Assembly: GCF_023516555.1 (NCBI RefSeq)
Contig: NZ_JAMGBD010000001.1
Coordinates: 248,001-312,000 of the forward strand
DNA: 64,000 nucleotides
Direction of reading: 5' to 3'
Origin: Sphingomonas alba
GTDB taxonomy: Bacteria; Pseudomonadota; Alphaproteobacteria; Sphingomonadales; Sphingomonadaceae
The notes below the pieces were generated by a model. That model ran no database searches, was not told the origin of the DNA, and saw only the letters and a program-made list of their open reading frames with translations. Below, one piece after another: positions 1 to 64,000 of this stretch. Made by a program: the position numbers and the translations under genes. The first letter of the stretch is position 1; each line of letters begins with the position of its first letter.

Positions 1-1
1 G

Positions 2-808
2 CGGATTCGCCGCCTGCTTGAGAGCATCCTGAGTGGCGACGCAGCGGCGATGCTGGCGCAGCTGGATGAGGCGCACGACCTCGGCATCGATCCGACCTCT
101 TTGATCCGCGGCCTCATGGATTCGCTGCACACCGTGACTCGCGCCAAAGCGGGGGCGAGCCGGGACGCGTTGCAATCCGAAGAGGAACGGGACGCCGCCG
201 CTCAATGGGCTTCCAGCCTTAACTGGGCCGGCATCCACCGGCTTTGGCAGATGCTGCTGAAGGGCCTGAACGACGTCGGCCAGGCGCCGGACCCGCAGGA
301 AGCGGCCACCATGGCGCTGCTGCGGCTCATCCATGCCGCGGATTTGCCCGACCCGGCCTCGCTGGTCGCGAAGCTGTCGGGAAGCGACGCTGGAGCGGCC
401 GCCGCAGCACCGGCGGCGGCACCGGCCAAGCCTGCAGGCCCGCGCAGCTACCGCGAATTGATTGACGCGCTGCACGGGGCCGGCAAGCGCATCCTTTCGC
501 AGGAGCTGCACGACCAGGTAGGCCTGGTGAGTTTTTCCGAGGGCGAGCTGGTGCTGAAGCCGCTTCGCCCGCTCGGCGCGGACTGGACCCGCGACCTTGC
601 CGCCGCGTTAAAAGACGTCACGGGCACCAAGTGGATCGTCAGCTTCACCGACCAGGGCGGCGAGCCCTCGCTGCAACAGCAGGAGCAGATCGCCGAGGAG
701 ACAATGCGCTCCGCCGTGCTTGACGAACCCAATGTCCGTGCGGTCTTGGAGAGCTTCCCCGAAGCGAGCCTCGACTCGTTCGGCCCCGCCCAAGCAACGA
801 GAGACTGA
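2..808 (+). CDS. dnaX: DNA polymerase III subunit gamma/tau, C-terminal part (partial)
   Basis: This is the 3' end of the clamp-loader gene: the frame is open from base 2 with no start in the window, leaving 268 residues. The visible part holds the end of the helical oligomerisation domain III, then an Ala/Pro-rich linker (about residues 127-145 of the fragment) and a folded tail typical of tau from alphaproteobacteria, which contacts the polymerase core. The ATPase P-loop and zinc module would lie upstream, outside the window. The family call rests largely on the tail plus the immediate neighbour ybaB, two bases downstream, since dnaX-ybaB is a widely conserved pair. The recR gene that usually completes this trio is not present here. 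Without the N-terminus the call is strong but not absolute. Confidence 0.85.
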   Translation, partial: RIRRLLESILSGDAAAMLAQLDEAHDLGIDPTSLIRGLMDSLHTVTRAKAGASRDALQSEEERDAAAQWASSLNWAGIHRLWQMLLKGLNDVGQAPDPQEAATMALLRLIHAADLPDPASLVAKLSGSDAGAAAAAPAAAPAKPAGPRSYRELIDALHGAGKRILSQELHDQVGLVSFSEGELVLKPLRPLGADWTRDLAAALKDVTGTKWIVSFTDQGGEPSLQQQEQIAEETMRSAVLDEPNVRAVLESFPEASLDSFGPAQATRD

Positions 809-810
809 CC

Positions 811-1140
811 ATGCCCGACCTCGACCTCGATAAGATCATGCAGATGGCGCAGAATGCGCAGGCCGAGTTGCAGAAGGCCCAGGACAATCTCGACAATGTC
901 GAGGTGGAAGGCGCGAGCGGCGGGGGGCTTGTCAAAATCCAGGCCTCGGCAAAGGGCCGCATCATCGCCGTGAACATCGACGAGAGCCTGATGCAGCCGA
1001 GCGAGAAGAGCATGCTGGAAGACCTGATCGCTGCGGCGTTGAACGATGCCCGCGCCAAAGCCGACCAGGCGGCCGCCGCGGAAATGGAGAAGATGAGTTC
1101 CGGCCTGCCGCTGCCACCGGGATTCAAATTACCCTTCTAA
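811..1140 (+). CDS. ybaB: YbaB/EbfC family nucleoid-associated protein
   Basis: Small (109 aa) dimeric DNA-binding protein of the YbaB/EbfC family, which coats the nucleoid. The N-terminal third is a helix rich in Met, Gln and Ala, followed by the family's strand with a VEGASGGG-type glycine turn near residue 32 and a C-terminal helix rich in Ala, Asp and Lys. It ends in a short hydrophobic LPLPPGFKLPF tail, also usual for the family. The ATG lies two bases after the dnaX stop, so the two are very likely cotranscribed and translationally coupled. Length is normal (about 105-110 aa). Confidence 0.93.
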   Translation: MPDLDLDKIMQMAQNAQAELQKAQDNLDNVEVEGASGGGLVKIQASAKGRIIAVNIDESLMQPSEKSMLEDLIAAALNDARAKADQAAAAEMEKMSSGLPLPPGFKLPF

Positions 1141-1250
1141 GCCTGTCGCGCTTTCGCAAACGGCGGTCGTTCGCCCATAAAAATGTAGCGCTTGCCTGCC
1201 CCTAATTCCGCCGCCACATTGGTCGATACGCGGCCGGAGGGGACTGAACG

Positions 1251-2852
1251 GTGCGACTGGGGCAAATGCAGGACTGGCCACTGCGCGTCATGCGCCTGGT
1301 CGATCATGCCGAGCGCGAGCACGGCAATCAGGAAATTGTCGGCGCGACGGGCGAGGAAATCGTTCGGACGACCTGGGGGCAGGTCGCCCGCGACGGTCGC
1401 CGCATGGCCCAGGGCCTGGAGCGCATGGGGCTGAAGCCCGGCGACCGCATCGCCACGCTGGCCATGAACAGCATCCGGCACCTGACGTCATGGTACGGCG
1501 CGATCGGCATGGGCGGCGTGCTCCACACCATCAACCCGCGCCTGTTTGACGAGCAGCTCGCTTACATCGGCAACCATGCCGAGGACCGGGTGCTCCTCTA
1601 TGACAAGGCATTCAAGCCGATCGTCGAACGCCTGAAGCCGGAGTGGAAGACCATCGAGCAGTACATCTGCTTCGAGGAGGACTTCGACAGCTGGGTGGCG
1701 AGCGAGGATGGCGATTATCGCTGGGTCGAAGGCGACGAGCGCGACCCCTGCGGCCTCTGCTACACCAGCGGGACGACCGGCAATCCCAAGGGCGTGCTCT
1801 ACGAGCATCGTTCGACCATGCTTCACACCTATGCCGAGGTGTCGCCCGACTGCTTCGATTTGTCGGCGCAGGCGGTGGTGCTGCCGATCGTGCCGATGTT
1901 CCACGCCAATGCCTGGGGCATTCCGTGGGCGGCGCCCATGACGGGCTGCAAGCTGGTGCTGAGCTCCGATTATCGCCCAGCACAGATGTGCAATCTGTTC
2001 CACGAAGAGAAGGTCAGCCATTCGGCGGGCGTGCCGACTGTCTGGCTTGGCATGATCGAGCATATCGAAAAGACCGGTGAGGATCTGGGCGCACTCAAGA
2101 CCGTCACCATTGGCGGATCGGCCGCTCCGCGCGCGATGATCGAATGGTTCCGGGGCAAGGGAATCAAGGTCGGGCACGCCTGGGGCATGACCGAATTGTC
2201 GCCCATCGGCACAGTCGGCTCGCCGCCGGCGCGCTGGGAGGAAATGAGCGACGAGGAGCAGCTGGACTATTGCTGCAAGCAGGGACGGTCGCTGTTCGGC
2301 GTCGAGCTGAAGATCGTCGACGACGACGGCAATGAGCTGCCGCGCGACGGCGTTGCTTCGGGGCGGTTGCTGACCCGCGGCTATTGGGTGGTGAAGCGCT
2401 ACTTCAAGGCGGAAGAAGACGCGGTCGACGAGGATTGCTGGTTCGACACCGGTGACGTCGCCGCCATCCATCCCGACGGCACGCTGCAGATCACCGACCG
2501 GTCGAAGGACGTCATCAAGTCGGGCGGTGAGTGGATCAGTTCGATCGAGCTTGAAAACGCCGCGGTCGGCTGTCCTGGCGTGCTCGAAGCGGCGGCAATC
2601 GGCATTGCCCATCCCAAGTGGGACGAAAGGCCGCTGCTGGTCTGCGTGCGCGACGAGGGCAGCAATGTCTGTGCCGACGAGGTTCGCGACTTCCTGGTCG
2701 CCCATGTCGCCAAATGGTGGCTTCCGGATGCCGTCGAGTTCGTCGATGAACTGCCGCATTCCGCCACCGGCAAACTGAGCAAGAAAACGCTGCGGGAGCA
2801 GTTCAAGGACTATCGTTTCGCCGACGCCGTGCAGATGGTGGGGCGCGACTAG
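1251..2852 (+). CDS. Acyl-CoA synthetase (AMP-binding, fatty-acid--CoA ligase type)
   Basis: ATP-dependent acyl-CoA ligase of 533 aa that activates a carboxylic acid through an acyl-adenylate. The signature motifs are all present: the phosphate-binding loop [11 protein letters not shown] near residue 172, the GMTELSP adenine-binding motif in the middle, the WFDTGD motif with its ribose-binding Asp, the hinge region [13 protein letters not shown], and the C-terminal catalytic Lys in ATGKLSKK. The pattern resembles the medium/long-chain branch that includes FadD-like and DmdB-like 3-methylmercaptopropionyl-CoA ligases. Substrate cannot be told from sequence alone. The chosen start is a GTG preceded by a purine-rich GGAGGGG stretch at about 1236-1242. 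It is followed at 66 bases by ettA, with no obvious functional link. Confidence 0.88.
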
Positions 2853-2918
2853 ACCCTAGGCCGCGCTTCTTCTAAACGCGCCGGCAAATCCCGTATTTGA
2901 AGGAAGAGACGCGACCCC

Positions 2919-4598
<1,680 letters not shown>

Positions 4599-4601
4599 GG
4601 C

Positions 4602-5525
4602 ATGGACCGGGGGGCCGCTGGACATGACCATGAGCTGGTCGTCAGCGGCATCCTCTGCCGTATTGGATCAGGGCTGAGCTTCTCGATCATGGGCGCCATG
4701 CTGAAGCTGGCGTCCACCCGCGGCTTCAACGCGCCCGAGCTGGTCTTCTACCGGTCGGTGTTCAGCCTGCCGGTCGTGCTGTTCTGGGTCTTGAAGCGCG
4801 AGAACCTTCGCATCCTGCGGCCGAACCGTCCTATGGCGCACGTCTGGCGGGGGTTGATGGGCATCGTGTCCATGGGCCTGACGTTCCAGGCCCTGATCCT
4901 GCTGCCGCTTGCCGAGGCGACGGCGATCAATTTCACCGCGCCAATTTTCGCGACGATCCTGTCGTTCCTGGTGCTGCGCGAAGAAGTCGGCATTCATCGC
5001 TGGTCAGCCGTGATTTTGGGCTTCATCGGCGTCCTCGTTGTCGCGCAGCCTACGGGCACGAGCCTGCCGCTGCTGGGAGTTGCCGTCGCGCTCGGAGCGG
5101 CATTCGGGCAGGCGTCGGTGACGACGACACTTCGGCATCTCCAGCGCTCCGAGCATATTTCCACGATCGTCTTCTGGTTCGCGGTCTCCGGGATCGTGGC
5201 GGGCGGACTGGCAATGCCATTCTTCGGCCAGTGGCATGATGCGGTAGGCTATGCCTTCGTCATTGCCGGCGGGCTGGCAGGCGGCATCGGCCAGTTGTTC
5301 ATGACGAGCTCTCTGAGAGCGCCGGTCGCCGTCATCGCGCCCTTCGATTACCTGCAAATCGTCGCCGCGACCGCATTCGGCTGGCTGCTATTCTCGGACG
5401 TGCCAAACCTGTCGACGATTACCGGTGCCGGCCTGATTGCCGCCAGCGGGATCTACACGGCTTGGCGCGAACATGTGCGCCGCCGCCGGCTTCGGCTTGA
5501 GGTGGGGACGGTCCCGGCCGTTTAG
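4602..5525 (+). CDS. EamA/DMT-family inner-membrane transporter
   Basis: Predicted drug/metabolite transporter (307 aa) with ten hydrophobic segments arranged as two EamA repeats. The first half carries the typical LPLAEATAINFTAPIF motif around residue 104, and the second half ends in a basic cytosolic tail. The solute cannot be inferred; related proteins export amino acids, nucleosides or riboflavin-like compounds. The ATG lies three bases after the ettA stop. The first 20 residues are hydrophilic and unusual for the family, so an internal start near the first hydrophobic segment is possible. Its TAG stop overlaps the TAA stop of the opposite-strand gene through the shared TTAG at 5522-5525. 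Confidence 0.85.
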   Translation: MDRGAAGHDHELVVSGILCRIGSGLSFSIMGAMLKLASTRGFNAPELVFYRSVFSLPVVLFWVLKRENLRILRPNRPMAHVWRGLMGIVSMGLTFQALILLPLAEATAINFTAPIFATILSFLVLREEVGIHRWSAVILGFIGVLVVAQPTGTSLPLLGVAVALGAAFGQASVTTTLRHLQRSEHISTIVFWFAVSGIVAGGLAMPFFGQWHDAVGYAFVIAGGLAGGIGQLFMTSSLRAPVAVIAPFDYLQIVAATAFGWLLFSDVPNLSTITGAGLIAASGIYTAWREHVRRRRLRLEVGTVPAV

Positions 5526-5989
5526 CTCCTGACCGCCTCGCGGACCGACTCGCGAACCTCATCGCGGATTTGCTTGCGGGTCTCGTCGCCACGAGCGCGG
5601 GCGGCCTCTTTCTGAGCGATCATTTCCGCCTTGATCTGCTCCATCTCGGTACGAGCCTTGTCGCGGTCGTCCGTGGCGGCATTCACCTCGTCGTCGCTGC
5701 CGCTGATCTTGACCGCCGCGAGGTTGGCCTCCGTCTTGACCAGCTGGCCGATTGCCCTGGCCATGGCGTCTTTCTGGGCTTCCGTGACAGGATATTCGCG
5801 GCCGTCGATGGTCACCACGTCCGAATCGTCCCAGGCACTGTCGACGGCGCGGCTGACCTCGGCTTCGATCTTGGCCGACCGGTCGGTGTCGTGGGTCCAG
5901 GAGAAGATGTGGCCGCCATCCTGCACAACCATGCCGGTGACAAGGGCCGCACCCGCCAACAATACCCACATGACACGACTGCCCATCAT
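5522..5989 (-). CDS. Hypothetical exported/anchored protein with C-terminal coiled coil
   Basis: I do not recognise a named family. The 155-residue product begins with two Met codons and a hydrophobic segment (about residues 5-22, VMWVLLAGAALVTGMVV) that looks like a signal anchor or uncleaved signal peptide. The rest is highly charged. A short segment with DGREYPVTEAQKDAM (about residues 62-77) is followed by a long helix rich in Glu, Lys, Arg and Ala, likely a coiled coil, that ends in repeated RE/RDEVRESV pairs. A periplasmic or membrane-associated structural role is only a guess. It is a single-gene unit convergent with the EamA transporter gene and sharing its stop tetranucleotide. Confidence 0.7.
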   Translation of the reverse strand: MMGSRVMWVLLAGAALVTGMVVQDGGHIFSWTHDTDRSAKIEAEVSRAVDSAWDDSDVVTIDGREYPVTEAQKDAMARAIGQLVKTEANLAAVKISGSDDEVNAATDDRDKARTEMEQIKAEMIAQKEAARARGDETRKQIRDEVRESVREAVRS

Positions 5990-6074
5990 TCGCCTCTTCT
6001 AGCTGTGTCGCCGATATAATACAGTCGGCAGCGTCCTGCAAAGGCAGGAATCGCGGCGGCGATTAGTTCGGATT

Positions 6075-6416
6075 ATGGCTCGGAAAAGAGGGGATGGCGA
6101 TGCTCGAAGGCCTCAACGCCAAATGATTGTAGTCGAGGCACCCCTGTGGCTCTGGTCGAGCGAGGGCGGCAGTTGGCACTTCATTACGATTCCCGCCGAA
6201 GAGGCCCTCGAGATCAGGTTGGAGAGCGCCGCTTCAGGGCTCCGGCGCGGATTCGGCTCCGTGCGCGTTCAGGCAAGCATCAATGGCGTGGACTGGAAGA
6301 CGTCGATCTTCCCGCAGAAATCCGGCGGCTACCTGCTGCCTGTAAAAGCAAGCGTCCGCCGCGATGCCGGGATCGCGGCGGACGACATTGTCACCGTAAA
6401 GGTGGAGTTGGTCTGA
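6075..6416 (+). CDS. DUF1905 domain protein
   Basis: Short protein (113 aa) matching the DUF1905 pattern: a compact beta-rich domain with EAPLWLW near residue 21, a GFGSVRV strand in the middle and a terminal ADDIVTVKVEL strand. Proteins of this family are small, cytosolic and without assigned reaction. The first 15 residues are basic and poorly conserved-looking, so translation could begin at the internal Met just before IVVEAP (about 6123). The stop is separated by one base from the stop of the opposite-strand DoxX gene. Confidence 0.8.
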   Translation: MARKRGDGDARRPQRQMIVVEAPLWLWSSEGGSWHFITIPAEEALEIRLESAASGLRRGFGSVRVQASINGVDWKTSIFPQKSGGYLLPVKASVRRDAGIAADDIVTVKVELV

Positions 6417-6417
6417 C

Positions 6418-6885
6418 TTATTCGTCGAGGTCGGAACGCTCGCCGCCGGGAGCGGCATAGCCCCAGACGTGAGAGCGCTTGCCGGCGAGGATCTTGTCGA
6501 TGCTCCAATTGCCGGCGCCGATCACGGCCAGCGCCAGGAAGATGAAGCAGAACAGGATCGCGGCTTCGCCCTTGTTGACCAGCGGGAAGGCCGAAACCTT
6601 GGCGTGGATCATGAAGTAGCCGACCGCCATTTCGCCGGCGAGCAGGATACCGATCCAGCGAGTCCACAGGCCGACGAGCAGCAGCGCGCCGCCCACGAGC
6701 TCGAACCAGCCGGCGATCCAGTACATCGACCAAGGCGAAGGAAAGGCGATTTGCGGGACGTCGGGGAAACCGAGAAGCTTGGCGGTGCCATGCTCGATGA
6801 AAAGAAGCGCGGTCACGATTCGCAGGATGGCGATAACGGTCGGGGCCCAGCGCTCGCTGAATTCGTCAGGTTGATCAATGAACAT
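6418..6885 (-). CDS. DoxX family membrane protein
   Basis: Inner-membrane protein (155 aa) with four hydrophobic helices and the DoxX/SURF4 hallmark of an early RIVTALLFIEHGTAKLLG segment (about residues 22-40), then a WFELVGGALLLVGLWTR helix and a C-terminal LALAVIGAGNWSID segment. Family members are associated with redox or quinone-linked functions, but this one has no neighbouring partner that would assign a role. The ATG is preceded by about 150 bases without a recognisable gene. The tail after the last helix is short and acidic (residues about 145-155). Confidence 0.87.
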   Translation of the reverse strand: MFIDQPDEFSERWAPTVIAILRIVTALLFIEHGTAKLLGFPDVPQIAFPSPWSMYWIAGWFELVGGALLLVGLWTRWIGILLAGEMAVGYFMIHAKVSAFPLVNKGEAAILFCFIFLALAVIGAGNWSIDKILAGKRSHVWGYAAPGGERSDLDE

Positions 6886-7041
6886 CTAAAAACACCCCCA
6901 TTAAGGCGGCCGGGAACAGGCACGCATTACACGCCGCCATATGCACCTTACCCCTTCGTGAGGCTAGCGACGCGCTCCTCATAGCCGATGGCCTTGGCGT
7001 CGAGAACCCTGCTTGCGGGCCAAAAACGCCGGTTTTGTGCC

Positions 7042-7755
7042 TTAACGGAGGCGTTTCACGGCCAGGCGGCCGTCTTCGCCCGTTTTCACTTCGAAATTGG
7101 GGACAGCTCGAATGAGATCGGACAGGCGCGTGAACCCATAGTTGCGAACCGCGAAGCTGGAGACCGCCTTGGCGCGCTGGCCAAGCTCGGAGAGTGGCGC
7201 ATAACCGTCGTCGTCGCGCTTCGAAGCCTTGTAGGCGGCGCCGAGCACGTTGAGCAGGTCCTCGTCGATGGGATTGTCGCTGGTGTCGTTGTTCGAGTCT
7301 GCAAGGGCGGCGACGTCGAAGAAGCGCGAGCAGGCCTGCTGGAAACTCTGCGGCGTCTTGGCGGTGCCGAAACCATAGACCTGGAGCCCGTCTTCCCGGA
7401 TGCGCTGCGCCAGCGGCAGGAAGTCGCTGTCGCTCGACATGATGCCAAAGCCGTCGACGTGGCCGCGGTAGAGGAGATCCATCGCGTCGATGGTCATCCG
7501 CATGTCCGTGGCGCTCTTGCCCTTGACGACGTCAAACTGCTGAATGGGGATGATCGAGTGCTTGCCGGTCAGCGTTCCCCAGTTCTTGAGCGCCGGCTTC
7601 TGCCAATTGCCGTAGGCCCGGCGGATATTGATGGTGCCGAGCTCGCCCAGGACCAGCAGGACTTCGTCGAGATGATCGGGGGACGCATTGTCGGCATCGA
7701 TCAGCAAGGCGATGTTGAGTTCCTGTTCAGGTTCCTGCCGTTCAACCATCGTCAT
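7042..7755 (-). CDS. NYN-domain endonuclease with C-terminal OST-HTH/LOTUS domain
   Basis: Two-domain protein (237 aa). The N-terminal half is a NYN (PIN-like) metal-dependent RNase fold: ALLIDADN near residue 15 supplies the first Asp cluster, SATDMRMTIDAMD near residue 82 the middle acidic residues, and SSDSDF near residue 105 the last pair. After a short acidic linker, residues about 163-235 form a winged-helix resembling OST-HTH/LOTUS, with YGFTRLSDLIRAVPNFEV as its core. In animals the same pairing occurs in MARF1/limkain, and bacterial versions are widespread but poorly characterised. Likely RNA cleavage with LOTUS-mediated RNA recognition is an inference from the domains. It is monocistronic. 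Confidence 0.88.
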   Translation of the reverse strand: MTMVERQEPEQELNIALLIDADNASPDHLDEVLLVLGELGTINIRRAYGNWQKPALKNWGTLTGKHSIIPIQQFDVVKGKSATDMRMTIDAMDLLYRGHVDGFGIMSSDSDFLPLAQRIREDGLQVYGFGTAKTPQSFQQACSRFFDVAALADSNNDTSDNPIDEDLLNVLGAAYKASKRDDDGYAPLSELGQRAKAVSSFAVRNYGFTRLSDLIRAVPNFEVKTGEDGRLAVKRLR

Positions 7756-7791
7756 TTTGCTCCTGTTCAGCCCACATAACGCATCGCAGGC

Positions 7792-7817
7792 GGAACGAAA
7801 CCGTCCAGCAGGTGGTT
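7792..7817 (+). promoter_or_regulatory. Candidate EcfG-type general stress promoter
   Basis: GGAAC at 7792-7796 is followed after 17 bases by GGTT at 7814-7817. The general stress sigma factor EcfG of alphaproteobacteria reads GGAAC-N16/17-CGTT, so one base of the -10 deviates. It lies about 48 bases upstream of the ATG of the glycine-zipper gene, a position that would give a short leader. Confidence 0.3.
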
Positions 7818-7864
7818 TTGTTTGTGCATGAGCGTCGGGGTTTGTTCGAGGGAAGGTGAGGACA

Positions 7865-8194
7865 ATGAAAAAGTTAGTTCTAGCCGCCGCAGCCGGTACG
7901 CTGTCGCTGTCGGCCTGTGCTACGAATCCGTACGGCTACAATGATGGTTATTATGGCGATCGCACAGCTTCGCGCGCCGCAACCGGGGCCGCCATCGGTG
8001 CCGCCGGCGGCGCCGCGGTTGGCGCTGTCGTACATGGCGTGAACCCGGTCGAAGGCGCACTTGCCGGCGCAGTGCTCGGCGGAGTCCTGGGCGCAGTGGT
8101 CAAGGGCAAGCAATATTATCGCGACACCCGCGGTTATTGCTATTACGTCGACCAGTACGGCCGCCCGGTGTACGATTATAACGTTCGCTGCTAG
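7865..8194 (+). CDS. Glycine-zipper 2TM lipoprotein
   Basis: Small exported lipoprotein (109 aa). The signal peptide MKKLVLAAAAGTLSLSAC ends in a lipobox with the acylated Cys at residue 18. The mature part starts with a Tyr/Gly/Asn-rich stretch, then a glycine-zipper hairpin of GAAIGAAGGAAVGAVV and GALAGAVLGGVLGAVV-type segments (about residues 42-80), and ends in a Tyr-rich tail with two Cys. Such proteins belong to the YMGG-like/17 kDa surface antigen-like group of the envelope, often linked to stress. The ATG at 7865 was preferred over an upstream GTG at 7856 because it follows a GGAAGG site by eight bases and gives a classic signal peptide. Confidence 0.85.
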   Translation: MKKLVLAAAAGTLSLSACATNPYGYNDGYYGDRTASRAATGAAIGAAGGAAVGAVVHGVNPVEGALAGAVLGGVLGAVVKGKQYYRDTRGYCYYVDQYGRPVYDYNVRC

Positions 8195-8208
8195 TTCAGT
8201 AGCTTAAG

Positions 8209-8850
8209 TTAATCTGTTGTGACGGGGCGGAAGGTATCTTCCGCCTCGTCCAGCAAATACAACTGCCCTTCCGAAATCGAGAAATGACAACCGAGGAGCA
8301 CGAGTTCCCCGGCGTCTTCGCGTTCCTTCACGAAAGGGAAGCTGCGAAGGTTTGCCAGGCTCTGCCGGATGGCGACCTCCTCCAGTTCGCGGGCTGCTTC
8401 TGGGCCTGTGCCGCGGCTTTGCGCGATCTCGTTCGCCGGTTCCTCGATCTGTGACATCCAGCGATGCACGAATCCGCCTTCGCCGGCGGCCGCGCCATGG
8501 AAGCAGCCTGTCAGGGCCGCCTGGATGCCGCCGCACCTTTCGTGGCCCATGACGACGATTTCCGGCACTTTCAGCTGGGTGACGGCGAACTCGAGCGCCG
8601 CGGAGACACCGTGGCGGCCGCCATTGGCCTCGAACGGCGGCACGAGATTGGCGACGTTGCGAACGACAAAGATCTCACCGGGATCTGTGTCGAAGATGGT
8701 GGCCGGGTCGGCGCGGCTGTCGGAGCAAGCGATGACGACGGCGCGGGGGGACTGTCCCTCGGCCAGGTCCTTCCACATGCCCCGCTCGGTCTCATAGCGA
8801 TTGGTGCGAAAGCGGCGATAGCCTTCGAGGAGATTGCCGAAACCCTTCAT
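8209..8850 (-). CDS. Beta-class carbonic anhydrase
   Basis: Zinc enzyme (213 aa from the ATG at 8850) interconverting CO2 and bicarbonate in the cytosol. The zinc site is complete: CSDSRADP supplies Cys and the catalytic Asp-Arg pair, and MGHERCGG supplies His and Cys. The length and the central FEANGGRHGVSAALEFAV helix are normal for the beta class. An in-frame TTG at 8886 would add 12 residues but runs into the upstream region of lipA, and the ATG gives the usual MKGFGNLLEGYRRF beginning. The last codons coincide with a strong inverted repeat at 8221-8250. Confidence 0.93.
   Translation of the reverse strand: MKGFGNLLEGYRRFRTNRYETERGMWKDLAEGQSPRAVVIACSDSRADPATIFDTDPGEIFVVRNVANLVPPFEANGGRHGVSAALEFAVTQLKVPEIVVMGHERCGGIQAALTGCFHGAAAGEGGFVHRWMSQIEEPANEIAQSRGTGPEAARELEEVAIRQSLANLRSFPFVKEREDAGELVLLGCHFSISEGQLYLLDEAEDTFRPVTTD
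8221..8250. terminator. Strong inverted repeat, possible bidirectional terminator
   Basis: A 13-base-pair stem (one G-T wobble) with a GTAT loop spans 8221-8250. It lies at the 3' end of the carbonic anhydrase gene and just past the convergent glycine-zipper gene. No T-tract follows on either strand, so it is a poor intrinsic terminator, but its stability and place suit RNA 3'-end protection or a transcription block. Confidence 0.4.
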
Positions 8851-8915
8851 GGCGCGCTGCCTAACGGGGCGGGGAAGGGGTGGCAAGGCGGGCCAAGCAT
8901 CGCTATCTGGCCCGC

Positions 8916-9851
8916 ATGAACGCTCCGCTCCCCGTTCCGCCGAAGCAGCGCAAGCCGGACTGGATCCGCGTCAAGGCGCCTACCAGCCACGGCTATAACG
9001 AGACGCGCAAGCTGATGCGCTCGCTGAACCTCGCGACGGTCTGCGAGGAAGCGGCCTGCCCGAACATCGGCGAATGCTGGACGAAGAAGCATGCGACGGT
9101 GATGATCCTGGGCGACACCTGCACGCGCGCCTGCGCCTTCTGCAACGTCAAGACCGGCATGCCGCGGGCGGTCGATCCGCTGGAGCCGGAGCATGTGGCG
9201 ACCGCAGCGGCGGAATTGGGGCTCGAGCATATCGTCGTCACCTCGGTCGACCGCGACGATCTGCCGGACGGCGGCGCGAGCCAGTTCGTGAAGGTCATCG
9301 AGGCGCTGCGCCGCAACACGCCGCAGACCACGATCGAGATTTTGACGCCGGACTTCCGCAACAAGTCGGAAGCGGCGGTCGAGGCAATTATCGCCGCCGG
9401 GCCGGACGTCTACAATCACAACCTGGAGACCGTGCCGAGGCTCTATCCGACCATCCGTCCGGGTGCGCGTTACTATGCGTCGCTGCGCCTCCTGGAGAGC
9501 GTGAAGCGGCATGCGCCCCATATCTTCACCAAGTCCGGCGTCATGGTCGGGCTCGGCGAGGAGCGGCTTGAGGTCCATCAGGTGATGGACGACATGCGCT
9601 CGGCCGACATCGATTTCCTGACCATGGGCCAGTACCTGCAGCCGACGCCGCGCCATGCGAAAGTCGAGGAATTCGTCACGCCGGACGCGTTCAAGGCCTA
9701 TGCGGCGATTGCCCGGGCCAAGGGATTCCTGCTGGTTGCGGCCTCGCCGCTGACGCGATCGAGCTATCATGCGGGCGACGACTTCCGGAAGATGCAGGAG
9801 GCGAGGGCTAAGCAGCTTGCGCCAAAAGGAGCTTCGGGAGCCGGCGCCTGA
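8916..9851 (+). CDS. lipA: Lipoyl synthase
   Basis: Radical SAM enzyme (311 aa) that inserts two sulfurs into octanoyl groups on lipoyl domains. The auxiliary cluster motif [12 protein letters not shown] lies near residue 41, the SAM cluster CTRACAFC near residue 69, and the C-terminal RSSYHAG with its cluster-ligating Ser lies near residue 283. Start chosen at ATG 8916, which gives the usual Pro-rich lead-in before [10 protein letters not shown]. An upstream GTG at 8880 would add 12 basic residues. The stop overlaps the ratA start as TGATG, so lipA and ratA form a coupled pair. No lipB is seen nearby. Confidence 0.96.
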
Positions 9852-10312
9852 TGCCTCGCCATAGCGAGACCCGCCATCTTCCTTACACACCCGAACAATT
9901 GTTCGACCTCGTCTCGGACGTGGCGCGCTATGACGAATTCCTGCCATGGGTCGTGGCGGTTCGAATCCGATCGAGTTCCGAGGAAGAGACGGTTGCCGAC
10001 CTCGTCGTCGGATTCAATGCCTTCAAGGAGCGCTTCACGTCGCGGGTTCATAAAGAACGGCCAGGCCGCGTCTGCGTCGATTATATCGAGGGGCCGCTGA
10101 AATACCTGCACAACGAATGGAAGTTCGAACCGGCCGATGACGGCGGCACCAATGTCCATTTCTCGGTCGATTTCGCCTTCAAGTCGCGGATTTTCGAGAC
10201 TCTGGCGGGCCAGATGTTCGACCGGGCGCTGCGGCGGATGATCGGCGCTTTCGAAACGCGCGCCGCGGCGCTTTACGGCATGAGCAGGTCAAGCGCGCAG
10301 AGCGCCGCCTGA
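9851..10312 (+). CDS. RatA/COQ10 family ubiquinone-binding START-like protein
   Basis: Single-domain protein (153 aa) of the SRPBCC superfamily that in mitochondria (COQ10) chaperones ubiquinone and in E. coli is annotated RatA. The typical opening RHLPYTPEQLFDLVSDVARYDEFLPW is followed by beta-strands with LVVGFNAFKERFTSRV and a C-terminal helix with FETRAAALYG. Coenzyme Q transport is the more likely role in an alphaproteobacterium; toxin activity is not implied. It is translationally coupled to lipA. Its last 40 bases overlap the convergent cinA-like gene. Confidence 0.9.
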   Translation: MPRHSETRHLPYTPEQLFDLVSDVARYDEFLPWVVAVRIRSSSEEETVADLVVGFNAFKERFTSRVHKERPGRVCVDYIEGPLKYLHNEWKFEPADDGGTNVHFSVDFAFKSRIFETLAGQMFDRALRRMIGAFETRAAALYGMSRSSAQSAA

Positions 10313-10776
10313 AGCCGGACTCCGGCGCGGTTCTCATTCTCGAACAATTTCTGGTCCGCAGTGACCTCGTCGGGGCCGGGAAGGCGCTCGGCGCGGGCGA
10401 AGACGACGGTGCCGACCGGCTTGCCGGGACTGCCGCCGCCGGGGCCGGCGATGCCGGTGATGGCGACGGCGATATCCGCATTGGATGATTCCAGGGCGCC
10501 CTGGGCCATCGCCCAGGCCGTGGCGACGCTGACGGCGCCGAAGGTTTCGACGACATCGGCGGAAACATGCAAATCGGCCGCCTTGGCCTCGTTAGAATAG
10601 GTGATGTAGCCGGCGTCGAGCACTTCGGATGAGCCGGGGATTTCGGTCAAGGCCGCGCAAACGAGGCCGCCGGTGCAGCTTTCGGCGACGGCGACGGTGC
10701 GGCCCGCCTTGCTGTTCGCCTCGACCACGGCCCGGGCCTTTTCGACCAGTTCGGTGGGAAGCAGATATTCCCTCAT
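10273..10776 (-). CDS. CinA-family nicotinamide-nucleotide amidohydrolase
   Basis: Stand-alone C-terminal CinA domain (167 aa), the PncC type that deamidates NMN to nicotinate mononucleotide. The hallmark TVAVAESCTGG lies near residue 22, the catalytic Ser being in ESCTGG, followed by ITYSNEAK and later AVAITGIAGPGGGSPGKPVG. The ATG at 10776 overlaps the ispDF stop as ATGA. Longer upstream versions of the frame run through ispDF and have no family resemblance. Its 3' end overlaps ratA by 40 bases on the other strand, an unusually large convergent overlap. Confidence 0.92.
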   Translation of the reverse strand: MREYLLPTELVEKARAVVEANSKAGRTVAVAESCTGGLVCAALTEIPGSSEVLDAGYITYSNEAKAADLHVSADVVETFGAVSVATAWAMAQGALESSNADIAVAITGIAGPGGGSPGKPVGTVVFARAERLPGPDEVTADQKLFENENRAGVRLQAALCALDLLMP

Positions 10777-11915
10777 GCTTGCCGCTCCATACGGACGGAG
10801 GCGACTGCCTGGGCGGCAATGCCTTCGCGCCTGCCGGTAAAACCCAGCCGCTCGGTGGTGGTTGCCTTGATGCTGACCGAAGTTTCCGGAAGGTCGAGGA
10901 TACGGGCGACGTTGGCGCGCATGGCAGCGCGATATGGGCCGACCCTGGGCTCTTCGCAAATCACGGTGCAGTCGACATGGTCGATCATCCCGCCGGCAGA
11001 GCGGATCAGGGTGGCGGCGTGTATCAGGAAAATGTCCGACGAAGCGCCTTTCCATTGCGGATCGGAAGGCGGGAAGTGCTGGCCGATATCGCCGAGGCCG
11101 GCAGCGCCGAGCAGCGCGTCGGTGATGGCGTGGAGGACGACGTCGGCGTCGCTGTGGCCGGCGAGGCCGCGCTCATGAGGGACGGCGATGCCGCCCATCA
11201 TCACCGGACCCTCGCCGGCGAAGGCGTGGACGTCATAGCCGAGGCCGGTGCGCGGGGTGAGACGCGCCGTCAGCATCTGCTCGGCGCGGGCGAAGTCGGC
11301 GGCGGTGGTCAGCTTCTCAAGGGCCGGGTCCCCATCGACCAAGGCCACCTTGAAACCCGCACCGCGCACAACCGTCGATTCGTCTGTGGGACTGGGGCCG
11401 CTCCACCGCGAATAAGCGTCGATCAGGCTGGGGAGGCGGAATGCTTGGGGGGTCTGCACCCGGATGAGGCTGGAGCGATCGACTGGCTCGCCAAGATCAG
11501 CGCCAGCAATCGCCAGCGTGTCGGCGACCGGCAGGGTGGGGACAGCGGCAACCTCGTCCCCGAGTGCGATGAGCAATCGATCGACGACCGATGGCGGGCA
11601 GAATGGCCGGGCCGCGTCGTGGACGAGGACGGCATCGCCTTGGATGGCGGCGAGGCCCGCGCGCACGCTGTCGGCGCGCTCCGCTCCGCCGACGATCAGC
11701 GATCCGACGTCCCGCCCTGAGAGCGCCGTCTCGGCCAGTTGTTCCTGGCCCTTTCCGATCACGACACAGACGGAACCAATGCGAGGGTGTGCCGCAAGAG
11801 CGTCGACGGCATGGGCGAGCACGGACTTGCCACCCAACGGTCGATATTGCTTGGGCAGGCCATCGCCCATGCGGGAGCCCGATCCGGCGGCAACGATGAG
11901 GGCGGTGACATGCAT
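10773..11915 (-). CDS. ispDF: Bifunctional IspD/IspF isoprenoid biosynthesis enzyme
   Basis: Fusion of two steps of the methylerythritol phosphate pathway (380 aa). Residues 1 to about 220 form the cytidylyltransferase IspD, with the CTP loop [13 protein letters not shown] and conserved GGAERADSV near residue 77. The rest forms the cyclodiphosphate synthase IspF, with the metal-binding GLGYDVHAF near residue 225, [10 protein letters not shown] and a [10 protein letters not shown] strand near the C-terminus. Such fusions are usual in alphaproteobacteria. dxr, another step of the pathway, is also in this window (41.0-42.2 kb). It is divergent from dusB with a 51-base intergenic promoter region. 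Confidence 0.96.
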
Positions 11916-11966
11916 GGGCGCGCGCCTTGCTCACATCACGGCCCTCCTGTAAAGGCGCGCCTTCCC

Positions 11967-12965
11967 ATGAGCCTTGTGAAGCCCATCCACGTCGGTCCCG
12001 TGACCATCGACGCGCCGGTCATCCTGGCGCCGATGACTGGCGTCACCGATTTGCCGTTCCGCAAGATCGTCAAGCGCTACGGCGCGGGCCTTACCGTCAG
12101 CGAGATGATCGCCAGCCAGGCGATGATCCGCGAGACGCGCCAGTCTCTGCAGAAAGCGGCCTGGGACCCGGTCGAGGAGCCGGTGTCCCTGCAGCTCGCC
12201 GGCTGCACGCCGTTCGAGATGGGTGAGGCGGCGCGACTCAACGAACAGCGAGGCGCGGCGATCATCGACATCAACATGGGCTGCCCGGTGAAGAAGGTCG
12301 TCAATGGCGATGCAGGTTCGGCGCTGATGCGCGACCTGCCGCTCGCCGCCAGCATCATCGACGCAACCGTCAAGGCCGTGAAGGTGCCGGTGACGCTGAA
12401 AATGCGCATGGGCTGGGACCATTCGAGCCTCAATGCGCCCGAGCTGGCACGAATCGCAGAGGACCTCGGCGTTCACATGATCACGGTCCACGGGCGCACG
12501 CGCTGCCAGATGTACAAGGGCAGCGCCGACTGGAGCTTCATCCGCAAGGTCAAGGAAGCGACGAAGCTGCCGGTCATCGCCAACGGCGACATCTGCAGCC
12601 TCGAGGATGCGCGGACGGCGCTCGAGCAGTCCGGCGCCGACGGCGTCATGATCGGCCGCGGCGCCTATGGCCGCCCGTGGCTGCTGGCGCAAGTCATGAG
12701 CGACCTGACGGGCGGCGGTCACAGGCTGGACCCGTCGATGGACGAGCAGCTTGAGGTCATCCTCGAGCAATATGACGCCATGCAGTCACTCTATGGCCGC
12801 CAGACCGGCGTGAATCTCGCCCGCAAACATATCGGCTGGTACACCAAGGGCCTCACCGGATCGGCCGAATTCCGCAACAGCGTCAACCAGCAGGACGATC
12901 CGGCGGTAGTCGTTGAAATGCTGCGGGAATTCTATTCGCCGTGGCTGTCGCGCGCCGCTGCCTGA
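11967..12965 (+). CDS. dusB: tRNA-dihydrouridine synthase (NifR3/DusB type)
   Basis: FMN enzyme (332 aa) that reduces uridines in the tRNA D-loop. The barrel begins with [13 protein letters not shown] near residue 19. NMGCPVKKV carries the catalytic Cys, MRMGWD and [13 protein letters not shown] bind RNA or flavin, and [10 protein letters not shown] near residue 230 closes the FMN site. The start at ATG 11967 gives the ordinary length; the open frame extends upstream without protein-like sequence. In alphaproteobacteria this gene classically heads the nitrogen regulation cluster, and here ntrY follows after 56 bases. Confidence 0.95.
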
Positions 12966-12996
12966 GACGCCCAAGCAACTGTGTTTTTTATGCAAC

Positions 12997-13018
12997 GCAA
13001 CCGTGCTAGGGCGGTTGC
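12997..13018 (+). other. Stem-loop immediately before ntrY start
   Basis: GCAACCG (12997-13003) pairs perfectly with CGGTTGC (13012-13018) around an eight-base loop, ending three bases before the ntrY ATG at 13022. There is no T-tract and no clear Shine-Dalgarno outside the stem, so it could occlude ribosome entry or define an mRNA end between dusB and ntrY. Confidence 0.4.
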
Positions 13019-13021
13019 TTG

Positions 13022-15313
13022 ATGGACGCCCAAGCCACGGATTCCGACTTGCAGCCCGCCTCTGAAGGGTGGTTGGCTTGGCTCGCCCGCGAGCGCGCCA
13101 GCGGCCGCTTCTATCGCTGGGCGACAATCGGCACGGCCGTCGTCCTGGCGGCGATCCTGATCTCGCTGGTTCCGATCCTCGTTCGGTCTGGCGATCCCGG
13201 GTCCTTGTTGTCACCGCCCCTGATCGCACTCTCCCTGGTCGCCATCCTGATCCCGGCAATTGCGCTGATGGTGCTGCTGTCGCGCCGTTTCGCTCAGACG
13301 CGGGCGAGGGAGGGGGGCCTGGAAGGCGGCACGCTGCATACTCGCCTCGTCGCCTTGTTCTCGGTCATCGCCGCCGTCCCGACCGTTCTCGTCGCCATTT
13401 TCGCGTCGCTCCTGTTCCAGTCCGGCCTGGAGTTCTGGTTTTCCGGCAAGGCGCGAGGGATGATCGAAAATACGGTCGCGGTCGCCCAAAGAACCTATAC
13501 GAACGAAGTGGAGCGCGTATCGCTCGAGACGCTGACCATGAGCGGCGACCTGTCGGGCTACCTTCGTGCTGTCCCCTACGATGATCCGCGGTTTGCCGAG
13601 GGTTTTGGGCGCCAGGTTCTGAACCGCAATCTGAGCGAAGCGATCATCGTCAACGTCGGCCGCGACGGCGTGCTGCGCTCGATAGCCTTGGTCAATCCTT
13701 ATGATCGGCCGCTCGAAAAGGTGATCACCAAGGCAAAGCTGGCCGAACTTGCCAGTAAGGAATCGGTGGCAATCACCAGCAGCGATCGCATCGGAGCGCT
13801 GGTCAAACTGGATTACGCCTCGGGAACATATCTCTACGCAGCGCGCGTGTTCGATCCGCAGTTCCAGCAGCAGATTTCGCGTGCTGGAGAGGTCCAGTCC
13901 ACCTACCGCGAGTTGCTGGACCGCTCCCGGCTCTATCAGCTGCGCTTCAATGCAGCCTTGCTGCTCGGCGCGTTGATCATTGTGGGCTTGTCGATCTTCA
14001 TCGCCTTGAGGATCGCCGATCGCCTTGTGCGGCCTGTCGGTCAGTTGGTCGATGCCGCCGGTCGGATCGAGGGCGGCGATTTCTCGGTTCGGGTGCCAGT
14101 GGCGCCGAAGACCGACGAAATCGGCATGCTGTCGTCGGCCTTCAACAGGATGACCGGTCGCCTTCAGGAGCAGACCGGGGCGTTGGTCGCCGCCAACGAG
14201 CAGCTGGACACACGCCGGGCCTTTATCGAGGCCGTGCTCTCCAGCGTTACAGCCGGTGTTATTGCTCTCGACGACAAACGCCGCGTCCTGCTGATCAATC
14301 GCTCCGCCGAAGGGCTGCTTCGGCCCGATGGCGAGCAGGTTGAAGGGCGAACCATCGATGTGGTTTCGGAAGATCTGGCCGAGTTCCTGAGCACCGAGGC
14401 GCGCGAAGCCAACGTCATTGTCGCCGCCGAGGGTGAGCAGCGGACACTGGCGGTCAAGCGCCTGCGCTATTCCGACGGCACCGTGCTGACCTTCGACGAC
14501 ATTACCGAGCAGTTGAGCGATCAACGCCGTGCAGCCTGGTCGGACATCGCCCGGCGCATTGCGCATGAGATCAAGAACCCGCTGACTCCGATCCAGCTGG
14601 CTGCGGAACGGCTGCAACGGCGCTACGGCAAGGAAGTGACGACCGAGCCAGAGACGTTCGAGCGCCTGACGGGGACCATTGTCCGCCAAGTCGGCGACCT
14701 CAGGAGGATGGTCGATGAATTCTCCAACTTCGCGCGCATGCCGAAACCAGTGTTCCGCGAAGAGAATGTCCACGAGATTGCCCGGGCCGCCCTGTTCCTG
14801 CACGAAGTCGCGCATCCCGGCATGACTTTCTCCATCGACCCCCCGCATGCCGACATCCGTCTTGTCTGTGACCGCCGCCAGCTGGCGCAAGCGCTCACGA
14901 ATGTCGTCAAGAATGCGGTGGAAGCCATTGAAGCCAGACGGAATCGCGGCGATGTCAGCTTCGAAGGCGACAAGGTCGAACTCAAGGTTCGCGAGACCGA
15001 GGAGCAGGTGGTCATCGATGTGATGGACACGGGTGTCGGCCTGCCCGAAGAGCGCGAGCGGTTGACCGAACCCTATATGACGACCCGCGTGAGAGGGACC
15101 GGTCTCGGCCTCGCGATCGTCAAGAAGATCGTCGAAGAACATATGGGCGAAATCGCCTTTCTCGACCGTGCGGGCGGAGGCACGCATGTCCGCATTGCCT
15201 TCGACGTCCACCGCCTGGCGGTGTTGGCGGGAGAGGACACAGCCGAAACCGGCGAAGATGCTGGGCCGCGCCGCGGCGATGACGGCGAATATGATGAGGA
15301 GGACCAGGGCTGA
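13022..15313 (+). CDS. ntrY: Nitrogen regulation sensor histidine kinase NtrY
   Basis: Membrane histidine kinase of about 763 aa. Two N-terminal hydrophobic segments (about residues 37-56 and 66-90) and a third near 115-140 precede a periplasmic region. A fourth membrane helix (ALLLGALIIVGLSIFIALRI) leads to a HAMP domain (RLVRPVGQLVDAAGRIEGG), a PAS domain, and the DHp helix with phosphoacceptor His in RRIAHEIKNPLTPIQ. The ATPase part has N-box NVVKNAVEA, G1 DTGVGLPEE and G2 GTGLGLAIVKKI. It ends in an acidic low-complexity tail. Its stop overlaps the ntrX start as TGATG. Partner of NtrX in nitrogen, redox and envelope regulation. Confidence 0.95.
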   Translation: MDAQATDSDLQPASEGWLAWLARERASGRFYRWATIGTAVVLAAILISLVPILVRSGDPGSLLSPPLIALSLVAILIPAIALMVLLSRRFAQTRAREGGLEGGTLHTRLVALFSVIAAVPTVLVAIFASLLFQSGLEFWFSGKARGMIENTVAVAQRTYTNEVERVSLETLTMSGDLSGYLRAVPYDDPRFAEGFGRQVLNRNLSEAIIVNVGRDGVLRSIALVNPYDRPLEKVITKAKLAELASKESVAITSSDRIGALVKLDYASGTYLYAARVFDPQFQQQISRAGEVQSTYRELLDRSRLYQLRFNAALLLGALIIVGLSIFIALRIADRLVRPVGQLVDAAGRIEGGDFSVRVPVAPKTDEIGMLSSAFNRMTGRLQEQTGALVAANEQLDTRRAFIEAVLSSVTAGVIALDDKRRVLLINRSAEGLLRPDGEQVEGRTIDVVSEDLAEFLSTEAREANVIVAAEGEQRTLAVKRLRYSDGTVLTFDDITEQLSDQRRAAWSDIARRIAHEIKNPLTPIQLAAERLQRRYGKEVTTEPETFERLTGTIVRQVGDLRRMVDEFSNFARMPKPVFREENVHEIARAALFLHEVAHPGMTFSIDPPHADIRLVCDRRQLAQALTNVVKNAVEAIEARRNRGDVSFEGDKVELKVRETEEQVVIDVMDTGVGLPEERERLTEPYMTTRVRGTGLGLAIVKKIVEEHMGEIAFLDRAGGGTHVRIAFDVHRLAVLAGEDTAETGEDAGPRRGDDGEYDEEDQG

Positions 15314-16695
15314 TGGCGCTCGAAGTGTTGGTAGTGGACGATGAGGCCGATATCCGGGAACTGGTCGCCGGGGTCCTGGAAGACGAAGGTTATACCGTCC
15401 GCACCGCCGCCGACAGCACAAGCGCGCTGGACGCCGTCGAGGACCGCCGGCCGAGCCTCGTCCTGCTGGATGTCTGGCTACAGGGCTCCCGCCTCGATGG
15501 CCTTCAGCTCCTGGAGGCGATGAAGAGCCGCGACCCGACGCTGCCGGTGATCATGATTTCCGGCCACGGCAATCTCGACACGGCCGTCGCCGCCATCCGT
15601 GAGGGCGCCGTCGACTTTATCGAAAAGCCGTTCGAAGCTGGGAAGTTGCTGCATCTTGTCGGGCGGGCGACAGAAACCGACCGTCTGCGGCGGGAAAATG
15701 CGGCCTTTCGCCAGCAATTCGCCACCGACGATTATCTTGGCGGCAGTTCGGTCAGCATCAACACGGTGCGCGCCACGCTGAAGAGGGTGGCGCCGACGGG
15801 AAGCCGCGTGCTGATCACCGGGCCTGCCGGCGTCGGCAAGGAAATCGCCGCGCGCATGATCCACAATTGGAGCCCGCGCGCATCGGCGCCTTTCATCACC
15901 GTTTCGGCGGCTATGATGAGCCCGGAACGGATGGAAGAAGAGCTCTTCGGCTCCGAGAACGAGGGCGTCGCCCGGCCGGGCCTGCTGGAGCAGGCGCACG
16001 GCGGCACGCTTTTCCTCGACGAGATTGCGGACATGCCTCTGACGACCCAGGCGAAGATGCTGCGGGTGTTGACCGACCAGAGCTACACCCGGGTTGGCGG
16101 GCAGAGGCCGGTCAAGGTCGACGTGCGCGTCCTCAGCGCAACCTCTCGCGACCTGCAGGACGAAATCGCCGCCGGACGCTTCCGTGAGGACCTCTATTAC
16201 CGCCTCAACGTCGTACCGGTCCGCATTCCGTCGGTCCGGGAGCGCCGTGAAGACATCCCCGACCTGGTGAACCAGTTCCTGACCCGCTTCGCCGCCGAGC
16301 GCCGCATTGTTCCTCCGAGCATTTCCGAGGAAGCGATTGCCGCGCTGCAGGCCCATGACTGGCCTGGCAACGTCCGCCAGCTGAAGAATATCATCGAACG
16401 GACGCTCATCCTGGCGCCGAGCGACCGCGTGGAGTGTATCGAGATTGACCTGTTGCCGCCGGAAATCGTCGAGGGGCAGGGGGCGGGGAGTATCAACACC
16501 ACGTCCATCGCCATCATGGGATCGCCGCTGCGCGAGGCGCGTGAGAGCTTCGAACGTGAATATCTGCGCATCCAGATCCGCCGCTTCTCGGGCAATATCT
16601 CGCGCACCGCCTCGTTCATCGGTATGGAGCGCTCGGCTCTCCACCGGAAGCTGAAAGCGTTGGGCCTTGGGGACAAGCGCGACTTCGACGAATAG
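15313..16695 (+). CDS. ntrX: Nitrogen regulation response regulator NtrX
   Basis: Response regulator (460 aa) with receiver, AAA+ and Fis-type DNA-binding domains. The phosphoacceptor is Asp53 in LLDVW, the conserved Lys is in EKPFEAG near residue 105, Walker A GPAGVGKE is at 170-177, Walker B GTLFLDE lies near 231-237, and the Fis helix-turn-helix (NISRTASFIGMERSALHRKL) ends the protein. The sigma-54 contact loop GAFTGA is missing: after EELFGSENEG the chain passes directly to RPGLLEQAHGG. The gap fits other alphaproteobacterial NtrX proteins and suggests sigma-54-independent control. Cotranscribed with ntrY (TGATG overlap) and nine bases upstream of hfq. Confidence 0.95.
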   Translation: MALEVLVVDDEADIRELVAGVLEDEGYTVRTAADSTSALDAVEDRRPSLVLLDVWLQGSRLDGLQLLEAMKSRDPTLPVIMISGHGNLDTAVAAIREGAVDFIEKPFEAGKLLHLVGRATETDRLRRENAAFRQQFATDDYLGGSSVSINTVRATLKRVAPTGSRVLITGPAGVGKEIAARMIHNWSPRASAPFITVSAAMMSPERMEEELFGSENEGVARPGLLEQAHGGTLFLDEIADMPLTTQAKMLRVLTDQSYTRVGGQRPVKVDVRVLSATSRDLQDEIAAGRFREDLYYRLNVVPVRIPSVRERREDIPDLVNQFLTRFAAERRIVPPSISEEAIAALQAHDWPGNVRQLKNIIERTLILAPSDRVECIEIDLLPPEIVEGQGAGSINTTSIAIMGSPLREARESFEREYLRIQIRRFSGNISRTASFIGMERSALHRKLKALGLGDKRDFDE

Positions 16696-16704
16696 GAGAT
16701 CAAG

Positions 16705-17199
16705 GTGGCCGACAAGGCGATGAGCCTGCAGGACCAGTTCCTCAACAGCGTCCGGCGTTCAAAGACGCCGGTGACGATCTTCCTGATGAAGGGCGTCAAG
16801 CTGCAGGGCATCATCACCTGGTTCGACGCTTTTTCGATGCTGCTTCGCCGTGATGGTGGGGCGCAGTTGCTCTACAAGCATGCCATTTCGACCATCATGC
16901 CGACGTCCGTGCCAGAAGGATTGCCGCAGCCTACGGTAGCGGAAGGCAAGAAGCCGGCGTTGCAGGATGTGTTCCTCGCCGCCGCGCATCGCCAGAAGGA
17001 ACCGATGACGATCTTCCTCGTCAATGGCGTGATGCTGCAAGGGACCGTCCAGGGCTTCGACCAATTTTCCATCCTGCTGGAGCGCGGCGGGCAGGTGCAG
17101 ATCGTCTACAAGCATGCCGTCTCAACCCTGCAGCCGGCGCATCCGCTCGATTTGGCGGGCCATGGCGGCGAGGGAGAAGGCGAAGGGGACACCGCCTGA
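16705..17199 (+). CDS. hfq: RNA chaperone Hfq with two tandem Sm domains
   Basis: Protein of 164 aa, roughly twice a normal Hfq (about 80 aa). Sm domain 1 spans residues 7-66: [24 protein letters not shown] and the proximal-face YKHAIS (57-62). Sm domain 2 spans about 86-144: [24 protein letters not shown] and YKHAVS (135-140). A linker of about 18 residues and an acidic Gly-rich tail complete it. Both copies keep the RNA-binding Gln and Lys positions, but repeat 2 has degraded the basic rim (HRQK instead of RRSK). Three chains could build a pseudo-hexamer. Tandem Hfq is known from sphingomonads. The start is GTG with AGGAG (16694-16698) upstream. Confidence 0.95.
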
Positions 17200-18494
17200 G
17201 CGTCTTCAACCGTAGCGACGAAGCCGGAATCACCCGCGGCGAGCGCGCCGTGCTTGCCCTTCCCGATGACGGATCCGCGAAGAATCTGCGCAGCGCCGAG
17301 GCGCGGCTCGATGAGGCTGCCGGCCTTGCCGAGGCGATCGGCATCGATGTTGTCGACCGTCGGGCGTTCCGCCTGCGTGCGGCGCGGCCCGCGACGCTGT
17401 TCGGAAAAGGGCAGGCCGAGGCCATCGCCGAGATGGTCGAGGAGAACGAAGCGGGACTGTTGATTGTCGACGCGGCCCTTTCTCCGGTACAGCAGAAGAG
17501 CCTGGAGGACGTCACCAAGGCGAAGGTGATCGATCGGACGGGCCTGATCCTGGAAATTTTCGGCGAGCGGGCAGCGACGGCGGAAGGGCGGCTGCAGGTG
17601 GAACTGGCCCACCTCGACTACCAGGCCGGGCGCCTGGTGCGGAGCTGGACCCACCTCGAGCGCCAGCGCGGCGGATTCGGCTTCCTTGGCGGTCCGGGTG
17701 AAACGCAGATCGAGGCCGACAGGCGCCTGATACGCGATCGGATGGCCAAGATCCGGCGCGAGCTGGAGCAAGTGAAGCGGACACGCGGGCTGCACCGCGA
17801 CCGGCGGCAACGGGCGCCATGGCCGGTGATTGCCCTGGTCGGCTATACGAACGCCGGTAAATCCACCCTTTTCAACCGGATGACGCGGGCCACGGTAATG
17901 GCGGAAGACCTCCTGTTCGCGACGCTCGATCCGACCTTGCGCGAAATCCGCCTGCCGGGGTTCGACAAGGCGATCCTGTCGGACACGGTCGGCTTCGTAT
18001 CGGACCTGCCAACGGAGCTGGTCGCAGCATTCCGCGCGACGCTGGAAGAGGTGGTCGCCGCGGATCTCATCCTTCACGTCCGCGACCTGGCGCATCCGGA
18101 TAGCGATGCGCAGGCGGCGGATGTCGAGGCGGTGCTGGAGACATTGGGCCTGGCCGGACAGAATGCGCCCCCACGGCTTGAGGTATGGAACAAGATCGAC
18201 GCCTTGGAGCCGGCCGCGCGTGAGGCGATGCTCAATGAGGTCGCCCGCCGCGAGGATGTCGTCGCCATCTCAGCACTGACGGGAGAGGGGCTGGACAGGC
18301 TTCGCGACGCCATTTCCGAGCGCCTGCAGGCGGGATCGGAAGTGCATCGGCTGACGTTGCCGGTCACCGATGGTGAGCGGCTGGCATGGCTGCATTCGCG
18401 CGGTGAGGTGCTCGATCAACAAGTCAGTGATGACGTGATGCAGGTGGCGGTGCGTTTGTCGCCCGACAATTGGGCACGATTTCAGGCGCTCTGA
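17196..18494 (+). CDS. hflX: Ribosome-associated GTPase HflX (probable CTG start)
   Basis: GTPase that splits stalled ribosomes (432 aa from CTG, 414 from GTG 17250). The N-terminal domain is followed by the Gly-rich linker [15 protein letters not shown], the coiled-coil region and the G domain. Its G1 is [10 protein letters not shown]3 is DTVGF and G4 is NKID. The C-terminal domain matches HflX. No ATG, GTG or TTG lies upstream in frame before 17250. A CTG at 17196 would overlap the hfq TGA as CTGA, matching the ATGA/GTGA overlaps seen elsewhere here, and gives a typical SVFNRSDE opening. Position beside hfq is the classic hfq-hflX order. Confidence 0.93.
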
Positions 18495-19225
18495 GCCGCT
18501 TTTGCCTTCACCCAGAGTTCTTCCATCTGATCGAGATCCATGTCGTTGAAGCCAGGCTCGGCCTCGATGGTGCGGAAGCGGCGTTCGAACTTGCGATTGG
18601 CTTCGCGCAGCGCCGCTTCCGGTTCAATGTTGAGATGGCGTGCGAGATTGACGACGGCGAATAGAAGGTCGCCCATTTCCTCCAGCTTGCGGTCATGGCT
18701 TGTCTCCGCCTCGAGCTCGGCCAGTTCCTCATCGATCTTGGCGCGTGGGCCGCTGGCGTCGGGCCAGTCGAAGCCGGTGCGCGCAGCGCGGCGCTGCAGT
18801 TTGGCGGCCCGTTCGAGGGCCGGCAACGCAAGGGCAACGCCGGCCAAAGCGCTCTTGTCGGGGTCTTGCGCGCGTTCCTCGGCCTTGATGATCTCCCAGA
18901 GGTGATGGCCGCCTTCGGCCGCGTTGCCGAAGATGTGCGGGTGGCGGCGCTCCATCTTGGAGCAAATGCGGTCGACGACGTCGTCCAGCGTGAAGTAGCC
19001 GGCTTCTTCGGCCATGCGGGCATGGAAGACGACCTGGAGCTGTAGATCGCCGAGTTCGTCTGCGAGCGCATCCATGTCGTCGCGGGCGATGGCGTCGGCG
19101 ACTTCGTAGGCTTCCTCGATCGTGTAGGGCGCGATGGTCGCGAAAGTCTGCACGCTGTCCCATTCACAACCGGTCTTCGGATCGCGAAGCCGCCGCATGA
19201 TCTCGATGAGCCGCTCAAGAGGCAC
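18482..19225 (-). CDS. mazG: Nucleoside triphosphate pyrophosphohydrolase MazG
   Basis: House-cleaning enzyme (247 aa) hydrolysing NTPs to NMP and pyrophosphate. Two MazG repeats are visible: the first with EEAYEVADAI near residue 36 and ELGDLQLQVVFHA near residue 58, the second with DEELAELEAE and EEMGDLLFAVVNLARHL near residues 180-210. The motif CEWDSVQTFATI near residue 18 is a variant of the usual CPWD-type entry sequence. The start is GTG at 19225. It overlaps the convergent hflX 3' end by 13 bases. Confidence 0.95.
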   Translation of the reverse strand: MPLERLIEIMRRLRDPKTGCEWDSVQTFATIAPYTIEEAYEVADAIARDDMDALADELGDLQLQVVFHARMAEEAGYFTLDDVVDRICSKMERRHPHIFGNAAEGGHHLWEIIKAEERAQDPDKSALAGVALALPALERAAKLQRRAARTGFDWPDASGPRAKIDEELAELEAETSHDRKLEEMGDLLFAVVNLARHLNIEPEAALREANRKFERRFRTIEAEPGFNDMDLDQMEELWVKAKAAQSA

Positions 19226-19312
19226 GAAGAGGCCCTTTCTCTCTATAATCTGTAAGTCTGATAATATGCATTATGTAAAGTGTAGAGGCACTCAGAGGGG
19301 GTTTGCGGCGAA

Positions 19313-19900
19313 TCATGGCTGCAGCACCAGCCACCGGCCCTCGACGCCCCACCGCTGCAATGACGACAGGAAGTTCATGCCAAGCACATTCAAATCGTCG
19401 TCCTGCGTGACGTGGAGCTGCATCCCCTGGCGAACGATTGGCCCAATCTCGACGGTTTCGGCGGACCCGCTGGCCACGCGGACCATGCCGTTGCCTGTGC
19501 GGACGAGCTGATCGCGGCCAGAATCGACGGATACGTTCGCATCCCGGGCGGTCTTCATCCCGATCGTGGTCATCGTCGCGCCGCTATCGACCAGGAATTT
19601 GACGTCATGGCCGTTGATCCGGGCCGTGACCCAGAAATGCCCGTCGATCGCCATTGGGATGCGCAGGGTCTGGCCGACTTCGACTGGCGTGCCCGTGGCT
19701 TCGGCACGGAGACGCTGCGCAACCCAACCGAGATTGTCGCGAAACGTGAAAAGCACGAAGCCGCCGGCGAAGATCGCCACCCAGGCCAGCCCCATGACGG
19801 CCAGCTTTGCCAAGGGCTCCCGGCGTGACATCAGCCCGCCGAGGACCAGCATGGCGGCCATCAGGAGATAAAGCCCTCCGAGCATGACGTCATTGGTCAT
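19313..19900 (-). CDS. Membrane-anchored retropepsin-like aspartic protease (TIGR02281-like)
   Basis: Clan AA aspartic protease (195 aa). Two hydrophobic segments (about residues 5-24 and 33-52) anchor the protein, followed by a periplasmic or cytosolic single protease domain whose catalytic Asp lies in FLVDSGATMTTIG near residue 105. A second conserved block IGPIVRQGMQLHV and LNVLGMNFL near the C-terminus completes the flap and hydrophobic core, so it should work as a homodimer like retropepsins. Such proteins are common in alphaproteobacteria but few have a known substrate. ATG at 19900 overlaps the upstream MBL gene stop as ATGA, so it closes the mltB-to-protease operon. Confidence 0.9.
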   Translation of the reverse strand: MTNDVMLGGLYLLMAAMLVLGGLMSRREPLAKLAVMGLAWVAIFAGGFVLFTFRDNLGWVAQRLRAEATGTPVEVGQTLRIPMAIDGHFWVTARINGHDVKFLVDSGATMTTIGMKTARDANVSVDSGRDQLVRTGNGMVRVASGSAETVEIGPIVRQGMQLHVTQDDDLNVLGMNFLSSLQRWGVEGRWLVLQP

Positions 19901-20664
19901 GCCAGAACGACCTCCTGCCCGTCATAGGCGGGTGCGGCCCAATCGGGCAGTTCCGCTGATAACGTCTTGTAATCCATGCTGTTATCGAGGTGCGTGAGGA
20001 GCAATTGTCCGACGCCAAGGTCCTTGGCCCAACCGATGACCGCGTCGAGGTGGGCATGGGTCGGATGCGGTGCGCGGCGCAGGCAATCGCAGATCCACAG
20101 GTCGAGGCCGCGGTACATGCCGAACATCTCATCCGTCATTTCATGGAAATCAATGGCGTAGCCGGCGCTATAGCCGCCCTCGTCCGCCCGCATGCCGAGC
20201 GACGTGATGCCTCCGTGTGGCTGATCGACGAACCGCAATATCGCCTCGCCCACGCTCAGATCGCCCTGGATTGGCGTTGCTTGCATGACCGGACGGTAGA
20301 AACGCGTGTCGATGAAGATGTAGCGGAAACGTTGCTCCAGGCGGTCAAGGACGTCGGCACGCGCCAGTAGCGGCACCGGACCGCCCTTCGCCTGGGCGAT
20401 TGGCCGCAAATCGTCGATGCCGTGACAATGGTCGGCGTGATCGTGGGTGACCAGAACCCGATCGATGCTTTCGACGCCAGCGGTCAACAGCTGTTCACGC
20501 AAGTCAGGCCCGCAATCGACAAGCAGGGTCTCGCCGCCGCTTTCGAGTAGGATTGAGGAGCGCAGACGCCGGTTCCTGGGCTCTTCGGGGTCGCACGCGC
20601 CCCAACCGGTTCCGAGCCGCGGCACGCCGGTCGACGTCCCGCAACCCAGGATGCGAATTTTCAT
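19897..20664 (-). CDS. MBL-fold metallo-hydrolase, PhnP-like
   Basis: Metallo-beta-lactamase-fold phosphodiesterase-like protein (255 aa). The opening ILGCGTSTGVPR is characteristic of the PhnP/YycJ-like branch. The metal site is THDHADH near residue 78, with further His in FHEMTDE and THLD regions near the C-terminus. PhnP cleaves cyclic ribose phosphates; in this operon context, downstream of tatD and metG, the true substrate is unknown. ATG at 20664 overlaps the tatD stop as ATGA. Confidence 0.9.
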   Translation of the reverse strand: MKIRILGCGTSTGVPRLGTGWGACDPEEPRNRRLRSSILLESGGETLLVDCGPDLREQLLTAGVESIDRVLVTHDHADHCHGIDDLRPIAQAKGGPVPLLARADVLDRLEQRFRYIFIDTRFYRPVMQATPIQGDLSVGEAILRFVDQPHGGITSLGMRADEGGYSAGYAIDFHEMTDEMFGMYRGLDLWICDCLRRAPHPTHAHLDAVIGWAKDLGVGQLLLTHLDNSMDYKTLSAELPDWAAPAYDGQEVVLA

Positions 20665-21461
20665 GCCGCCCCTCGACCTCGCTCGGGGCAGGCTTTGCTG
20701 AAGAGTTTGAAGAAGTTGCCGGTAGTTTGCTCAGCAAGCGTCTCAACATCGACGCCGCGCAGGCCTGCCACGAAACGAGCGGTATCGGCCACGAATGCAG
20801 GCTCGCACTTCTTCCCACGATGCGGGACCGGCGCAAGGAACGGCGAATCCGTTTCGACCAGCAGCCGGTCATCCGGGATGATCTTCGCCGTTTCCTGAAG
20901 ATCCTGCGCGTTCTTGAAGGTCACGATGCCGCTGAGCGAGATAAAGAAGCCGATATCCAGCGCCTTGCGGGCGAGTTCCTGGCTGCCGGTGAAGCAGTGC
21001 AGTACTCCCCTCACCCCGCCTGCGTTCACGGCTTGTTCCAGCATGTCGGCCGTGTCGTCCTCCGCATCGCGGGTGTGGACTACGAGCGGGAGACCGGTGG
21101 CTCTTGCGGCCTCGATGTGCGCCTGAAACCCCTCACGCTGTGCCTGGCGGTCGGATTTGTCGTAATAGTAATCGAGCCCGCATTCGCCGATCGCGATCAC
21201 ACGCTGATGTGATGCGGCGTCGACCAGCGCTTTGGCGCCGAGGTCCGGATGCGCGTCCGCCTCGTGCGGATGGACGCCGACCGTGGCCCAGACGTCCTCA
21301 TTGGCCTCGGCAACGGCGATGACGTCATTCCACTCGCGCTGGCGCGTGGAGATGTTGAGAAAACCGGTGACGCCGGCGGCGCGGGCATTGGCCAAAACTT
21401 CGGGCTGGCGCTCAGCAAGGCCTTCGTAATTGAGGTGGCAATGGCTGTCGATCAGCCTCAT
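20661..21461 (-). CDS. TatD family metal-dependent hydrolase
   Basis: TIM-barrel metal nuclease or hydrolase (266 aa) of the TatD family. The opening IDSHCHLN gives two His ligands at the N-terminus. ATVGVHPHEA near residue 60, GECGLDYYY near residue 93, VVHTRDA near residue 127, LHCFTGS near residue 153 and ETDSPFLAP near residue 205 are the family's successive barrel motifs. The last dozen residues (KACPERGRGAA) look foreign and coincide with a REP-like palindrome that seems to have extended the reading frame. Overlaps metG as ATGA. Confidence 0.93.
   Translation of the reverse strand: MRLIDSHCHLNYEGLAERQPEVLANARAAGVTGFLNISTRQREWNDVIAVAEANEDVWATVGVHPHEADAHPDLGAKALVDAASHQRVIAIGECGLDYYYDKSDRQAQREGFQAHIEAARATGLPLVVHTRDAEDDTADMLEQAVNAGGVRGVLHCFTGSQELARKALDIGFFISLSGIVTFKNAQDLQETAKIIPDDRLLVETDSPFLAPVPHRGKKCEPAFVADTARFVAGLRGVDVETLAEQTTGNFFKLFSKACPERGRGAA
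20667..20698. repeat. REP-like palindromic element, single copy in window
   Basis: The sequence CCCCTCGACCTCGCTCGGGG (20669-20688) followed by CAGGCTT resembles the small palindromic repeats that I know from sphingomonad genomes (translated as PAPSEVEG or STSL-type peptides). It can fold as CCCC-GA/TC-GGGG with a two-base bulge. It lies over the 3' end of tatD and just before the MBL gene start. Only one copy is seen here. Confidence 0.4.
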
Positions 21462-22963
21462 GCGGCCTCTTCTTCCGGCAGTTCAAGGCGCGGGAAGATC
21501 GGCTGGGGCTGGGCAATCGGCTGTCCCCCTTGACCGCTATCGATCAGAGTGAGGAGCTTGTCAGCTGATGCCGGCACGATTGGCGCCACGGCGACCGCCA
21601 GCTGCCGAATGGCGACCACCAATGTCCCGAGTACATCCGTCATGCGGGCCGGATCCGTCTTGCGGAGCGCCCAGGGCGCGGCCGTGTCGACATAGGCATT
21701 GCAGGCGAAAACCGCGTTCATCCAGGCCTCAAGTCCGGCCGAGAAGGCGAAACCGTGAAATTCGTCCGTCAGCTTGTTGCAGGCCTGTTCGACCACATCG
21801 AGGAGAGCCCGGTCTTCGTCAGCATGACCGGCAGCAGGGATGACGCCGTCCAAATTCTTGAAAATCATAGACAAGGTACGCTGGGCGAGGTTGCCGAAGC
21901 TGTTGGCGAGCTCGGAATTGACGCGATTGACGATGGCTTCGGCGCTGTAGCTGCCGTCCTGGCCGAACGTGACCTCGCGTAGGAGGAAATAGCGCAGGGC
22001 GTCGACGCCAAAGCGCTCGGCCAGTTCGATGGGGTCGACGACATTGCCGACGCTCTTCGACATCTTCTCGCCGCCGCGGGCGAGCAGGAAGCCGTGGCCG
22101 TAGACCGTCTTCGGCAGCGCAATGTCCGCCGACATCAGGAAGGCCGGCCAGTAGACGGCGTGGAAGCGAACGACGTCCTTGCCAATCAGGTGAACGTTGG
22201 CCGGCCAGTAGCGCTTCCAGAGCTCGGTCTCGTCCGGATAGCCGAGGCCGGTGATGTAATTGGTGAGCGCATCCAGCCAGACGTACATGACATGGTTGTC
22301 GCTGCCCGGCACCGGCACGCCCCAGTCGAAGCTGGTGCGCGAAATGCTGAGATCCTTGAGCCCGCCTTCGACGAAGCGCACGACTTCGTTGCGGCGGCTT
22401 TCCGGTTGGATGAAGTCTGGATTGGCAGCATAGAGGTCCAAAAGCGGCTGCTGGTACTTCGACAAGCGGAAGAACCAGCTTTCTTCGACGGTCCATTCAA
22501 CCGGCGTGCCCTGCGGCGACAGCTTGCTGCCGTCCTCCGCGTCGGTCAGCTCCTCGGCTTCGTAATAGGCTTCGTCGCGGACCGAGTACCAACCCTCGTA
22601 GCGGTCGAGGTAGAGGTCTCCCCTCTCCGCCATCGCCTTCCAGATCGCCTGGCTGGCGCGATAATGGTCGGCCTCCGACGTGCGAATAAAACGGTCATAT
22701 GACACATTAAGAGTATCGCACATCTCTTGGAAAAGCGGCGACATTTCGTCAGCAAAGGCGCGCGGCTCGATGCCCTTGTTGCGAGCGCCCTGGGCCATTT
22801 TCAGGCCATGCTCGTCCGTGCCGGTCTGGAACCGCACGTCGCGACCCTGGGCACGCTGGAAGCGGGCGATGACGTCGGCGGCAATCGCCTCATAAGCGTG
22901 GCCGATATGCGGCTTGCCGTTGGGGTAGCTGATCGCGGTGGTGATGTAGAAGGGCTCGGCCAT
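21458..22963 (-). CDS. metG: Methionyl-tRNA synthetase
   Basis: Class I synthetase (501 aa from ATG 22963). HIGH-type motif PHIGHAYE near residue 18, the KMSKS loop GEKMSKSVG near residue 291, and the anticodon-binding helical domain after it (LADFG-less C-terminal ANSFGNLAQRTLSM). The tRNA-binding EMAP-like extension found in some species is missing, giving the short alphaproteobacterial form. A GTG at 22975 directly following the holB stop (TAGTG) would add four residues. It is in an operon with holB upstream and tatD downstream (ATGA overlap). Confidence 0.95.
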   Translation of the reverse strand: MAEPFYITTAISYPNGKPHIGHAYEAIAADVIARFQRAQGRDVRFQTGTDEHGLKMAQGARNKGIEPRAFADEMSPLFQEMCDTLNVSYDRFIRTSEADHYRASQAIWKAMAERGDLYLDRYEGWYSVRDEAYYEAEELTDAEDGSKLSPQGTPVEWTVEESWFFRLSKYQQPLLDLYAANPDFIQPESRRNEVVRFVEGGLKDLSISRTSFDWGVPVPGSDNHVMYVWLDALTNYITGLGYPDETELWKRYWPANVHLIGKDVVRFHAVYWPAFLMSADIALPKTVYGHGFLLARGGEKMSKSVGNVVDPIELAERFGVDALRYFLLREVTFGQDGSYSAEAIVNRVNSELANSFGNLAQRTLSMIFKNLDGVIPAAGHADEDRALLDVVEQACNKLTDEFHGFAFSAGLEAWMNAVFACNAYVDTAAPWALRKTDPARMTDVLGTLVVAIRQLAVAVAPIVPASADKLLTLIDSGQGGQPIAQPQPIFPRLELPEEEAA

Positions 22964-22974
22964 TGCCGAAGCCA

Positions 22975-23952
22975 CTAGCCGCGCCCTGCAGAAGGGGCAA
23001 CCGAGGCGAGGATGCTTCCCAGCTGGAAGACTGTGGCCGCCGCGTCCAGCGAGAGGCGCGGGGCAATACGGCTGGTTTCGGAGGCGCGCTCATAGGCATC
23101 GAGCGCGCGGCGGCGAGCCGCTCCGTCGAGGCTGCGGGCTTCGCGAGCAATCAGGGTCGGCGCCATCTCGAGGAATGCGTGATAGCGTTCCGCTGCAGCC
23201 TTGCCGGAGAGGGACTGGGCAAGCTTGGAGCGCTTGGCGTTGTCGCGATCGCCCTCACGAAGGATCGCCAGCGCCTGGCTTTCGAGCGGGGCCAGGTCGA
23301 GCGCTGCGTAAGCGAGCGCCTTGCTGACCGAACCGTCCGCCAGAGGAATGAGCTTTTCGCGCTCGGCGGCGCTCAATCCGGGCAACTCCGCTTCCAGAAT
23401 TGACGTCATGGCGTCATCGCCAAGCGGTTGAAAATCAAGGCGACGGCAGCGCGAACGGATGGTCGGCAGCAGCCTGCCCGGCACATGGCTGACGAGCAGG
23501 AATAGGCAGTTTGCCGGCGGCTCTTCCAACATCTTGAGCAGGGCGTTGGCGCCGGAAGCCTCAAGCTCGTCGACCGTGTCGATCACGACTACGCGCCAAG
23601 GCGACAAAGCCGGTGTCACCGTGAATAGCTCACCAAGCTCGCGGACCTGGTCGACGCTGATATTGCGGGCAAGCCCGGTGCCGCTCTTGTTTTCGATACG
23701 CTCGAGCAGGCGAAAATCGGGGTGGCTGCCGGCGGCGACCAGGCGGCCGACGGGGTGATCCTCTGGAGTTTCGATCCCCGGTGCGTCGAATGGTGGCCCC
23801 GCGGCTTCAGCGAGGACGCGCTCGGCGGCGGCCAGAGCGAAACTGGCCTTGCCGACGCCACGAGGGCCCGTAAGCAGCCAGGCATGGTGCATGGCGCCCG
23901 ATTTCCAGGCGCTGAAAAATTGATCGACAGCCTTTTCCTGCCCCAGGATCAC
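22975..23952 (-). CDS. holB: DNA polymerase III delta prime subunit
   Basis: Clamp-loader stator subunit (325 aa). The AAA+ fold begins with GQEKAVDQF and a Walker A-like AWLLTGPRGVGKAS near residue 32. The Walker B-like VVVIDTVDELEASGANALLKMLEEPP near residue 120 and sensor 1 LFLLVSHVPGRLLPTIRSRC follow, with the SRC motif typical of delta prime. No zinc Cys4 module is apparent in the N-terminal part, as in many alphaproteobacteria. The GTG start overlaps the tmk stop as GTGA. Confidence 0.93.
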   Translation of the reverse strand: MILGQEKAVDQFFSAWKSGAMHHAWLLTGPRGVGKASFALAAAERVLAEAAGPPFDAPGIETPEDHPVGRLVAAGSHPDFRLLERIENKSGTGLARNISVDQVRELGELFTVTPALSPWRVVVIDTVDELEASGANALLKMLEEPPANCLFLLVSHVPGRLLPTIRSRCRRLDFQPLGDDAMTSILEAELPGLSAAEREKLIPLADGSVSKALAYAALDLAPLESQALAILREGDRDNAKRSKLAQSLSGKAAAERYHAFLEMAPTLIAREARSLDGAARRRALDAYERASETSRIAPRLSLDAAATVFQLGSILASVAPSAGRG

Positions 23953-24572
23953 GGCAGCAGGTCCGCGACCGCCTCAAGTAGGCGCCCAGTCACCTCGTCG
24001 GGCTCACCCGATGCGTCGATGATCCGCACACGTTCAGGCTCTTCGGCGGCGATCTCGCGAAAGCCCAGGTCTACCTTCTGATGATAATTCTCCGGACGGC
24101 CGCCGATGCGGTCTCCGACGTGGTTGTCTCGTGCGCGTGCGCGAGCGCCGCCTTCGGCGAGGGCCAGAACCAGGGTGCGGTCAGGGAAGCAGTCATCGAT
24201 CCCGAAGGCATTGATGGCGCGAACCGCATCGATGCCGAGGCCGCCAGCGCCGCCCTGATAGGCAAGCGAACTGTCGATGAAGCGATCGGAAATCACCCAT
24301 TGCCCCGCCTCGAGTGCCGGCCGGATGGTCTTGTCGACGTGATCAGCTCGCGCAGCGGCGAACAGGAGTGCCTCTGCCCGCGGCCCCCATCGTTCCTCGG
24401 AGCCGGTCAGGAGAAGTTCACGGATCTTCTCCGCACCCTCGCTGCCGCCCGGCTCGCGGGTCTCGACGACTTCGAGGCCCCGTTTGCGAAGCTCGTTGGC
24501 GAGGGCCTTGAGCTGGGTCGACTTCCCGGCCCCCTCCCCGCCTTCGAGGCTGATGAACCGCCCCCTCGGCAA
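23949..24572 (-). CDS. tmk: Thymidylate kinase
   Basis: dTMP kinase (207 aa) for DNA precursor synthesis. P-loop EGGEGAGKSTQ lies near residue 10, the Asp-Arg motif ISDRFIDSSLAYQG near residue 93, and the acidic or basic LID region with GGARARARDN follows near residue 143. The length is standard. The start is TTG at 24572, beginning PRGRFISLEGG; it sits four bases after the dacC stop on the same strand. TTG starts are less common but no ATG gives a full P-loop domain. Confidence 0.94.
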   Translation of the reverse strand: MPRGRFISLEGGEGAGKSTQLKALANELRKRGLEVVETREPGGSEGAEKIRELLLTGSEERWGPRAEALLFAAARADHVDKTIRPALEAGQWVISDRFIDSSLAYQGGAGGLGIDAVRAINAFGIDDCFPDRTLVLALAEGGARARARDNHVGDRIGGRPENYHQKVDLGFREIAAEEPERVRIIDASGEPDEVTGRLLEAVADLLP

Positions 24573-24575
24573 GGG

Positions 24576-25754
24576 TCAGGCCATTCCGAAGAGCTGTTTC
24601 AACCCGATCCAGATACGGGCGAAGAAGCCGGCTTCGCCGACATCGTTGGCGGCGACGAGCGGCATCACCTGCTCCCCAGAGTCCGAGGTCATGACGACGA
24701 GATCTGCAATATGCTGGCCCTTGGCGATCGGCGCTTTCACGGGTCCGTTGTAGCGGACCTTCATGCCCTGCACCTTGGAGAGCACGCCGGCGGGGATGGT
24801 GATGGCCAGGTCGCGGGGGGCGACGAGGTCGACCTCGCCGGACCCGGCCATCTGGACCTTGGCGGTGCCGAGAACTGTGTCCTTTTTGAACAAAGGTTGG
24901 GCCTGCCACGCGTTGAAGCCCCACTGCATCATGCGAACCGATTCCTCGATCCGGCCATTGTAAGAGTCGAGCCCGGCTACGACCATGATCAGGCGGCGGC
25001 CATTCTGGACCGCTGAGCCAGTGAAGCCGTACCCCGCTTCGTCGGTGTGACCGGTCTTGAGGCCATCGGCGCCAGGCACGCGGCCCAGCAGCGGGTTGCG
25101 GTTGGCCTGGGTAATGTCGGCCCCCGAGCCCAATGTCTTGCCGTGAGTGTAGGAGACCAGGCTGTAATATTTCTTGTAGAGGTCGGGATAGTTTTCGATC
25201 TCGGCGCGGGCCAGGGTGGCGAGGTCGCGAGCGGTCACATAGGTCCGCCCCTCATCCGGCCAGCCGTTCGCGGTGCCGAAATGGCTGTTTGTGAGGCCGA
25301 GGCGCTTGGCGTTCTCGTTCATCACATTGGTGAAAGCGTCTTCGGTCCCGGCGATGCACTCGGCGAGCACGACCGAGGCGTCGTTGCCCGACAGGGTAAT
25401 GATGCCCTTCAGCAGTTCATCGACGCTGACCTGCTCTCCGGGCGAGAGGAACATGGTCGAGCCGGCCTGCGGGCCGTGCCATTTCTGCCATGTTTCCGGC
25501 CGCACGGTGCACATCTTGTCGGCCTTGAGGTCGCCCTTGCGGATGAGCTCGAACGCGACATTCGTGGTCATCATCTTAGCCATCGATGCCGGCGGCATGC
25601 GAACGTCGGCATTCTTCGACAGCAAAACCGCGCCTGACGACAGGTCAATCAGATAGGCGACCTTGGCCGGAGTATCGAAAGGCGGTGCCTTGGCTGGCGC
25701 GGAGCCTGCGAGAAGCGAAACGGAAACGGCGGCAAGCAGCGAAGCGCGGATCAT
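24576..25754 (-). CDS. D-alanyl-D-alanine carboxypeptidase (PBP5/6 type)
   Basis: Exported penicillin-binding protein (392 aa) that trims the terminal D-Ala of peptidoglycan stems. The signal peptide occupies about the first 22 residues (LLAAVSVSLLAGSAPAKA). The catalytic triad of motifs is complete: SMAK near residue 57, SGN near residue 124, and KTG in DGLKTGHTDEAG near residue 235. A C-terminal beta-rich domain and an amphipathic anchor helix (IWIGLKQLFGMA) end the protein as in PBP5/6. It lies between mltB and tmk in the same transcription unit. Confidence 0.93.
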   Translation of the reverse strand: MIRASLLAAVSVSLLAGSAPAKAPPFDTPAKVAYLIDLSSGAVLLSKNADVRMPPASMAKMMTTNVAFELIRKGDLKADKMCTVRPETWQKWHGPQAGSTMFLSPGEQVSVDELLKGIITLSGNDASVVLAECIAGTEDAFTNVMNENAKRLGLTNSHFGTANGWPDEGRTYVTARDLATLARAEIENYPDLYKKYYSLVSYTHGKTLGSGADITQANRNPLLGRVPGADGLKTGHTDEAGYGFTGSAVQNGRRLIMVVAGLDSYNGRIEESVRMMQWGFNAWQAQPLFKKDTVLGTAKVQMAGSGEVDLVAPRDLAITIPAGVLSKVQGMKVRYNGPVKAPIAKGQHIADLVVMTSDSGEQVMPLVAANDVGEAGFFARIWIGLKQLFGMA

Positions 25755-25796
25755 GGATGAGGCTCGAATCCCTTGGAGGCGTGGACTCGAAGAGCT

Positions 25797-26927
25797 TTAG
25801 CGGCCGACGATAGCGTTTGCGAGCAAACCCACGGACAAAGCGTAGAAATTCGAACAATTATATTTGAGGATCGCCTTGTAGTTGCCGGTCAGCAGGTAAG
25901 CGGTCTGTCCCCGCCCGTCCGGCTCCAGTAGCGTCGCGGTTTCGTTATCGGGGATGCTCTGGCTGTATGGCGTCACGCCGAGCGCCCGCCACTGGGCCAT
26001 GGTCATCGGGCGGCTGTGACGAGCATGGACGCGCGGGCATTCGGTCGCGGCCACGGTATTGCGGATGGAATTGCGATCGAGGATCGACGGTACTCTGACA
26101 GGGATTCCCCAGGGAACGCCCGCTTTCCAGCCAGCGTCCTTGAGGTAGTTGGCGATCGAGGCGAGGCCATCGACCTGGTTCGACCAGATTTCCGCCTTGC
26201 CGTCGCCATCCCCGTCGGCCCGCAGGCGTATGACGGTAGAAGGCATGAACTGCGGGTAGCCGGTTGCGCCGGCATAGCTGCCCTTCAGGCGCCAGCGCGG
26301 GATGCCCATGTCGATCAGCTTCAGGCCCGCGACGAATTCGCTTTCAAACAAAGGTCGGCGCCTGCCCTCATATGCGAGGCTCGCCAGCGCTTCGATGATG
26401 TCGAAGCCGCCGGTGACGCTGCCGTAGCTGGTCTCATGGCCGTAGATCGCCATCATCACCGAGGCCGGGACGCCGGTGCGCTGTTCGACGCGAGAGAGCC
26501 AGGGCCAAAGGTCCCGGTACCGGCTCTGCCCCCTGTTGATCAGGTCGGAGGTCACATGCTCGCGGCGATAGGGCGCGAAGGGCGGGGTGTAGCTTGTGTT
26601 GCCGACGGCGCCGGGCTGTCCGCGGTCGAGCCGGATCACGCGGTTGTTGAGCTGGAGGTACGGCACGATGGCGGCAATCGTCGCTTCGCTGATGCCGCCG
26701 CTGCGGGCGATGTAGGTCAGGCGCTGCCTATAGGCTTCGAAACCCGTCGAAACCTGAGGGGCGAGGCTTGTCGCGACGGGCACCACCGGTACCAGTTGTT
26801 GGGTCGGCGGAGACCTGGACTCGGGCAAGGGCGCCAAAGGGTCCAGCTGCGCAGAGGCAGTCATTCCAATGGATGAGCCCACGACAGCCAATACGCCACG
26901 CAACAACAAGGTCCCGACCCGCTTCAT
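25797..26927 (-). CDS. Lytic murein transglycosylase, MltB family
   Basis: Peptidoglycan-cleaving enzyme (376 aa) with a signal peptide (about residues 1-26, ending in TASA). After a Pro-rich stretch the catalytic domain starts with GFEAYRQRL. The catalytic Glu lies in MAIYGHETSYGSVTGG near residue 170, with the downstream GATGYPQFMPS substrate-binding loop. It has no clear SH3 domain; the last 50 residues (TGNYKAILKYNCSNFYALSVG) are the typical C-terminal piece of the Bultex-like MltB group. First gene of the mltB-dacC-tmk-holB-metG operon; its promoter should lie in the 134 bases before the tRNA gene. Confidence 0.92.
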   Translation of the reverse strand: MKRVGTLLLRGVLAVVGSSIGMTASAQLDPLAPLPESRSPPTQQLVPVVPVATSLAPQVSTGFEAYRQRLTYIARSGGISEATIAAIVPYLQLNNRVIRLDRGQPGAVGNTSYTPPFAPYRREHVTSDLINRGQSRYRDLWPWLSRVEQRTGVPASVMMAIYGHETSYGSVTGGFDIIEALASLAYEGRRRPLFESEFVAGLKLIDMGIPRWRLKGSYAGATGYPQFMPSTVIRLRADGDGDGKAEIWSNQVDGLASIANYLKDAGWKAGVPWGIPVRVPSILDRNSIRNTVAATECPRVHARHSRPMTMAQWRALGVTPYSQSIPDNETATLLEPDGRGQTAYLLTGNYKAILKYNCSNFYALSVGLLANAIVGR

Positions 26928-27061
26928 TATTCAGTCTGCTAGCCTTTCAACGCGGTTCTTCGCCAATTGGTTCGCCGCACGCCTTGCACGGCCCGCCCCG
27001 ACAAGCGATAGGCCCAAAATGATGAACCGCGGGTTGGCACTTCTTTTTTGCCTTCCCGCCC

Positions 27062-27151
<90 letters not shown>

Positions 27152-27170
27152 TCACCCAATCCGTCCAGTG

Positions 27171-27193
27171 GGGGAATTGCCGAGCAATTCTCC
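27171..27193 (+). terminator. Stem-loop downstream of tRNA-Ser
   Basis: A ten-base-pair stem (one G-T) closed by the CGA triloop follows the tRNA by 19 bases. It is suitable for 3'-end formation or protection, but no T-tract follows, so intrinsic termination is uncertain. Confidence 0.4.
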
Positions 27194-27310
27194 GCTTCAT
27201 CGGCATCGCAGGTCTTCAGGCAGAACCGTTCGTCGGTTGGTCGAAGACTACTAGTGTAATCGTACACGCCGCCTTAGTGTCTTAGGCGAACAATACAGGG
27301 GCAAATTCCG

Positions 27311-29491
27311 ATGAAAACGTACCGGGCTCGTACCAGCCTGTTCGCACTGGCCGCCGTAATGGCCACTCCCGCTTTTGCGCAAGCGTCGGGCGATGCCCCT
27401 GCCCCCGCGACGACATCCTCCTCATCGCGGACCACCGTCTATCCGGCGAGTTTCTTCGCCCAATATGCGCCGCGTAACGCGCTCGATATCGCGAGGCAGG
27501 TCCCCGGCTTCCAGATCGACTTCGGCGACCAGTCGATCCGCGGGTTCAGCGGGGCGGCGGGCAATGTCGTCATCAACGGCCAGCGCCCGAGCTCGAAGTC
27601 GGAGAATCTCAACGACATCCTGCAGAAAATCCCCGCCAGCAGGGTTGTCCGCGTCGAGGTCGGCCCCGGCGATCTCTATGGTGCCGATTATTCGACCAGG
27701 AACCAGGTCCTGAACGTCATCCTGTCGGCAGAAGGCGGGATCGACGGCAATATCACCGGCTCGCTCCGGCGGCTCTACACCGGCGCGGTCAATCCGGACG
27801 GATCGGTTTCGGCGCTGATCCGGCGCGGAGCTTCGACCATCAACCTGTCGGCGGGCTTCAACAACAACGTCAATCATGAAGAAGGCACGGACACGATCCG
27901 CGACATCACGCCGCCGCTCGTGACCGGTGACCTTCTTGAGCACCGCCGCAAGTTCAACAGCTATCACGACTTCAACCCATATATATCGGCCAGCTGGGCC
28001 CTCGAACGGGCGGCGGACAAGTCGATCCACGTCAACGCACGCTGGTCGCCGGGCCAGTTCGACCTTTATCAGCGCAACCGCGTCACCGTGACTGGCGAGG
28101 ACCCACGCGACGACAATCTCATCCAGGATTATGACCAGGGTTCCTTCGAGCTTGGCGGTGACATTACGCGGCCGCTGGCGGGTGGCGCGATCAAGCTGCT
28201 CGGCCTGGCAACCCGCCGGAACGTGGATAATTTCGACAGTTACATCCTGCGGAATGGCTTGGTGGAGGATGGCGCGGTTCGTGTCGGAGGATTCGAGCAG
28301 ACCCAAGTCGCTGACCGCAACGAGACCATCGGTCGCCTCACCTGGTCGCGGCAGAATCTTGCAGGATTCTCGTTCGAGACAGGCTTTGAGGCGGCCCTCA
28401 ACACGCTCGACAACACGACCGAGTTGTTCGATGTCGAGGAAGACGGCACCCTAACGCCGCACCCGCTTCCGGTCACCAGCGCTACCGTGAAGGAAAAGCG
28501 AGGCGAGGCCTTCGTCAACATCGGCAAGCAGCTTAATCCGAACCTGCGCGTCGATGGCGGCGTCCGCTACGAATTCTCGCACCTGACAGTGAATGGCGAT
28601 GCCGAGGCCGACCGCAGGCTCCAGTTCTGGAAGCCCAGCCTGACGATCGACTGGAAGCCGGGCGGCAAGTGGCACACGCAATTCTCGGTCAAGCGCACTG
28701 TCGCCCAGCTCAACTTCTTCGATTTCGTCACCGCGGCGGAGCTCTCAACCGACCGCGTCAACGCCGGCAACGCCAATCTGGAGCCGCAGCGCACCTGGGA
28801 ATTTCGCGCGACCGCTGACCATCCTTTGCTTGGCGATGGGCAGGTCAAGATCGATCTCGGCTACGACAACATCAGCATGTTCCAGGATCGCGTGCTGATC
28901 TGCGACCCCGATCATCCGGGTGACGCGTCATTCTGTTTCGACGCGCCGGGCAACATCGGTACCGGCAAGAGGGCCTTCGCGGCACTGACGGTCGATGCCC
29001 CGCTCGACAAGTTGATTGGCCTGTCCGGAACTCGGCTGAAGGTCTTCGCGCAGGTGCAGAAGACACGGGTCGAAGACCCGATTTCCGGCGACAAAAGGAA
29101 CTTCAGCGATTTCTACCCCGAGTGGCAGTGGAGCGTCTCGATCCGCCGGGACAAAGGCTCATGGTCCTACGGCTTCGACCTATCCGATCGCGATCGCTTT
29201 ACCTTCTATCGAACGGACGAGTTCGACACGAACTTCAACACCCAGCCCTATGCATCGGCGTTCGTCGAGTACCGGCCGGACAAGCGCACCTCCATCACGT
29301 TCGACATCGACAATGCGATCAACACGCATGGCGCGCGCGACCGGCAGATCTACTTCCCGAACAGGGCGGACTCGAACCCGTTCATTGTCGATGAGTTCCG
29401 GGAGCGGAATCGGCACCTGAACCTCGGCCTGACCATCAAGCGGACTTTCGGTGGCGCGGGTGCGCAGGCGAGCGCAGGCCAAGGCAATTGA
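27311..29491 (+). CDS. TonB-dependent receptor-like outer-membrane beta-barrel protein
   Basis: Outer-membrane protein of 726 aa. The signal peptide (about 24 residues, ending AFAQ) is followed by a Ser/Thr/Ala-rich linker and a plug-like domain with DIARQVPGFQIDFGDQSIRGF (in two parts), VVINGQRPSSKSENLNDILQKIP and the segment ending VEVGPGDLYGADYSTR. The barrel follows with many alternating aromatic strands. No clear TonB box precedes the plug. The family is common in sphingomonads, often with unassigned ligands. The last strand ends KRTFGG, then a Gln/Gly-rich extension. The ATG follows AGGGGCAA by a few bases. Confidence 0.87.
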   Translation: MKTYRARTSLFALAAVMATPAFAQASGDAPAPATTSSSSRTTVYPASFFAQYAPRNALDIARQVPGFQIDFGDQSIRGFSGAAGNVVINGQRPSSKSENLNDILQKIPASRVVRVEVGPGDLYGADYSTRNQVLNVILSAEGGIDGNITGSLRRLYTGAVNPDGSVSALIRRGASTINLSAGFNNNVNHEEGTDTIRDITPPLVTGDLLEHRRKFNSYHDFNPYISASWALERAADKSIHVNARWSPGQFDLYQRNRVTVTGEDPRDDNLIQDYDQGSFELGGDITRPLAGGAIKLLGLATRRNVDNFDSYILRNGLVEDGAVRVGGFEQTQVADRNETIGRLTWSRQNLAGFSFETGFEAALNTLDNTTELFDVEEDGTLTPHPLPVTSATVKEKRGEAFVNIGKQLNPNLRVDGGVRYEFSHLTVNGDAEADRRLQFWKPSLTIDWKPGGKWHTQFSVKRTVAQLNFFDFVTAAELSTDRVNAGNANLEPQRTWEFRATADHPLLGDGQVKIDLGYDNISMFQDRVLICDPDHPGDASFCFDAPGNIGTGKRAFAALTVDAPLDKLIGLSGTRLKVFAQVQKTRVEDPISGDKRNFSDFYPEWQWSVSIRRDKGSWSYGFDLSDRDRFTFYRTDEFDTNFNTQPYASAFVEYRPDKRTSITFDIDNAINTHGARDRQIYFPNRADSNPFIVDEFRERNRHLNLGLTIKRTFGGAGAQASAGQGN

Positions 29492-29564
29492 GGCTCGTCT
29501 AGCCGCGTAACGAATTGCCCGCTAAAGGCCGCGAAATCCATTCATACGCGGGAGTTACGGGCAA

Positions 29565-30755
29565 GTGGGCGAACCACAGATCAGGCCATTCGACTGGGCA
29601 GACCCCTTCGCCATCGACGACCAGCTCGACGATCACGAGCGGCTGGTCCGGGATACCGCGGAGTCTTACGCCCAGGAGAAGCTGCAGCCGCGTGTCACCG
29701 AGGCGTATCTCAACGAGAATTTCGACCGCGAGATCCTGCGCGAAATGGGCGGGCTTGGCCTTCTCGGCGCGACGATCCCACATGAATATGGCGGCGCCGG
29801 TCTAGGCTATGTCAGCTATGGCCTGATTGCCCGCGCAGTTGAGCGCGTCGACAGCGGCTATCGCTCGGCCATGTCGGTCCAGTCCAGCCTCGTTATGTAT
29901 CCGATCTATGCTTACGGTTCGGAGGAGCAGCGAAAGAAGTACCTGCCGGGCCTTGCAGCGGGCGAACTGGTCGGTTGCTTCGGCCTGACGGAGCCCGACG
30001 CCGGCTCCGATCCGGGCGGCATGCGTACCAAGGCGGTGAAGACGACCAACGGCTACCGCATCTCCGGCTCGAAGATGTGGATCACCAACTCGCCGATCGC
30101 CGATGTCTTCGTCGTCTGGGCGAAATCCGAAGAGCATGGCGGCCAAATCCGCGGCTTCGTGCTTGAGAAGGGCATGAAGGGGCTCAGCGCGCCGAAGATT
30201 AAGGAGAAGCTGTCGCTTCGCGCTTCGATCACCGGCGAGATCGTGATGGACGAGGTCGAAGTTGGCGAGGATGCCCTCCTGCCCAACGTCTCCGGCCTGA
30301 AGGGACCGTTCGGTTGCTTGAACCGCGCCCGTTACGGCATCGGCTGGGGATCCATGGGCGCTGCCGAGGCCTGTTATGCGGCCGCGCGCCAATATACGCT
30401 CGACCGCAGGCAGTTCGACCGGCCCCTCGCCTCCAACCAGATCGTCCAGCTCAAGCTCGCCAACATGATCACAGAGATCACGCTTGGCCTGCAGGCAGCG
30501 CTGCGCATCGGCCGCCGGCTTGAGGCGGGCGAGTTGATCCCGGAGACGATCAGCCTCCTAAAGCGCAACAATTGCGGCAAGGCTCTCGATATCGCCCGCG
30601 TCGCCCGCGACATGCACGGCGGCAACGGCATCAGCGCCGAGTTCCAGGTCATGCGCCACGCGGCAAACCTTGAGACGGTCAACACCTACGAAGGCACGCA
30701 CGACGTCCACGCCCTGATTCTTGGGCGCGCGATCACCGGCATATCCGCTTTCTAG
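29565..30755 (+). CDS. gcdH: Glutaryl-CoA dehydrogenase-type acyl-CoA dehydrogenase
   Basis: FAD-dependent dehydrogenase (396 aa) converting glutaryl-CoA to crotonyl-CoA and CO2 in lysine and tryptophan breakdown. The FAD-binding [15 protein letters not shown] and [13 protein letters not shown] occur in the middle, the [19 protein letters not shown] segment is characteristic of GCDH, and the catalytic Glu lies in [20 protein letters not shown] near the C-terminus. Starts with GTG at 29565. It has no pathway neighbours here, and its stop lies one base from the convergent GNAT gene stop. Confidence 0.9.
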
Positions 30756-30756
30756 A

Positions 30757-31290
30757 TCAGGCCCAGGCGGGGCGTTTCAGGATCACGGTCGGATCGCCGT
30801 GATAGTCATCCTCGTGCAGCCTCTCGAAGCCAAGCTTCTCTGCGAGCTTTAGCGAGGGCTCGTTCGCCGGTGCGATGATTGCCCACCAGGGCGTCGGCCG
30901 AAGATTGGCCTCGCCCCAATCGACCACGGCTCGGCAGGCTTCCGAGGCCAAACCCTGCCCGTGCGTCTCCGCCGCGAAGATCCAACCCATTTCCGGCTCC
31001 TCGCCGAATTCGGGGTCGAGCCCGCGCCAGGCGTTGAACAGGCCGACGTTGCCCACGAGCTTGCCGTCGGATTTGCGCTCGACCGCCCAGGTGCCGAAGC
31101 CGAGCAACTGCCAGCCGCCTATGGCCGCGGCAAGGCGGCGCCAGATATCTTCAAGACCTGACGGATTGGGCCCGAAATGCTTGTGCACTTCAGGATGCTG
31201 CATGATTTCGAACCAGGGCCGGAAATCGGCCTTGGCCCAGGCGCGCAGAATCAACCGCTCGGTCTCGATGGTCGGAGCCGAGCGGATCAC
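30757..31290 (-). CDS. GNAT family N-acetyltransferase (RimJ/RimL-like)
   Basis: Acetyl-CoA-dependent transferase of 177 aa. The opening [12 protein letters not shown] is typical of the RimJ/RimL branch. The [17 protein letters not shown] strand and the acetyl-CoA-binding [21 protein letters not shown] motif are present near residue 110, followed by a [24 protein letters not shown] strand-helix in two parts. Substrate is unknown. The start is GTG at 31290 and it is 13 bases from the rpmE stop, same strand. Confidence 0.88.
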
Positions 31291-31303
31291 TGTTTAGACT
31301 GGA

Positions 31304-31531
31304 TTATTTCTTGCCGAGGGTAAGACCACCGAAGCGCTTGTTGAACTGCGCAACGCGGCCGCCTTCCTGAACCTGGCGAGTGCCGCCGGTCCAGGCCGGG
31401 TGGACCTTGGGGTCGATCTCAAGGTGCATCGTGTCACCTTCCTTGCCCCAGGTCGAACGAGTCTGGAACTTGGTGCCGTCGGTCATTTCGACGGTGATCA
31501 TGTGGTAATCGGGGTGGGTACCGGACTTCAT
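31304..31531 (-). CDS. rpmE: 50S ribosomal protein L31 (zinc-free type)
   Basis: Small ribosomal protein (75 aa). [18 protein letters not shown] near the start and HPAWTGG near residue 44, then [14 protein letters not shown], match L31 of alphaproteobacteria. The four zinc-binding Cys of the classic form are absent, so this is the C-minus type that does not need zinc. The start at ATG 31531 gives the exact family length; the open frame upstream runs through the riboswitch region and is not protein-like. Confidence 0.95.
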
Positions 31532-31605
31532 TGCAGTTTCCTCGTGAGATGGCTGGTTCCGACCAGCCTCGAAGTGTCGGGCGCCCCTAGCGGAAGCGGG
31601 CTTGC

Positions 31606-31633
31606 TTGACAAGTTTGGCAGCTCCGATCTAGC
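31606..31633 (+). promoter_or_regulatory. Candidate promoter for the btu cluster
   Basis: A perfect -35 TTGACA at 31606-31611 is followed after 16 bases by TCTAGC at 31628-31633, a weak -10. Transcription would begin near 31640, exactly where the cobalamin riboswitch begins. A position inside the divergent rpmE upstream region also fits. Confidence 0.5.
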
Positions 31634-31640
31634 CCGCACA

Positions 31641-31815
31641 CCAGGACCTGGGATTTCAGGAAACCGGTGCGAAACCGGTGCTGTGCCCGCAACTGTAAGC
31701 CGCTGCCCTCGAGTAGTGGACAAGTCAGATACTGGCCTTGGTCCGTCGTCCGTTCCTTCTGCCGGGGTCAGCGGTGGGGCGTGGGGCACGTCCGATTCCC
31801 GGTCAGGCATCCCTC
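31641..31815 (+). ncRNA. Cobalamin riboswitch (RF00174-like)
   Basis: The aptamer is identified by GGTGCGAAACCGGTGC at 31666-31681, the B12 box-like GCCCGCAACTGTAAGCCG around 31685-31702, and the AAGTCAGATACTGGCC segment around 31722-31737, which has the usual spacing. Downstream, a region with TGCCGGGG and CCCGGTCAGGCA (about 31760-31809) can pair and probably forms the expression platform by occluding or releasing the ribosome site AGGAGA at 31835-31840. It controls the vitamin B12 uptake genes that follow. The 314-base stretch 31532-31845 holds this element and the two promoters. Confidence 0.92.
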
Positions 31816-31845
31816 CGTGACGACAGTCATGGACAGGAGATGCAA

Positions 31846-33684
31846 ATGTTAGATTATCAACCGATCAACACAACCGACCAGGCGGTCATCGTCACGGCTT
31901 CCCGAAACGACCAGGCCCAATCCGACACGGCGGCCAGCACAAATGTTATCGATAGTGCGACTATCGAGCGGATCGGTGAGCCGCTGACGCTCGACTTCTT
32001 ACGGTTGACGCCTTCTGCCTCAGTGTCCGTCAGTGGCACCGATGGTTCGCAGGCCCAGGTGCGAATTCGCGGCGCCGAGGCCAACCATACATTGCTGTTC
32101 ATCGATGGCATCCGTGCCAACGACCCCGCGGCCGCCAATGAACCACGCTTCGAATTGCTGAATGCCGATTTGGCTTCGCGGATCGAAATCGTGCGCGGGC
32201 CGCAATCGGCCCTGTGGGGGTCGGAAGCGATCGGCGGCGTCGTTGCAGTGGACGGCAGCGCCGACCCCGCAACCGAGGGGGTGGCCGAGTACGGTAGCAA
32301 TCAGTTCACCCGCGCCGCCGGCAATGGCGGGTTTAAGACCGGCGAGCTTACCGTGGCCCTGGGCGCGGGTGTTCAGGGATCCGAAGGCATCGACGCCTTT
32401 GATACGCCGGGCGATGGCGATCGCGATGGCTATTGGAACGTCACTCTTCGGGGCCGGGCCGCGTTGGCGCTCCGTGGCGGAAACGAGGTCGGCGTCAACG
32501 GCTTCGCTGTCCGTGCCGGCAACCAGTTCGATGGCTTCAATTCCCAGACCTTTTCCCACGACGACACGCTCGACAACACCAAGAACCGCCTTGCCGCCGG
32601 GCGGGTCTGGCTCTCCCACAAGGATCGGGTTTGGGACGCGCGCCTTGCCGTCTCGCTCCTCGGCTCGACCAATCGCAACCTCCTCGACGACACGTTCCTG
32701 AACGAGACCGAAGCCAAGCGCTGGACCTTGAGCGGACAGGTCTCGCGATCCTTCGACGCCGGCGCTCTGCGCAACCGCGTGACTCTGGCGGCGGAGGGCG
32801 AAAAGGAAGACTATCGTGCCTCCGACGAAGCCTTCTTCGGCGCCACGAACCAGCACCGGACGCGCAGTCACACCGCCTTGACCGGCGAGTGGCAGACCGA
32901 ACTCAGCCGATGGCTGGTGACCGATCTTGCCCTGCGGCATGATGCCTTCAACCGGTTCAAGAATGCGACCACGGCGCGGGCGTCCGCCCTTTTCAAAATT
33001 GGCGGCCGCTTTGGCATCGCGGCGTCCTGGGGCGAAGGCATCGCCCAGCCCAGCTTTACCGACCTCTACGGCTTTTTCCCCAACGGCTATGCCGGCAATC
33101 CGGAGGTGAAGCCGGAGCGGTCAAAGGGTTGGGAAGTCTCGGCGCGCTATGGCCAGGGGCCCGTCCGGGCGTCGCTGACCTATTTCCGCCAGAAGCTGGA
33201 AGACGAGATCGTCGAAAACGCGACCTTTACCAGCGTGCTCAACGCCGACGGAACCAGCAAACGGCAGGGCGTTGAGGCGGAAATGCATTGGTCGCCTGGA
33301 GCTTGGCTGAACTTGTCGCTTGGCTATGCCTGGCTGGACGCCACGCAGCAGGTCATCGCCGGCCAGCCCGAGCAACGCGAGTTCCGCCGTCCCAAACACA
33401 GCGGTTTCGTCTCCGCCGATGGTCAGCGAGGCCGTCTCAGCTATGGCGCATCGCTGGCCTACACGGGAAAGCATCTCGACCGGCGGGACAGTTTCCCGTT
33501 CGAGCTCGAGAGTCTCGATAGCTACTGGCTCGCCACGGCTCGGATTGGGTGGCGAATTGACAAGAGGTTGGAACTGTTCGGCCGCATCCACAATGCATTC
33601 GATGCCGACTATCAGGATGCGGTCGGCTACCAGACCGAAGGGAGGAGCGTTTTTGGCGGGCTTCGCGTCGCTTTTGGTCGCTAG
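31846..33684 (+). CDS. btuB: BtuB-like TonB-dependent cobalamin receptor, no signal peptide found
   Basis: Outer-membrane receptor of 612 aa. A TonB-box-like AVIVTASR sits at about residue 13, followed by the plug domain ([35 protein letters not shown] and [19 protein letters not shown]) and a barrel with about 20 strands ending GLRVAFGR. Start ATG 31846 (AGGAGA five bases before); ATG 31840 adds two residues. Neither gives a signal peptide: the protein begins [12 protein letters not shown], that is, almost at the mature TonB box. The upstream frame through the riboswitch is not signal-like. The riboswitch upstream and btuFCD downstream support a B12 or corrinoid ligand. Confidence 0.88.
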
Positions 33685-34411
33685 CGCCGGCCTTCGGGTC
33701 GCATCGCTGAACCTGTGCACCGACGAGCTCTTGCTTGCGCTTGCTGAGCCGGGACAGATCGTGTCGGTGACACACCTCGCCCAGCAGCCATCCGAATATG
33801 CCGATTGGAAGCAGGCTCGCCGTTATCCCAAGAATGACGGCAGCCTGCTCTCAGTGGTCGGCCAACATCCTGAACTGGTGTTGACCATGGGCGGAGGCGC
33901 TCGCGACCAGGCGCATATCGCGCGCAAACTCGGTATCCGGGTGATCGATTTGCCCTATCCACAGGCTATGTCCGACATGGAGGCTGCTATCGCGAAGGTT
34001 GCAGCCGCAGTCGGCCATCCGGCGAAAGGGCAACGGCTGAACGCCAGGATAGAGGCACTCAAGCGAACCAGGCCGGCAACCCTTCCCGATACCATTTGGC
34101 TGGGCGGCGGTGGGCGAAGCGTCGCATCCACCGGCCTGGCTGCGGAATGGATGGCGCTGGCGGGCTTCCGGCAGCGCCCGTTGGTGGGCGATCGCGTCAC
34201 CCTCGAGCAACTCCTCGTTAGTCCGCCTACCATCCTGCTTCGAAGCGACTATCGGGCCGGTCAATATTCCGGTGAGCAGCGCTGGATGATGCACCCCCTG
34301 GCCAAGGGCACCAACAAGTCCAGGACGATCCCCACCGACGGGCGTGCCTGGACCTGCATGGGACCGCCCATGATCGATGAGGTCAATGGCCTGAGGCGGT
34401 TCGCGCCGTGA
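33617..34411 (+). CDS. btuF: ABC transporter substrate-binding protein, BtuF-like
   Basis: Periplasmic corrinoid-binding protein of the BtuF/FecB fold (264 aa from ATG 33617). That start gives a real signal peptide, with basic residues ([10 protein letters not shown]) and the hydrophobic run [15 protein letters not shown], but it overlaps btuB by 68 bases. A TTG at 33653, after GGAGG at 33641-33645, is also plausible but drops the positive residues. The mature domain opens with LRVASLNLCTDELLLALAEP and has LVLTMGGGARDQAHIARKLGI near residue 85-105. Its stop overlaps the permease GTG as GTGA. Confidence 0.86.
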   Translation: MRSATRPKGGAFLAGFASLLVASAGLRVASLNLCTDELLLALAEPGQIVSVTHLAQQPSEYADWKQARRYPKNDGSLLSVVGQHPELVLTMGGGARDQAHIARKLGIRVIDLPYPQAMSDMEAAIAKVAAAVGHPAKGQRLNARIEALKRTRPATLPDTIWLGGGGRSVASTGLAAEWMALAGFRQRPLVGDRVTLEQLLVSPPTILLRSDYRAGQYSGEQRWMMHPLAKGTNKSRTIPTDGRAWTCMGPPMIDEVNGLRRFAP

Positions 34412-35370
34412 AAACCTGGCTAGCCTTGGCCGCGCTTCTTATGGCGGCAGCCCTGCTGTCCCTGGTGCTGCCGTGGGATGCGCTCGGCGATTTGTTTGCC
34501 AGGGATCGTCAACTTGGCTGGGCGGTCCTCGTCGAGTTGCGGCTGCCGCGAATGCTATTGGCGCTGACGTACGGAGCAATGCTGGGTGCGGCGGGCGCGG
34601 CGGTGCAGGCCCTGTTCGCCAACCCCCTTGCCTCGCCCGACCTTACCGGCACGACCAGCGGCGCAGCGCTCGGCGCGGTGGTGACCGCCTATCTCCTGGG
34701 CTTCTCGGCGCCGATCGCACTGTCGATTGGCTCCGTGATCGGCGCCCTGTCCGCATTGTTGCTTCTCCTCGTCTTGGCCGGCCCACGAGCCGAAACCGGG
34801 ACGCTCCTGCTCGCGGGGCTGGCGATCAGCGCGCTCGCGGGGGCACTGACGACGCTCGCCCTTGCGCTCGCCCCCTCCCCGTTCGCTTTCTACGACGCCT
34901 ACGACTGGTTGCTGGGGTCGCTGGTGGACCGCAGCCTGAACCAGGCGGCATTCGCGGCAATTCCCGCGGTCGTCGTCATTCTGCTGCTTTCGCGGCTGCG
35001 AGGCGCACTCGACAGCCTGACGCTTGGCGATGAGGTCGCACAGTCCCTCGGCCATGACGTCGCCCGGCTGCGGATTTGGGTGGTAGTGCTTACGGCCATC
35101 GGCGTCGGCGCCTGCGTAGCCATCGCCGGCGCGATTGGATTCATCGGCCTCGTCGCGCCGACTTTCGCGCGGCGGCTTACAGGCGGCCATCCCGGTCAGG
35201 CCATCATCCCCGCGGCACTGATCGGCGGCGCATTGCTTCTTGCAGCCGATCTCATGGTACGCCTTGCCCCGCTTGGCCGGACACTTCCCATCGGGGTCGT
35301 GACAGCGCTACTCGGCGCACCATTTTTCCTATGGCTGGTGGTGCACATGCGGTGGAGGCTCGGCCGATGA
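34408..35370 (+). CDS. btuC: FecCD/BtuC-family ABC transporter permease
   Basis: Inner-membrane permease (320 aa) with about ten hydrophobic helices. The hallmark RLPRMLLALTYGAMLGAAGAAVQALFANPLASPDLTG (read in parts) identifies the FecCD family, and GLVAPTFARRLTGG near residue 248 matches the coupling region that docks the ATPase. Homodimeric in BtuCDF transporters. Starts with GTG at 34408 overlapping btuF, and its TGA overlaps the ATPase start as ATGA. It carries B12 from BtuF into the cytosol together with the downstream ATPase. Confidence 0.92.
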   Translation: MKTWLALAALLMAAALLSLVLPWDALGDLFARDRQLGWAVLVELRLPRMLLALTYGAMLGAAGAAVQALFANPLASPDLTGTTSGAALGAVVTAYLLGFSAPIALSIGSVIGALSALLLLLVLAGPRAETGTLLLAGLAISALAGALTTLALALAPSPFAFYDAYDWLLGSLVDRSLNQAAFAAIPAVVVILLLSRLRGALDSLTLGDEVAQSLGHDVARLRIWVVVLTAIGVGACVAIAGAIGFIGLVAPTFARRLTGGHPGQAIIPAALIGGALLLAADLMVRLAPLGRTLPIGVVTALLGAPFFLWLVVHMRWRLGR

Positions 35371-36059
35371 GCCGCCTTGTAGCCAGCAACCTCTGCATTC
35401 CGGGCCGCCTCGAGCAAACCTCGCTCGAAGTCGATGCCGGAACCCTGACCTGCCTCATCGGCCCCAATGGCAGTGGCAAGACGAGCTTGCTGCACGCTAT
35501 CGCCGGCATTGGAACCCGCGATGGCGGGGTTAGGATCGACGGCGTTGATCCGTGGCGCGCGCCGCCGTCCGTCCGTCCACGGCTGATCACTTTTTTCCCG
35601 GCTTCCCGCGACGTCAAATGGCCGCTGACCGCGTCAGACGTGATCCGCCTTGGCGGCGAAGGTGAAATCGGGCCGGTTATCGCGGACCTGGATCTGGAAG
35701 CCTTTGCCAACCGACGCATCGACCAATTATCGACTGGCGAGCGGACTCGTGTCCTGATCGCGCGGGCCTTGGCGCCGCGGCCCAGAGTAGCCTTGCTCGA
35801 TGAACCGGTCGCCAACCTCGACCCGCTCTGGCAGCTGAAGCTGATGGAGCACTTGCGGACGTTGGCCAGCGAAAGCGGCCAGACGGTCATTATTGCGGCA
35901 CATGATCTCGACCTCGCCGGACGGTTTGCCGACCGGTTGATCATGATGAGCAGTGGCAGGATCGTGGCCGATGGCGGTCGCGACCTTCTGGAAAGCGGCG
36001 TTATCGGTGAAATATTCGGTGTGGAGCGCCGCGACGGCGCCTGGCAGCCGCTCGCCTAG
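35367..36059 (+). CDS. btuD: BtuD-like ABC transporter ATP-binding protein
   Basis: ATPase subunit of the putative B12 importer (230 aa). Walker [10 protein letters not shown] lies near residue 32, the signature is LSTGERTR (a Thr replaces the usual second Gly), Walker B is [12 protein letters not shown] and the switch His is in IIAAHDLD. The start ATG 35367 overlaps the permease stop as ATGA. The open frame upstream is only an extension in the permease gene. Its TAG stop is the first of a shared CTAG with the fabZ stop on the other strand. Confidence 0.9.
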
Positions 36060-36535
36060 GCTGCTGGCGGATCCGCGATCATCGCCGTGAAATTGGCCTC
36101 GGCGGCGAGCTTGCCATCGACCAAGGCACGGCCGGCAAACTTGCAGACAGTGGCTCGTTTCTGAACGAACTCGACCTCCAGTGTCAGCAGTACACCCGGC
36201 TCTACCGGCTGGCGGAATTTGGCACCGTCGATGGCCATGAAATAGACGAGCTTTCCCGAGCCTGCGAGGCCGAGGGATTCAACCGCGAGGACGCCGGCTG
36301 CCTGTGCCAGTGCTTCGACGATCAGAACGCCCGGCATGATCGGACGGTCGGGAAAATGACCTTGGAAGAACCCTTCGTTGATCGTCACCGCCTTGGTCGC
36401 GGTGATCGATACGTCGGGGATGATGCGCTCGACGCGATCGACGAGCAGCATCGGGTAACGATGTGGCAGCGCCGCCATCACCCGCCGGACATCCAGCGGG
36501 CCGATGGCGGTCGCGACCTGTTCGTTTTGACTCAC
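36056..36535 (-). CDS. fabZ: 3-hydroxyacyl-ACP dehydratase FabZ
   Basis: Fatty-acid synthesis dehydratase (159 aa) with a hot-dog fold. The catalytic motif [19 protein letters not shown] (around residue 60) carries His and, in the following helix, Glu. The opening [16 protein letters not shown] is standard. Starts with GTG 36535 that overlaps the ompH stop as GTGA. In most Gram-negatives this gene stands between lpxD and lpxA in the LPS locus; here both are missing and the B12 genes follow instead. Its stop codon is shared with btuD through CTAG at 36056-36059. Confidence 0.95.
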
Positions 36536-37125
36536 CGGCCCTGCGGCTTCGTCTGCGGAGTCTGCTGAGCCTGCGGCATGGGCGTAACGCTGACAGCAGG
36601 CAGCTGCTGGTTAAGGGCGGCCAGCGCCTCGCTGGTGATGTCGATGCTGGTGTCGCTGGCCAAAGTGCCACCCTTCGAAACGACGATCGAGGCGCCACGG
36701 CGGGCACGAATCTGTTCGACGACCTGAAGGAGCTTGCCGGCAATCTGCTGGTTGACGTTGGCGAGGATCGACTGATGCGTGCGCTGCGCGTTTTGCATTT
36801 CCGTGTTCGCGTTGCGCTCCTTGGTCTGGAAGGCCGTGATCCGCGTCGTAAGCGCAGCATCAGGCTGCTTGCCACCAAGCGCGTCCAGCGCATCCTGGAT
36901 CGGCTTGCCTTCCGTCTGAAGCTGCGTGCGCAGCTGCTGGGCACGGGAAGCGAGCGCCGCTTCCTTTTGCTGGATCTGGGCCGCGGCTGCTTTGCAAGCG
37001 CTACATGTGTTTCCGATGCTCTCTGTATCGACGACCAGGACTACCGGGCGCTGCTGGGCAACAGCTGGGCCTGCCACGGCAAGGGTGCTCACCGCGGCAG
37101 CGAGGGAAAGGGCAATTTTTTTCAT
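36532..37125 (-). CDS. OmpH/Skp-family periplasmic chaperone
   Basis: Periplasmic protein of 197 aa of the OmpH (Skp) family that escorts outer-membrane proteins to the Bam complex. Signal peptide of about 23 residues ending AVAQ. Then the beta segment [10 protein letters not shown], an unusual CSACKAA pair of Cys near residue 42, a long helical hairpin (Gln/Lys/Glu rich), and the C-terminal body [29 protein letters not shown]. The C-terminus is a Pro/Gln-rich tail. The ATG overlaps the bamA TAA as TAATG. Confidence 0.9.
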
Positions 37126-39764
37126 TAGAATTGGGTTCCTACGTTGAATGAGAAGAGTTTCGTTTCATCACCTTCCTGCTTGAGGATGGCTTTGGCGATA
37201 TCGATACGCAGTGGACCAAACGGCGATACCCAGTTGACGCCGACGCCAATGGACAGGCGCGGCTTCCACGAGTCACCGAGGTAGTATTCCTTGAAGCCCG
37301 GTTGCGGGGCGCGATAGTCAATGATCTGAGCTTCCGGACCACCCGGTTCAGGAATGTCAGCTGGGCAAGTTAAGTCGGCATCACCATTGCGCCGGAAGAC
37401 CACGGGTAGCCCGGCCTTGTTCGGGTTGCAGACAACCCGGATGTCTTCAAGGTTCGGCTTGGTCAGGTTGAAGACTGAGCCAACATCGATAAACGCCGAA
37501 GGACGGAGGCCGAGGCTCTTGATATTGCTGCTGACCGGAATTTCGAGCTCAAGTCGGCCCATGTAATAAGCGCGACCGCCGATCGCGTCAGTGCCCCGAA
37601 CTTCATCGCCCAAGGTGCCGGTAAGATCGGCGTAAGCGACGCGTTGCACGCGCGGGCCAATTCCGCGGATGTCGAAGCCGCGCATCTGCGGCCCGAAGAA
37701 ACGGTCGCTCAGGCGGATAGCGTCGACGCCCGGTTCGGGATCGCTCTTGAGCGGGTGAATGTAACCGCCCTCGCCGTGCACGGACAGGATGAAGCTCTTC
37801 GGCAGCCTGAAGAACTTGGTCGCGTCCGCGCGGGTCCGGATGTATTTCGCGTCGCCGCCGAGGCCCGCGAAATCCTGGCTGAAAACGAACCGCTGGCCAC
37901 GCGTCGCGCGGATACCATTCCGATTATCGAAAATCAGCGAATAGCCCACGACGGAACTCAGGGTCGTTCCGAGCTGGTCGCAAAGATAGCGGCCCGCCAG
38001 AACCGTCGAGCATTCCTTAACACCATCGCCATCCTCGTCGAGGAAGTAGGTGCTCTCGTCGAGCGTGATCTTGTCGTTCACGAGCGAGTAGCGGGTGCCG
38101 AAGCTTATGAACTCGTTCACCGGGAAGCCAAGCCGCAGGCCGCCGCCCGTGCTCTGCTGCGAATAAGTGTTGTTGCGACTATCCGTCGAGGTTTGGCGAT
38201 AGCTGTTATACTCGCGACGGTAGATCTCGCCGCCGAGAAGCACGTTCTTGTCGAAAAGATAGGGTTCGGTGAAGCTGAGGTTCACCGAGCGTGAATATCG
38301 CGACCAATTGACCCCGGCGCCGACTTCCTGGCCCTTCCCCATGAAGTTACGCTGCTGGATCGAGGCTGCGACGATGAATTTCTCGAGGCTCGAGTAGCCT
38401 GCCGAAAGCTGCAGTTCACCCGTCGATTTTTCTTCCAGGTCAGTGCTCAGGATAACCCTGTCAGGCGCCGAGCCCTGAGTCTGCTTTACCTCAAGCTTTT
38501 CCTGGAAAAAACCGAGCGACTGGAGGCGGTCTTGCGAGCGCTTAACCTTCAGCGCGTTGAAGGCATCGCCTTCGTTGATGCGAAACTCGCGCCGGATGAC
38601 CTTGTCACGAGTGGTCGTGTTGCCCCTGATGTCGATGCGCTCGACGTAAACTCGCGGCGTCTCGTTCACCTTGAAGCGGATGCTCATGATGTGGTTTTCG
38701 GCATCACGATCGTAGGTCGGCGAAATGTCAGCGAAGGCGTAGCCTTGTGCCCCGGCGATCTCGTTGAGCGAGGTAACGACGTCCTCGACTGCCTTGGCGT
38801 TAAACCAGTCGCCCTGACGCAGCCTGATGAATTTTTGCAAGGTGTCCGAGGAAAGGTCCCGGAGGGAGCTTTCCGTATCGATCGTGCCGAACTTATAGCG
38901 CGGCCCCTCCTCGACGACGTAGGTAATGACGAAGTCCTTACGGTCCGGCGTGAGTTCGGCGAGCGCGGAAACAACACGAAAATCGGCGTAGCCCTCGGTC
39001 AGGTAGAAGGCACGCAGCTTCTGCTGGTCGGCGGCGAGGCGATCCGGGTCGTAGCTGTCGTTGGAGCGGAAAAAGCCGAGGATGCCGCCGGCTTCGCGCG
39101 TGTACATTTCCTTGCGGAGACGGCCGTCGCCATAATGGTCATTGCCGATAATGTTGATCGCGCGGACCTTGGAGACAGGACCCTCAACGATTTCGAAAAC
39201 CAGGTCGACGCGGTTCTGGTCGAGTTGGACGATCTTCGGCTCGACCGTCGCGGCGAAACGGCCGGAGCGTTTGTAGAGCTCGATGATGCGATCGACGTCG
39301 GAACGAACCTTGGAACGAGTGAAAATCTGACGCGGAGCAAGCCGGATTTCCGGCATGATCTTGTCTTCCTTGATGCGCTTGTTGCCCTCAAGGATGATGC
39401 GGTTGATGACCGGGTTTTCCTTGACGGTGATGACAAGGTTTCCGGTATCGGCGCCGGTGATGACTACGTCGGCGAACAACTCCGTCGCGTAAAGGTCTTT
39501 CAGCGCGGTATCGAGGACTTCGGCGGTGTAGTCCTGCCCGGGCGTCAGGTTCGAGTAGGAAATGACCGTCGCCGGCTCGAGACGCTCAGCGCCGCGGACC
39601 GATATCGAACGGATGGTGCCTGGCGTTGCCGGCGGAGCGACAGGGGCGGGTTGAGCGACAACCGGAGCCGGGGCAGCTTCCGTCGCCTCCTGTGCGAGGA
39701 GCGGGGCAGACCAGCCGCCGAGGATCGTACCGACCAGAAGCACAGCACCCGTGCGCCGGGTCAT
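37125..39764 (-). CDS. bamA: Outer-membrane protein assembly factor BamA
   Basis: Outer-membrane protein insertase (879 aa). The signal peptide MTRRTGAVLLVGTILGGWSA and an Ala/Pro-rich linker lead into five POTRA domains (about residues 60-420; TIRSISVRGAERL starts the first). The C-terminal 16-stranded Omp85 barrel carries the conserved RGF-type loop (QMRGFDIRGIGPR), and the last strand ends FSFNVGTQF with the terminal Phe. Start ATG 39764 is favoured because TAAGG precedes it and a signal peptide results; an upstream GTG is possible. It lies downstream of rseP and upstream of ompH. Confidence 0.95.
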   Translation of the reverse strand: MTRRTGAVLLVGTILGGWSAPLLAQEATEAAPAPVVAQPAPVAPPATPGTIRSISVRGAERLEPATVISYSNLTPGQDYTAEVLDTALKDLYATELFADVVITGADTGNLVITVKENPVINRIILEGNKRIKEDKIMPEIRLAPRQIFTRSKVRSDVDRIIELYKRSGRFAATVEPKIVQLDQNRVDLVFEIVEGPVSKVRAINIIGNDHYGDGRLRKEMYTREAGGILGFFRSNDSYDPDRLAADQQKLRAFYLTEGYADFRVVSALAELTPDRKDFVITYVVEEGPRYKFGTIDTESSLRDLSSDTLQKFIRLRQGDWFNAKAVEDVVTSLNEIAGAQGYAFADISPTYDRDAENHIMSIRFKVNETPRVYVERIDIRGNTTTRDKVIRREFRINEGDAFNALKVKRSQDRLQSLGFFQEKLEVKQTQGSAPDRVILSTDLEEKSTGELQLSAGYSSLEKFIVAASIQQRNFMGKGQEVGAGVNWSRYSRSVNLSFTEPYLFDKNVLLGGEIYRREYNSYRQTSTDSRNNTYSQQSTGGGLRLGFPVNEFISFGTRYSLVNDKITLDESTYFLDEDGDGVKECSTVLAGRYLCDQLGTTLSSVVGYSLIFDNRNGIRATRGQRFVFSQDFAGLGGDAKYIRTRADATKFFRLPKSFILSVHGEGGYIHPLKSDPEPGVDAIRLSDRFFGPQMRGFDIRGIGPRVQRVAYADLTGTLGDEVRGTDAIGGRAYYMGRLELEIPVSSNIKSLGLRPSAFIDVGSVFNLTKPNLEDIRVVCNPNKAGLPVVFRRNGDADLTCPADIPEPGGPEAQIIDYRAPQPGFKEYYLGDSWKPRLSIGVGVNWVSPFGPLRIDIAKAILKQEGDETKLFSFNVGTQF

Positions 39765-39867
39765 TGCCTTACTGCTTGAAACCACGCGTTCCCGCCCTTT
39801 TGCTGAATGCGCCCGCTCTAGATACGCGACGCGGAAAAAATGACCGCCAAGCCCTGCCCCAAGCCCG

Positions 39868-41001
39868 CTAACCAATCAAGCGCCCAACGCTCTCCCAAAG
39901 CCCAAATGATCCCAAATCGTTGAGCGTTGTGAAGATGAGCAGGGCCAGGAGGAATGCGAGCCCGCTGCGGAACGCCCATTCCTGCGCGCGCAGGCTGACC
40001 GGGCGGCGCTGAACCGCCTCGACCGTGTAGAGTGCAAGATGTCCGCCATCGAGCATGGGGACTGGCAGCAAATTGATGAACCCCAGATTTATCGAGAACA
40101 GGGCAATCAAATAGACGAAATCGGACCAGCCCAGGCTCGCGCGCTGGCCTGCAACCTGGGCCATTCGAAGCGGACCTCCGAGCTCTTTCGGTGACCGCTC
40201 TCCCGTTACGATCTGGCCGATGATTTCGACCATCATCTTGGTGACGTTGGCTGTCGCTCCGCAGGCTGCAGGGACAGCCTCGAACACCGATAGGCGCTTG
40301 TAGACCAACTGGGGCGGCCTCACCCCAAGCAACCCAACCACATATTTCTGGCCGAACTCGTCCAGCCTTTGCTCCGAGCCAAGGCGGACCGGCACGCGCC
40401 GAAGCTGGCTACCGCGCTCGTAGACCAGGTCGACACTGTAGTTCGGCCGAAGGGATGTGACCGCCTGAATATCCTGGAAATAGCGTGTGGCCGACCCGTT
40501 GATGCTTATGATTCGGTCGCCGGCCTTGAGTCCGGCGTGATCCGCGGCACTATTTGCGATGACTGGACCAATGACCGCAGGAGTCTCTGGCCTTCCATAG
40601 GCCACGTAGAAGGTTGCAAAGATCAGGATGGCCAGCAGAAAATTGGCGGCCGGACCGGCGAGCACGATAAGAAAGCGTTGCCATACGGGCCGGCAATGGA
40701 ACGCCCGCCTCCGTTGCTCGACACTGAGATCTTCCTTTTCTTCTCCCGGCATGCTGACCGGGTTAAGATCTCCGACAAATTTCACGTAGCCGCCCAGCGG
40801 CAACCAGCCCACTTTCCACCGTGTTCCGCGCTTGTCCGTCCACCCGGCAACTTCACGGCCAAACCCGATCGAAAAGCTCTCAGCGCCAACGCCAAAGACA
40901 CGCGCCACGACATAGTGGCCTAGCTCGTGGAAGAAGACGAGCGGCCCCAGCGCGGCAATGAACGCGATAAGGATGAACCAGACAGGCGGCTGGGAAAGCA
41001 T
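39868..41001 (-). CDS. rseP: RIP metalloprotease RseP
   Basis: Site-2 intramembrane protease (377 aa), cleaving anti-sigma factor-type single-pass proteins. Catalytic HExxH is in VFFHELGHYVVARVF near residue 23. A PDZ domain with ADHAGLKAGDRIISINGS (about residues 153-170) is followed by the conserved NLLPVPMLDGGHLALY near residue 314, which carries the third zinc ligand. About four membrane helices. The single PDZ-like domain gives a shorter protein than E. coli RseP (about 450 aa), usual for alphaproteobacteria. The ATG overlaps the dxr stop. Confidence 0.95.
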   Translation of the reverse strand: MLSQPPVWFILIAFIAALGPLVFFHELGHYVVARVFGVGAESFSIGFGREVAGWTDKRGTRWKVGWLPLGGYVKFVGDLNPVSMPGEEKEDLSVEQRRRAFHCRPVWQRFLIVLAGPAANFLLAILIFATFYVAYGRPETPAVIGPVIANSAADHAGLKAGDRIISINGSATRYFQDIQAVTSLRPNYSVDLVYERGSQLRRVPVRLGSEQRLDEFGQKYVVGLLGVRPPQLVYKRLSVFEAVPAACGATANVTKMMVEIIGQIVTGERSPKELGGPLRMAQVAGQRASLGWSDFVYLIALFSINLGFINLLPVPMLDGGHLALYTVEAVQRRPVSLRAQEWAFRSGLAFLLALLIFTTLNDLGSFGLWESVGRLIG

Positions 41002-42161
41002 CAGTTGGCAGGCAGGGGCATGATTTCGTGCGCCTTTTCGCGCACTTCGCGATCAATGTCGATGACATCGGCGATGGATTGTGGCGGCTGCGGGGTGATC
41101 GTTTCCAACGCCCGCTGAACCGTGCTGGCGATGTCGGTGAATCCGATGCGGCGATCGAGGAAGGCGGCGACCGCGATCTCATTGGCGGCGTTGAGGACGA
41201 TCGGCGCCGCGGTGCCATCCGCGAGTGCTTCTCGAGCCAATCGCAAGGCAGGAAACCGGGCCTCGTCCGGCTGCTCAAAATCAAGCGACCGAATGCGAGC
41301 AAGGTCGAGGCGCTCTGCCGGGGTCGGCATCCGCTCCGGCCAGGCCAAGGCATGGGCGATGGGGATGCGCATGTCCGGCGAGCCTAGCTGCGCGATGACG
41401 GAACCATCGACATATTCGACCAGTGAGTGGATCACCGATTGTGGGTGAACGAGGATGTCTATGCGCTCTGGCGCGAGGCCGAAGAGGTGATGAGCCTCGA
41501 TGAGCTCAAGGCCCTTGTTGATCATTGTCGCTGAATCGACCGATATTTTCGCCCCCATGGACCAATTGGGGTGCGCGACCGCCTGTTCCGGCGTGGCTTT
41601 AGCCATGTCTTCAGCGCTGGCGTTGCGGAACGGACCGCCGCTCGCTGTCAGGATCAATCTCGCGACGTCAACAGAGCGATTCCCGGCAAGGCACTGAAAT
41701 ATCGCATTGTGCTCGCTGTCGACGGGCAGGATCGTCGCCCCTGCCCGGCGCGCGGCTTCGGTCATCAGCGAGCCGGCGGTAACCAGCGCTTCCTTGTTCG
41801 CGAGCGCGACCGTTCGCCCGGCTTCGACACCGGCCATAACGGGCTCCAAGCCCGCGCAACCCACGATCGCCGCCATCACGAGCTCCGCTTCGTCGGAAGC
41901 GGCCTCGATCAGGGCCTCGCGGCCGGTAGCGGCGCGGCAGCGCGTGCCGGCAAGGGCACCCTGAAGTTCCGGCAAGCGGGTCTCGTCGGCAATAACCGCA
42001 AGGCGTGCGCCGGTGCGCCGCGCCGCTTCGGCCAGTGAGGCCACATTCGTAGCAGCAGTGAGCGCAACGACTTCAAAGCGGTCTGGCGACCGGGTGACGA
42101 GGTCCAGGGTCGAGCCGCCGACCGAGCCTGTGGCGCCGAGGATCGAAATCTTGCGTCTCAC
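41001..42161 (-). CDS. dxr: 1-deoxy-D-xylulose 5-phosphate reductoisomerase
   Basis: First committed MEP-pathway enzyme (386 aa). NADPH-binding ILGATGSVGGSTLDL lies near residue 7, ALANKEALVTAGSL near residue 120 and the substrate or metal motif VDSEHNAIFQCL near residue 145. A ASGGPFRNASAED loop and KISVDSATMINKGLELIEAHHLF follow. The length is normal. It overlaps cdsA upstream by ATGA and rseP downstream by one base. Together with ispDF it shows a complete-looking non-mevalonate pathway supply to UppS. Confidence 0.96.
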   Translation of the reverse strand: MRRKISILGATGSVGGSTLDLVTRSPDRFEVVALTAATNVASLAEAARRTGARLAVIADETRLPELQGALAGTRCRAATGREALIEAASDEAELVMAAIVGCAGLEPVMAGVEAGRTVALANKEALVTAGSLMTEAARRAGATILPVDSEHNAIFQCLAGNRSVDVARLILTASGGPFRNASAEDMAKATPEQAVAHPNWSMGAKISVDSATMINKGLELIEAHHLFGLAPERIDILVHPQSVIHSLVEYVDGSVIAQLGSPDMRIPIAHALAWPERMPTPAERLDLARIRSLDFEQPDEARFPALRLAREALADGTAAPIVLNAANEIAVAAFLDRRIGFTDIASTVQRALETITPQPPQSIADVIDIDREVREKAHEIMPLPAN

Positions 42162-42793
42162 CTCAGCATCCCCGCGAGGTGCGCAGCGGCGGTCAAGGTC
42201 GCGACGACAACGAGCCCGTCGAGACGATCGAGCGCGCCGCCATGGCCGGGAAGCCAGTTGCCACTGTCCTTGACCCCTGCCCGGCGCTTCAGCCAGCTTT
42301 CGAACAGATCGCCAGCCTGTGCGGCCACGGCGAGCAGCGGCGCCATCCAGAACAGGGCACCGGACAGGCTGAAAGCGTCTGCCCAGGCGTAGCCGGCCAA
42401 TGTAGCGCTGATCACACCTCCAGCGAGCCCGGCGATGGTCTTGTTAGGGCTTATCCGCGGCGCAAGTTTCGGTCCGCCGATCGCCCGCCCCGCAAAATAG
42501 GCGCCGATGTCGGTCGACCAGGTAACAATGAACACCCAGATCAGCAGCTCCAGCCCCTGTGGCGCGCGATCGCGGATCCACAGCAAGGACAATGCCGGTA
42601 CCAGCGCATAGACAAAGCCGGCGACCTTCCAGCCAAAGCCCCAGCCGGCGACGATGCGCCGCCATTCGTAGAAGATCATTACTGATGCCGCCGCGACAAA
42701 GATCGCGAAGAAGTAGTCGCCCTTGTAGGCGGCGAAGAGCGCCAGAGCGATGAGGACGAGCCCAGCGGCGCTGCGGACGGCAAGCTCTTTCAT
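42158..42793 (-). CDS. cdsA: Phosphatidate cytidylyltransferase
   Basis: Integral membrane enzyme (211 aa) that makes CDP-diacylglycerol, the precursor of the phospholipids made by pssA and psd elsewhere in this window. The signature is present at the C-terminus: SWLKRRAGVKDSGNWLPGHGGALDRLDGL (in two parts). Five to six membrane segments. It is shorter than E. coli CdsA (285 aa) because it has fewer N-terminal helices, a known trait of alphaproteobacteria. ATG overlaps uppS. Confidence 0.94.
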   Translation of the reverse strand: MKELAVRSAAGLVLIALALFAAYKGDYFFAIFVAAASVMIFYEWRRIVAGWGFGWKVAGFVYALVPALSLLWIRDRAPQGLELLIWVFIVTWSTDIGAYFAGRAIGGPKLAPRISPNKTIAGLAGGVISATLAGYAWADAFSLSGALFWMAPLLAVAAQAGDLFESWLKRRAGVKDSGNWLPGHGGALDRLDGLVVVATLTAAAHLAGMLR

Positions 42794-43542
42794 CGGCCGC
42801 CAAAGCGCCTCTGGCGGCCCGCGAACTGCGAAATCGCGTCGTTGAATGCCTTTGCGTCGAAATCAGGCCAGAGCGTGTCGACGAACAAAAGCTCGGCATA
42901 GGCCGCCTGCCAGAGGAGGAAGTTGGAGAGCCTCACCTCTCCAGAGGTGCGGATGAGCAGGTCAAGCTCCGGCAGGTCCGCAGTGTCAAGCGCCGCGCCG
43001 ATGGCCTGCTCGTCGATCGAGGCGATATCGCGGCTGCCTTCAACCGCTTCCTCGGCGAGTTTGCGGGCCGCATTGGCGATTTCGGCACGCGATCCGTAAT
43101 TCAGTGCCACCACGAGCGTCAGCCGCTTGTTGCCGGCTGTCTTTTCAACCGCACGGTGAAGGCGCTCCATCAGATGCGGTCCAAACGGCTTTGGATCACC
43201 GATCAGAAGCAGCCTGACCCCTTCGCGGTGAAGCGTCTCCAGTTCCTTTTCGACATAATAGGCCAGCAGGCCCTTAAGGTCGGTGACCTCCTCCTCCGAC
43301 CGCCGCCAGTTCTCTGAAGAGAATGCATAGAGAGTAAGCACCTCCACACCAGCATCTGCAGCAGCGCGCAATGTGGCGCGAACCGCTTCTGCTCCTGCGC
43401 GATGCCCGGCGGCACGCGGTAGCCCGCGCTTCGCAGCCCAGCGGCCGTTGCCGTCCATGATGATCGCGACGTGGCGCGGGATTGCGCCGCCGCCGGTGGC
43501 AGCAGGCTCAGCCCCCTCCCGTGCGGCGGGGCTGGATGTCAC
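42790..43542 (-). CDS. uppS: Undecaprenyl diphosphate synthase-type isoprenyl transferase
   Basis: Cis-prenyltransferase (250 aa) that builds the C55 carrier lipid for cell-wall synthesis. The substrate motif [13 protein letters not shown] near residue 24 with catalytic Asp, the [16 protein letters not shown] region near residue 71, and the C-terminal [24 protein letters not shown] (two parts) are standard. The first 20 residues are a variable extension. GTG start overlaps the frr stop as GTGA. Confidence 0.95.
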
Positions 43543-44096
43543 TTGCCGAGAATTTCCTGTTCCTTGGAATGAGCGGCGGCATCGATCTCCTTGATCGTGT
43601 CGTCGGTCAGCTTCTGAACCTCGGTTTCGAGGCGTTTGTGCTCGTCCTCGCTGATCTCGTGCTTTTTCTCATCGGTCTTGAGGTGGTCCATGCCGTCGCG
43701 GCGAACGTTGCGTACGGCGACGCGCGCTTTCTCGGCATATTGACCGACGAGCTTGGCGAGTTCCTTGCGGCGCTCCTCGGTCATGTCGGGGATGGGCAGC
43801 CGGATAAGTTGGCCGTCGGTAATCGGGTTTAGGCCGAGGTTGGCCGACCGGATGGCCTTCTCGACGGGTTGGATATTCGAGCGATCCCAAACCTGGACCG
43901 AAAGCATGCGCGGCTCCGGCACGGAGACGGTCGCAACCTGATTAAGCGGCATGTTGGCGCCGTAGACCTCTACCTGGATCGGATCGAGCAGCGCCGTCGA
44001 GGCGCGGCCAGTCCGCAGGCCGCCGAGGTCGTGCTTCAGGGCTTCGACCGCACCATGCATCCGGCGCTGGATGTCGGATTTGTCATAGGTCGGCAT
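43539..44096 (-). CDS. frr: Ribosome recycling factor
   Basis: Recycling factor (185 aa) that, with EF-G, splits post-termination ribosomes. The N-terminal helix includes [21 protein letters not shown], a beta domain with [24 protein letters not shown] (in parts) follows, and the C-terminal helix ends with EILGK. The length is normal. It follows pyrH by three bases, so pyrH-frr-uppS-cdsA-dxr are consecutive. Confidence 0.97.
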
Positions 44097-44099
44097 TCT

Positions 44100-44822
44100 T
44101 CACTCCTCGTTCTTGACGATGGTCGCCTTGCCCCGGCCCGCCAGCACATCCGTGAGATTGCCCGGCTGGCGGATATTGAAGACGACGATCGGGATGTTGT
44201 TGTCACGACAAAGGGCGACTGCCGCAGCGTCCATGATCTTCAGGTCGTCCGCGAGCACACGGTCGAAACCAATGTTTTCATAGCGCGTCGCACCGGAGAC
44301 CTTTTTGGGGTCGGCGGTGTAGACGCCGTCGACGCTCGTTCCCTTGAAGAGCGCATCGCACTTCATCTCGGCGGCCCGCAACGCGGCGCCGGTATCCGTG
44401 GTGAAATAGGGGCTACCGGTGCCTGCGGCGAAAATCACCACCCTGCCCTTCGCCAGATGGCGCTCGGCGCGGCGGCGGATAACCGGCTCGCAGACCTGAT
44501 CCATTTTGATCGCGGACTGGACGCGGGTCTCGACACCAAGCTGTTCCAGGGCATTCTGCATCGCGAGCGCGTTCATGACCGTCGCCAGCATGCCCATGTA
44601 ATCGGCCTGGGCCCGATCCATACCCTTGGCGGCGCCGGCCATGCCCCGGAAAATGTTGCCGCCACCGACGACAAGGCACACTTCGAAGCCCGCCGAGCGC
44701 GCTGCGGCGATTTCGGCGGCCAGTCCTGCCACGGTCTCGGTGTCTATGCCGAACTGGCCCTGGCCCATCAAAGCCTCACCGGAGAGCTTGAGCAGGATCC
44801 TTTTGAACTTGGGTCGGGTCAT
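44100..44822 (-). CDS. pyrH: Uridylate kinase
   Basis: Hexameric UMP kinase (240 aa) of pyrimidine metabolism. [14 protein letters not shown] lies near residue 5, [10 protein letters not shown] near residue 52, then the conserved [17 protein letters not shown] helix and the [19 protein letters not shown] region. The length is normal. Its upstream region is shared with the divergent TIR gene, so 151 bases (44823-44973) hold both promoters. In most bacteria tsf lies directly upstream; here the TIR gene intervenes. Confidence 0.97.
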
Positions 44823-44973
44823 CTCTCGGGCTTGTCCTCAAAGACAGCTTGGGGCTGCGTCTCGGGAAAGCGCTTCTATGGCCGCCCTCGCGGCTTGCCA
44901 ACCGCCTTAATGCAGCAGCCAACTTGCACATAGGCCGGTTTAGACGCACCTAGACGTGCAGACGGGGGCATGG

Positions 44974-46923
44974 ATGGCGCAAGTCTTCCTCAGCTACGAT
45001 CGCGAAGACGGCGGCAAGGCGCGAGTGATCGCCCAAGCCCTGGAACGCGCGGGCCATTTCGTCTGGTGGGACATGCACATCAAGGGCGGCGCCGAATACG
45101 GCCGCGAAATCGAGGCGGCACTCGAAAAATCGGACGCTGTGATTGTGCTGTGGTCGGAGCGCTCGATCGCTTCTGCCTGGGTCCGTGACGAGGCCGCCGC
45201 AGGACGGGATCGAGGCTGTTTGGTGCCGGTGCTGATTGAACCGGTCAGCCCGCCAATGGGATTTCGCCAATACCAAAACCTGGATTTCAGCAACTGGAAA
45301 GGGCGCGGCAAGCCACCACGCATGGCAGAGCTGCTGGACAGCATCGGGAACAGCACGCCCAAGGATACGCTGCCCAAAGAGCCTCAAAAGCCAGCAGCCC
45401 GCACAAGAACGTCCCGAGTGGAAGGCTTGTCGCCGCTTCTCAAATGGTCGCTGATGGGCGGCGCCGTCATCCTGGCGCTTCTCATCCTCGGCCCCGCCAT
45501 CGGCCTCCTCACTGGCGGCGGCAAGGACAAGCACGGCGTCTATACGGTTGCGGTCACCGCAGCCGATCCCTCTGCCGCACATCTTGCAAGAGACCTCGCC
45601 GTGAGCCTTGGTCAGTTGCAGTCGGCGACGACGGGATCATTGAGGCTCGTCAGCGGCGCCGAAGGGTCCTCTAAGGCGGACCTTTATCTCGAAGCCGGCA
45701 GCGAGGAAGGAAGCGATAAAGCCAGCGCTAGCCTTGTCATGATGAATGGCAAAGACCGTTCCATCCTCTGGTCCGAGCACTTCGATCAACCATCCGGAAA
45801 GCTTGCCGATCTGCAGCAGCAAATGTCGTTCACCGCAGCGCGAGTGCTCACCTGCGCGCTTGACGGTCTCGCCGCCCCGGAAGGCGGCCTCAAGCCGCAG
45901 ACATTCAAGCTTTATCTCACCGGCTGCGCCCAAGTTGCGGAGGTTGCCAGCGTCGATCCAACGTCAGTGATTGCGACCATGGAAAAGGTTGTCGCGGCGT
46001 CGCCGAGGTTCAAGCCTGCGTGGCAGACCTTGCTGCTGACCCAAGGGTCGATCACCGGAACGTCTTTTGATGAGGCGGAGAATAGACCGGGAATCGAGAA
46101 GCTATCCCAATTCATTCGTCAGGCGCGCAAAGTTGACCCGGACATGGCTGAAGCGACGCTGGCGGAGACCTGGCTGCTGCCCGCCTCTAACTACGGCAAA
46201 GCGATAGAGCTTGTAGAAAGGGCTTACCGGCAATCCCCGGACAATCCGGATGTTCTCAGTATGGCGGCGTATCAGTTACGTCGGGTGGGCCAAATGCGAG
46301 AGGCGGTCGACGACGCAAGATTCGCGGCCGAGCACGATCCGCTGTCTCCATTCGCTCTCAACAATTATATTTCCGCCTTGTTCTATGCTGGGCGCTTCGA
46401 CTCTGCCCGCGAAGAACTGGCCAAAGCCGAGCAGCTTTGGCCCGGGACCGATACGGTCAAGGAAGTCTCTTTCCGCTTCAACCTTCGTTACGGAGACCCA
46501 AACGAGGCCCTGAAATTCGTCCAGGCCGAGGGCATGGAGGCTGGGATGGCTCAATTCCTGCGGGCGCGAATCGACCGAAATCCAGCGGATCTGGCATTCC
46601 TCCGGAAAACGATAAACGCACGGATAAAAGACAGGGGCGCCGAAGGTCTAAGTTATTTCATTCAAACAGCTGGTGAGTTCGGCTGGGAGGATGATGTCTT
46701 CAAACTCTTGCTCGGTTGGCCAAAGGCTAGCGAGCTCGCGACAATTTCGGAAATCTACTTTCGGCCTCAGATGAAGAAATTCCGTAGCGACCCGCGTTTC
46801 ATGATCGTTGCCGAGCGTGCCGGTTTGATCACGTATTGGCAAAAGAGTGGGAAATGGCCGGACTTCTGCTCGGACCCGGATTTGCCATACGACTGCAAGA
46901 AAGAAGCCGCGAAGCTTCACTGA
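44974..46923 (+). CDS. Membrane-anchored TIR-domain protein with TPR-like C-terminus
   Basis: Three-part protein of 649 aa. TIR domain: residues 2-125, with VFLSYDRED at 4-12, VWWDMHIKGGA at 30-40, a helix with EYGREIEAALEKSDAV at 41-56, LWSERSIASAWVRDEA at 59-74 and the last strand RQYQNLDFSNW at 99-109. Membrane helix: about 157-179. The remaining 460 residues begin with a domain with TolB-like features and continue as TPR-like helices (about 330-520). This TIR-TM-TPR build occurs in sphingomonads with unknown role, so NADase activity is uncertain. It stands between tsf and pyrH but on the opposite strand. ATG 44974; a GTG at 44956 would add six residues. Confidence 0.82.
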   Translation: MAQVFLSYDREDGGKARVIAQALERAGHFVWWDMHIKGGAEYGREIEAALEKSDAVIVLWSERSIASAWVRDEAAAGRDRGCLVPVLIEPVSPPMGFRQYQNLDFSNWKGRGKPPRMAELLDSIGNSTPKDTLPKEPQKPAARTRTSRVEGLSPLLKWSLMGGAVILALLILGPAIGLLTGGGKDKHGVYTVAVTAADPSAAHLARDLAVSLGQLQSATTGSLRLVSGAEGSSKADLYLEAGSEEGSDKASASLVMMNGKDRSILWSEHFDQPSGKLADLQQQMSFTAARVLTCALDGLAAPEGGLKPQTFKLYLTGCAQVAEVASVDPTSVIATMEKVVAASPRFKPAWQTLLLTQGSITGTSFDEAENRPGIEKLSQFIRQARKVDPDMAEATLAETWLLPASNYGKAIELVERAYRQSPDNPDVLSMAAYQLRRVGQMREAVDDARFAAEHDPLSPFALNNYISALFYAGRFDSAREELAKAEQLWPGTDTVKEVSFRFNLRYGDPNEALKFVQAEGMEAGMAQFLRARIDRNPADLAFLRKTINARIKDRGAEGLSYFIQTAGEFGWEDDVFKLLLGWPKASELATISEIYFRPQMKKFRSDPRFMIVAERAGLITYWQKSGKWPDFCSDPDLPYDCKKEAAKLH

Positions 46924-46925
46924 TA

Positions 46926-46955
46926 CGAAAAGGGCGGAGCCTTCCGGCCCCGCCC
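46926..46955 (-). terminator. Intrinsic terminator of rpsB-tsf
   Basis: Read on the minus strand, after the tsf stop, a GC-rich hairpin (GGGCGG/CCGCCC plus GCC/GGC, one mismatch, TTCC loop) is followed by TTTTC. This is a classic Rho-independent terminator for tsf, and the hairpin can also end the convergent TIR transcript. Confidence 0.75.
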
Positions 46956-46982
46956 TCAACGCTTACTCGTCCGGATCGCCGT

Positions 46983-47927
46983 TCAGGCGACCGGCTCGTC
47001 CTTTTTTACGCCGGCGGCAGCCGCGACCTCCGCCGCGAAGTCGTCCTGCTTCTTCTCAATGCCCTCGCCCAGCTGGAAGCGGACGAAGCCCTTGAGGGCG
47101 ATCGGCGAACCGGCATCCTTGCCGGCGGCCGCGACGACGTCGGAGACCGGCGTCTTGTTGTCCATGACGAACAGCTGGCTGACCAGGCTGTGCTCCTTGC
47201 GGAACTTGGCCATCGAGCCTTCGACCATCTTCTCGACGATGTTGGCCGGCTTGCCGCTTTCGTTGGCCTTCTCGACGGCGATCGCCTTCTCACGCTCCAG
47301 GAGAGCGGGATCGAGGTCCTCGGCGTTGAGCGCCAGCGGGTTGGCGGCAGCGATGTGCATCGCGAGCTGCTTGCCGAGCGCCTGGAGCGCACCGGCATCG
47401 GCAGCGCTCTCGAGAGCAACCAGCACGCCGATCTTGCCGAGGCCTGGGCCCGCGGCATTGTGGACGTAGCTGACAACGACGCCTTCGCTGACTTCCAGCA
47501 AGGCAGCACGACGCAGCGACTGGTTTTCGCCGATGGTGGCGATGTTGTCGGTCAGCTTCTCCTCGACGGTACCGCCGGCAGGATAAGCCGCGCCCTTCAA
47601 CGCCTCGATGTCGCTTCCGGTATTGAGAACGATTTCAGAAACGTTCTTAACGAAGTCCTGGAACTGCTCGTTCTTGGCAACGAAATCGGTTTCCGAATTG
47701 ACTTCGACGACAGCGCCTTTGGTGCCTTCGACGGCGACGCCGACGAGGCCCTCGGCAGCAGTGCGGCCAGCCTTTTTGGCGGCAGCAGCAAGGCCCTTGG
47801 CACGCAGCCAATCGACTGACGCTTCCATCTCGCCGTTGTTCTCGGCCAGCGCCTTCTTGCAATCCATCATGCCGGCGCCAGTGCGCTCGCGCAGTTCCTT
47901 CACCGAAGCAGCGGTGATTTCAGCCAT
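46983..47927 (-). CDS. tsf: Elongation factor Ts
   Basis: Guanine nucleotide exchange factor for EF-Tu (314 aa). The N-terminal UBA-like module opens [23 protein letters not shown], followed by the conserved [20 protein letters not shown] and the core domain with [17 protein letters not shown] near residue 74. Two core subdomains and the C-terminal module are of normal length. It is cotranscribed with rpsB; its transcript should end at the 46926-46955 hairpin. The neighbouring pyrH is separated from it by the TIR gene. Confidence 0.97.
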
Positions 47928-47951
47928 GTCTTGGCTCCTTGTACTGGGGTG

Positions 47952-48707
47952 TTACGCTTCGAGGGCGGCTTCGGCAGGCGGCTCAGCCATCGCGCCGAGA
48001 TCTTCGCCGCGGGCAGCAGCGCCGCCCGACTTGCCGGTATTCGCGGCATTGGCGACCGCCTCGCAATAGAGGCGGATGGCGCGGCTGGCGTCGTCGTTGC
48101 CCGGAACCGGGAAAGCGATGCCCTGCGGGTTCGAGTTCGAATCGAGGATCGCGACGACCGGAATGCCAAGGACGTTGGCTTCCTTGATCGCCAGCTCTTC
48201 CTTGTTGGTGTCGACGACGAACATGACGTCCGGCAGGCCGCCCATGTCGCGGATGCCGCCCAGCGACTTCTCGAGCTTGTCGCGCTCGCGGGTCTGCTGA
48301 AGGACTTCCTTCTTGGTGAGGCCGGTCGTGTCGCCCGACAGCTGCTCTTCAAGGCTCTTGAGGCGCTTGATCGAGTTCGAGACGGTCTTCCAGTTGGTCA
48401 GCATGCCGCCAAGCCAACGGTGGTTGACGAAATGCTGGCCCGAAGCCTGGGCGGCCTCGGCGACCGCGTCCTGCGCCTGGCGCTTGGTGCCGACGAACAG
48501 CACCTTGCCGCCGCGGGCAGCAGTCTGCTGGACGAAGTCGAGGGCGCGCGCGAACAGCGGAACGCTCTGCGACAAATCGATGATGTGAACGCCGTTACGG
48601 TCGCCGAAAATATACGGCTTCATCCGCGGGTTCCAACGATGGGTCTGGTGGCCGAAATGCGCTCCGGCCTCAAGCAATTGCTGCATGGTGACGACGTTAG
48701 CCGCCAT
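47952..48707 (-). CDS. rpsB: 30S ribosomal protein S2
   Basis: Ribosomal protein S2 (251 aa from ATG 48707). The start [29 protein letters not shown] (in parts) is typical, with [11 protein letters not shown] and [17 protein letters not shown] later and the [12 protein letters not shown] motif near residue 163. The C-terminal tail is Ala/Glu-rich. ATG chosen over longer upstream frames, which run into the leader. AGGAGAAAG lies just before the start (48711-48719 on this strand). First gene of rpsB-tsf. Confidence 0.97.
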
Positions 48708-48744
48708 GGTCTTTCTCCTTCCGGTTTTACCTCGGTGAGAGCAA

Positions 48745-48823
48745 GTCACCAGCCTTTCGGCTGGCACCGGTATGTGCGCTCCACCTGTGGAATGGCGGCG
48801 CCCCTAGCCGAAGGCGCCACAGG
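48745..48823 (-). promoter_or_regulatory. Structured 5' leader of rpsB (candidate autoregulatory element)
   Basis: Read on the minus strand, two stem-loops precede rpsB. The first pairs CCTGTGG with CCACAGG (48784-48790 and 48817-48823) and contains inner GC-rich pairs. The second is CCAGCC-GAAA-GGCTGG (48749-48764), a six-pair stem capped by a GNRA tetraloop, about 42 bases before the start codon. Ribosomal protein S2 represses its own operon through such leaders in E. coli; that this one acts likewise is inferred. Confidence 0.4.
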
Positions 48824-48895
48824 AAGCAACCCCATGGCAGGGGTTGACACAATGAGAACAAATAGGGAACATATCGATCCAACAGGAGACCAGAC

Positions 48896-49054
48896 ATGTT
48901 CGCATTCGTCAGCTCGATTGCCTTTGCCGGTGCAGCCTATCTCGCCGGAAGCTCCGTTCTCAGCACATACTCGGAAAGCCGCCGTCGGATTGGCGATGCG
49001 CTTCGTGGCCGGCCGCTGACGCGTATCAACCCTGTGCTGAACGGCGCCGCCTAA
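48896..49054 (+). CDS. Small hypothetical membrane-segment protein (52 aa)
   Basis: A short frame with good signals: CAGGAGA lies seven bases upstream of ATG 48896, and a TTGACA lies at 48844-48849. The product has a hydrophobic N-terminal helix (about residues 2-24) followed by a basic stretch with SRRRIGDALRGRPL. It resembles small one-helix proteins of alphaproteobacteria and I do not recognise a family. Its 3' end overlaps the opposite-strand pssA by 29 bases. Conservation in relatives would decide. Confidence 0.55.
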   Translation: MFAFVSSIAFAGAAYLAGSSVLSTYSESRRRIGDALRGRPLTRINPVLNGAA

Positions 49055-49784
49055 CCCTTGCATAGGAGGCCATGCTAAACGGGATCAGCGCGAGGTATAT
49101 CGTGCTGATGGCCAGTAGGGTCAGCCAGGGTTCGGTGATCAGGGCAGCGACCAGCAGACCAACACCTGCCAAGGCGAGCAGCCGGTAAGATCGGCGAAGT
49201 CGTAGCGAGCCCCAACTGTAGGTTGCGACGCTGGAGATCATCAGCAAAGCGATGAATACGAGCCAGGGCATGGTCAGGTACCAGGCGCGAAAGAGCTCGT
49301 TCCCTGTGATCAGCCACAGATAGACCGGGACAAAGGCAAGGCCAGCCCCTGCCGGCGCCGGAATGCCGGTCAGGAATCCGGCCGATTTGTGCGGTTGCTC
49401 GTCGGCATCCATGCGAGAGTTGAAACGAGCCAGCCGGAGCGCGCAGCAGACCGCCAGCGCCAAGGCGGCCGTCCAGCCGAACTTGGGAGCATGCTGCAGC
49501 GACCAAAGGAACATGATCAGGGTAGGCGCAACGCCGAACGCGGTGACGTCGGACAGGCTGTCCAGCTCGGCCCCGAAGCGGCTGTTGGCGCGCAAGAGCC
49601 GGGCTATGCGTCCATCCATGCCGTCGAGCACGCCAGCGAACACGACGGAAGCAAGGGCCTTTTCCCAATCGCCTTTGATCGCGAACAGCACACCACTGAG
49701 GCCGAAGCAGAGCGCGAGCGCGGTGACGGCATTGGGTGGGATTGCCCGCAGCGGGATGCCCCCGGCTCGGCGCCTCTCAGTCAC
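49026..49784 (-). CDS. pssA: CDP-diacylglycerol--serine O-phosphatidyltransferase
   Basis: Membrane enzyme (252 aa) making phosphatidylserine. The CDP-alcohol motif D-G-x2-A-R-x8-G-x3-D-x3-D reads [26 protein letters not shown] (in parts, residues about 54-80). Several hydrophobic helices follow. The GTG start 49784 overlaps the psd stop as GTGA, so psd-pssA form an operon that converts CDP-diacylglycerol to phosphatidylethanolamine. Its 3' end overlaps the 52-residue gene on the other strand. Confidence 0.95.
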
Positions 49785-50512
49785 TGGCTGATGCCGCCGA
49801 GCCCCGGATCGACACCTAATGTGCCGAGGACCGTCTCACCCGCAATGGTTCGCTGGCCAAGCAGAACCTGGCTCCCCGTGCCGGCAGGCAAGTAGACGTC
49901 GACACGGCTGCCGAAGCGAATGAGGCCGATGCGCTCCCCGGCTCCGACCGTGTCGCCCTCTTTCACGAAAGCGAGAATGCGGCGAGCAACGAGCCCGGCA
50001 ATCTGGGTGAAACCAATGGCGACGCCATCCTCACGCTCGACGAGAAAATGCTGCCGCTCATTGTCCTCGCTTGCCTTGTCGAGGTCGGCGTTGAGAAACT
50101 TGCCTGGCACGTAGGCAATCTTGCTCACCCTACCGGCGATCGGCGAGCGATTGATGTGCACATCGAAGACACTCATGAAAATCGAGACCCGCGTGAACTC
50201 GCCAATCAATCCTCCGTCGGCCGCCAACTCTGGCGGAGGACCGGTGCGAACGATCATCGTGACCAGGCCGTCTGCGGGCGCGACAATCAGCTTTGGGTCC
50301 CTGGGTGTTGTCCGGATCGGATCGCGGAAGAAGGCCGCCACCCAGATTGTCAGACCGACGAGCAACCAGCCCACGGCATCCGGCAGCAGGCTGAAGCTCA
50401 GCAGTGTCGCGAATGCGGCGATGAGAACATATTTGCGGCCCTCGGGATGAACGGAGGGAAAACGCCATTTGACCGCGGTCAGGTGGCTGTCGGGCTTCTC
50501 GATAATGGCCAT
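49781..50512 (-). CDS. psd: Phosphatidylserine decarboxylase
   Basis: Pyruvoyl enzyme (243 aa) producing phosphatidylethanolamine. The short, Psd-type II form: an N-terminal membrane segment near residues 27-62, [22 protein letters not shown] (in parts), and the self-cleavage site GS within [11 protein letters not shown] near residue 205. It yields alpha and beta chains. It is upstream of pssA in the same operon and divergent from icd, sharing a promoter region of about 105 bases (50513-50617). Confidence 0.95.
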
Positions 50513-50617
50513 GGCGCCTCCTTAGAGAGGCTGAAACGCAGGCACAATGACCGCAGTTGCCTTGGCATTGGCGGAGCCGTAAGGCGCGCCCCGACCACGA
50601 AATTTCAGGAACGGACC

Positions 50618-51847
50618 ATGGCCAAGATCAAGGTGAAGAACCCGGTCGTCGAGCTCGACGGCGACGAAATGACCCGAATCATCTGGCAGTGGATCCGTGA
50701 ACGGCTCATCCAGCCCTATCTCGACATCGACCTTCTCTACTACGATCTGTCGGTCGAGAATCGCGACGCGACCGAGGACAAAGTCACCGTCGAAGCGGCC
50801 GAGGCGATCAAGAAGCACGGCGTCGGGGTGAAGTGCGCCACCATCACTCCGGATGAGGCCCGCGTCGAGGAATTCGGGCTCAAGAAGATGTGGAAGTCGC
50901 CCAATGGCACGATCCGCAACATCCTTGGCGGCGTGGTCTTCCGCGAGCCGATCGTCATTTCCAACGTTCCGAGGTTGATCCCAGGCTGGACGGACCCGAT
51001 CGTCGTCGGCCGTCACGCGTTCGGCGACCAGTATAAGGCGACCGACTTCCGCGTCCCCGGCAAGGGCAAGCTGACCATCAAGTGGACCGGCGAGAACGGC
51101 GAAGTCATCGAGCACGAAGTGTTCGAATTCCCTGACGCCGGCGTCGCCATGGGCATGTACAATCTGGACGAATCCATCCGCGACTTCGCTCACGCCTGCC
51201 TGAACTATGGCCTCAACCGCGGATGGCCGGTGTATCTCAGCACCAAGAACACGATCCTCAAGGCCTATGACGGCCGCTTCAAGGACATTTTCCAGGAAGT
51301 TTACGAGGCCGAGTACAAGGCGAAGTTCCAGGAAGCCGGCATCGTCTATGAGCACCGCCTGATCGACGACATGGTCGCCTCGGCGCTCAAGTGGAGCGGC
51401 AAGTTCGTCTGGGCCTGCAAAAACTATGACGGCGACGTCCAATCCGACCAGGTCGCCCAGGGCTTTGGATCGTTGGGCCTGATGACTTCGGTGCTGACCA
51501 CGCCTGACGGCAAGACCGTCGAGGCGGAAGCCGCCCACGGCACCGTCACCCGCCACTATCGCATGCACCAGCAGGGCAAGGCGACCTCGACCAATCCGAT
51601 CGCCTCGATCTTCGCCTGGACCGGCGGCCTCAAGTATCGCGGCAAATTCGACGACACGCCCGAGGTGGTGAAATTCGCCGAGACGCTGGAGCGTGTCTGC
51701 GTCGAGACGGTCGAGAACGGCCAGATGACCAAGGACCTCGCCATCCTTGTCGGCCCCGAACAGCCGTGGATGACGACCGAGCAATTCTTCGAAGCGATCC
51801 GGACGAACCTTGAAGCGGCGATGGAAACGGAAACCGTCAGCGCTTAG
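50618..51847 (+). CDS. icd: NADP-dependent isocitrate dehydrogenase (eukaryote-like type)
   Basis: TCA cycle enzyme (409 aa). The opening [19 protein letters not shown] is typical for the alphaproteobacterial and eukaryotic homodimer form. The Ser-containing [13 protein letters not shown] near residue 94 and the metal-binding [15 protein letters not shown] around residue 245-260 are conserved. NADP-binding HGTVTRHYR lies near residue 310. Start ATG 50618, after AGGAAC; longer frames upstream are in psd on the other strand. Its 3' end overlaps the convergent FAD monooxygenase gene by 11 bases. Confidence 0.96.
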
Positions 51848-53036
51848 GCGCTAGCGGGGATCGCACCCTTTCCCGCCGCACACCAAGGCCGATGATCCGG
51901 CCCGGGATGCGGCGGAGGACCGGATAACGGTCGAGCAGCCGGACGAACAACGGCGCCTCGGTGATTGGCTTGTCGATCTGCAGGATGCGGCCGATCAGCC
52001 GATCCTGGGCCGCTTTCTGGCCGGCCTGAATGACCTTGGTCGGCCACATGCGCCGATCCTGCACGCGGCTCAGCAGGCCATCGACGTCGTCGCCCCGGCT
52101 CAAAGGGCCGGCGAGGATGTTGGCAGTCGCAACTGCGTCCTGGATGGCAAGATTGATCCCGATTCCGCCGATCGGAGACATGGCGTGGGCGGCGTCGCCG
52201 ATCGCCAGAAGGCAGGGCCGGTGCCAGCGCTCGAGGCGGTCAAGCTTTACCGTGAGCAGGTGCAGGTCACTGATGTCGTCGAGATCCTTGAGATCGAGGC
52301 CCGGGGGTGCGGCCTTCGCCACTTCCTCGCGGATGACCTCGATGCCCCGGTCGAGATAGGCTTGGGCAGCGCCCTTGGGGATGAGGAAGGCGCACTGCCA
52401 ATAATCCCCGCGATCGATCATCACGAGCAGCCGGCCTGGCTCGACATTGCCCCTCAGCGCCCCTTCCTGAGCTTCGGACTTGCCCAGGCGGAACCAGAAG
52501 ACATCCATCGGCGCGCCGAGATCTTCCACCGGCAGCAGAGCGCGGGCGATGGATGTTCGGCCGTCGGCGGCGATGATCAGCTTTGCCTTGAGGGTCTCGC
52601 CGTTCTCGAGCCTGACGCCGGTTATGCGGCCGCTCTCTTCGACGAAGGCTTCGACGGGCCTTTCCATCTCCAGGTTGAAGCCCGGATAGGGGGCCGCGTG
52701 ATCACGCAGGAAGTCGAGGAAATCCCACTGCGGCATCATCGCGATGAAGGGCGCCGGCGTATCGAGGTGCGAGAGATCGCCAATGGTCCAGTCGCGGCCC
52801 GCGACGCGAAGCTGCGCCTTGTCGAGGCGATTGTGCGGCCGTTGCAGGAAATCCTTCAGCAATCCCAGCTGGTCGAGGATCTCCATCGTCGACGGGTGAA
52901 CCGTGTCCCCGCGGAAATCGCGGAAGAAGTCCTTGTGCTTCTCCAGGATTCGGACCTGACAGCCGGCGCGAGCGAACAATAGTCCTGCCATGACCCCGGC
53001 AGGCCCGCCGCCGACGATGATCAGGTCATCACTCAT
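51837..53036 (-). CDS. FAD-dependent monooxygenase, p-hydroxybenzoate hydroxylase-like
   Basis: Class A flavoprotein monooxygenase (399 aa). The N-terminal dinucleotide fold is [20 protein letters not shown], the DG motif is ADGRTSIAR near residue 163-171, and the second FAD motif [23 protein letters not shown] lies near residue 285. An aromatic or quinone-type substrate is likely but unknown. It has no substrate-specific neighbours. It overlaps icd at the 3' end. ATG start at 53036. Confidence 0.87.
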
Positions 53037-53143
53037 CCTCTTACGTTCCCAAAAGTCACTAAAGTCTCGGGATGAGCGACCAAAATGGGCGAACCCGCGC
53101 CTCGCCCAGGCATGCCGGGTTTCATCACGCTGGCAGCTCGTGG

Positions 53144-53153
53144 CGTCATGACG
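53144..53153. promoter_or_regulatory. Perfect palindrome in Kef antiporter upstream region
   Basis: CGTCATGACG is a perfect ten-base palindrome in the 194-base intergenic region (53037-53230) between the divergent monooxygenase and antiporter genes, 77 bases before the antiporter start. It could be a dimeric regulator site. Only one copy is seen. Confidence 0.25.
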
Positions 53154-53230
53154 TCAGGCTGGCACAGCAATTCCTATTTGGGAAGCGGAGCCGAGGGTGA
53201 CAGGCAGCCCCCGCCCTGCTTAATGAGAGC

Positions 53231-54997
53231 ATGGCGGGATCACATAGCTTTGGCGGTCAGGGCCTTTCCGATGCCCTCGTCATTCTGGGCGCCGCCGGAA
53301 TCGTCATTCCTGCCTTCGCGCGCCTGAAAATCTCGCCGATCATCGGGTTCATCCTGGTGGGTATCATTGCCGGGCCTTCCGGCCTTGGCGCCCTGGTGCC
53401 GGATTATCCCTGGCTCAATGCCGTCACCATCACCAATCGGGACGCGATCGAACCGTTCGCCGAGTTCGGCATCATCCTGCTTCTGTTCTCGATCGGCCTG
53501 GAACTCAGCTTCCGAAGGCTGATGGCTATGCGGAAGACGATTTTTCGGGTCGGCGCAGCCGAGTTGCTCGGTGGCGCCTTGCTGATCGGCGGCGGCCTGA
53601 TCGCCATGGGCAACAGCCTGACGGCAGCGGCGCTACTCGGCCTCGCCCTCGCCATGTCGTCGACGGCGCTAGTCCTGCCGATCGCGGGGACCAGTTCGCC
53701 GGTCGGCAAGGCCGCCTTCGCCATGCTGCTGTTCGAGGACCTGGCACTGGTGCCATTGCTCTTCGTCTTTGCAAGTCTAGGCGGATCGGGCGGCTGGGCG
53801 GAGATCGCCGAAGTCGCGTGGAAGTCGGTTGTCGTCATCGGCGCCATGCTGGTTGCCGGGCGCTTCCTTTTGCCGCCGCTCTTCGCGCAGGCAGCGCGCA
53901 CTAAGAATCCGGAAATTTTCCAAGCCGTTAGCCTCCTGACGGTGATCCTGGCGAGCATGGCTACCAGCGCGATCGGGCTTTCCCCGATCGTCGGCGCGCT
54001 GATTGCCGGGGTTCTCATCGCCGAGACCGAATATCACACCGAGGTCGAGGCCATGACCGCGCCGCTGCGCGGCCTGGCGCTGGGCGTCTTCCTGATTACC
54101 GTCGGCATGAGCCTCGACATCGCAACTCTTCTGAACAACTGGTCGCAAGTCCTTGCTGGGCTTGTGCTTGTCCTGTTGGCGAAGACATTGGTCACAAGCC
54201 TGTTGTTGCGGCTCAGCGGAATGCGGCCCGGCATTGCCGCCCAGACCGGCCTGTTGATGTCCAGCCCGTCGGAAACGACGCTGATCCTGCTTGGTACGGG
54301 CGCCGCCGCCGGGCTCATCAATCCCGAAGCAGCCAGCTTCTGGGTCGTCGTGACCGCCCTCGGCCTGACGGTCACACCGCTTCTCGATGTCCTTGGCCGT
54401 AGAATCGCCCGCCGTGTGGACCGGGGAAGCATCGAAGCTGGCGACACCGTCGCCAACAAGACCGTGGTCTTCGGTTTCGGCCGCGTCGGCAGGATGGTCG
54501 CCGACATGCTGGTGGAGCATGACCGCGACTATATGGCTGTCGAAAGCGACATCGATCACGTCATCGCTGCCCGGTCCGACGGCTACAACGTCCTCTTCGG
54601 CGACGTCGGACGCGCAGGAATGCTGGACCGCCTGGAAATCGGCAGCGCCAAGGCGGTTGTCCTGACCATGGACGATCCGGTGCTTGTGGTCCGCATCGCC
54701 AAGGCGATCCGCGAGGATTTTCCCGACCTGCCGATCATCGCTCGGGCCCGCGACACCGACCACGCGGCCCGCCTCTATCGAGCCGGGGTCACCGATGCGG
54801 TGCCGGAAGCGCTGGAGGCCTCCCTTCAGCTTTCAGAGGCGGTCCTCGTCGATATCGGGGTCGCGATGGGTCCCGTCATTGCCAGCATTCACGAGAAGCG
54901 CGCCCAGCTCCGAGCCCAGATCATGGACGAAGGACATCTGGCCGAAGAGCCGACGCTCGGCCGCCGTCGGCTGCGCGATGCGGTGCCGCCGGCCTAG
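53231..54997 (+). CDS. CPA2 family cation:proton antiporter with TrkA-N domain (Kef-like)
   Basis: Membrane antiporter (588 aa). About 12 hydrophobic helices cover residues 8-395, with KISPIIGFILVGIIAGPSGLG and EFGIILLLFSIGLELSF as conserved segments. After a basic linker, a TrkA-N (RCK) domain begins KTVVFGFGRVGRMVADML (about residue 415) and binds NAD(H) or nucleotides. The layout equals KefB/KefC: potassium efflux, glutathione- or ligand-gated. No ancillary KefF/G protein is adjacent. Its TAG stop shares CTAG with the convergent transpeptidase gene. Confidence 0.9.
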   Translation: MAGSHSFGGQGLSDALVILGAAGIVIPAFARLKISPIIGFILVGIIAGPSGLGALVPDYPWLNAVTITNRDAIEPFAEFGIILLLFSIGLELSFRRLMAMRKTIFRVGAAELLGGALLIGGGLIAMGNSLTAAALLGLALAMSSTALVLPIAGTSSPVGKAAFAMLLFEDLALVPLLFVFASLGGSGGWAEIAEVAWKSVVVIGAMLVAGRFLLPPLFAQAARTKNPEIFQAVSLLTVILASMATSAIGLSPIVGALIAGVLIAETEYHTEVEAMTAPLRGLALGVFLITVGMSLDIATLLNNWSQVLAGLVLVLLAKTLVTSLLLRLSGMRPGIAAQTGLLMSSPSETTLILLGTGAAAGLINPEAASFWVVVTALGLTVTPLLDVLGRRIARRVDRGSIEAGDTVANKTVVFGFGRVGRMVADMLVEHDRDYMAVESDIDHVIAARSDGYNVLFGDVGRAGMLDRLEIGSAKAVVLTMDDPVLVVRIAKAIREDFPDLPIIARARDTDHAARLYRAGVTDAVPEALEASLQLSEAVLVDIGVAMGPVIASIHEKRAQLRAQIMDEGHLAEEPTLGRRRLRDAVPPA

Positions 54998-55977
54998 CTG
55001 GCGTCCTGATCGATCACCGTCTGCGCACGTCCCGGGCTGCCTGACTTCAGGCTTTCGGGCGTGACGATGATGACGCTTCCCAGCTTGAGCGATGCCGCGA
55101 CCGCCTTGCGGAAGGCGTAGGGCGTGTCGAATTGGTCCTTTTCGGCCTGGCTGACGTCCATCGCCTCGCCGCCCCCGGAGAATTGCAGCTTCAGCCAATG
55201 TTGGCCGCTGTTATCCCAGGCGCGCAGGATATAGGCCATGCCGCCGTTCAACTTGCCCCTGAAATGCACCGGCGCGGACCCGATCTGGACGCCGTCACGG
55301 AAGACCAGGGCGCGCTGGTCCGCGGTGCTGACGATCACCGACGTCATGCCCTTGGGCGCCTTTTCCGGCTTCCATTCGTAGGTGGCGTTGGTGAGCGCTG
55401 CTTTCCCGGCAGCGGGCGTCGCTGCCGCGGAAATGGTTGGGGCACCGGAATCCCGCGGTAGAACTGCGAGACTGGTGATGACGACCGTCATGCCGAGAGC
55501 GGTCTGACCGAACAGCAGTTCCGAAAATTTCAGCGGCAAGCGAACACAACCGTGCGATGCGGGATAACCGGGCAGCTTGCCGGCGTGGAGGGCGATGCCT
55601 TTCCAGGTCAGCCGCTGCATGTTGGGCATGGGCGCGTTGTTGTATGTCCTGGAATAATGGTCCTTGTTCTTCTGCAGGATTGTGAAGACGCCGGTCGGCG
55701 TCTCTGTCCCCTTGGCGCCGCTGGAAATGGTGCTCGCCGCAATCGGCAGTCCGTTACGGAACAGAATGGCGCGCTGAGTGGCCAGGTTGACGACGACTAG
55801 CGCCGGGCCATCCGGGCTTCGCTCCGGCGCCCATACGAACTCGCCGTTCTTGAGGTCCCGTGCTGCCTCCAGAACGGTCCTGTTGCCAATTTCCACGCGC
55901 TGGGCGGACGCCGAGCCGGCGAGAAGGAGGGCCGAGGATGCGACCAAAATGCTGTATCGGATGTTCATGCGGGTCAT
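54994..55977 (-). CDS. L,D-transpeptidase-family protein with a second non-catalytic repeat
   Basis: Exported YkuD-type protein (327 aa) with signal peptide (about 25 residues, ending SASA). The first domain starts FVWAPERSPDGPALVVVN and contains the catalytic HxnS/TxGCxR motif ASHGCVRLP near residue 140. After a linker of Ala/Pro/Thr, residues about 200-310 again open YEWKPEKAPKGMTSVIVS, with RALVFRDGVQIG matching RAILFRNGLPIA of the first, but no His-Gly-Cys motif. A duplicated, catalytically dead second half is the reading. Cross-linking of peptidoglycan is the family role. Confidence 0.88.
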   Translation of the reverse strand: MTRMNIRYSILVASSALLLAGSASAQRVEIGNRTVLEAARDLKNGEFVWAPERSPDGPALVVVNLATQRAILFRNGLPIAASTISSGAKGTETPTGVFTILQKNKDHYSRTYNNAPMPNMQRLTWKGIALHAGKLPGYPASHGCVRLPLKFSELLFGQTALGMTVVITSLAVLPRDSGAPTISAAATPAAGKAALTNATYEWKPEKAPKGMTSVIVSTADQRALVFRDGVQIGSAPVHFRGKLNGGMAYILRAWDNSGQHWLKLQFSGGGEAMDVSQAEKDQFDTPYAFRKAVAASLKLGSVIIVTPESLKSGSPGRAQTVIDQDAS

Positions 55978-56153
55978 GATGGTTCCGCGATTACACCATG
56001 GGCATAGGGTGATTCCCCGACCGTCTTGGCGACGCCGTAATCAGTGCTAGGCTGAGCCGCGTGCCCTTCGGGTTTTCCCCAATGCATCACGCATCGTCGG
56101 AACGGCTATGCCACCGTTCCTGCAGCGGCGTGAGCAAACGGAGCGATCGTGTG

Positions 56154-56642
56154 ATGAGTTTTCGGTCAGCTGCGATCCTCGTGTCGCTAAGCCTCGCTTC
56201 ACCCTGCTTTGCCGCTTCAAGCCAAAGCGATCCGCTGCGCTTCTTCGAAGGCAAGACCGAGAGCGTCGGCACAATCAAGATCGCCATGAAGAAGCCGTTC
56301 CGCACCAAAGCGACTGGCGTGGGCCAGATCGGCCCCGACGGCACCCTCACACTCGTTCAGCGCATCGAGGACGAAGGGCAGCTCCCAAAGGAGCGCCGCT
56401 GGAAGATGCGGAAAGTGGGACCGGGCAAATATTCCGGCACCATGAACGAAGCCAAAGGGCCGGTGACCGTCGATGAAGTGAACGGCAAGTACCGCTTCCT
56501 TTTTCGGATGGAAGGCAGCGTTTCGATCGAGCAGTGGCTGAACCCGACACCGGATGGCCGTTCGGCGACCAGCACTGTGACCATTCGCAAATACGGAGTG
56601 ACCGTCGGCCATTCCGACGCGATCGTCCGCAAGCTGGATTAG
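56154..56642 (+). CDS. DUF3833-like exported protein
   Basis: Protein of 162 aa with a signal peptide (about 20 residues ending CFA). The mature part opens SQSDPLRFFEGKTESVGTIKI and carries GVGQIGPDGTLTLVQRI and an RRWKMRKVGPGKYSG strand, followed by a compact beta domain resembling the DUF3833 pattern. I am moderately sure of that assignment. Start ATG 56154; the frame upstream (from 56061) is not signal-like. Its stop overlaps the GFA gene stop through TTAG at 56639-56642. Confidence 0.75.
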   Translation: MSFRSAAILVSLSLASPCFAASSQSDPLRFFEGKTESVGTIKIAMKKPFRTKATGVGQIGPDGTLTLVQRIEDEGQLPKERRWKMRKVGPGKYSGTMNEAKGPVTVDEVNGKYRFLFRMEGSVSIEQWLNPTPDGRSATSTVTIRKYGVTVGHSDAIVRKLD

Positions 56643-57085
56643 CTCTCGCTCGCCGGTTCGAAGCGAAGAATCCCCGCAGAATAAGTGCGATGTTCGGCAT
56701 TGTCGGCCGGATGGCGTTGGCCATCAAGCACCTTCACCTCACGGAAATCGAAGGGTGACACGCTCTCAAGGCAGGCGGCGTTGACGCCAAGTTGATTGGG
56801 GTTCGAGCGGCGCTTGTGGTGCGTGTAAATGCCGCAGGTCTTGCAGAAGTGATGCTCGGCCGTGTTCGTATTGAAGCTGTAGGTAGCAAGCTGGTCTTCA
56901 CCTTGGGTAATGTGGAAGTCGGCCGACGTTGAAGTGAGCGCGACTGCCCCGCGCATGCGGCAGAGTGAGCATGTGCACCGTCGTGCCGAAGCGAAGCCTT
57001 CCGTCAGGGTGACGGTAAACCGGACAGCGCCGCAGTGGCAGGCGCCGTTGAGCGTGACGGGGTTGCGCGAAGACGCGTCAATCAC
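56639..57085 (-). CDS. GFA family protein (glutathione-dependent formaldehyde-activating fold)
   Basis: Small zinc protein (148 aa) of the GFA/CENP-V family. The three Cys sets are visible: CHCGAVRF near residue 17, [11 protein letters not shown] near residue 38, and [16 protein letters not shown] near residue 80. The family includes S-hydroxymethylglutathione synthase-like members but most have unknown substrate. GTG start 57085 overlaps the alaS stop as GTGA, so it is cotranscribed with alaS. It shares its stop with the convergent DUF3833 gene. Confidence 0.92.
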
Positions 57086-59736
57086 GCCGCCACCTTCTCC
57101 AGTGCTTCCTTGACCGCGGCGAGGGCTTCTTGCGCCTTGTCGCCATCCGGGCCGCCGCCCTGGGCCATGTCGGGACGGCCGCCGCCGCCCTGGCCGCCCA
57201 AGGCCGCAACCGCTGCCTTGACGAGGTCGACGGCGCTGACCTGGCCTGCAAGGTCATCGGTGACGCCGACGGCCACGCTGCCGCGGCCTTCGTTGACGGC
57301 GATGAGGGCGGCGACGCCAGATCCGACCCGCTGCTTCAGGGCGTCGATCTCGCTGCGGAGGCTCTTGGGATCGAGGCCATCAACAATCTGGCCGAGGAAG
57401 GCGTGGCCGCCCACCTGTTCGGGGCCCGCGGCTTCAGATTTATTGCCGCGGCCAAGAGCAAGCGCTTTCTTGGTATCGGAAAGCTCCTTTTCAAGGCGTT
57501 TGCGCTCTTCGACCAGGGCGGCAACGCGGGCCGGGACTTCGTCCGGCGACGCCTTAAGCGTAGCGGCGGCCTCGCGCAGGCGCTGGTCGCGTTCGCCGAG
57601 CCACTGTCGGGCGGCTTCGCCGGTCAGAGCCTCGATGCGACGGACGCCCGATGAGACCGCGCTTTCCGATATGATTTTCAGGATCTGAATGTCGCCGAGT
57701 GCACGGACATGCGTGCCGCCGCAAAGCTCGACCGAATAATCCCCCTCGTCGAACTGGCCCATGGACAGGACGCGGACCTCGTCGCCGTATTTTTCGCCGA
57801 ACAGGGCCATGGCGCCGGCGGCAATGGCGTCGTCGGGCGTCATCAGGCGGGTCGTCACCGGCTCGTTGGAGCGGATCTGGGCGTTCACCTCGGCTTCGAC
57901 CGCCTCGATCTCCTCGCGGGTCATGGCCTTGGGATGCGAAAAATCGAACCGGAAATAGTCCGGAGCTACGAGGCTGCCCTTCTGGGTGACATGGGTACCG
58001 AGATGGCGGCGCAGGGCGGCGTGCAGGAGGTGCGTAGCGCTGTGGTTGGCACGGACACGGTCGCGGCGATCGGCATCGACCTTCTGGTGAACGGTTTCGC
58101 CGAGATTCAATTCTCCAGCGGTGACCTTGGTCAGCAGCGCGTGAAGCTTCCCAAGCGGTTTCGATGTCTCGGAAACTTCGCCTGAGAAGCCTTTAAGAGT
58201 ATTGAGTTTCCCGGCATCACCGATTTGCCCGCCGCTCTCGCCATAAAATGGCGTCTGGTTGAGGAGCAGCTGAACCTCATCGCCGATTTCTGCCCGATCG
58301 ACACGGGCGCCATCCTTGACGATGGCCAGGGCAACGCCTTCGCCTTCGGTGCCGGAATAACCGGTGAACTCGGTCGAACCGAACTCCTCGGCCAAATCGA
58401 ACCAGAGTTCGTCAGAGCCCTTGTCGCCAGACCCCTTCCAGGCGGCGCGGGCCTGGGCCTTCTGCTCGGCCATGGCGGCATCATAGCCGGTGCGGTCGAC
58501 CGCGATCCCGCGTGGACGCAGGGCATCCTCGGTCAAATCGTAGGGGAAGCCGTAGGTGTCATAGAGCTTGAAGGCCGTTTCGCCTGGCAGCGTGCCGCCC
58601 TTGGCCATGTCCGAGGTCGCCTCGTCGAGCAGCTTGAGGCCGTTTGCCAGCGTTTGGCGGAAGCGGGTCTCCTCCTGGGCCAGCGTCGCTTCGATCAGAG
58701 GCTGGGCGCGAACCAGTTCGGGATAGGCCGCGCCCATCTCCGCGACGAGCGCCGGCACCAGCCGGTGCATCAGCGGCTCCTTGGCGCCGAGGAGGTGCGC
58801 ATGCCGCATGGCGCGGCGCATGATGCGGCGGAGGACATAGCCCCTGCCCTCATTGGCCGGCAGCACGCCGTCGGAAACGAGGAACCCCGAAGCACGCAGG
58901 TGATCGGCGATCACGCGGTGCGAAGCTTTCTGTTCGCCCTCGGCGCGCGTCTTGGTCAGCTCTTCGCTGGCGTGAATCAGCGCCTTGAACGTGTCCGTCT
59001 CGTAATTGTCGGTCGTGCCCTGGAGGACGGCGGCAATACGTTCGAGGCCCATGCCGGTGTCGATCGATTTCTTCGGCAGCTCGGAGACGATCTCGCCCGC
59101 TGCCTGCTCGAACTGCATGAAGACGAGGTTCCAGACTTCCACGAAGCGGTCGCCGTCCTCGTCCGGCGAGCCCGGCGGACCACCCGGAATATGGTCGCCA
59201 TGGTCGAAGAAGATTTCCGAGCAAGGTCCGCACGGGCCATCGTCACCCATCGCCCAGAAATTGTCTTTGGTCGGGATGCGGATGATGCGGCTTTCGGGCA
59301 GGCCGCTGATCTTCTTCCAGAGATCATAGGCTTCGTCGTCGGTGTGATAGACGGTCGCGGTCAGGCGATCCGGCGCAATGCCCCATTCCTTGGTGAGCAG
59401 GTTCCACGCCAGCTCGATCGCACGATCCTTGAAATAATCGCCGAAGGAGAAATTCCCCAGCATCTCGAAGAAGGTGTGGTGCCGGACGGTGTAGCCGACA
59501 TTATCAAGATCGTTGTGCTTGCCGCCGGCGCGGACGCACTTCTGGCTGCTGGTCGCGCGGTCGTAGGGGCGGCTTTCGAGCCCCGTGAAGACGTTCTTGA
59601 ACGGCACCATGCCGGCGTTGACGAACATCAAGGTCGGGTCGTTCTGTGGCACCAGCGGCGCGGATGTCACCGGCGCGTGCTGGTGACCCGCGAAATAATC
59701 GAGGAAGGACCGGCGGATATCGTTCGTCGACGTCAT
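57082..59736 (-). CDS. alaS: Alanyl-tRNA synthetase
   Basis: Class II synthetase (884 aa from ATG 59736). The catalytic core opens with [36 protein letters not shown] (in parts), and the editing domain contains [12 protein letters not shown] and the [10 protein letters not shown] zinc motif near residue 655-670. The C-terminal DHHA1-type domain ends KEALEKVAA. Length is normal. ATG start chosen; upstream codons are not conserved. It is followed by a GFA gene and is divergent from mtgA. Confidence 0.97.
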
Positions 59737-59791
59737 GCACGCGCAGATATGGGACTTGCTGCGACGCGGCAAGCGCGGCTAGCCCTTGCGC

Positions 59792-60769
59792 ATGGCCCGG
59801 CGACCCAAGTCCACGATTCCGACCTACAAGCGCAAACGCCGCTCGAAGCGCGGCCTGCCGGCGAGGATCTTCTTCGGGTTAGTGAAGCTGGTCGTCGCGT
59901 TCGTGGTGATTTCGGTGCTGTGGGTTGGCCTCTACCGCTTTGTGCCGCCGCCGACGACGGCAACGATGATCGGCGACATGATTGCCGGCAATGGCGCACG
60001 CCGCGACTGGATGCCGATCAGCCAGATCGACCGCGACATGGTCCGCGCCGCTATCGCCGCCGAGGACAGCAAATTCTGCAGCCATAACGGCTTCGACCTC
60101 GACGCCATCGAGGCGGCGATGCAGCGCAACGCGTCGGGCGGCCGCATCCGGGGTGGATCTACGATCAGCCAGCAGACGGCGAAGAACGCCTTCCTGTGGC
60201 AGGGCGGCGGCTATTTCCGCAAAGGCGTCGAAGCCTATTTCACGTTCCTGATCGAGCATTTGTGGGGCAAGCGCCGGATCATGGAGGTTTATTTGAACCT
60301 CGCCGAGACCGGCATCGGCACCTACGGGGTCAACGCCGGCTCACAGCGTTATTACGGCCATGACGCCGACGCGATGAGCGCGACCGAAGCTGCCCGCATC
60401 GCAGCGATCCTGCCGCTCCCGAAGAAGCGTGGCGCAATCGCGCCAAAAGGCTTCACTCGCCGTTATGGCAATACGATCGCCGCCCGGATTGGAGTTGTCG
60501 GTCGGGACGGGCTGGATGCCTGCGTCTACAAGGGCACGACGGCGCCGGCCAACAAGACCCCGCCGGCATCGAAGAAACCCGCGAAGCTACCCGGCGAGGA
60601 ATATGAAACCGCCGCCCCGCCACCGCCCGCCCACGACGTGAATTCGGCTCCGGTGGAAGTTGCGCCCGAAGCGAATGCGGTAGTGCCGGAGGCGCCGGTA
60701 GGTGTGGAGCCGGCGCCCGCGCCCGAACCGCCAGCCGAAAACGAAACTGTGCCGACCAACCAGGGCTAG
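59792..60769 (+). CDS. mtgA: Monofunctional biosynthetic peptidoglycan transglycosylase
   Basis: Glycan-strand polymerase (325 aa) with one membrane helix (about residues 28-48). The GT51 motifs are AAEDSKFCSHNGFD with the catalytic Glu, RGGSTISQQTAKN and KRRIMEVYLNLAETGIGTYGV (in parts). The last 90 residues are a Pro/Glu/Ala-rich tail with no recognisable fold, an addition to the usual 230-aa enzyme. Start ATG 59792, with a TTG 59786 alternative. Its stop shares CTAG with dnaE. Confidence 0.94.
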   Translation: MARRPKSTIPTYKRKRRSKRGLPARIFFGLVKLVVAFVVISVLWVGLYRFVPPPTTATMIGDMIAGNGARRDWMPISQIDRDMVRAAIAAEDSKFCSHNGFDLDAIEAAMQRNASGGRIRGGSTISQQTAKNAFLWQGGGYFRKGVEAYFTFLIEHLWGKRRIMEVYLNLAETGIGTYGVNAGSQRYYGHDADAMSATEAARIAAILPLPKKRGAIAPKGFTRRYGNTIAARIGVVGRDGLDACVYKGTTAPANKTPPASKKPAKLPGEEYETAAPPPPAHDVNSAPVEVAPEANAVVPEAPVGVEPAPAPEPPAENETVPTNQG

Positions 60770-63700
60770 CCGACGAGCGCGAGCCTCGGCGGTTCCTGTA
60801 CGGAGAGGCTCACTGCACCATCGCCGGCGATGCGCTCGAGCCTGGCGGCCAGTTCAGCATCGAGGTTGAAGTCGCGGCCGATCAGGACAATTGCCTCGCG
60901 GCCGCCGCTGATCGCGACGACGAAACGGACAACCCCGTTGCCACCGCGCGCGCTTTCCAATTCGCGGGCCAGCGACGGCGCGAGCGCCGGATCGCTTAGC
61001 CGCACCTCCATCTGGAGGCGGCTCGCCTTGGCCAGCTGCTCCAGTGGCTGGAAACGCTTGATCGTGACGCGGGGGGCATCGTCGCCCTCGCGTCGGTCGA
61101 GCTCGACGGTCAGCAGTCCGCAGCTTCCCGACTTGGCCGCGGCCTCCATGTCGGCCGTGGCTTCATCGTCGAACACCATTGCTTCGAATTGACCTGAGGC
61201 ATCGGAGAGGCTGGCCATCATATAGCGGCGACCCCGCGCCGAGACCCGCCAGCGCACGCCTTCGACGAGGCCCGCCATCGAAGCCGACGCGCGCGATCCC
61301 TCCGAAACCGAGACTTCGCCAAGGTCCGAGTAAGTCTTGACCCGGTGAGCGGCGAGCAAATGCTTGTGATGGTCGACTGGATGCGCCGAGAAATAGAAAC
61401 CAAACGCTTCACGCTCGGCCGCCATGCGTTCAGCCAGCGTCCACTGCGCGTCCTTTGGCAGGCGAATGGGCGGCACACCACTATCCGATCCGCCCCCGAA
61501 CAGGCCATGCTGGCCGCTGTTGCGCTGATCTGCGGCGCTCGAAGCATGGGCCAGGATGGTTTCGGCCGCGGCGAAGGCGGCCGCCCGATCACTCGCCAGG
61601 CTGTCGAAGGCACCTGCGCCCGCAAGGCTTTCGATCTGCCTGCGGTTCAAAAGGCGAGGATCGATGCGCTCCGCGAAGTCATCGAGGCTCTTGAATGGGC
61701 CATTCGCCTCGCGCTCGGCGACCAGCGATTCCATCGCCTTCTCGCCGACACCCTTGAGCGCACCCAAGGCGTAGCGCACCTTCCCATCTTCGACGGAGAA
61801 GTCCGCGCAGCTCGCATTGACGTCAGGGGGCAGGAGCTCGACGCCGGCCCTCCGTACGTCTTCGGAGAACAGCGCCAGCTTGTCTGTCTGCGCCATGTCG
61901 AAGCTCATCGATGCTGCGAAGAACTCCGGCGCGTGATGCGCCTTCAGCCAAGCCGTGTGATAGGCGACGAGCGCGTAAGCGGCGGCATGGCTCTTGTTGA
62001 AGCCGTACCCGGCAAATTTGTCGATCAAGTCGAACAGCTCGTTGGCTTTGGCGGGGCCGATGTCGTTTTTCGCCGCCCCCTCGATGAAACGCGCGCGCTG
62101 GGCGTCCATCTCCGACTGGATCTTCTTGCCCATGGCGCGGCGCAGGAGGTCGGCTTCACCCAGCGAGTAGCCGGCAAGCACCTGCGCCGCCTGCATGACT
62201 TGTTCCTGGTAGACGAAGATGCCGTAAGTTTCCTTCAGCACTTCCTCGAGCATCGGGTGCGGGTAAGCGAGCGGGACGCGGCCGTTCTTGCGGTCGCCGA
62301 ACAACGGGATGTTGTCCATCGGGCCCGGGCGATAGAGCGAGACGAGCGCGATGATGTCGCCAAAGCTGGTTGGCCGAACCTGGGCCAGCGTCCGCCGCAT
62401 CCCTTCGGATTCCAGCTGGAACACGCCGACGGTGTCGCCGCGCTGCAGCAGTGCGTAGACGGCGGGATCGTCCCACGCGAGACCCGCAAAATCGACCTCG
62501 ATCGCGCGCTGGGCGAGCAGTCGCTGGCCTTCCTTCAACACCGACAGTGTCTTGAGGCCAAGGAAGTCGAACTTCACCAGCCCCGCCGCTTCGACATATT
62601 TCATGTCGAACTGCGTGACCGGCATGTCCGAACGCGGGTCGCGATAGAGCGGGACCAGCTGGTCGAGCGGGCGGTCGCCGATGACGACGCCGGCAGCGTG
62701 CGTCGAGCTGTGACGCGGCAGGCCTTCCAGCTTCATCGCCAGGTCGAACAGGCGCTTCACGTCCTTGTCGGCGCGATATTCGGACTGCAGCTCCGGCACG
62801 CCCTGCATCGGCCCACCGTCCTTGTCGCGGGCGCGCCCAAGGCTGCGTTCCAGCGTCCACGGGTCGGTCGGGTGGTTCGGGACTAGCTTCGCGAGACGGT
62901 CCACCTGGCCATAGGGCATCTGGAGGACACGCCCCGTGTCTTTCAGCACTGCACGGGCCTTCAGGCGGCCGAAGGTGATGATCTGAGCGACCCGATCGCG
63001 GCCGTACTTACCCTGGACGTAGGTTATGACCTTGTCGCGGTGGGTTTCGCAGAAGTCGATGTCGAAGTCGGGCATCGACACGCGTTCGGGGTTGAGGAAG
63101 CGCTCGAACAGCAGGTTGAGCGCGATAGGGTCGAGGTCGGTGATGGTCAGCGACCAAGCAACCACGGACCCAGCGCCCGACCCGCGGCCCGGGCCGACCG
63201 GGATGTCGTTCGCCTTAGCCCATTGGATGAAGTCGGCGACGATCAGGAAGTAGCCGGCAAACCCCATGCGAATGATGACGTCGAGCTCGAAGTCGAGGCG
63301 CTCCGCGTAACCCGCTTTCTCTTCCTCGCTGCGCCCTTCAAGGCGGCGGGCGAGACCTGCGTGTGCTTCCCGGCGGAGCTCATCGTCCTCGTGCTCGGAC
63401 AGGCGCGGCAGGATCGGCTTGCGGCTTGGCGCGGCGACGGCGCAGCGCTGGGCGATAACGGAGGTGTTGGCGATGGCCTCCGGCAGGTCGGCGAACAAGG
63501 CGATCATCTCGCCGCCGCCCTTTAGCCAGGCTTCCGGCGAGGAGGTCGGCCGCTCGGCATTTTCGACGTAGGTCGAATTGGCGATGCAGAGCATAGCGTC
63601 ATGCGCCGCGTGAAAGCTCGGCTCGGCATATTGCGCGGGGTTTGTGGCGACCAGCGGCAGGTCCATCGCATAAGCGAGATCGATGAGGGCAACCTCTGAC

Positions 63701-64000
63701 GCTTCCTCGATCGGATCGCCACGCCGGCTGATCTCGATGTAGAGGCGATCAGGGAACAAGGCCTTGAGCCTGCCGGCATAGCTGCCCGCCTTGTCCGCCT
63801 GCCCGTCGGCGAAGAGGCGGGCAATGGCCCCCTCGCCACCCGCCGTCATGGCAATCAGACCGTCAGTCTGCCCCTCGAGTGCCTCGAACGGCACATGCGG
63901 GTCCTCATGCGCCGGTCGGTCGAGGTGCGCTGCCGAGACCAGTTTGCAGAGATTGTCGTAGCCGATTTCGTCCTTGGCGAGCAGGGCCAGCCAGTCGATC
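60766..64000 (-). CDS. dnaE: DNA polymerase III alpha subunit, 5'-truncated by the window
   Basis: Replicative polymerase catalytic subunit; the last 1,077 or so residues are visible, about 90 N-terminal residues lie outside. A partial PHP domain begins the fragment (LLAKDEIGYDNLCKLVSAAH). The catalytic Asp pair is in MPDFDIDFCE, with GRGSGAGSVVAW before it and the EQVMQAAQ and TGYNFNKSHAAAY-like region (GYGFNKSHAAAYALVAYHTAW) later. A helix-hairpin-helix and an OB-fold with a C-terminal tau-binding tail complete the protein. It is the main replicase rather than DnaE2. Confidence 0.96.
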   Translation of the reverse strand, partial: IDWLALLAKDEIGYDNLCKLVSAAHLDRPAHEDPHVPFEALEGQTDGLIAMTAGGEGAIARLFADGQADKAGSYAGRLKALFPDRLYIEISRRGDPIEEASEVALIDLAYAMDLPLVATNPAQYAEPSFHAAHDAMLCIANSTYVENAERPTSSPEAWLKGGGEMIALFADLPEAIANTSVIAQRCAVAAPSRKPILPRLSEHEDDELRREAHAGLARRLEGRSEEEKAGYAERLDFELDVIIRMGFAGYFLIVADFIQWAKANDIPVGPGRGSGAGSVVAWSLTITDLDPIALNLLFERFLNPERVSMPDFDIDFCETHRDKVITYVQGKYGRDRVAQIITFGRLKARAVLKDTGRVLQMPYGQVDRLAKLVPNHPTDPWTLERSLGRARDKDGGPMQGVPELQSEYRADKDVKRLFDLAMKLEGLPRHSSTHAAGVVIGDRPLDQLVPLYRDPRSDMPVTQFDMKYVEAAGLVKFDFLGLKTLSVLKEGQRLLAQRAIEVDFAGLAWDDPAVYALLQRGDTVGVFQLESEGMRRTLAQVRPTSFGDIIALVSLYRPGPMDNIPLFGDRKNGRVPLAYPHPMLEEVLKETYGIFVYQEQVMQAAQVLAGYSLGEADLLRRAMGKKIQSEMDAQRARFIEGAAKNDIGPAKANELFDLIDKFAGYGFNKSHAAAYALVAYHTAWLKAHHAPEFFAASMSFDMAQTDKLALFSEDVRRAGVELLPPDVNASCADFSVEDGKVRYALGALKGVGEKAMESLVAEREANGPFKSLDDFAERIDPRLLNRRQIESLAGAGAFDSLASDRAAAFAAAETILAHASSAADQRNSGQHGLFGGGSDSGVPPIRLPKDAQWTLAERMAAEREAFGFYFSAHPVDHHKHLLAAHRVKTYSDLGEVSVSEGSRASASMAGLVEGVRWRVSARGRRYMMASLSDASGQFEAMVFDDEATADMEAAAKSGSCGLLTVELDRREGDDAPRVTIKRFQPLEQLAKASRLQMEVRLSDPALAPSLARELESARGGNGVVRFVVAISGGREAIVLIGRDFNLDAELAARLERIAGDGAVSLSVQEPPRLALVG

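Follow-up and report, generated by a model that had tools for sequence, protein, structure and literature searches.

The 649-residue protein encoded between tsf and pyrH in the window (the whole stretch of 64,000 nucleotides of Sphingomonas alba DNA that was analysed) is, we propose with moderate confidence, a one-component transmembrane receptor that senses the periplasm and uses an NAD-processing TIR domain as its output. Its open reading frame was confirmed at 44974-46923 on the forward strand (ATG at 44974, TGA stop ending at 46923), just where an earlier sequence-only reading had placed it, between tsf and pyrH and antisense to both, the two flanking genes being confirmed by equivalog models. 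Judged by its sequence, the frame is a coding gene and not a chance one, because the frame, the domain order and the position are all preserved in orthologs from other species, whose proteins are 38-45% identical. The gene, the parts of its product and the elements around it are as follows:

44100-44822, minus strand: pyrH (UMP kinase), divergent from the TIR gene (TIGR02075, 9.1e-100)
44874..44901, minus strand: promoter-like TTGGCA-16-ATAGAA 5' of pyrH (sequence)
44974..46923, plus strand: coding sequence of the TIR-TM-TolB-like-TPR protein (open reading frame; Pfam; same-place orthologs in other species)
44974..45354, plus strand: TIR domain, residues 1-127, predicted to be cytoplasmic by the positive-inside rule applied to the family (PF13676, 1.2e-21)
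45190..45192, plus strand: codon of Glu73 in the motif S67-x-W69-V-R-D-E73-A, the alignment counterpart of the catalytic Glu in TIR NADases
45433..45516, plus strand: single membrane helix, ~residues 154-181 (hydropathy; helix in the model)
45529..45870, plus strand: putatively periplasmic TolB/FlgO-like alpha/beta domain, ~residues 186-299, with Cys294 (AlphaFold2; family consensus; CadC fold match)
45871..46851, plus strand: helical TPR-type region, ~residues 300-626, with Cys318 (TPR_19/TPR_14; AlphaFold2)
46852..46920, plus strand: C-terminal tail WPDFCxDPxLPYDCKxEAAKL, with Cys632 and Cys641 (conserved; second cysteine pair)
46927..46957, no strand assigned: terminator-like G+C hairpin between the 3' ends of the TIR gene and tsf, which converge here
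46983-47927, minus strand: tsf (EF-Ts), convergent with the TIR gene (TIGR00116, 6.5e-91)

The architecture of the protein was established by several approaches. Pfam recognized TIR_2 (PF13676) at residues 4-108 (E=1.2e-21, 77.9 bits against a cut-off of 28), and TPR_19 and TPR_14 exceeded their Pfam cut-offs near residues 404-444. The sole hydrophobic segment lies at ~residues 159-181, with its top window at 161-179 (Kyte-Doolittle 2.35). An AlphaFold2 model, computed from a 58-sequence alignment of the window protein with public homologs, reached a mean pLDDT of 87.8 and comprised a TIR domain at residues 1-127 (mostly above pLDDT 90), a disordered linker, a helix at 154-179, an alpha/beta domain at 190-275 and a long helical region reaching to the C terminus. 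PF13676, the one hydrophobic helix, the TPR families and the model thus agree on the TIR-TM-TPR layout that had been read from the letters.

The sequence-only reading had proposed checking for the catalytic glutamate of the TIR domain; many TIR domains that bear this residue are scaffolds or weak NADases. The profile of the TIR domain matched the structures of AbTir, PdTIR, SARM1 and RUN1 and aligned E73, in the alphaC region, with the W..E glutamate in the AbTIR, PdTIR and RUN1 structures, so the glutamate is indeed present; it was invariant in 58/58 members, as were S67, W69, V70, D72, A74, F97, R98 and Q99. A published survey describes this glutamate as critical to TIR NADases (PMC7075850). 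Within the close set, pairwise identity averaged 66% in the TIR domain, 24% in the linker and helix, 37% and 33% in the two parts of the sensor and 58% in the C-terminal tail (residues 601-648), showing that, at the level of protein identity, the family diversifies its sensor and holds its TIR output constant.

Following the helix, the family consensus is a TolB/FlgO-like plus TPR module that is common in proteobacterial regulators, a name that rests on its motif and, in one relative, on a weak match to FlgO. Foldseek returned the CadC periplasmic domain (3ly7/3ly8/3ly9/3lya) among the best PDB matches, at E 3.6e-5 to 3e-4; these matches were of modest score (TMq ~0.2, TMt ~0.4) and many generic TPR proteins scored comparably, and so the likeness to CadC leans on the winged-helix fusions described below. 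All complete close homologs had exactly two cysteine pairs in the sensor part, corresponding to Cys294/Cys318 and Cys632/Cys641 of the window protein. The Cys632/Cys641 pair was retained in every one of them, and Cys294 and Cys318 covaried perfectly across the alignment (both present in 12/58 members and both absent in 46/58), as is expected of a disulfide outside the cytoplasm. Lysine and arginine were heavier before the helix than after it in 47/58 members, that is, with the TIR domain inside; the window protein itself has equal charge on the two sides (2 and 2), and its topology call consequently rests on the family. Taken together, the CadC-like fold, the cysteine pairs and the charge bias suggest that the sensor resides in the periplasm.

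Scanning the open reading frames of the collected loci with a profile of the sensor gave 163 matches, 123 with a TIR domain, 8 with a winged helix and 32 with other or truncated partners. Pfam identified an OmpR-type winged helix (PF00486) in four of these proteins (L004, L008, L245 and L262, 4e-9 to 8.5e-11) and a class III cyclase (PF00211, 8.6e-13) in another, L021. L004, one of the winged-helix proteins, was 39% identical to the window protein over 492 alignment columns, from residue 164 of the latter, inside the membrane helix, to near the end, and the output domains of the two were not significantly similar. Within the sensor tree, L004 nested among TIR-bearing, mostly site-resident sensors (100/100), the cyclase protein nested among other TIR sensors (FastTree support 0.999), and a single clade of all TIR-bearing sensors was rejected (AU p=1.7e-8); therefore, TIR, DNA-binding and cyclase domains have replaced one another as the output of one kind of sensor in these receptors. 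That close relatives of the sensor carry a DNA-binding or cyclase output points to signalling across the cell envelope. A role as sensor or anchored effector, which the sequence-only reading had suggested from the helix and repeats, fits well with both the CadC-like periplasmic domain and these fusions.

Similar to regulators of the CadC/ToxR type, the window protein combines an N-terminal, putatively cytoplasmic output, a single helix and a putatively periplasmic sensor made of an alpha/beta and a helical part, at the modest TM-scores given above, and it is their winged helix that its four close sensor relatives bear. It differs from them in lacking PF00486, in having a TIR domain as output and in its longer TPR-type C-terminal part. 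Proteobacterial class III adenylate cyclase - TolB/TPR proteins such as L021 share its C-terminal TolB-like/TPR module, whereas the TIR domain stands in the window protein where they have the cyclase. With the bacterial TIR NADases AbTir and PdTIR it has in common the TIR fold and the catalytic W..E glutamate, and with the TIR-TPR proteins of a published TIR survey the joining of TIR to TPR, group 6 of that survey being mainly actinobacterial (PMC7075850). Unlike both, the window family is membrane-anchored, has a predicted extracytoplasmic sensor and is centred on Alphaproteobacteria.

The family is large and shows both expansion and loss. Genomes of the genus, 2-3 Mb in size, contained 0-18 TIR_2 genes (4 in the window genome), many of them of 600-800 aa and many matching the entire window protein, and in some genomes family genes formed tandem clusters. 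Homologs were found in Sphingomonadales, Phenylobacterium, Caulobacter, Hyphomonas, Marinicaulis and some Gammaproteobacteria. A plasmid search gave five weak partial records and no single place covering at least 80% of the protein, a phage search gave no match to the window protein, and Foldseek against viral structures gave TPR or TIR fragments only; with housekeeping genes as neighbours, the window gene thus showed neither the plasmid or phage presence nor the flanking mobile genes of mobile-element cargo. The neighbours of other family members were likewise mostly housekeeping genes (BipA, thymidylate synthase and others). One further TIR-TM-TPR paralog of the window genome (L064:5520-7340, G000:C1:613519-615339) is flanked by a peptidyl-tRNA hydrolase-like gene, which follows an L25-like gene, and by a YchF-like GTPase one or two frames on, a translation-related setting whose names were given by sequence appearance only. 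In nine Marinicaulis/Parvularculaceae loci (L105, L123, L125, L130, L131, L136, L140, L142 and L153), TIR-TPR genes lie divergently beside typA/bipA-like genes, often with an adjacent second TIR gene and a primase-like gene. Elsewhere, 32 codons standing alone (G026:C2:49540-49635), within an open frame of 90 aa, match the C-terminal tail of the window protein at 69% identity and are likely a relic of a copy that was deleted elsewhere in that genome.

The place of the gene, within an otherwise conserved gene order, had been presented as surprising, and a comparison of tsf-pyrH spacing in sphingomonads had been proposed. Such a comparison over 71 genomes of the genus, 67 of which have tsf and pyrH on one contig, gave a median gap of 115 bp and seven gaps of 1.6-2.2 kb. 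Six of the seven contained a TIR-TM-TPR gene in the same orientation (the window genome, G000, and G005, G064, G068, G072 and G073), and the seventh (G074) a metallo-beta-lactamase-fold gene. Two more genomes (G084 and G028) had the TIR gene next to pyrH at a contig edge, so that the gene occupies the junction in 8 of ~69 genomes, with a deletion scar in a ninth. That scar, in a 258-bp gap of G079, consists of the last TIR-gene codons WPDFCSD, a frameshift, DLPYDCKAEAAKI and a stop, beside a hairpin that is similar to 46927..46957 and stands 3' of tsf; the gene was therefore once present and then deleted. About 60 genomes of the genus have no TIR gene at the junction and close sister species differ, which goes against presence in all relatives as a housekeeping gene, the outcome that the sequence-only reading had set against its own proposal. 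On a species tree of rpsB+tsf+pyrH+frr the inserts were scattered, several adjoining sister species without one, with six state changes.

Beyond the genus, an insert of at least 0.8 kb was found at tsf-pyrH in 27/78 genomes of other Sphingomonadaceae genera and in 0/47 genomes of other families of the order. In twenty of the Sphingomonadaceae inserts (L285-L304) the single-gene cargos were of many unrelated kinds. Those identified included enzymes (an AHH nuclease, an indoleamine dioxygenase, an aldo-keto reductase, a methyltransferase, metallophosphatases and metallo-beta-lactamases) as well as DUF389, MFS, NosD and Abi_alpha; neither TIR nor the sensor was present in any of these 20. This variety means that the slot is permissive and its cargo replaceable. 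The position is thus incidental, a landing slot with no functional meaning of its own, and the surprise attached to it was not borne out, given these cargos and the many copies of the family across the chromosome. It had also been allowed that the gene might turn out to be a common insertion with no link to phage resistance or NADase activity, and of this the commonness stood, by the same 27/78 genomes. A unique insertion into an invariant operon is ruled out by the permissive site, and one ancestral insertion followed by simple vertical descent does not fit either: site-resident copies as a single clade were rejected (AU p=4e-5), because L004 and L086, located elsewhere, nest within them. Together with the true loss in G079, this requires relocation or replacement plus loss, gain and loss being only partly separable. 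The promoter-like element 5' of pyrH was also present in 52/58 empty gaps, and its retention indicates that pyrH has its own promoter beside the insert. In Sphingomonadaceae, tsf-pyrH is an insertion hot spot, which it is not in the other families of the order.

Some relatives of the window gene adjoin genes for SLOG-SLATT proteins. Such a gene lies near the TIR gene in eight loci from the wider set (L116, L119, L121, L146, L148, L149, L152 and L161), upstream except in L146, and encodes a SLOG-like N terminus (GVTGHR ... AVWDG ... GGTG) followed by SLATT-type helices, with PF18181 recognized in L148 (2e-10). Overall the family stands in cis with SLOG-SLATT in ~ten alpha- and gammaproteobacterial loci; in G003 the SLOG-SLATT gene directly precedes the TIR-TM-TPR gene, and in G077 a TIR-TolB-TPR gene with no predicted helix lies 10 bp before a SLOG-SLATT gene on the same strand. 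No partner gene adjoins the window copy, which is an orphan member of the family. The single SLOG-SLATT gene of the window genome (C1:1598435-1600084) is 1.3 Mb distant and apparently shares an operon with a further TIR-TM-TPR gene. The four genes of this apparent operon (L314:4307-9383, G000:C1:1598306-1603382) are those for the SLOG-SLATT membrane protein and for a 711-aa TIR-TM-TPR protein, which belongs to a different TIR subfamily, and two small frames; similar TIR / ~150-aa protein / SLOG-SLATT loci occur in several genomes of the genus, and the operon is a candidate conflict system.

DprA and TRPM channels carry SLOG-type domains, and they led the comparison of a SLOG-SLATT model with the PDB, with weak E-values and nothing below 0.001; the SLOG-SLATT relatives tested had no PADLOC match. 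SLOG-SLATT was detected in 51/71 genomes of the genus and in 0/10 genomes without any TIR_2, by a single-sequence query that may miss divergent genes. The contrast between SLOG-SLATT and TIR_2 count, drawn at a TIR count of at least two, was 45/51 versus 5/20, and phylogenetically independent pairs stood at 9:0 (median p 0.004), in a test that was chosen after the data were seen and with TIR counts that include the cis partners of SLOG-SLATT. The pairing has precedent, since SLATT has been predicted to be a membrane effector regulated by ADPr derivatives and TIR beside SLATT has been reported in some phages (PMC9503650). We regard the linkage as a lead towards a Thoeris-like arrangement. In ~19 alpha- and gammaproteobacterial loci (among them L099, L101, L102, L103, L116, L119, L122, L145, L147, L148, L157, L158 and L161), a gene for a trypsin-like serine protease lies 3' of the TIR-TPR gene, mostly convergently; those tested matched PF00089 at 5e-36 to 1e-48, the N terminus was often signal-peptide-like or long, and the L116 protease is fused to WD40-like repeats. 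The window copy has no such neighbour.

With Thoeris itself the window protein shares the TIR output, and its relatives adjoin genes for SLOG-bearing effectors. It departs from Thoeris in having neither ThsA nor SIR2 and in carrying its sensor within the same chain. Furthermore, the SLOG domain comes fused to SLATT helices, and no gene for it adjoins the window gene, whose neighbours are tsf and pyrH and not a SLOG-containing ThsA effector. Nor is its TIR domain of the ThsB type (PF08937 at 18.7 bits, below the cut-off of 21.2; PADLOC ThsB at E=0.01 over 70 residues only). Against PADLOC-DB the window protein gave no full-length defence model, only partial TIR matches (best 1.4e-8, residues 2-74). 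An association with defence islands was also considered and rejected, as few PADLOC matches were obtained for 96 neighbour genes and most of these were generic, such as helicases and DnaG primase, with two genes matching RT_UG29 and two DnaG-like.

In the mechanism that we favor, the receptor would sit in the inner membrane, where its CadC-type periplasmic sensor, a TolB-like alpha/beta domain and TPR-type helices held by two disulfides, would detect an envelope or extracellular cue. The signal would cross through the single helix to the cytoplasmic TIR domain, which would assemble and cleave NAD+ via Glu73, yielding ADP-ribose-type products or loss of NAD+. The outcome could be reversible signalling, or defence through NAD+ depletion or a messenger. 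The sensor module is itself a general building block, coupled in evolution to TIR, winged-helix (DNA-binding) or class III cyclase outputs. A possible alternative, to which we give appreciable though minor weight, is an anti-phage abortive-infection receptor: the periplasmic TPR part would sense phage adsorption or DNA entry, and the TIR domain would deplete NAD+ or make a messenger that opens a SLOG-SLATT pore and kills the infected cell, as a membrane-sensing Thoeris-like system. The NADase glutamate, the patchy presence and loss of a family that varies so widely in copy number, its tandem clusters, its fast-diverging sensor and both the cis linkage and the co-variation with SLOG-SLATT, a predicted effector of the fitting kind, all speak for such a role. 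The partnerless window gene, the mostly housekeeping surroundings of the gene and its relatives, which are not defence islands, the absence of any PADLOC family and the near absence from plasmids and complete absence from phages speak against it, and the existence of winged-helix and cyclase forms of this sensor favors ordinary signalling.

TIR domains commonly serve as modules of assembly, and paralogs of one genome, of which there are several with similar TIR domains, could form hetero-oligomers, so that the domain might instead be a non-catalytic scaffold or regulator that signals through TIR-TIR contacts with other TIR proteins of the cell and not through NAD+ chemistry; we think this unlikely, given that the glutamate and the SxWVxDEA motif are invariant over 58 diverse members, beyond what a scaffold would be expected to need. 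Still less credible is a housekeeping role linked to translation or to the pyrimidine and envelope genes at tsf-pyrH. It would suit the finding that eight species of the genus have the gene at one place and in one orientation, but the many genomes of the genus without the gene, the differing close sisters, the deletion scar, the unrelated cargos at the site in other Sphingomonadaceae and the paralogs elsewhere in the genome make it highly improbable. Returning to the receptor reading, a wider version of it, which we hold as rather doubtful, is that Sphingomonadales and related proteobacteria run a distributed, Toll-like surveillance of the envelope, in which many diverged TIR-TM-TPR receptors, the window protein among them, would monitor the periplasm and produce an NAD-derived messenger acting on SLOG-SLATT pores, encoded by one or a few genes elsewhere in the genome; some lineages would add an exported trypsin-like protease at the sensing side.

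The TIR enzyme and the sensor module are each known, and their combination is undescribed as far as the literature searched shows: TIR with TPR (PMC7075850) and TIR with SLATT (PMC9503650) were found there and a CadC-like membrane TIR family was not, which is weak support for novelty, most subscription journals lying outside the coverage. As in animal Toll-like receptors, by functional analogy only, a repeat sensor would lie outside, a single helix in the membrane and a TIR domain inside, whereas the domain order of the window protein is reversed, its repeats are TPR and not LRR and its sensor shares no homology with theirs. Most bacterial TIR proteins examined to date are soluble and work downstream of triggers in the cytoplasm. 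A large family whose TIR domain is coupled directly to a sensor outside the cytoplasm would mean that bacteria arrived independently at the overall plan of the animal Toll receptor. The natural swaps of TIR, winged helix and cyclase on one sensor are ready-made tools, and as the winged-helix relative reports by transcription, the ligand of the TIR receptor can be sought with a chimera. If the SLOG-SLATT linkage holds, the family would constitute a membrane-sensing branch of Thoeris-like NAD signalling.
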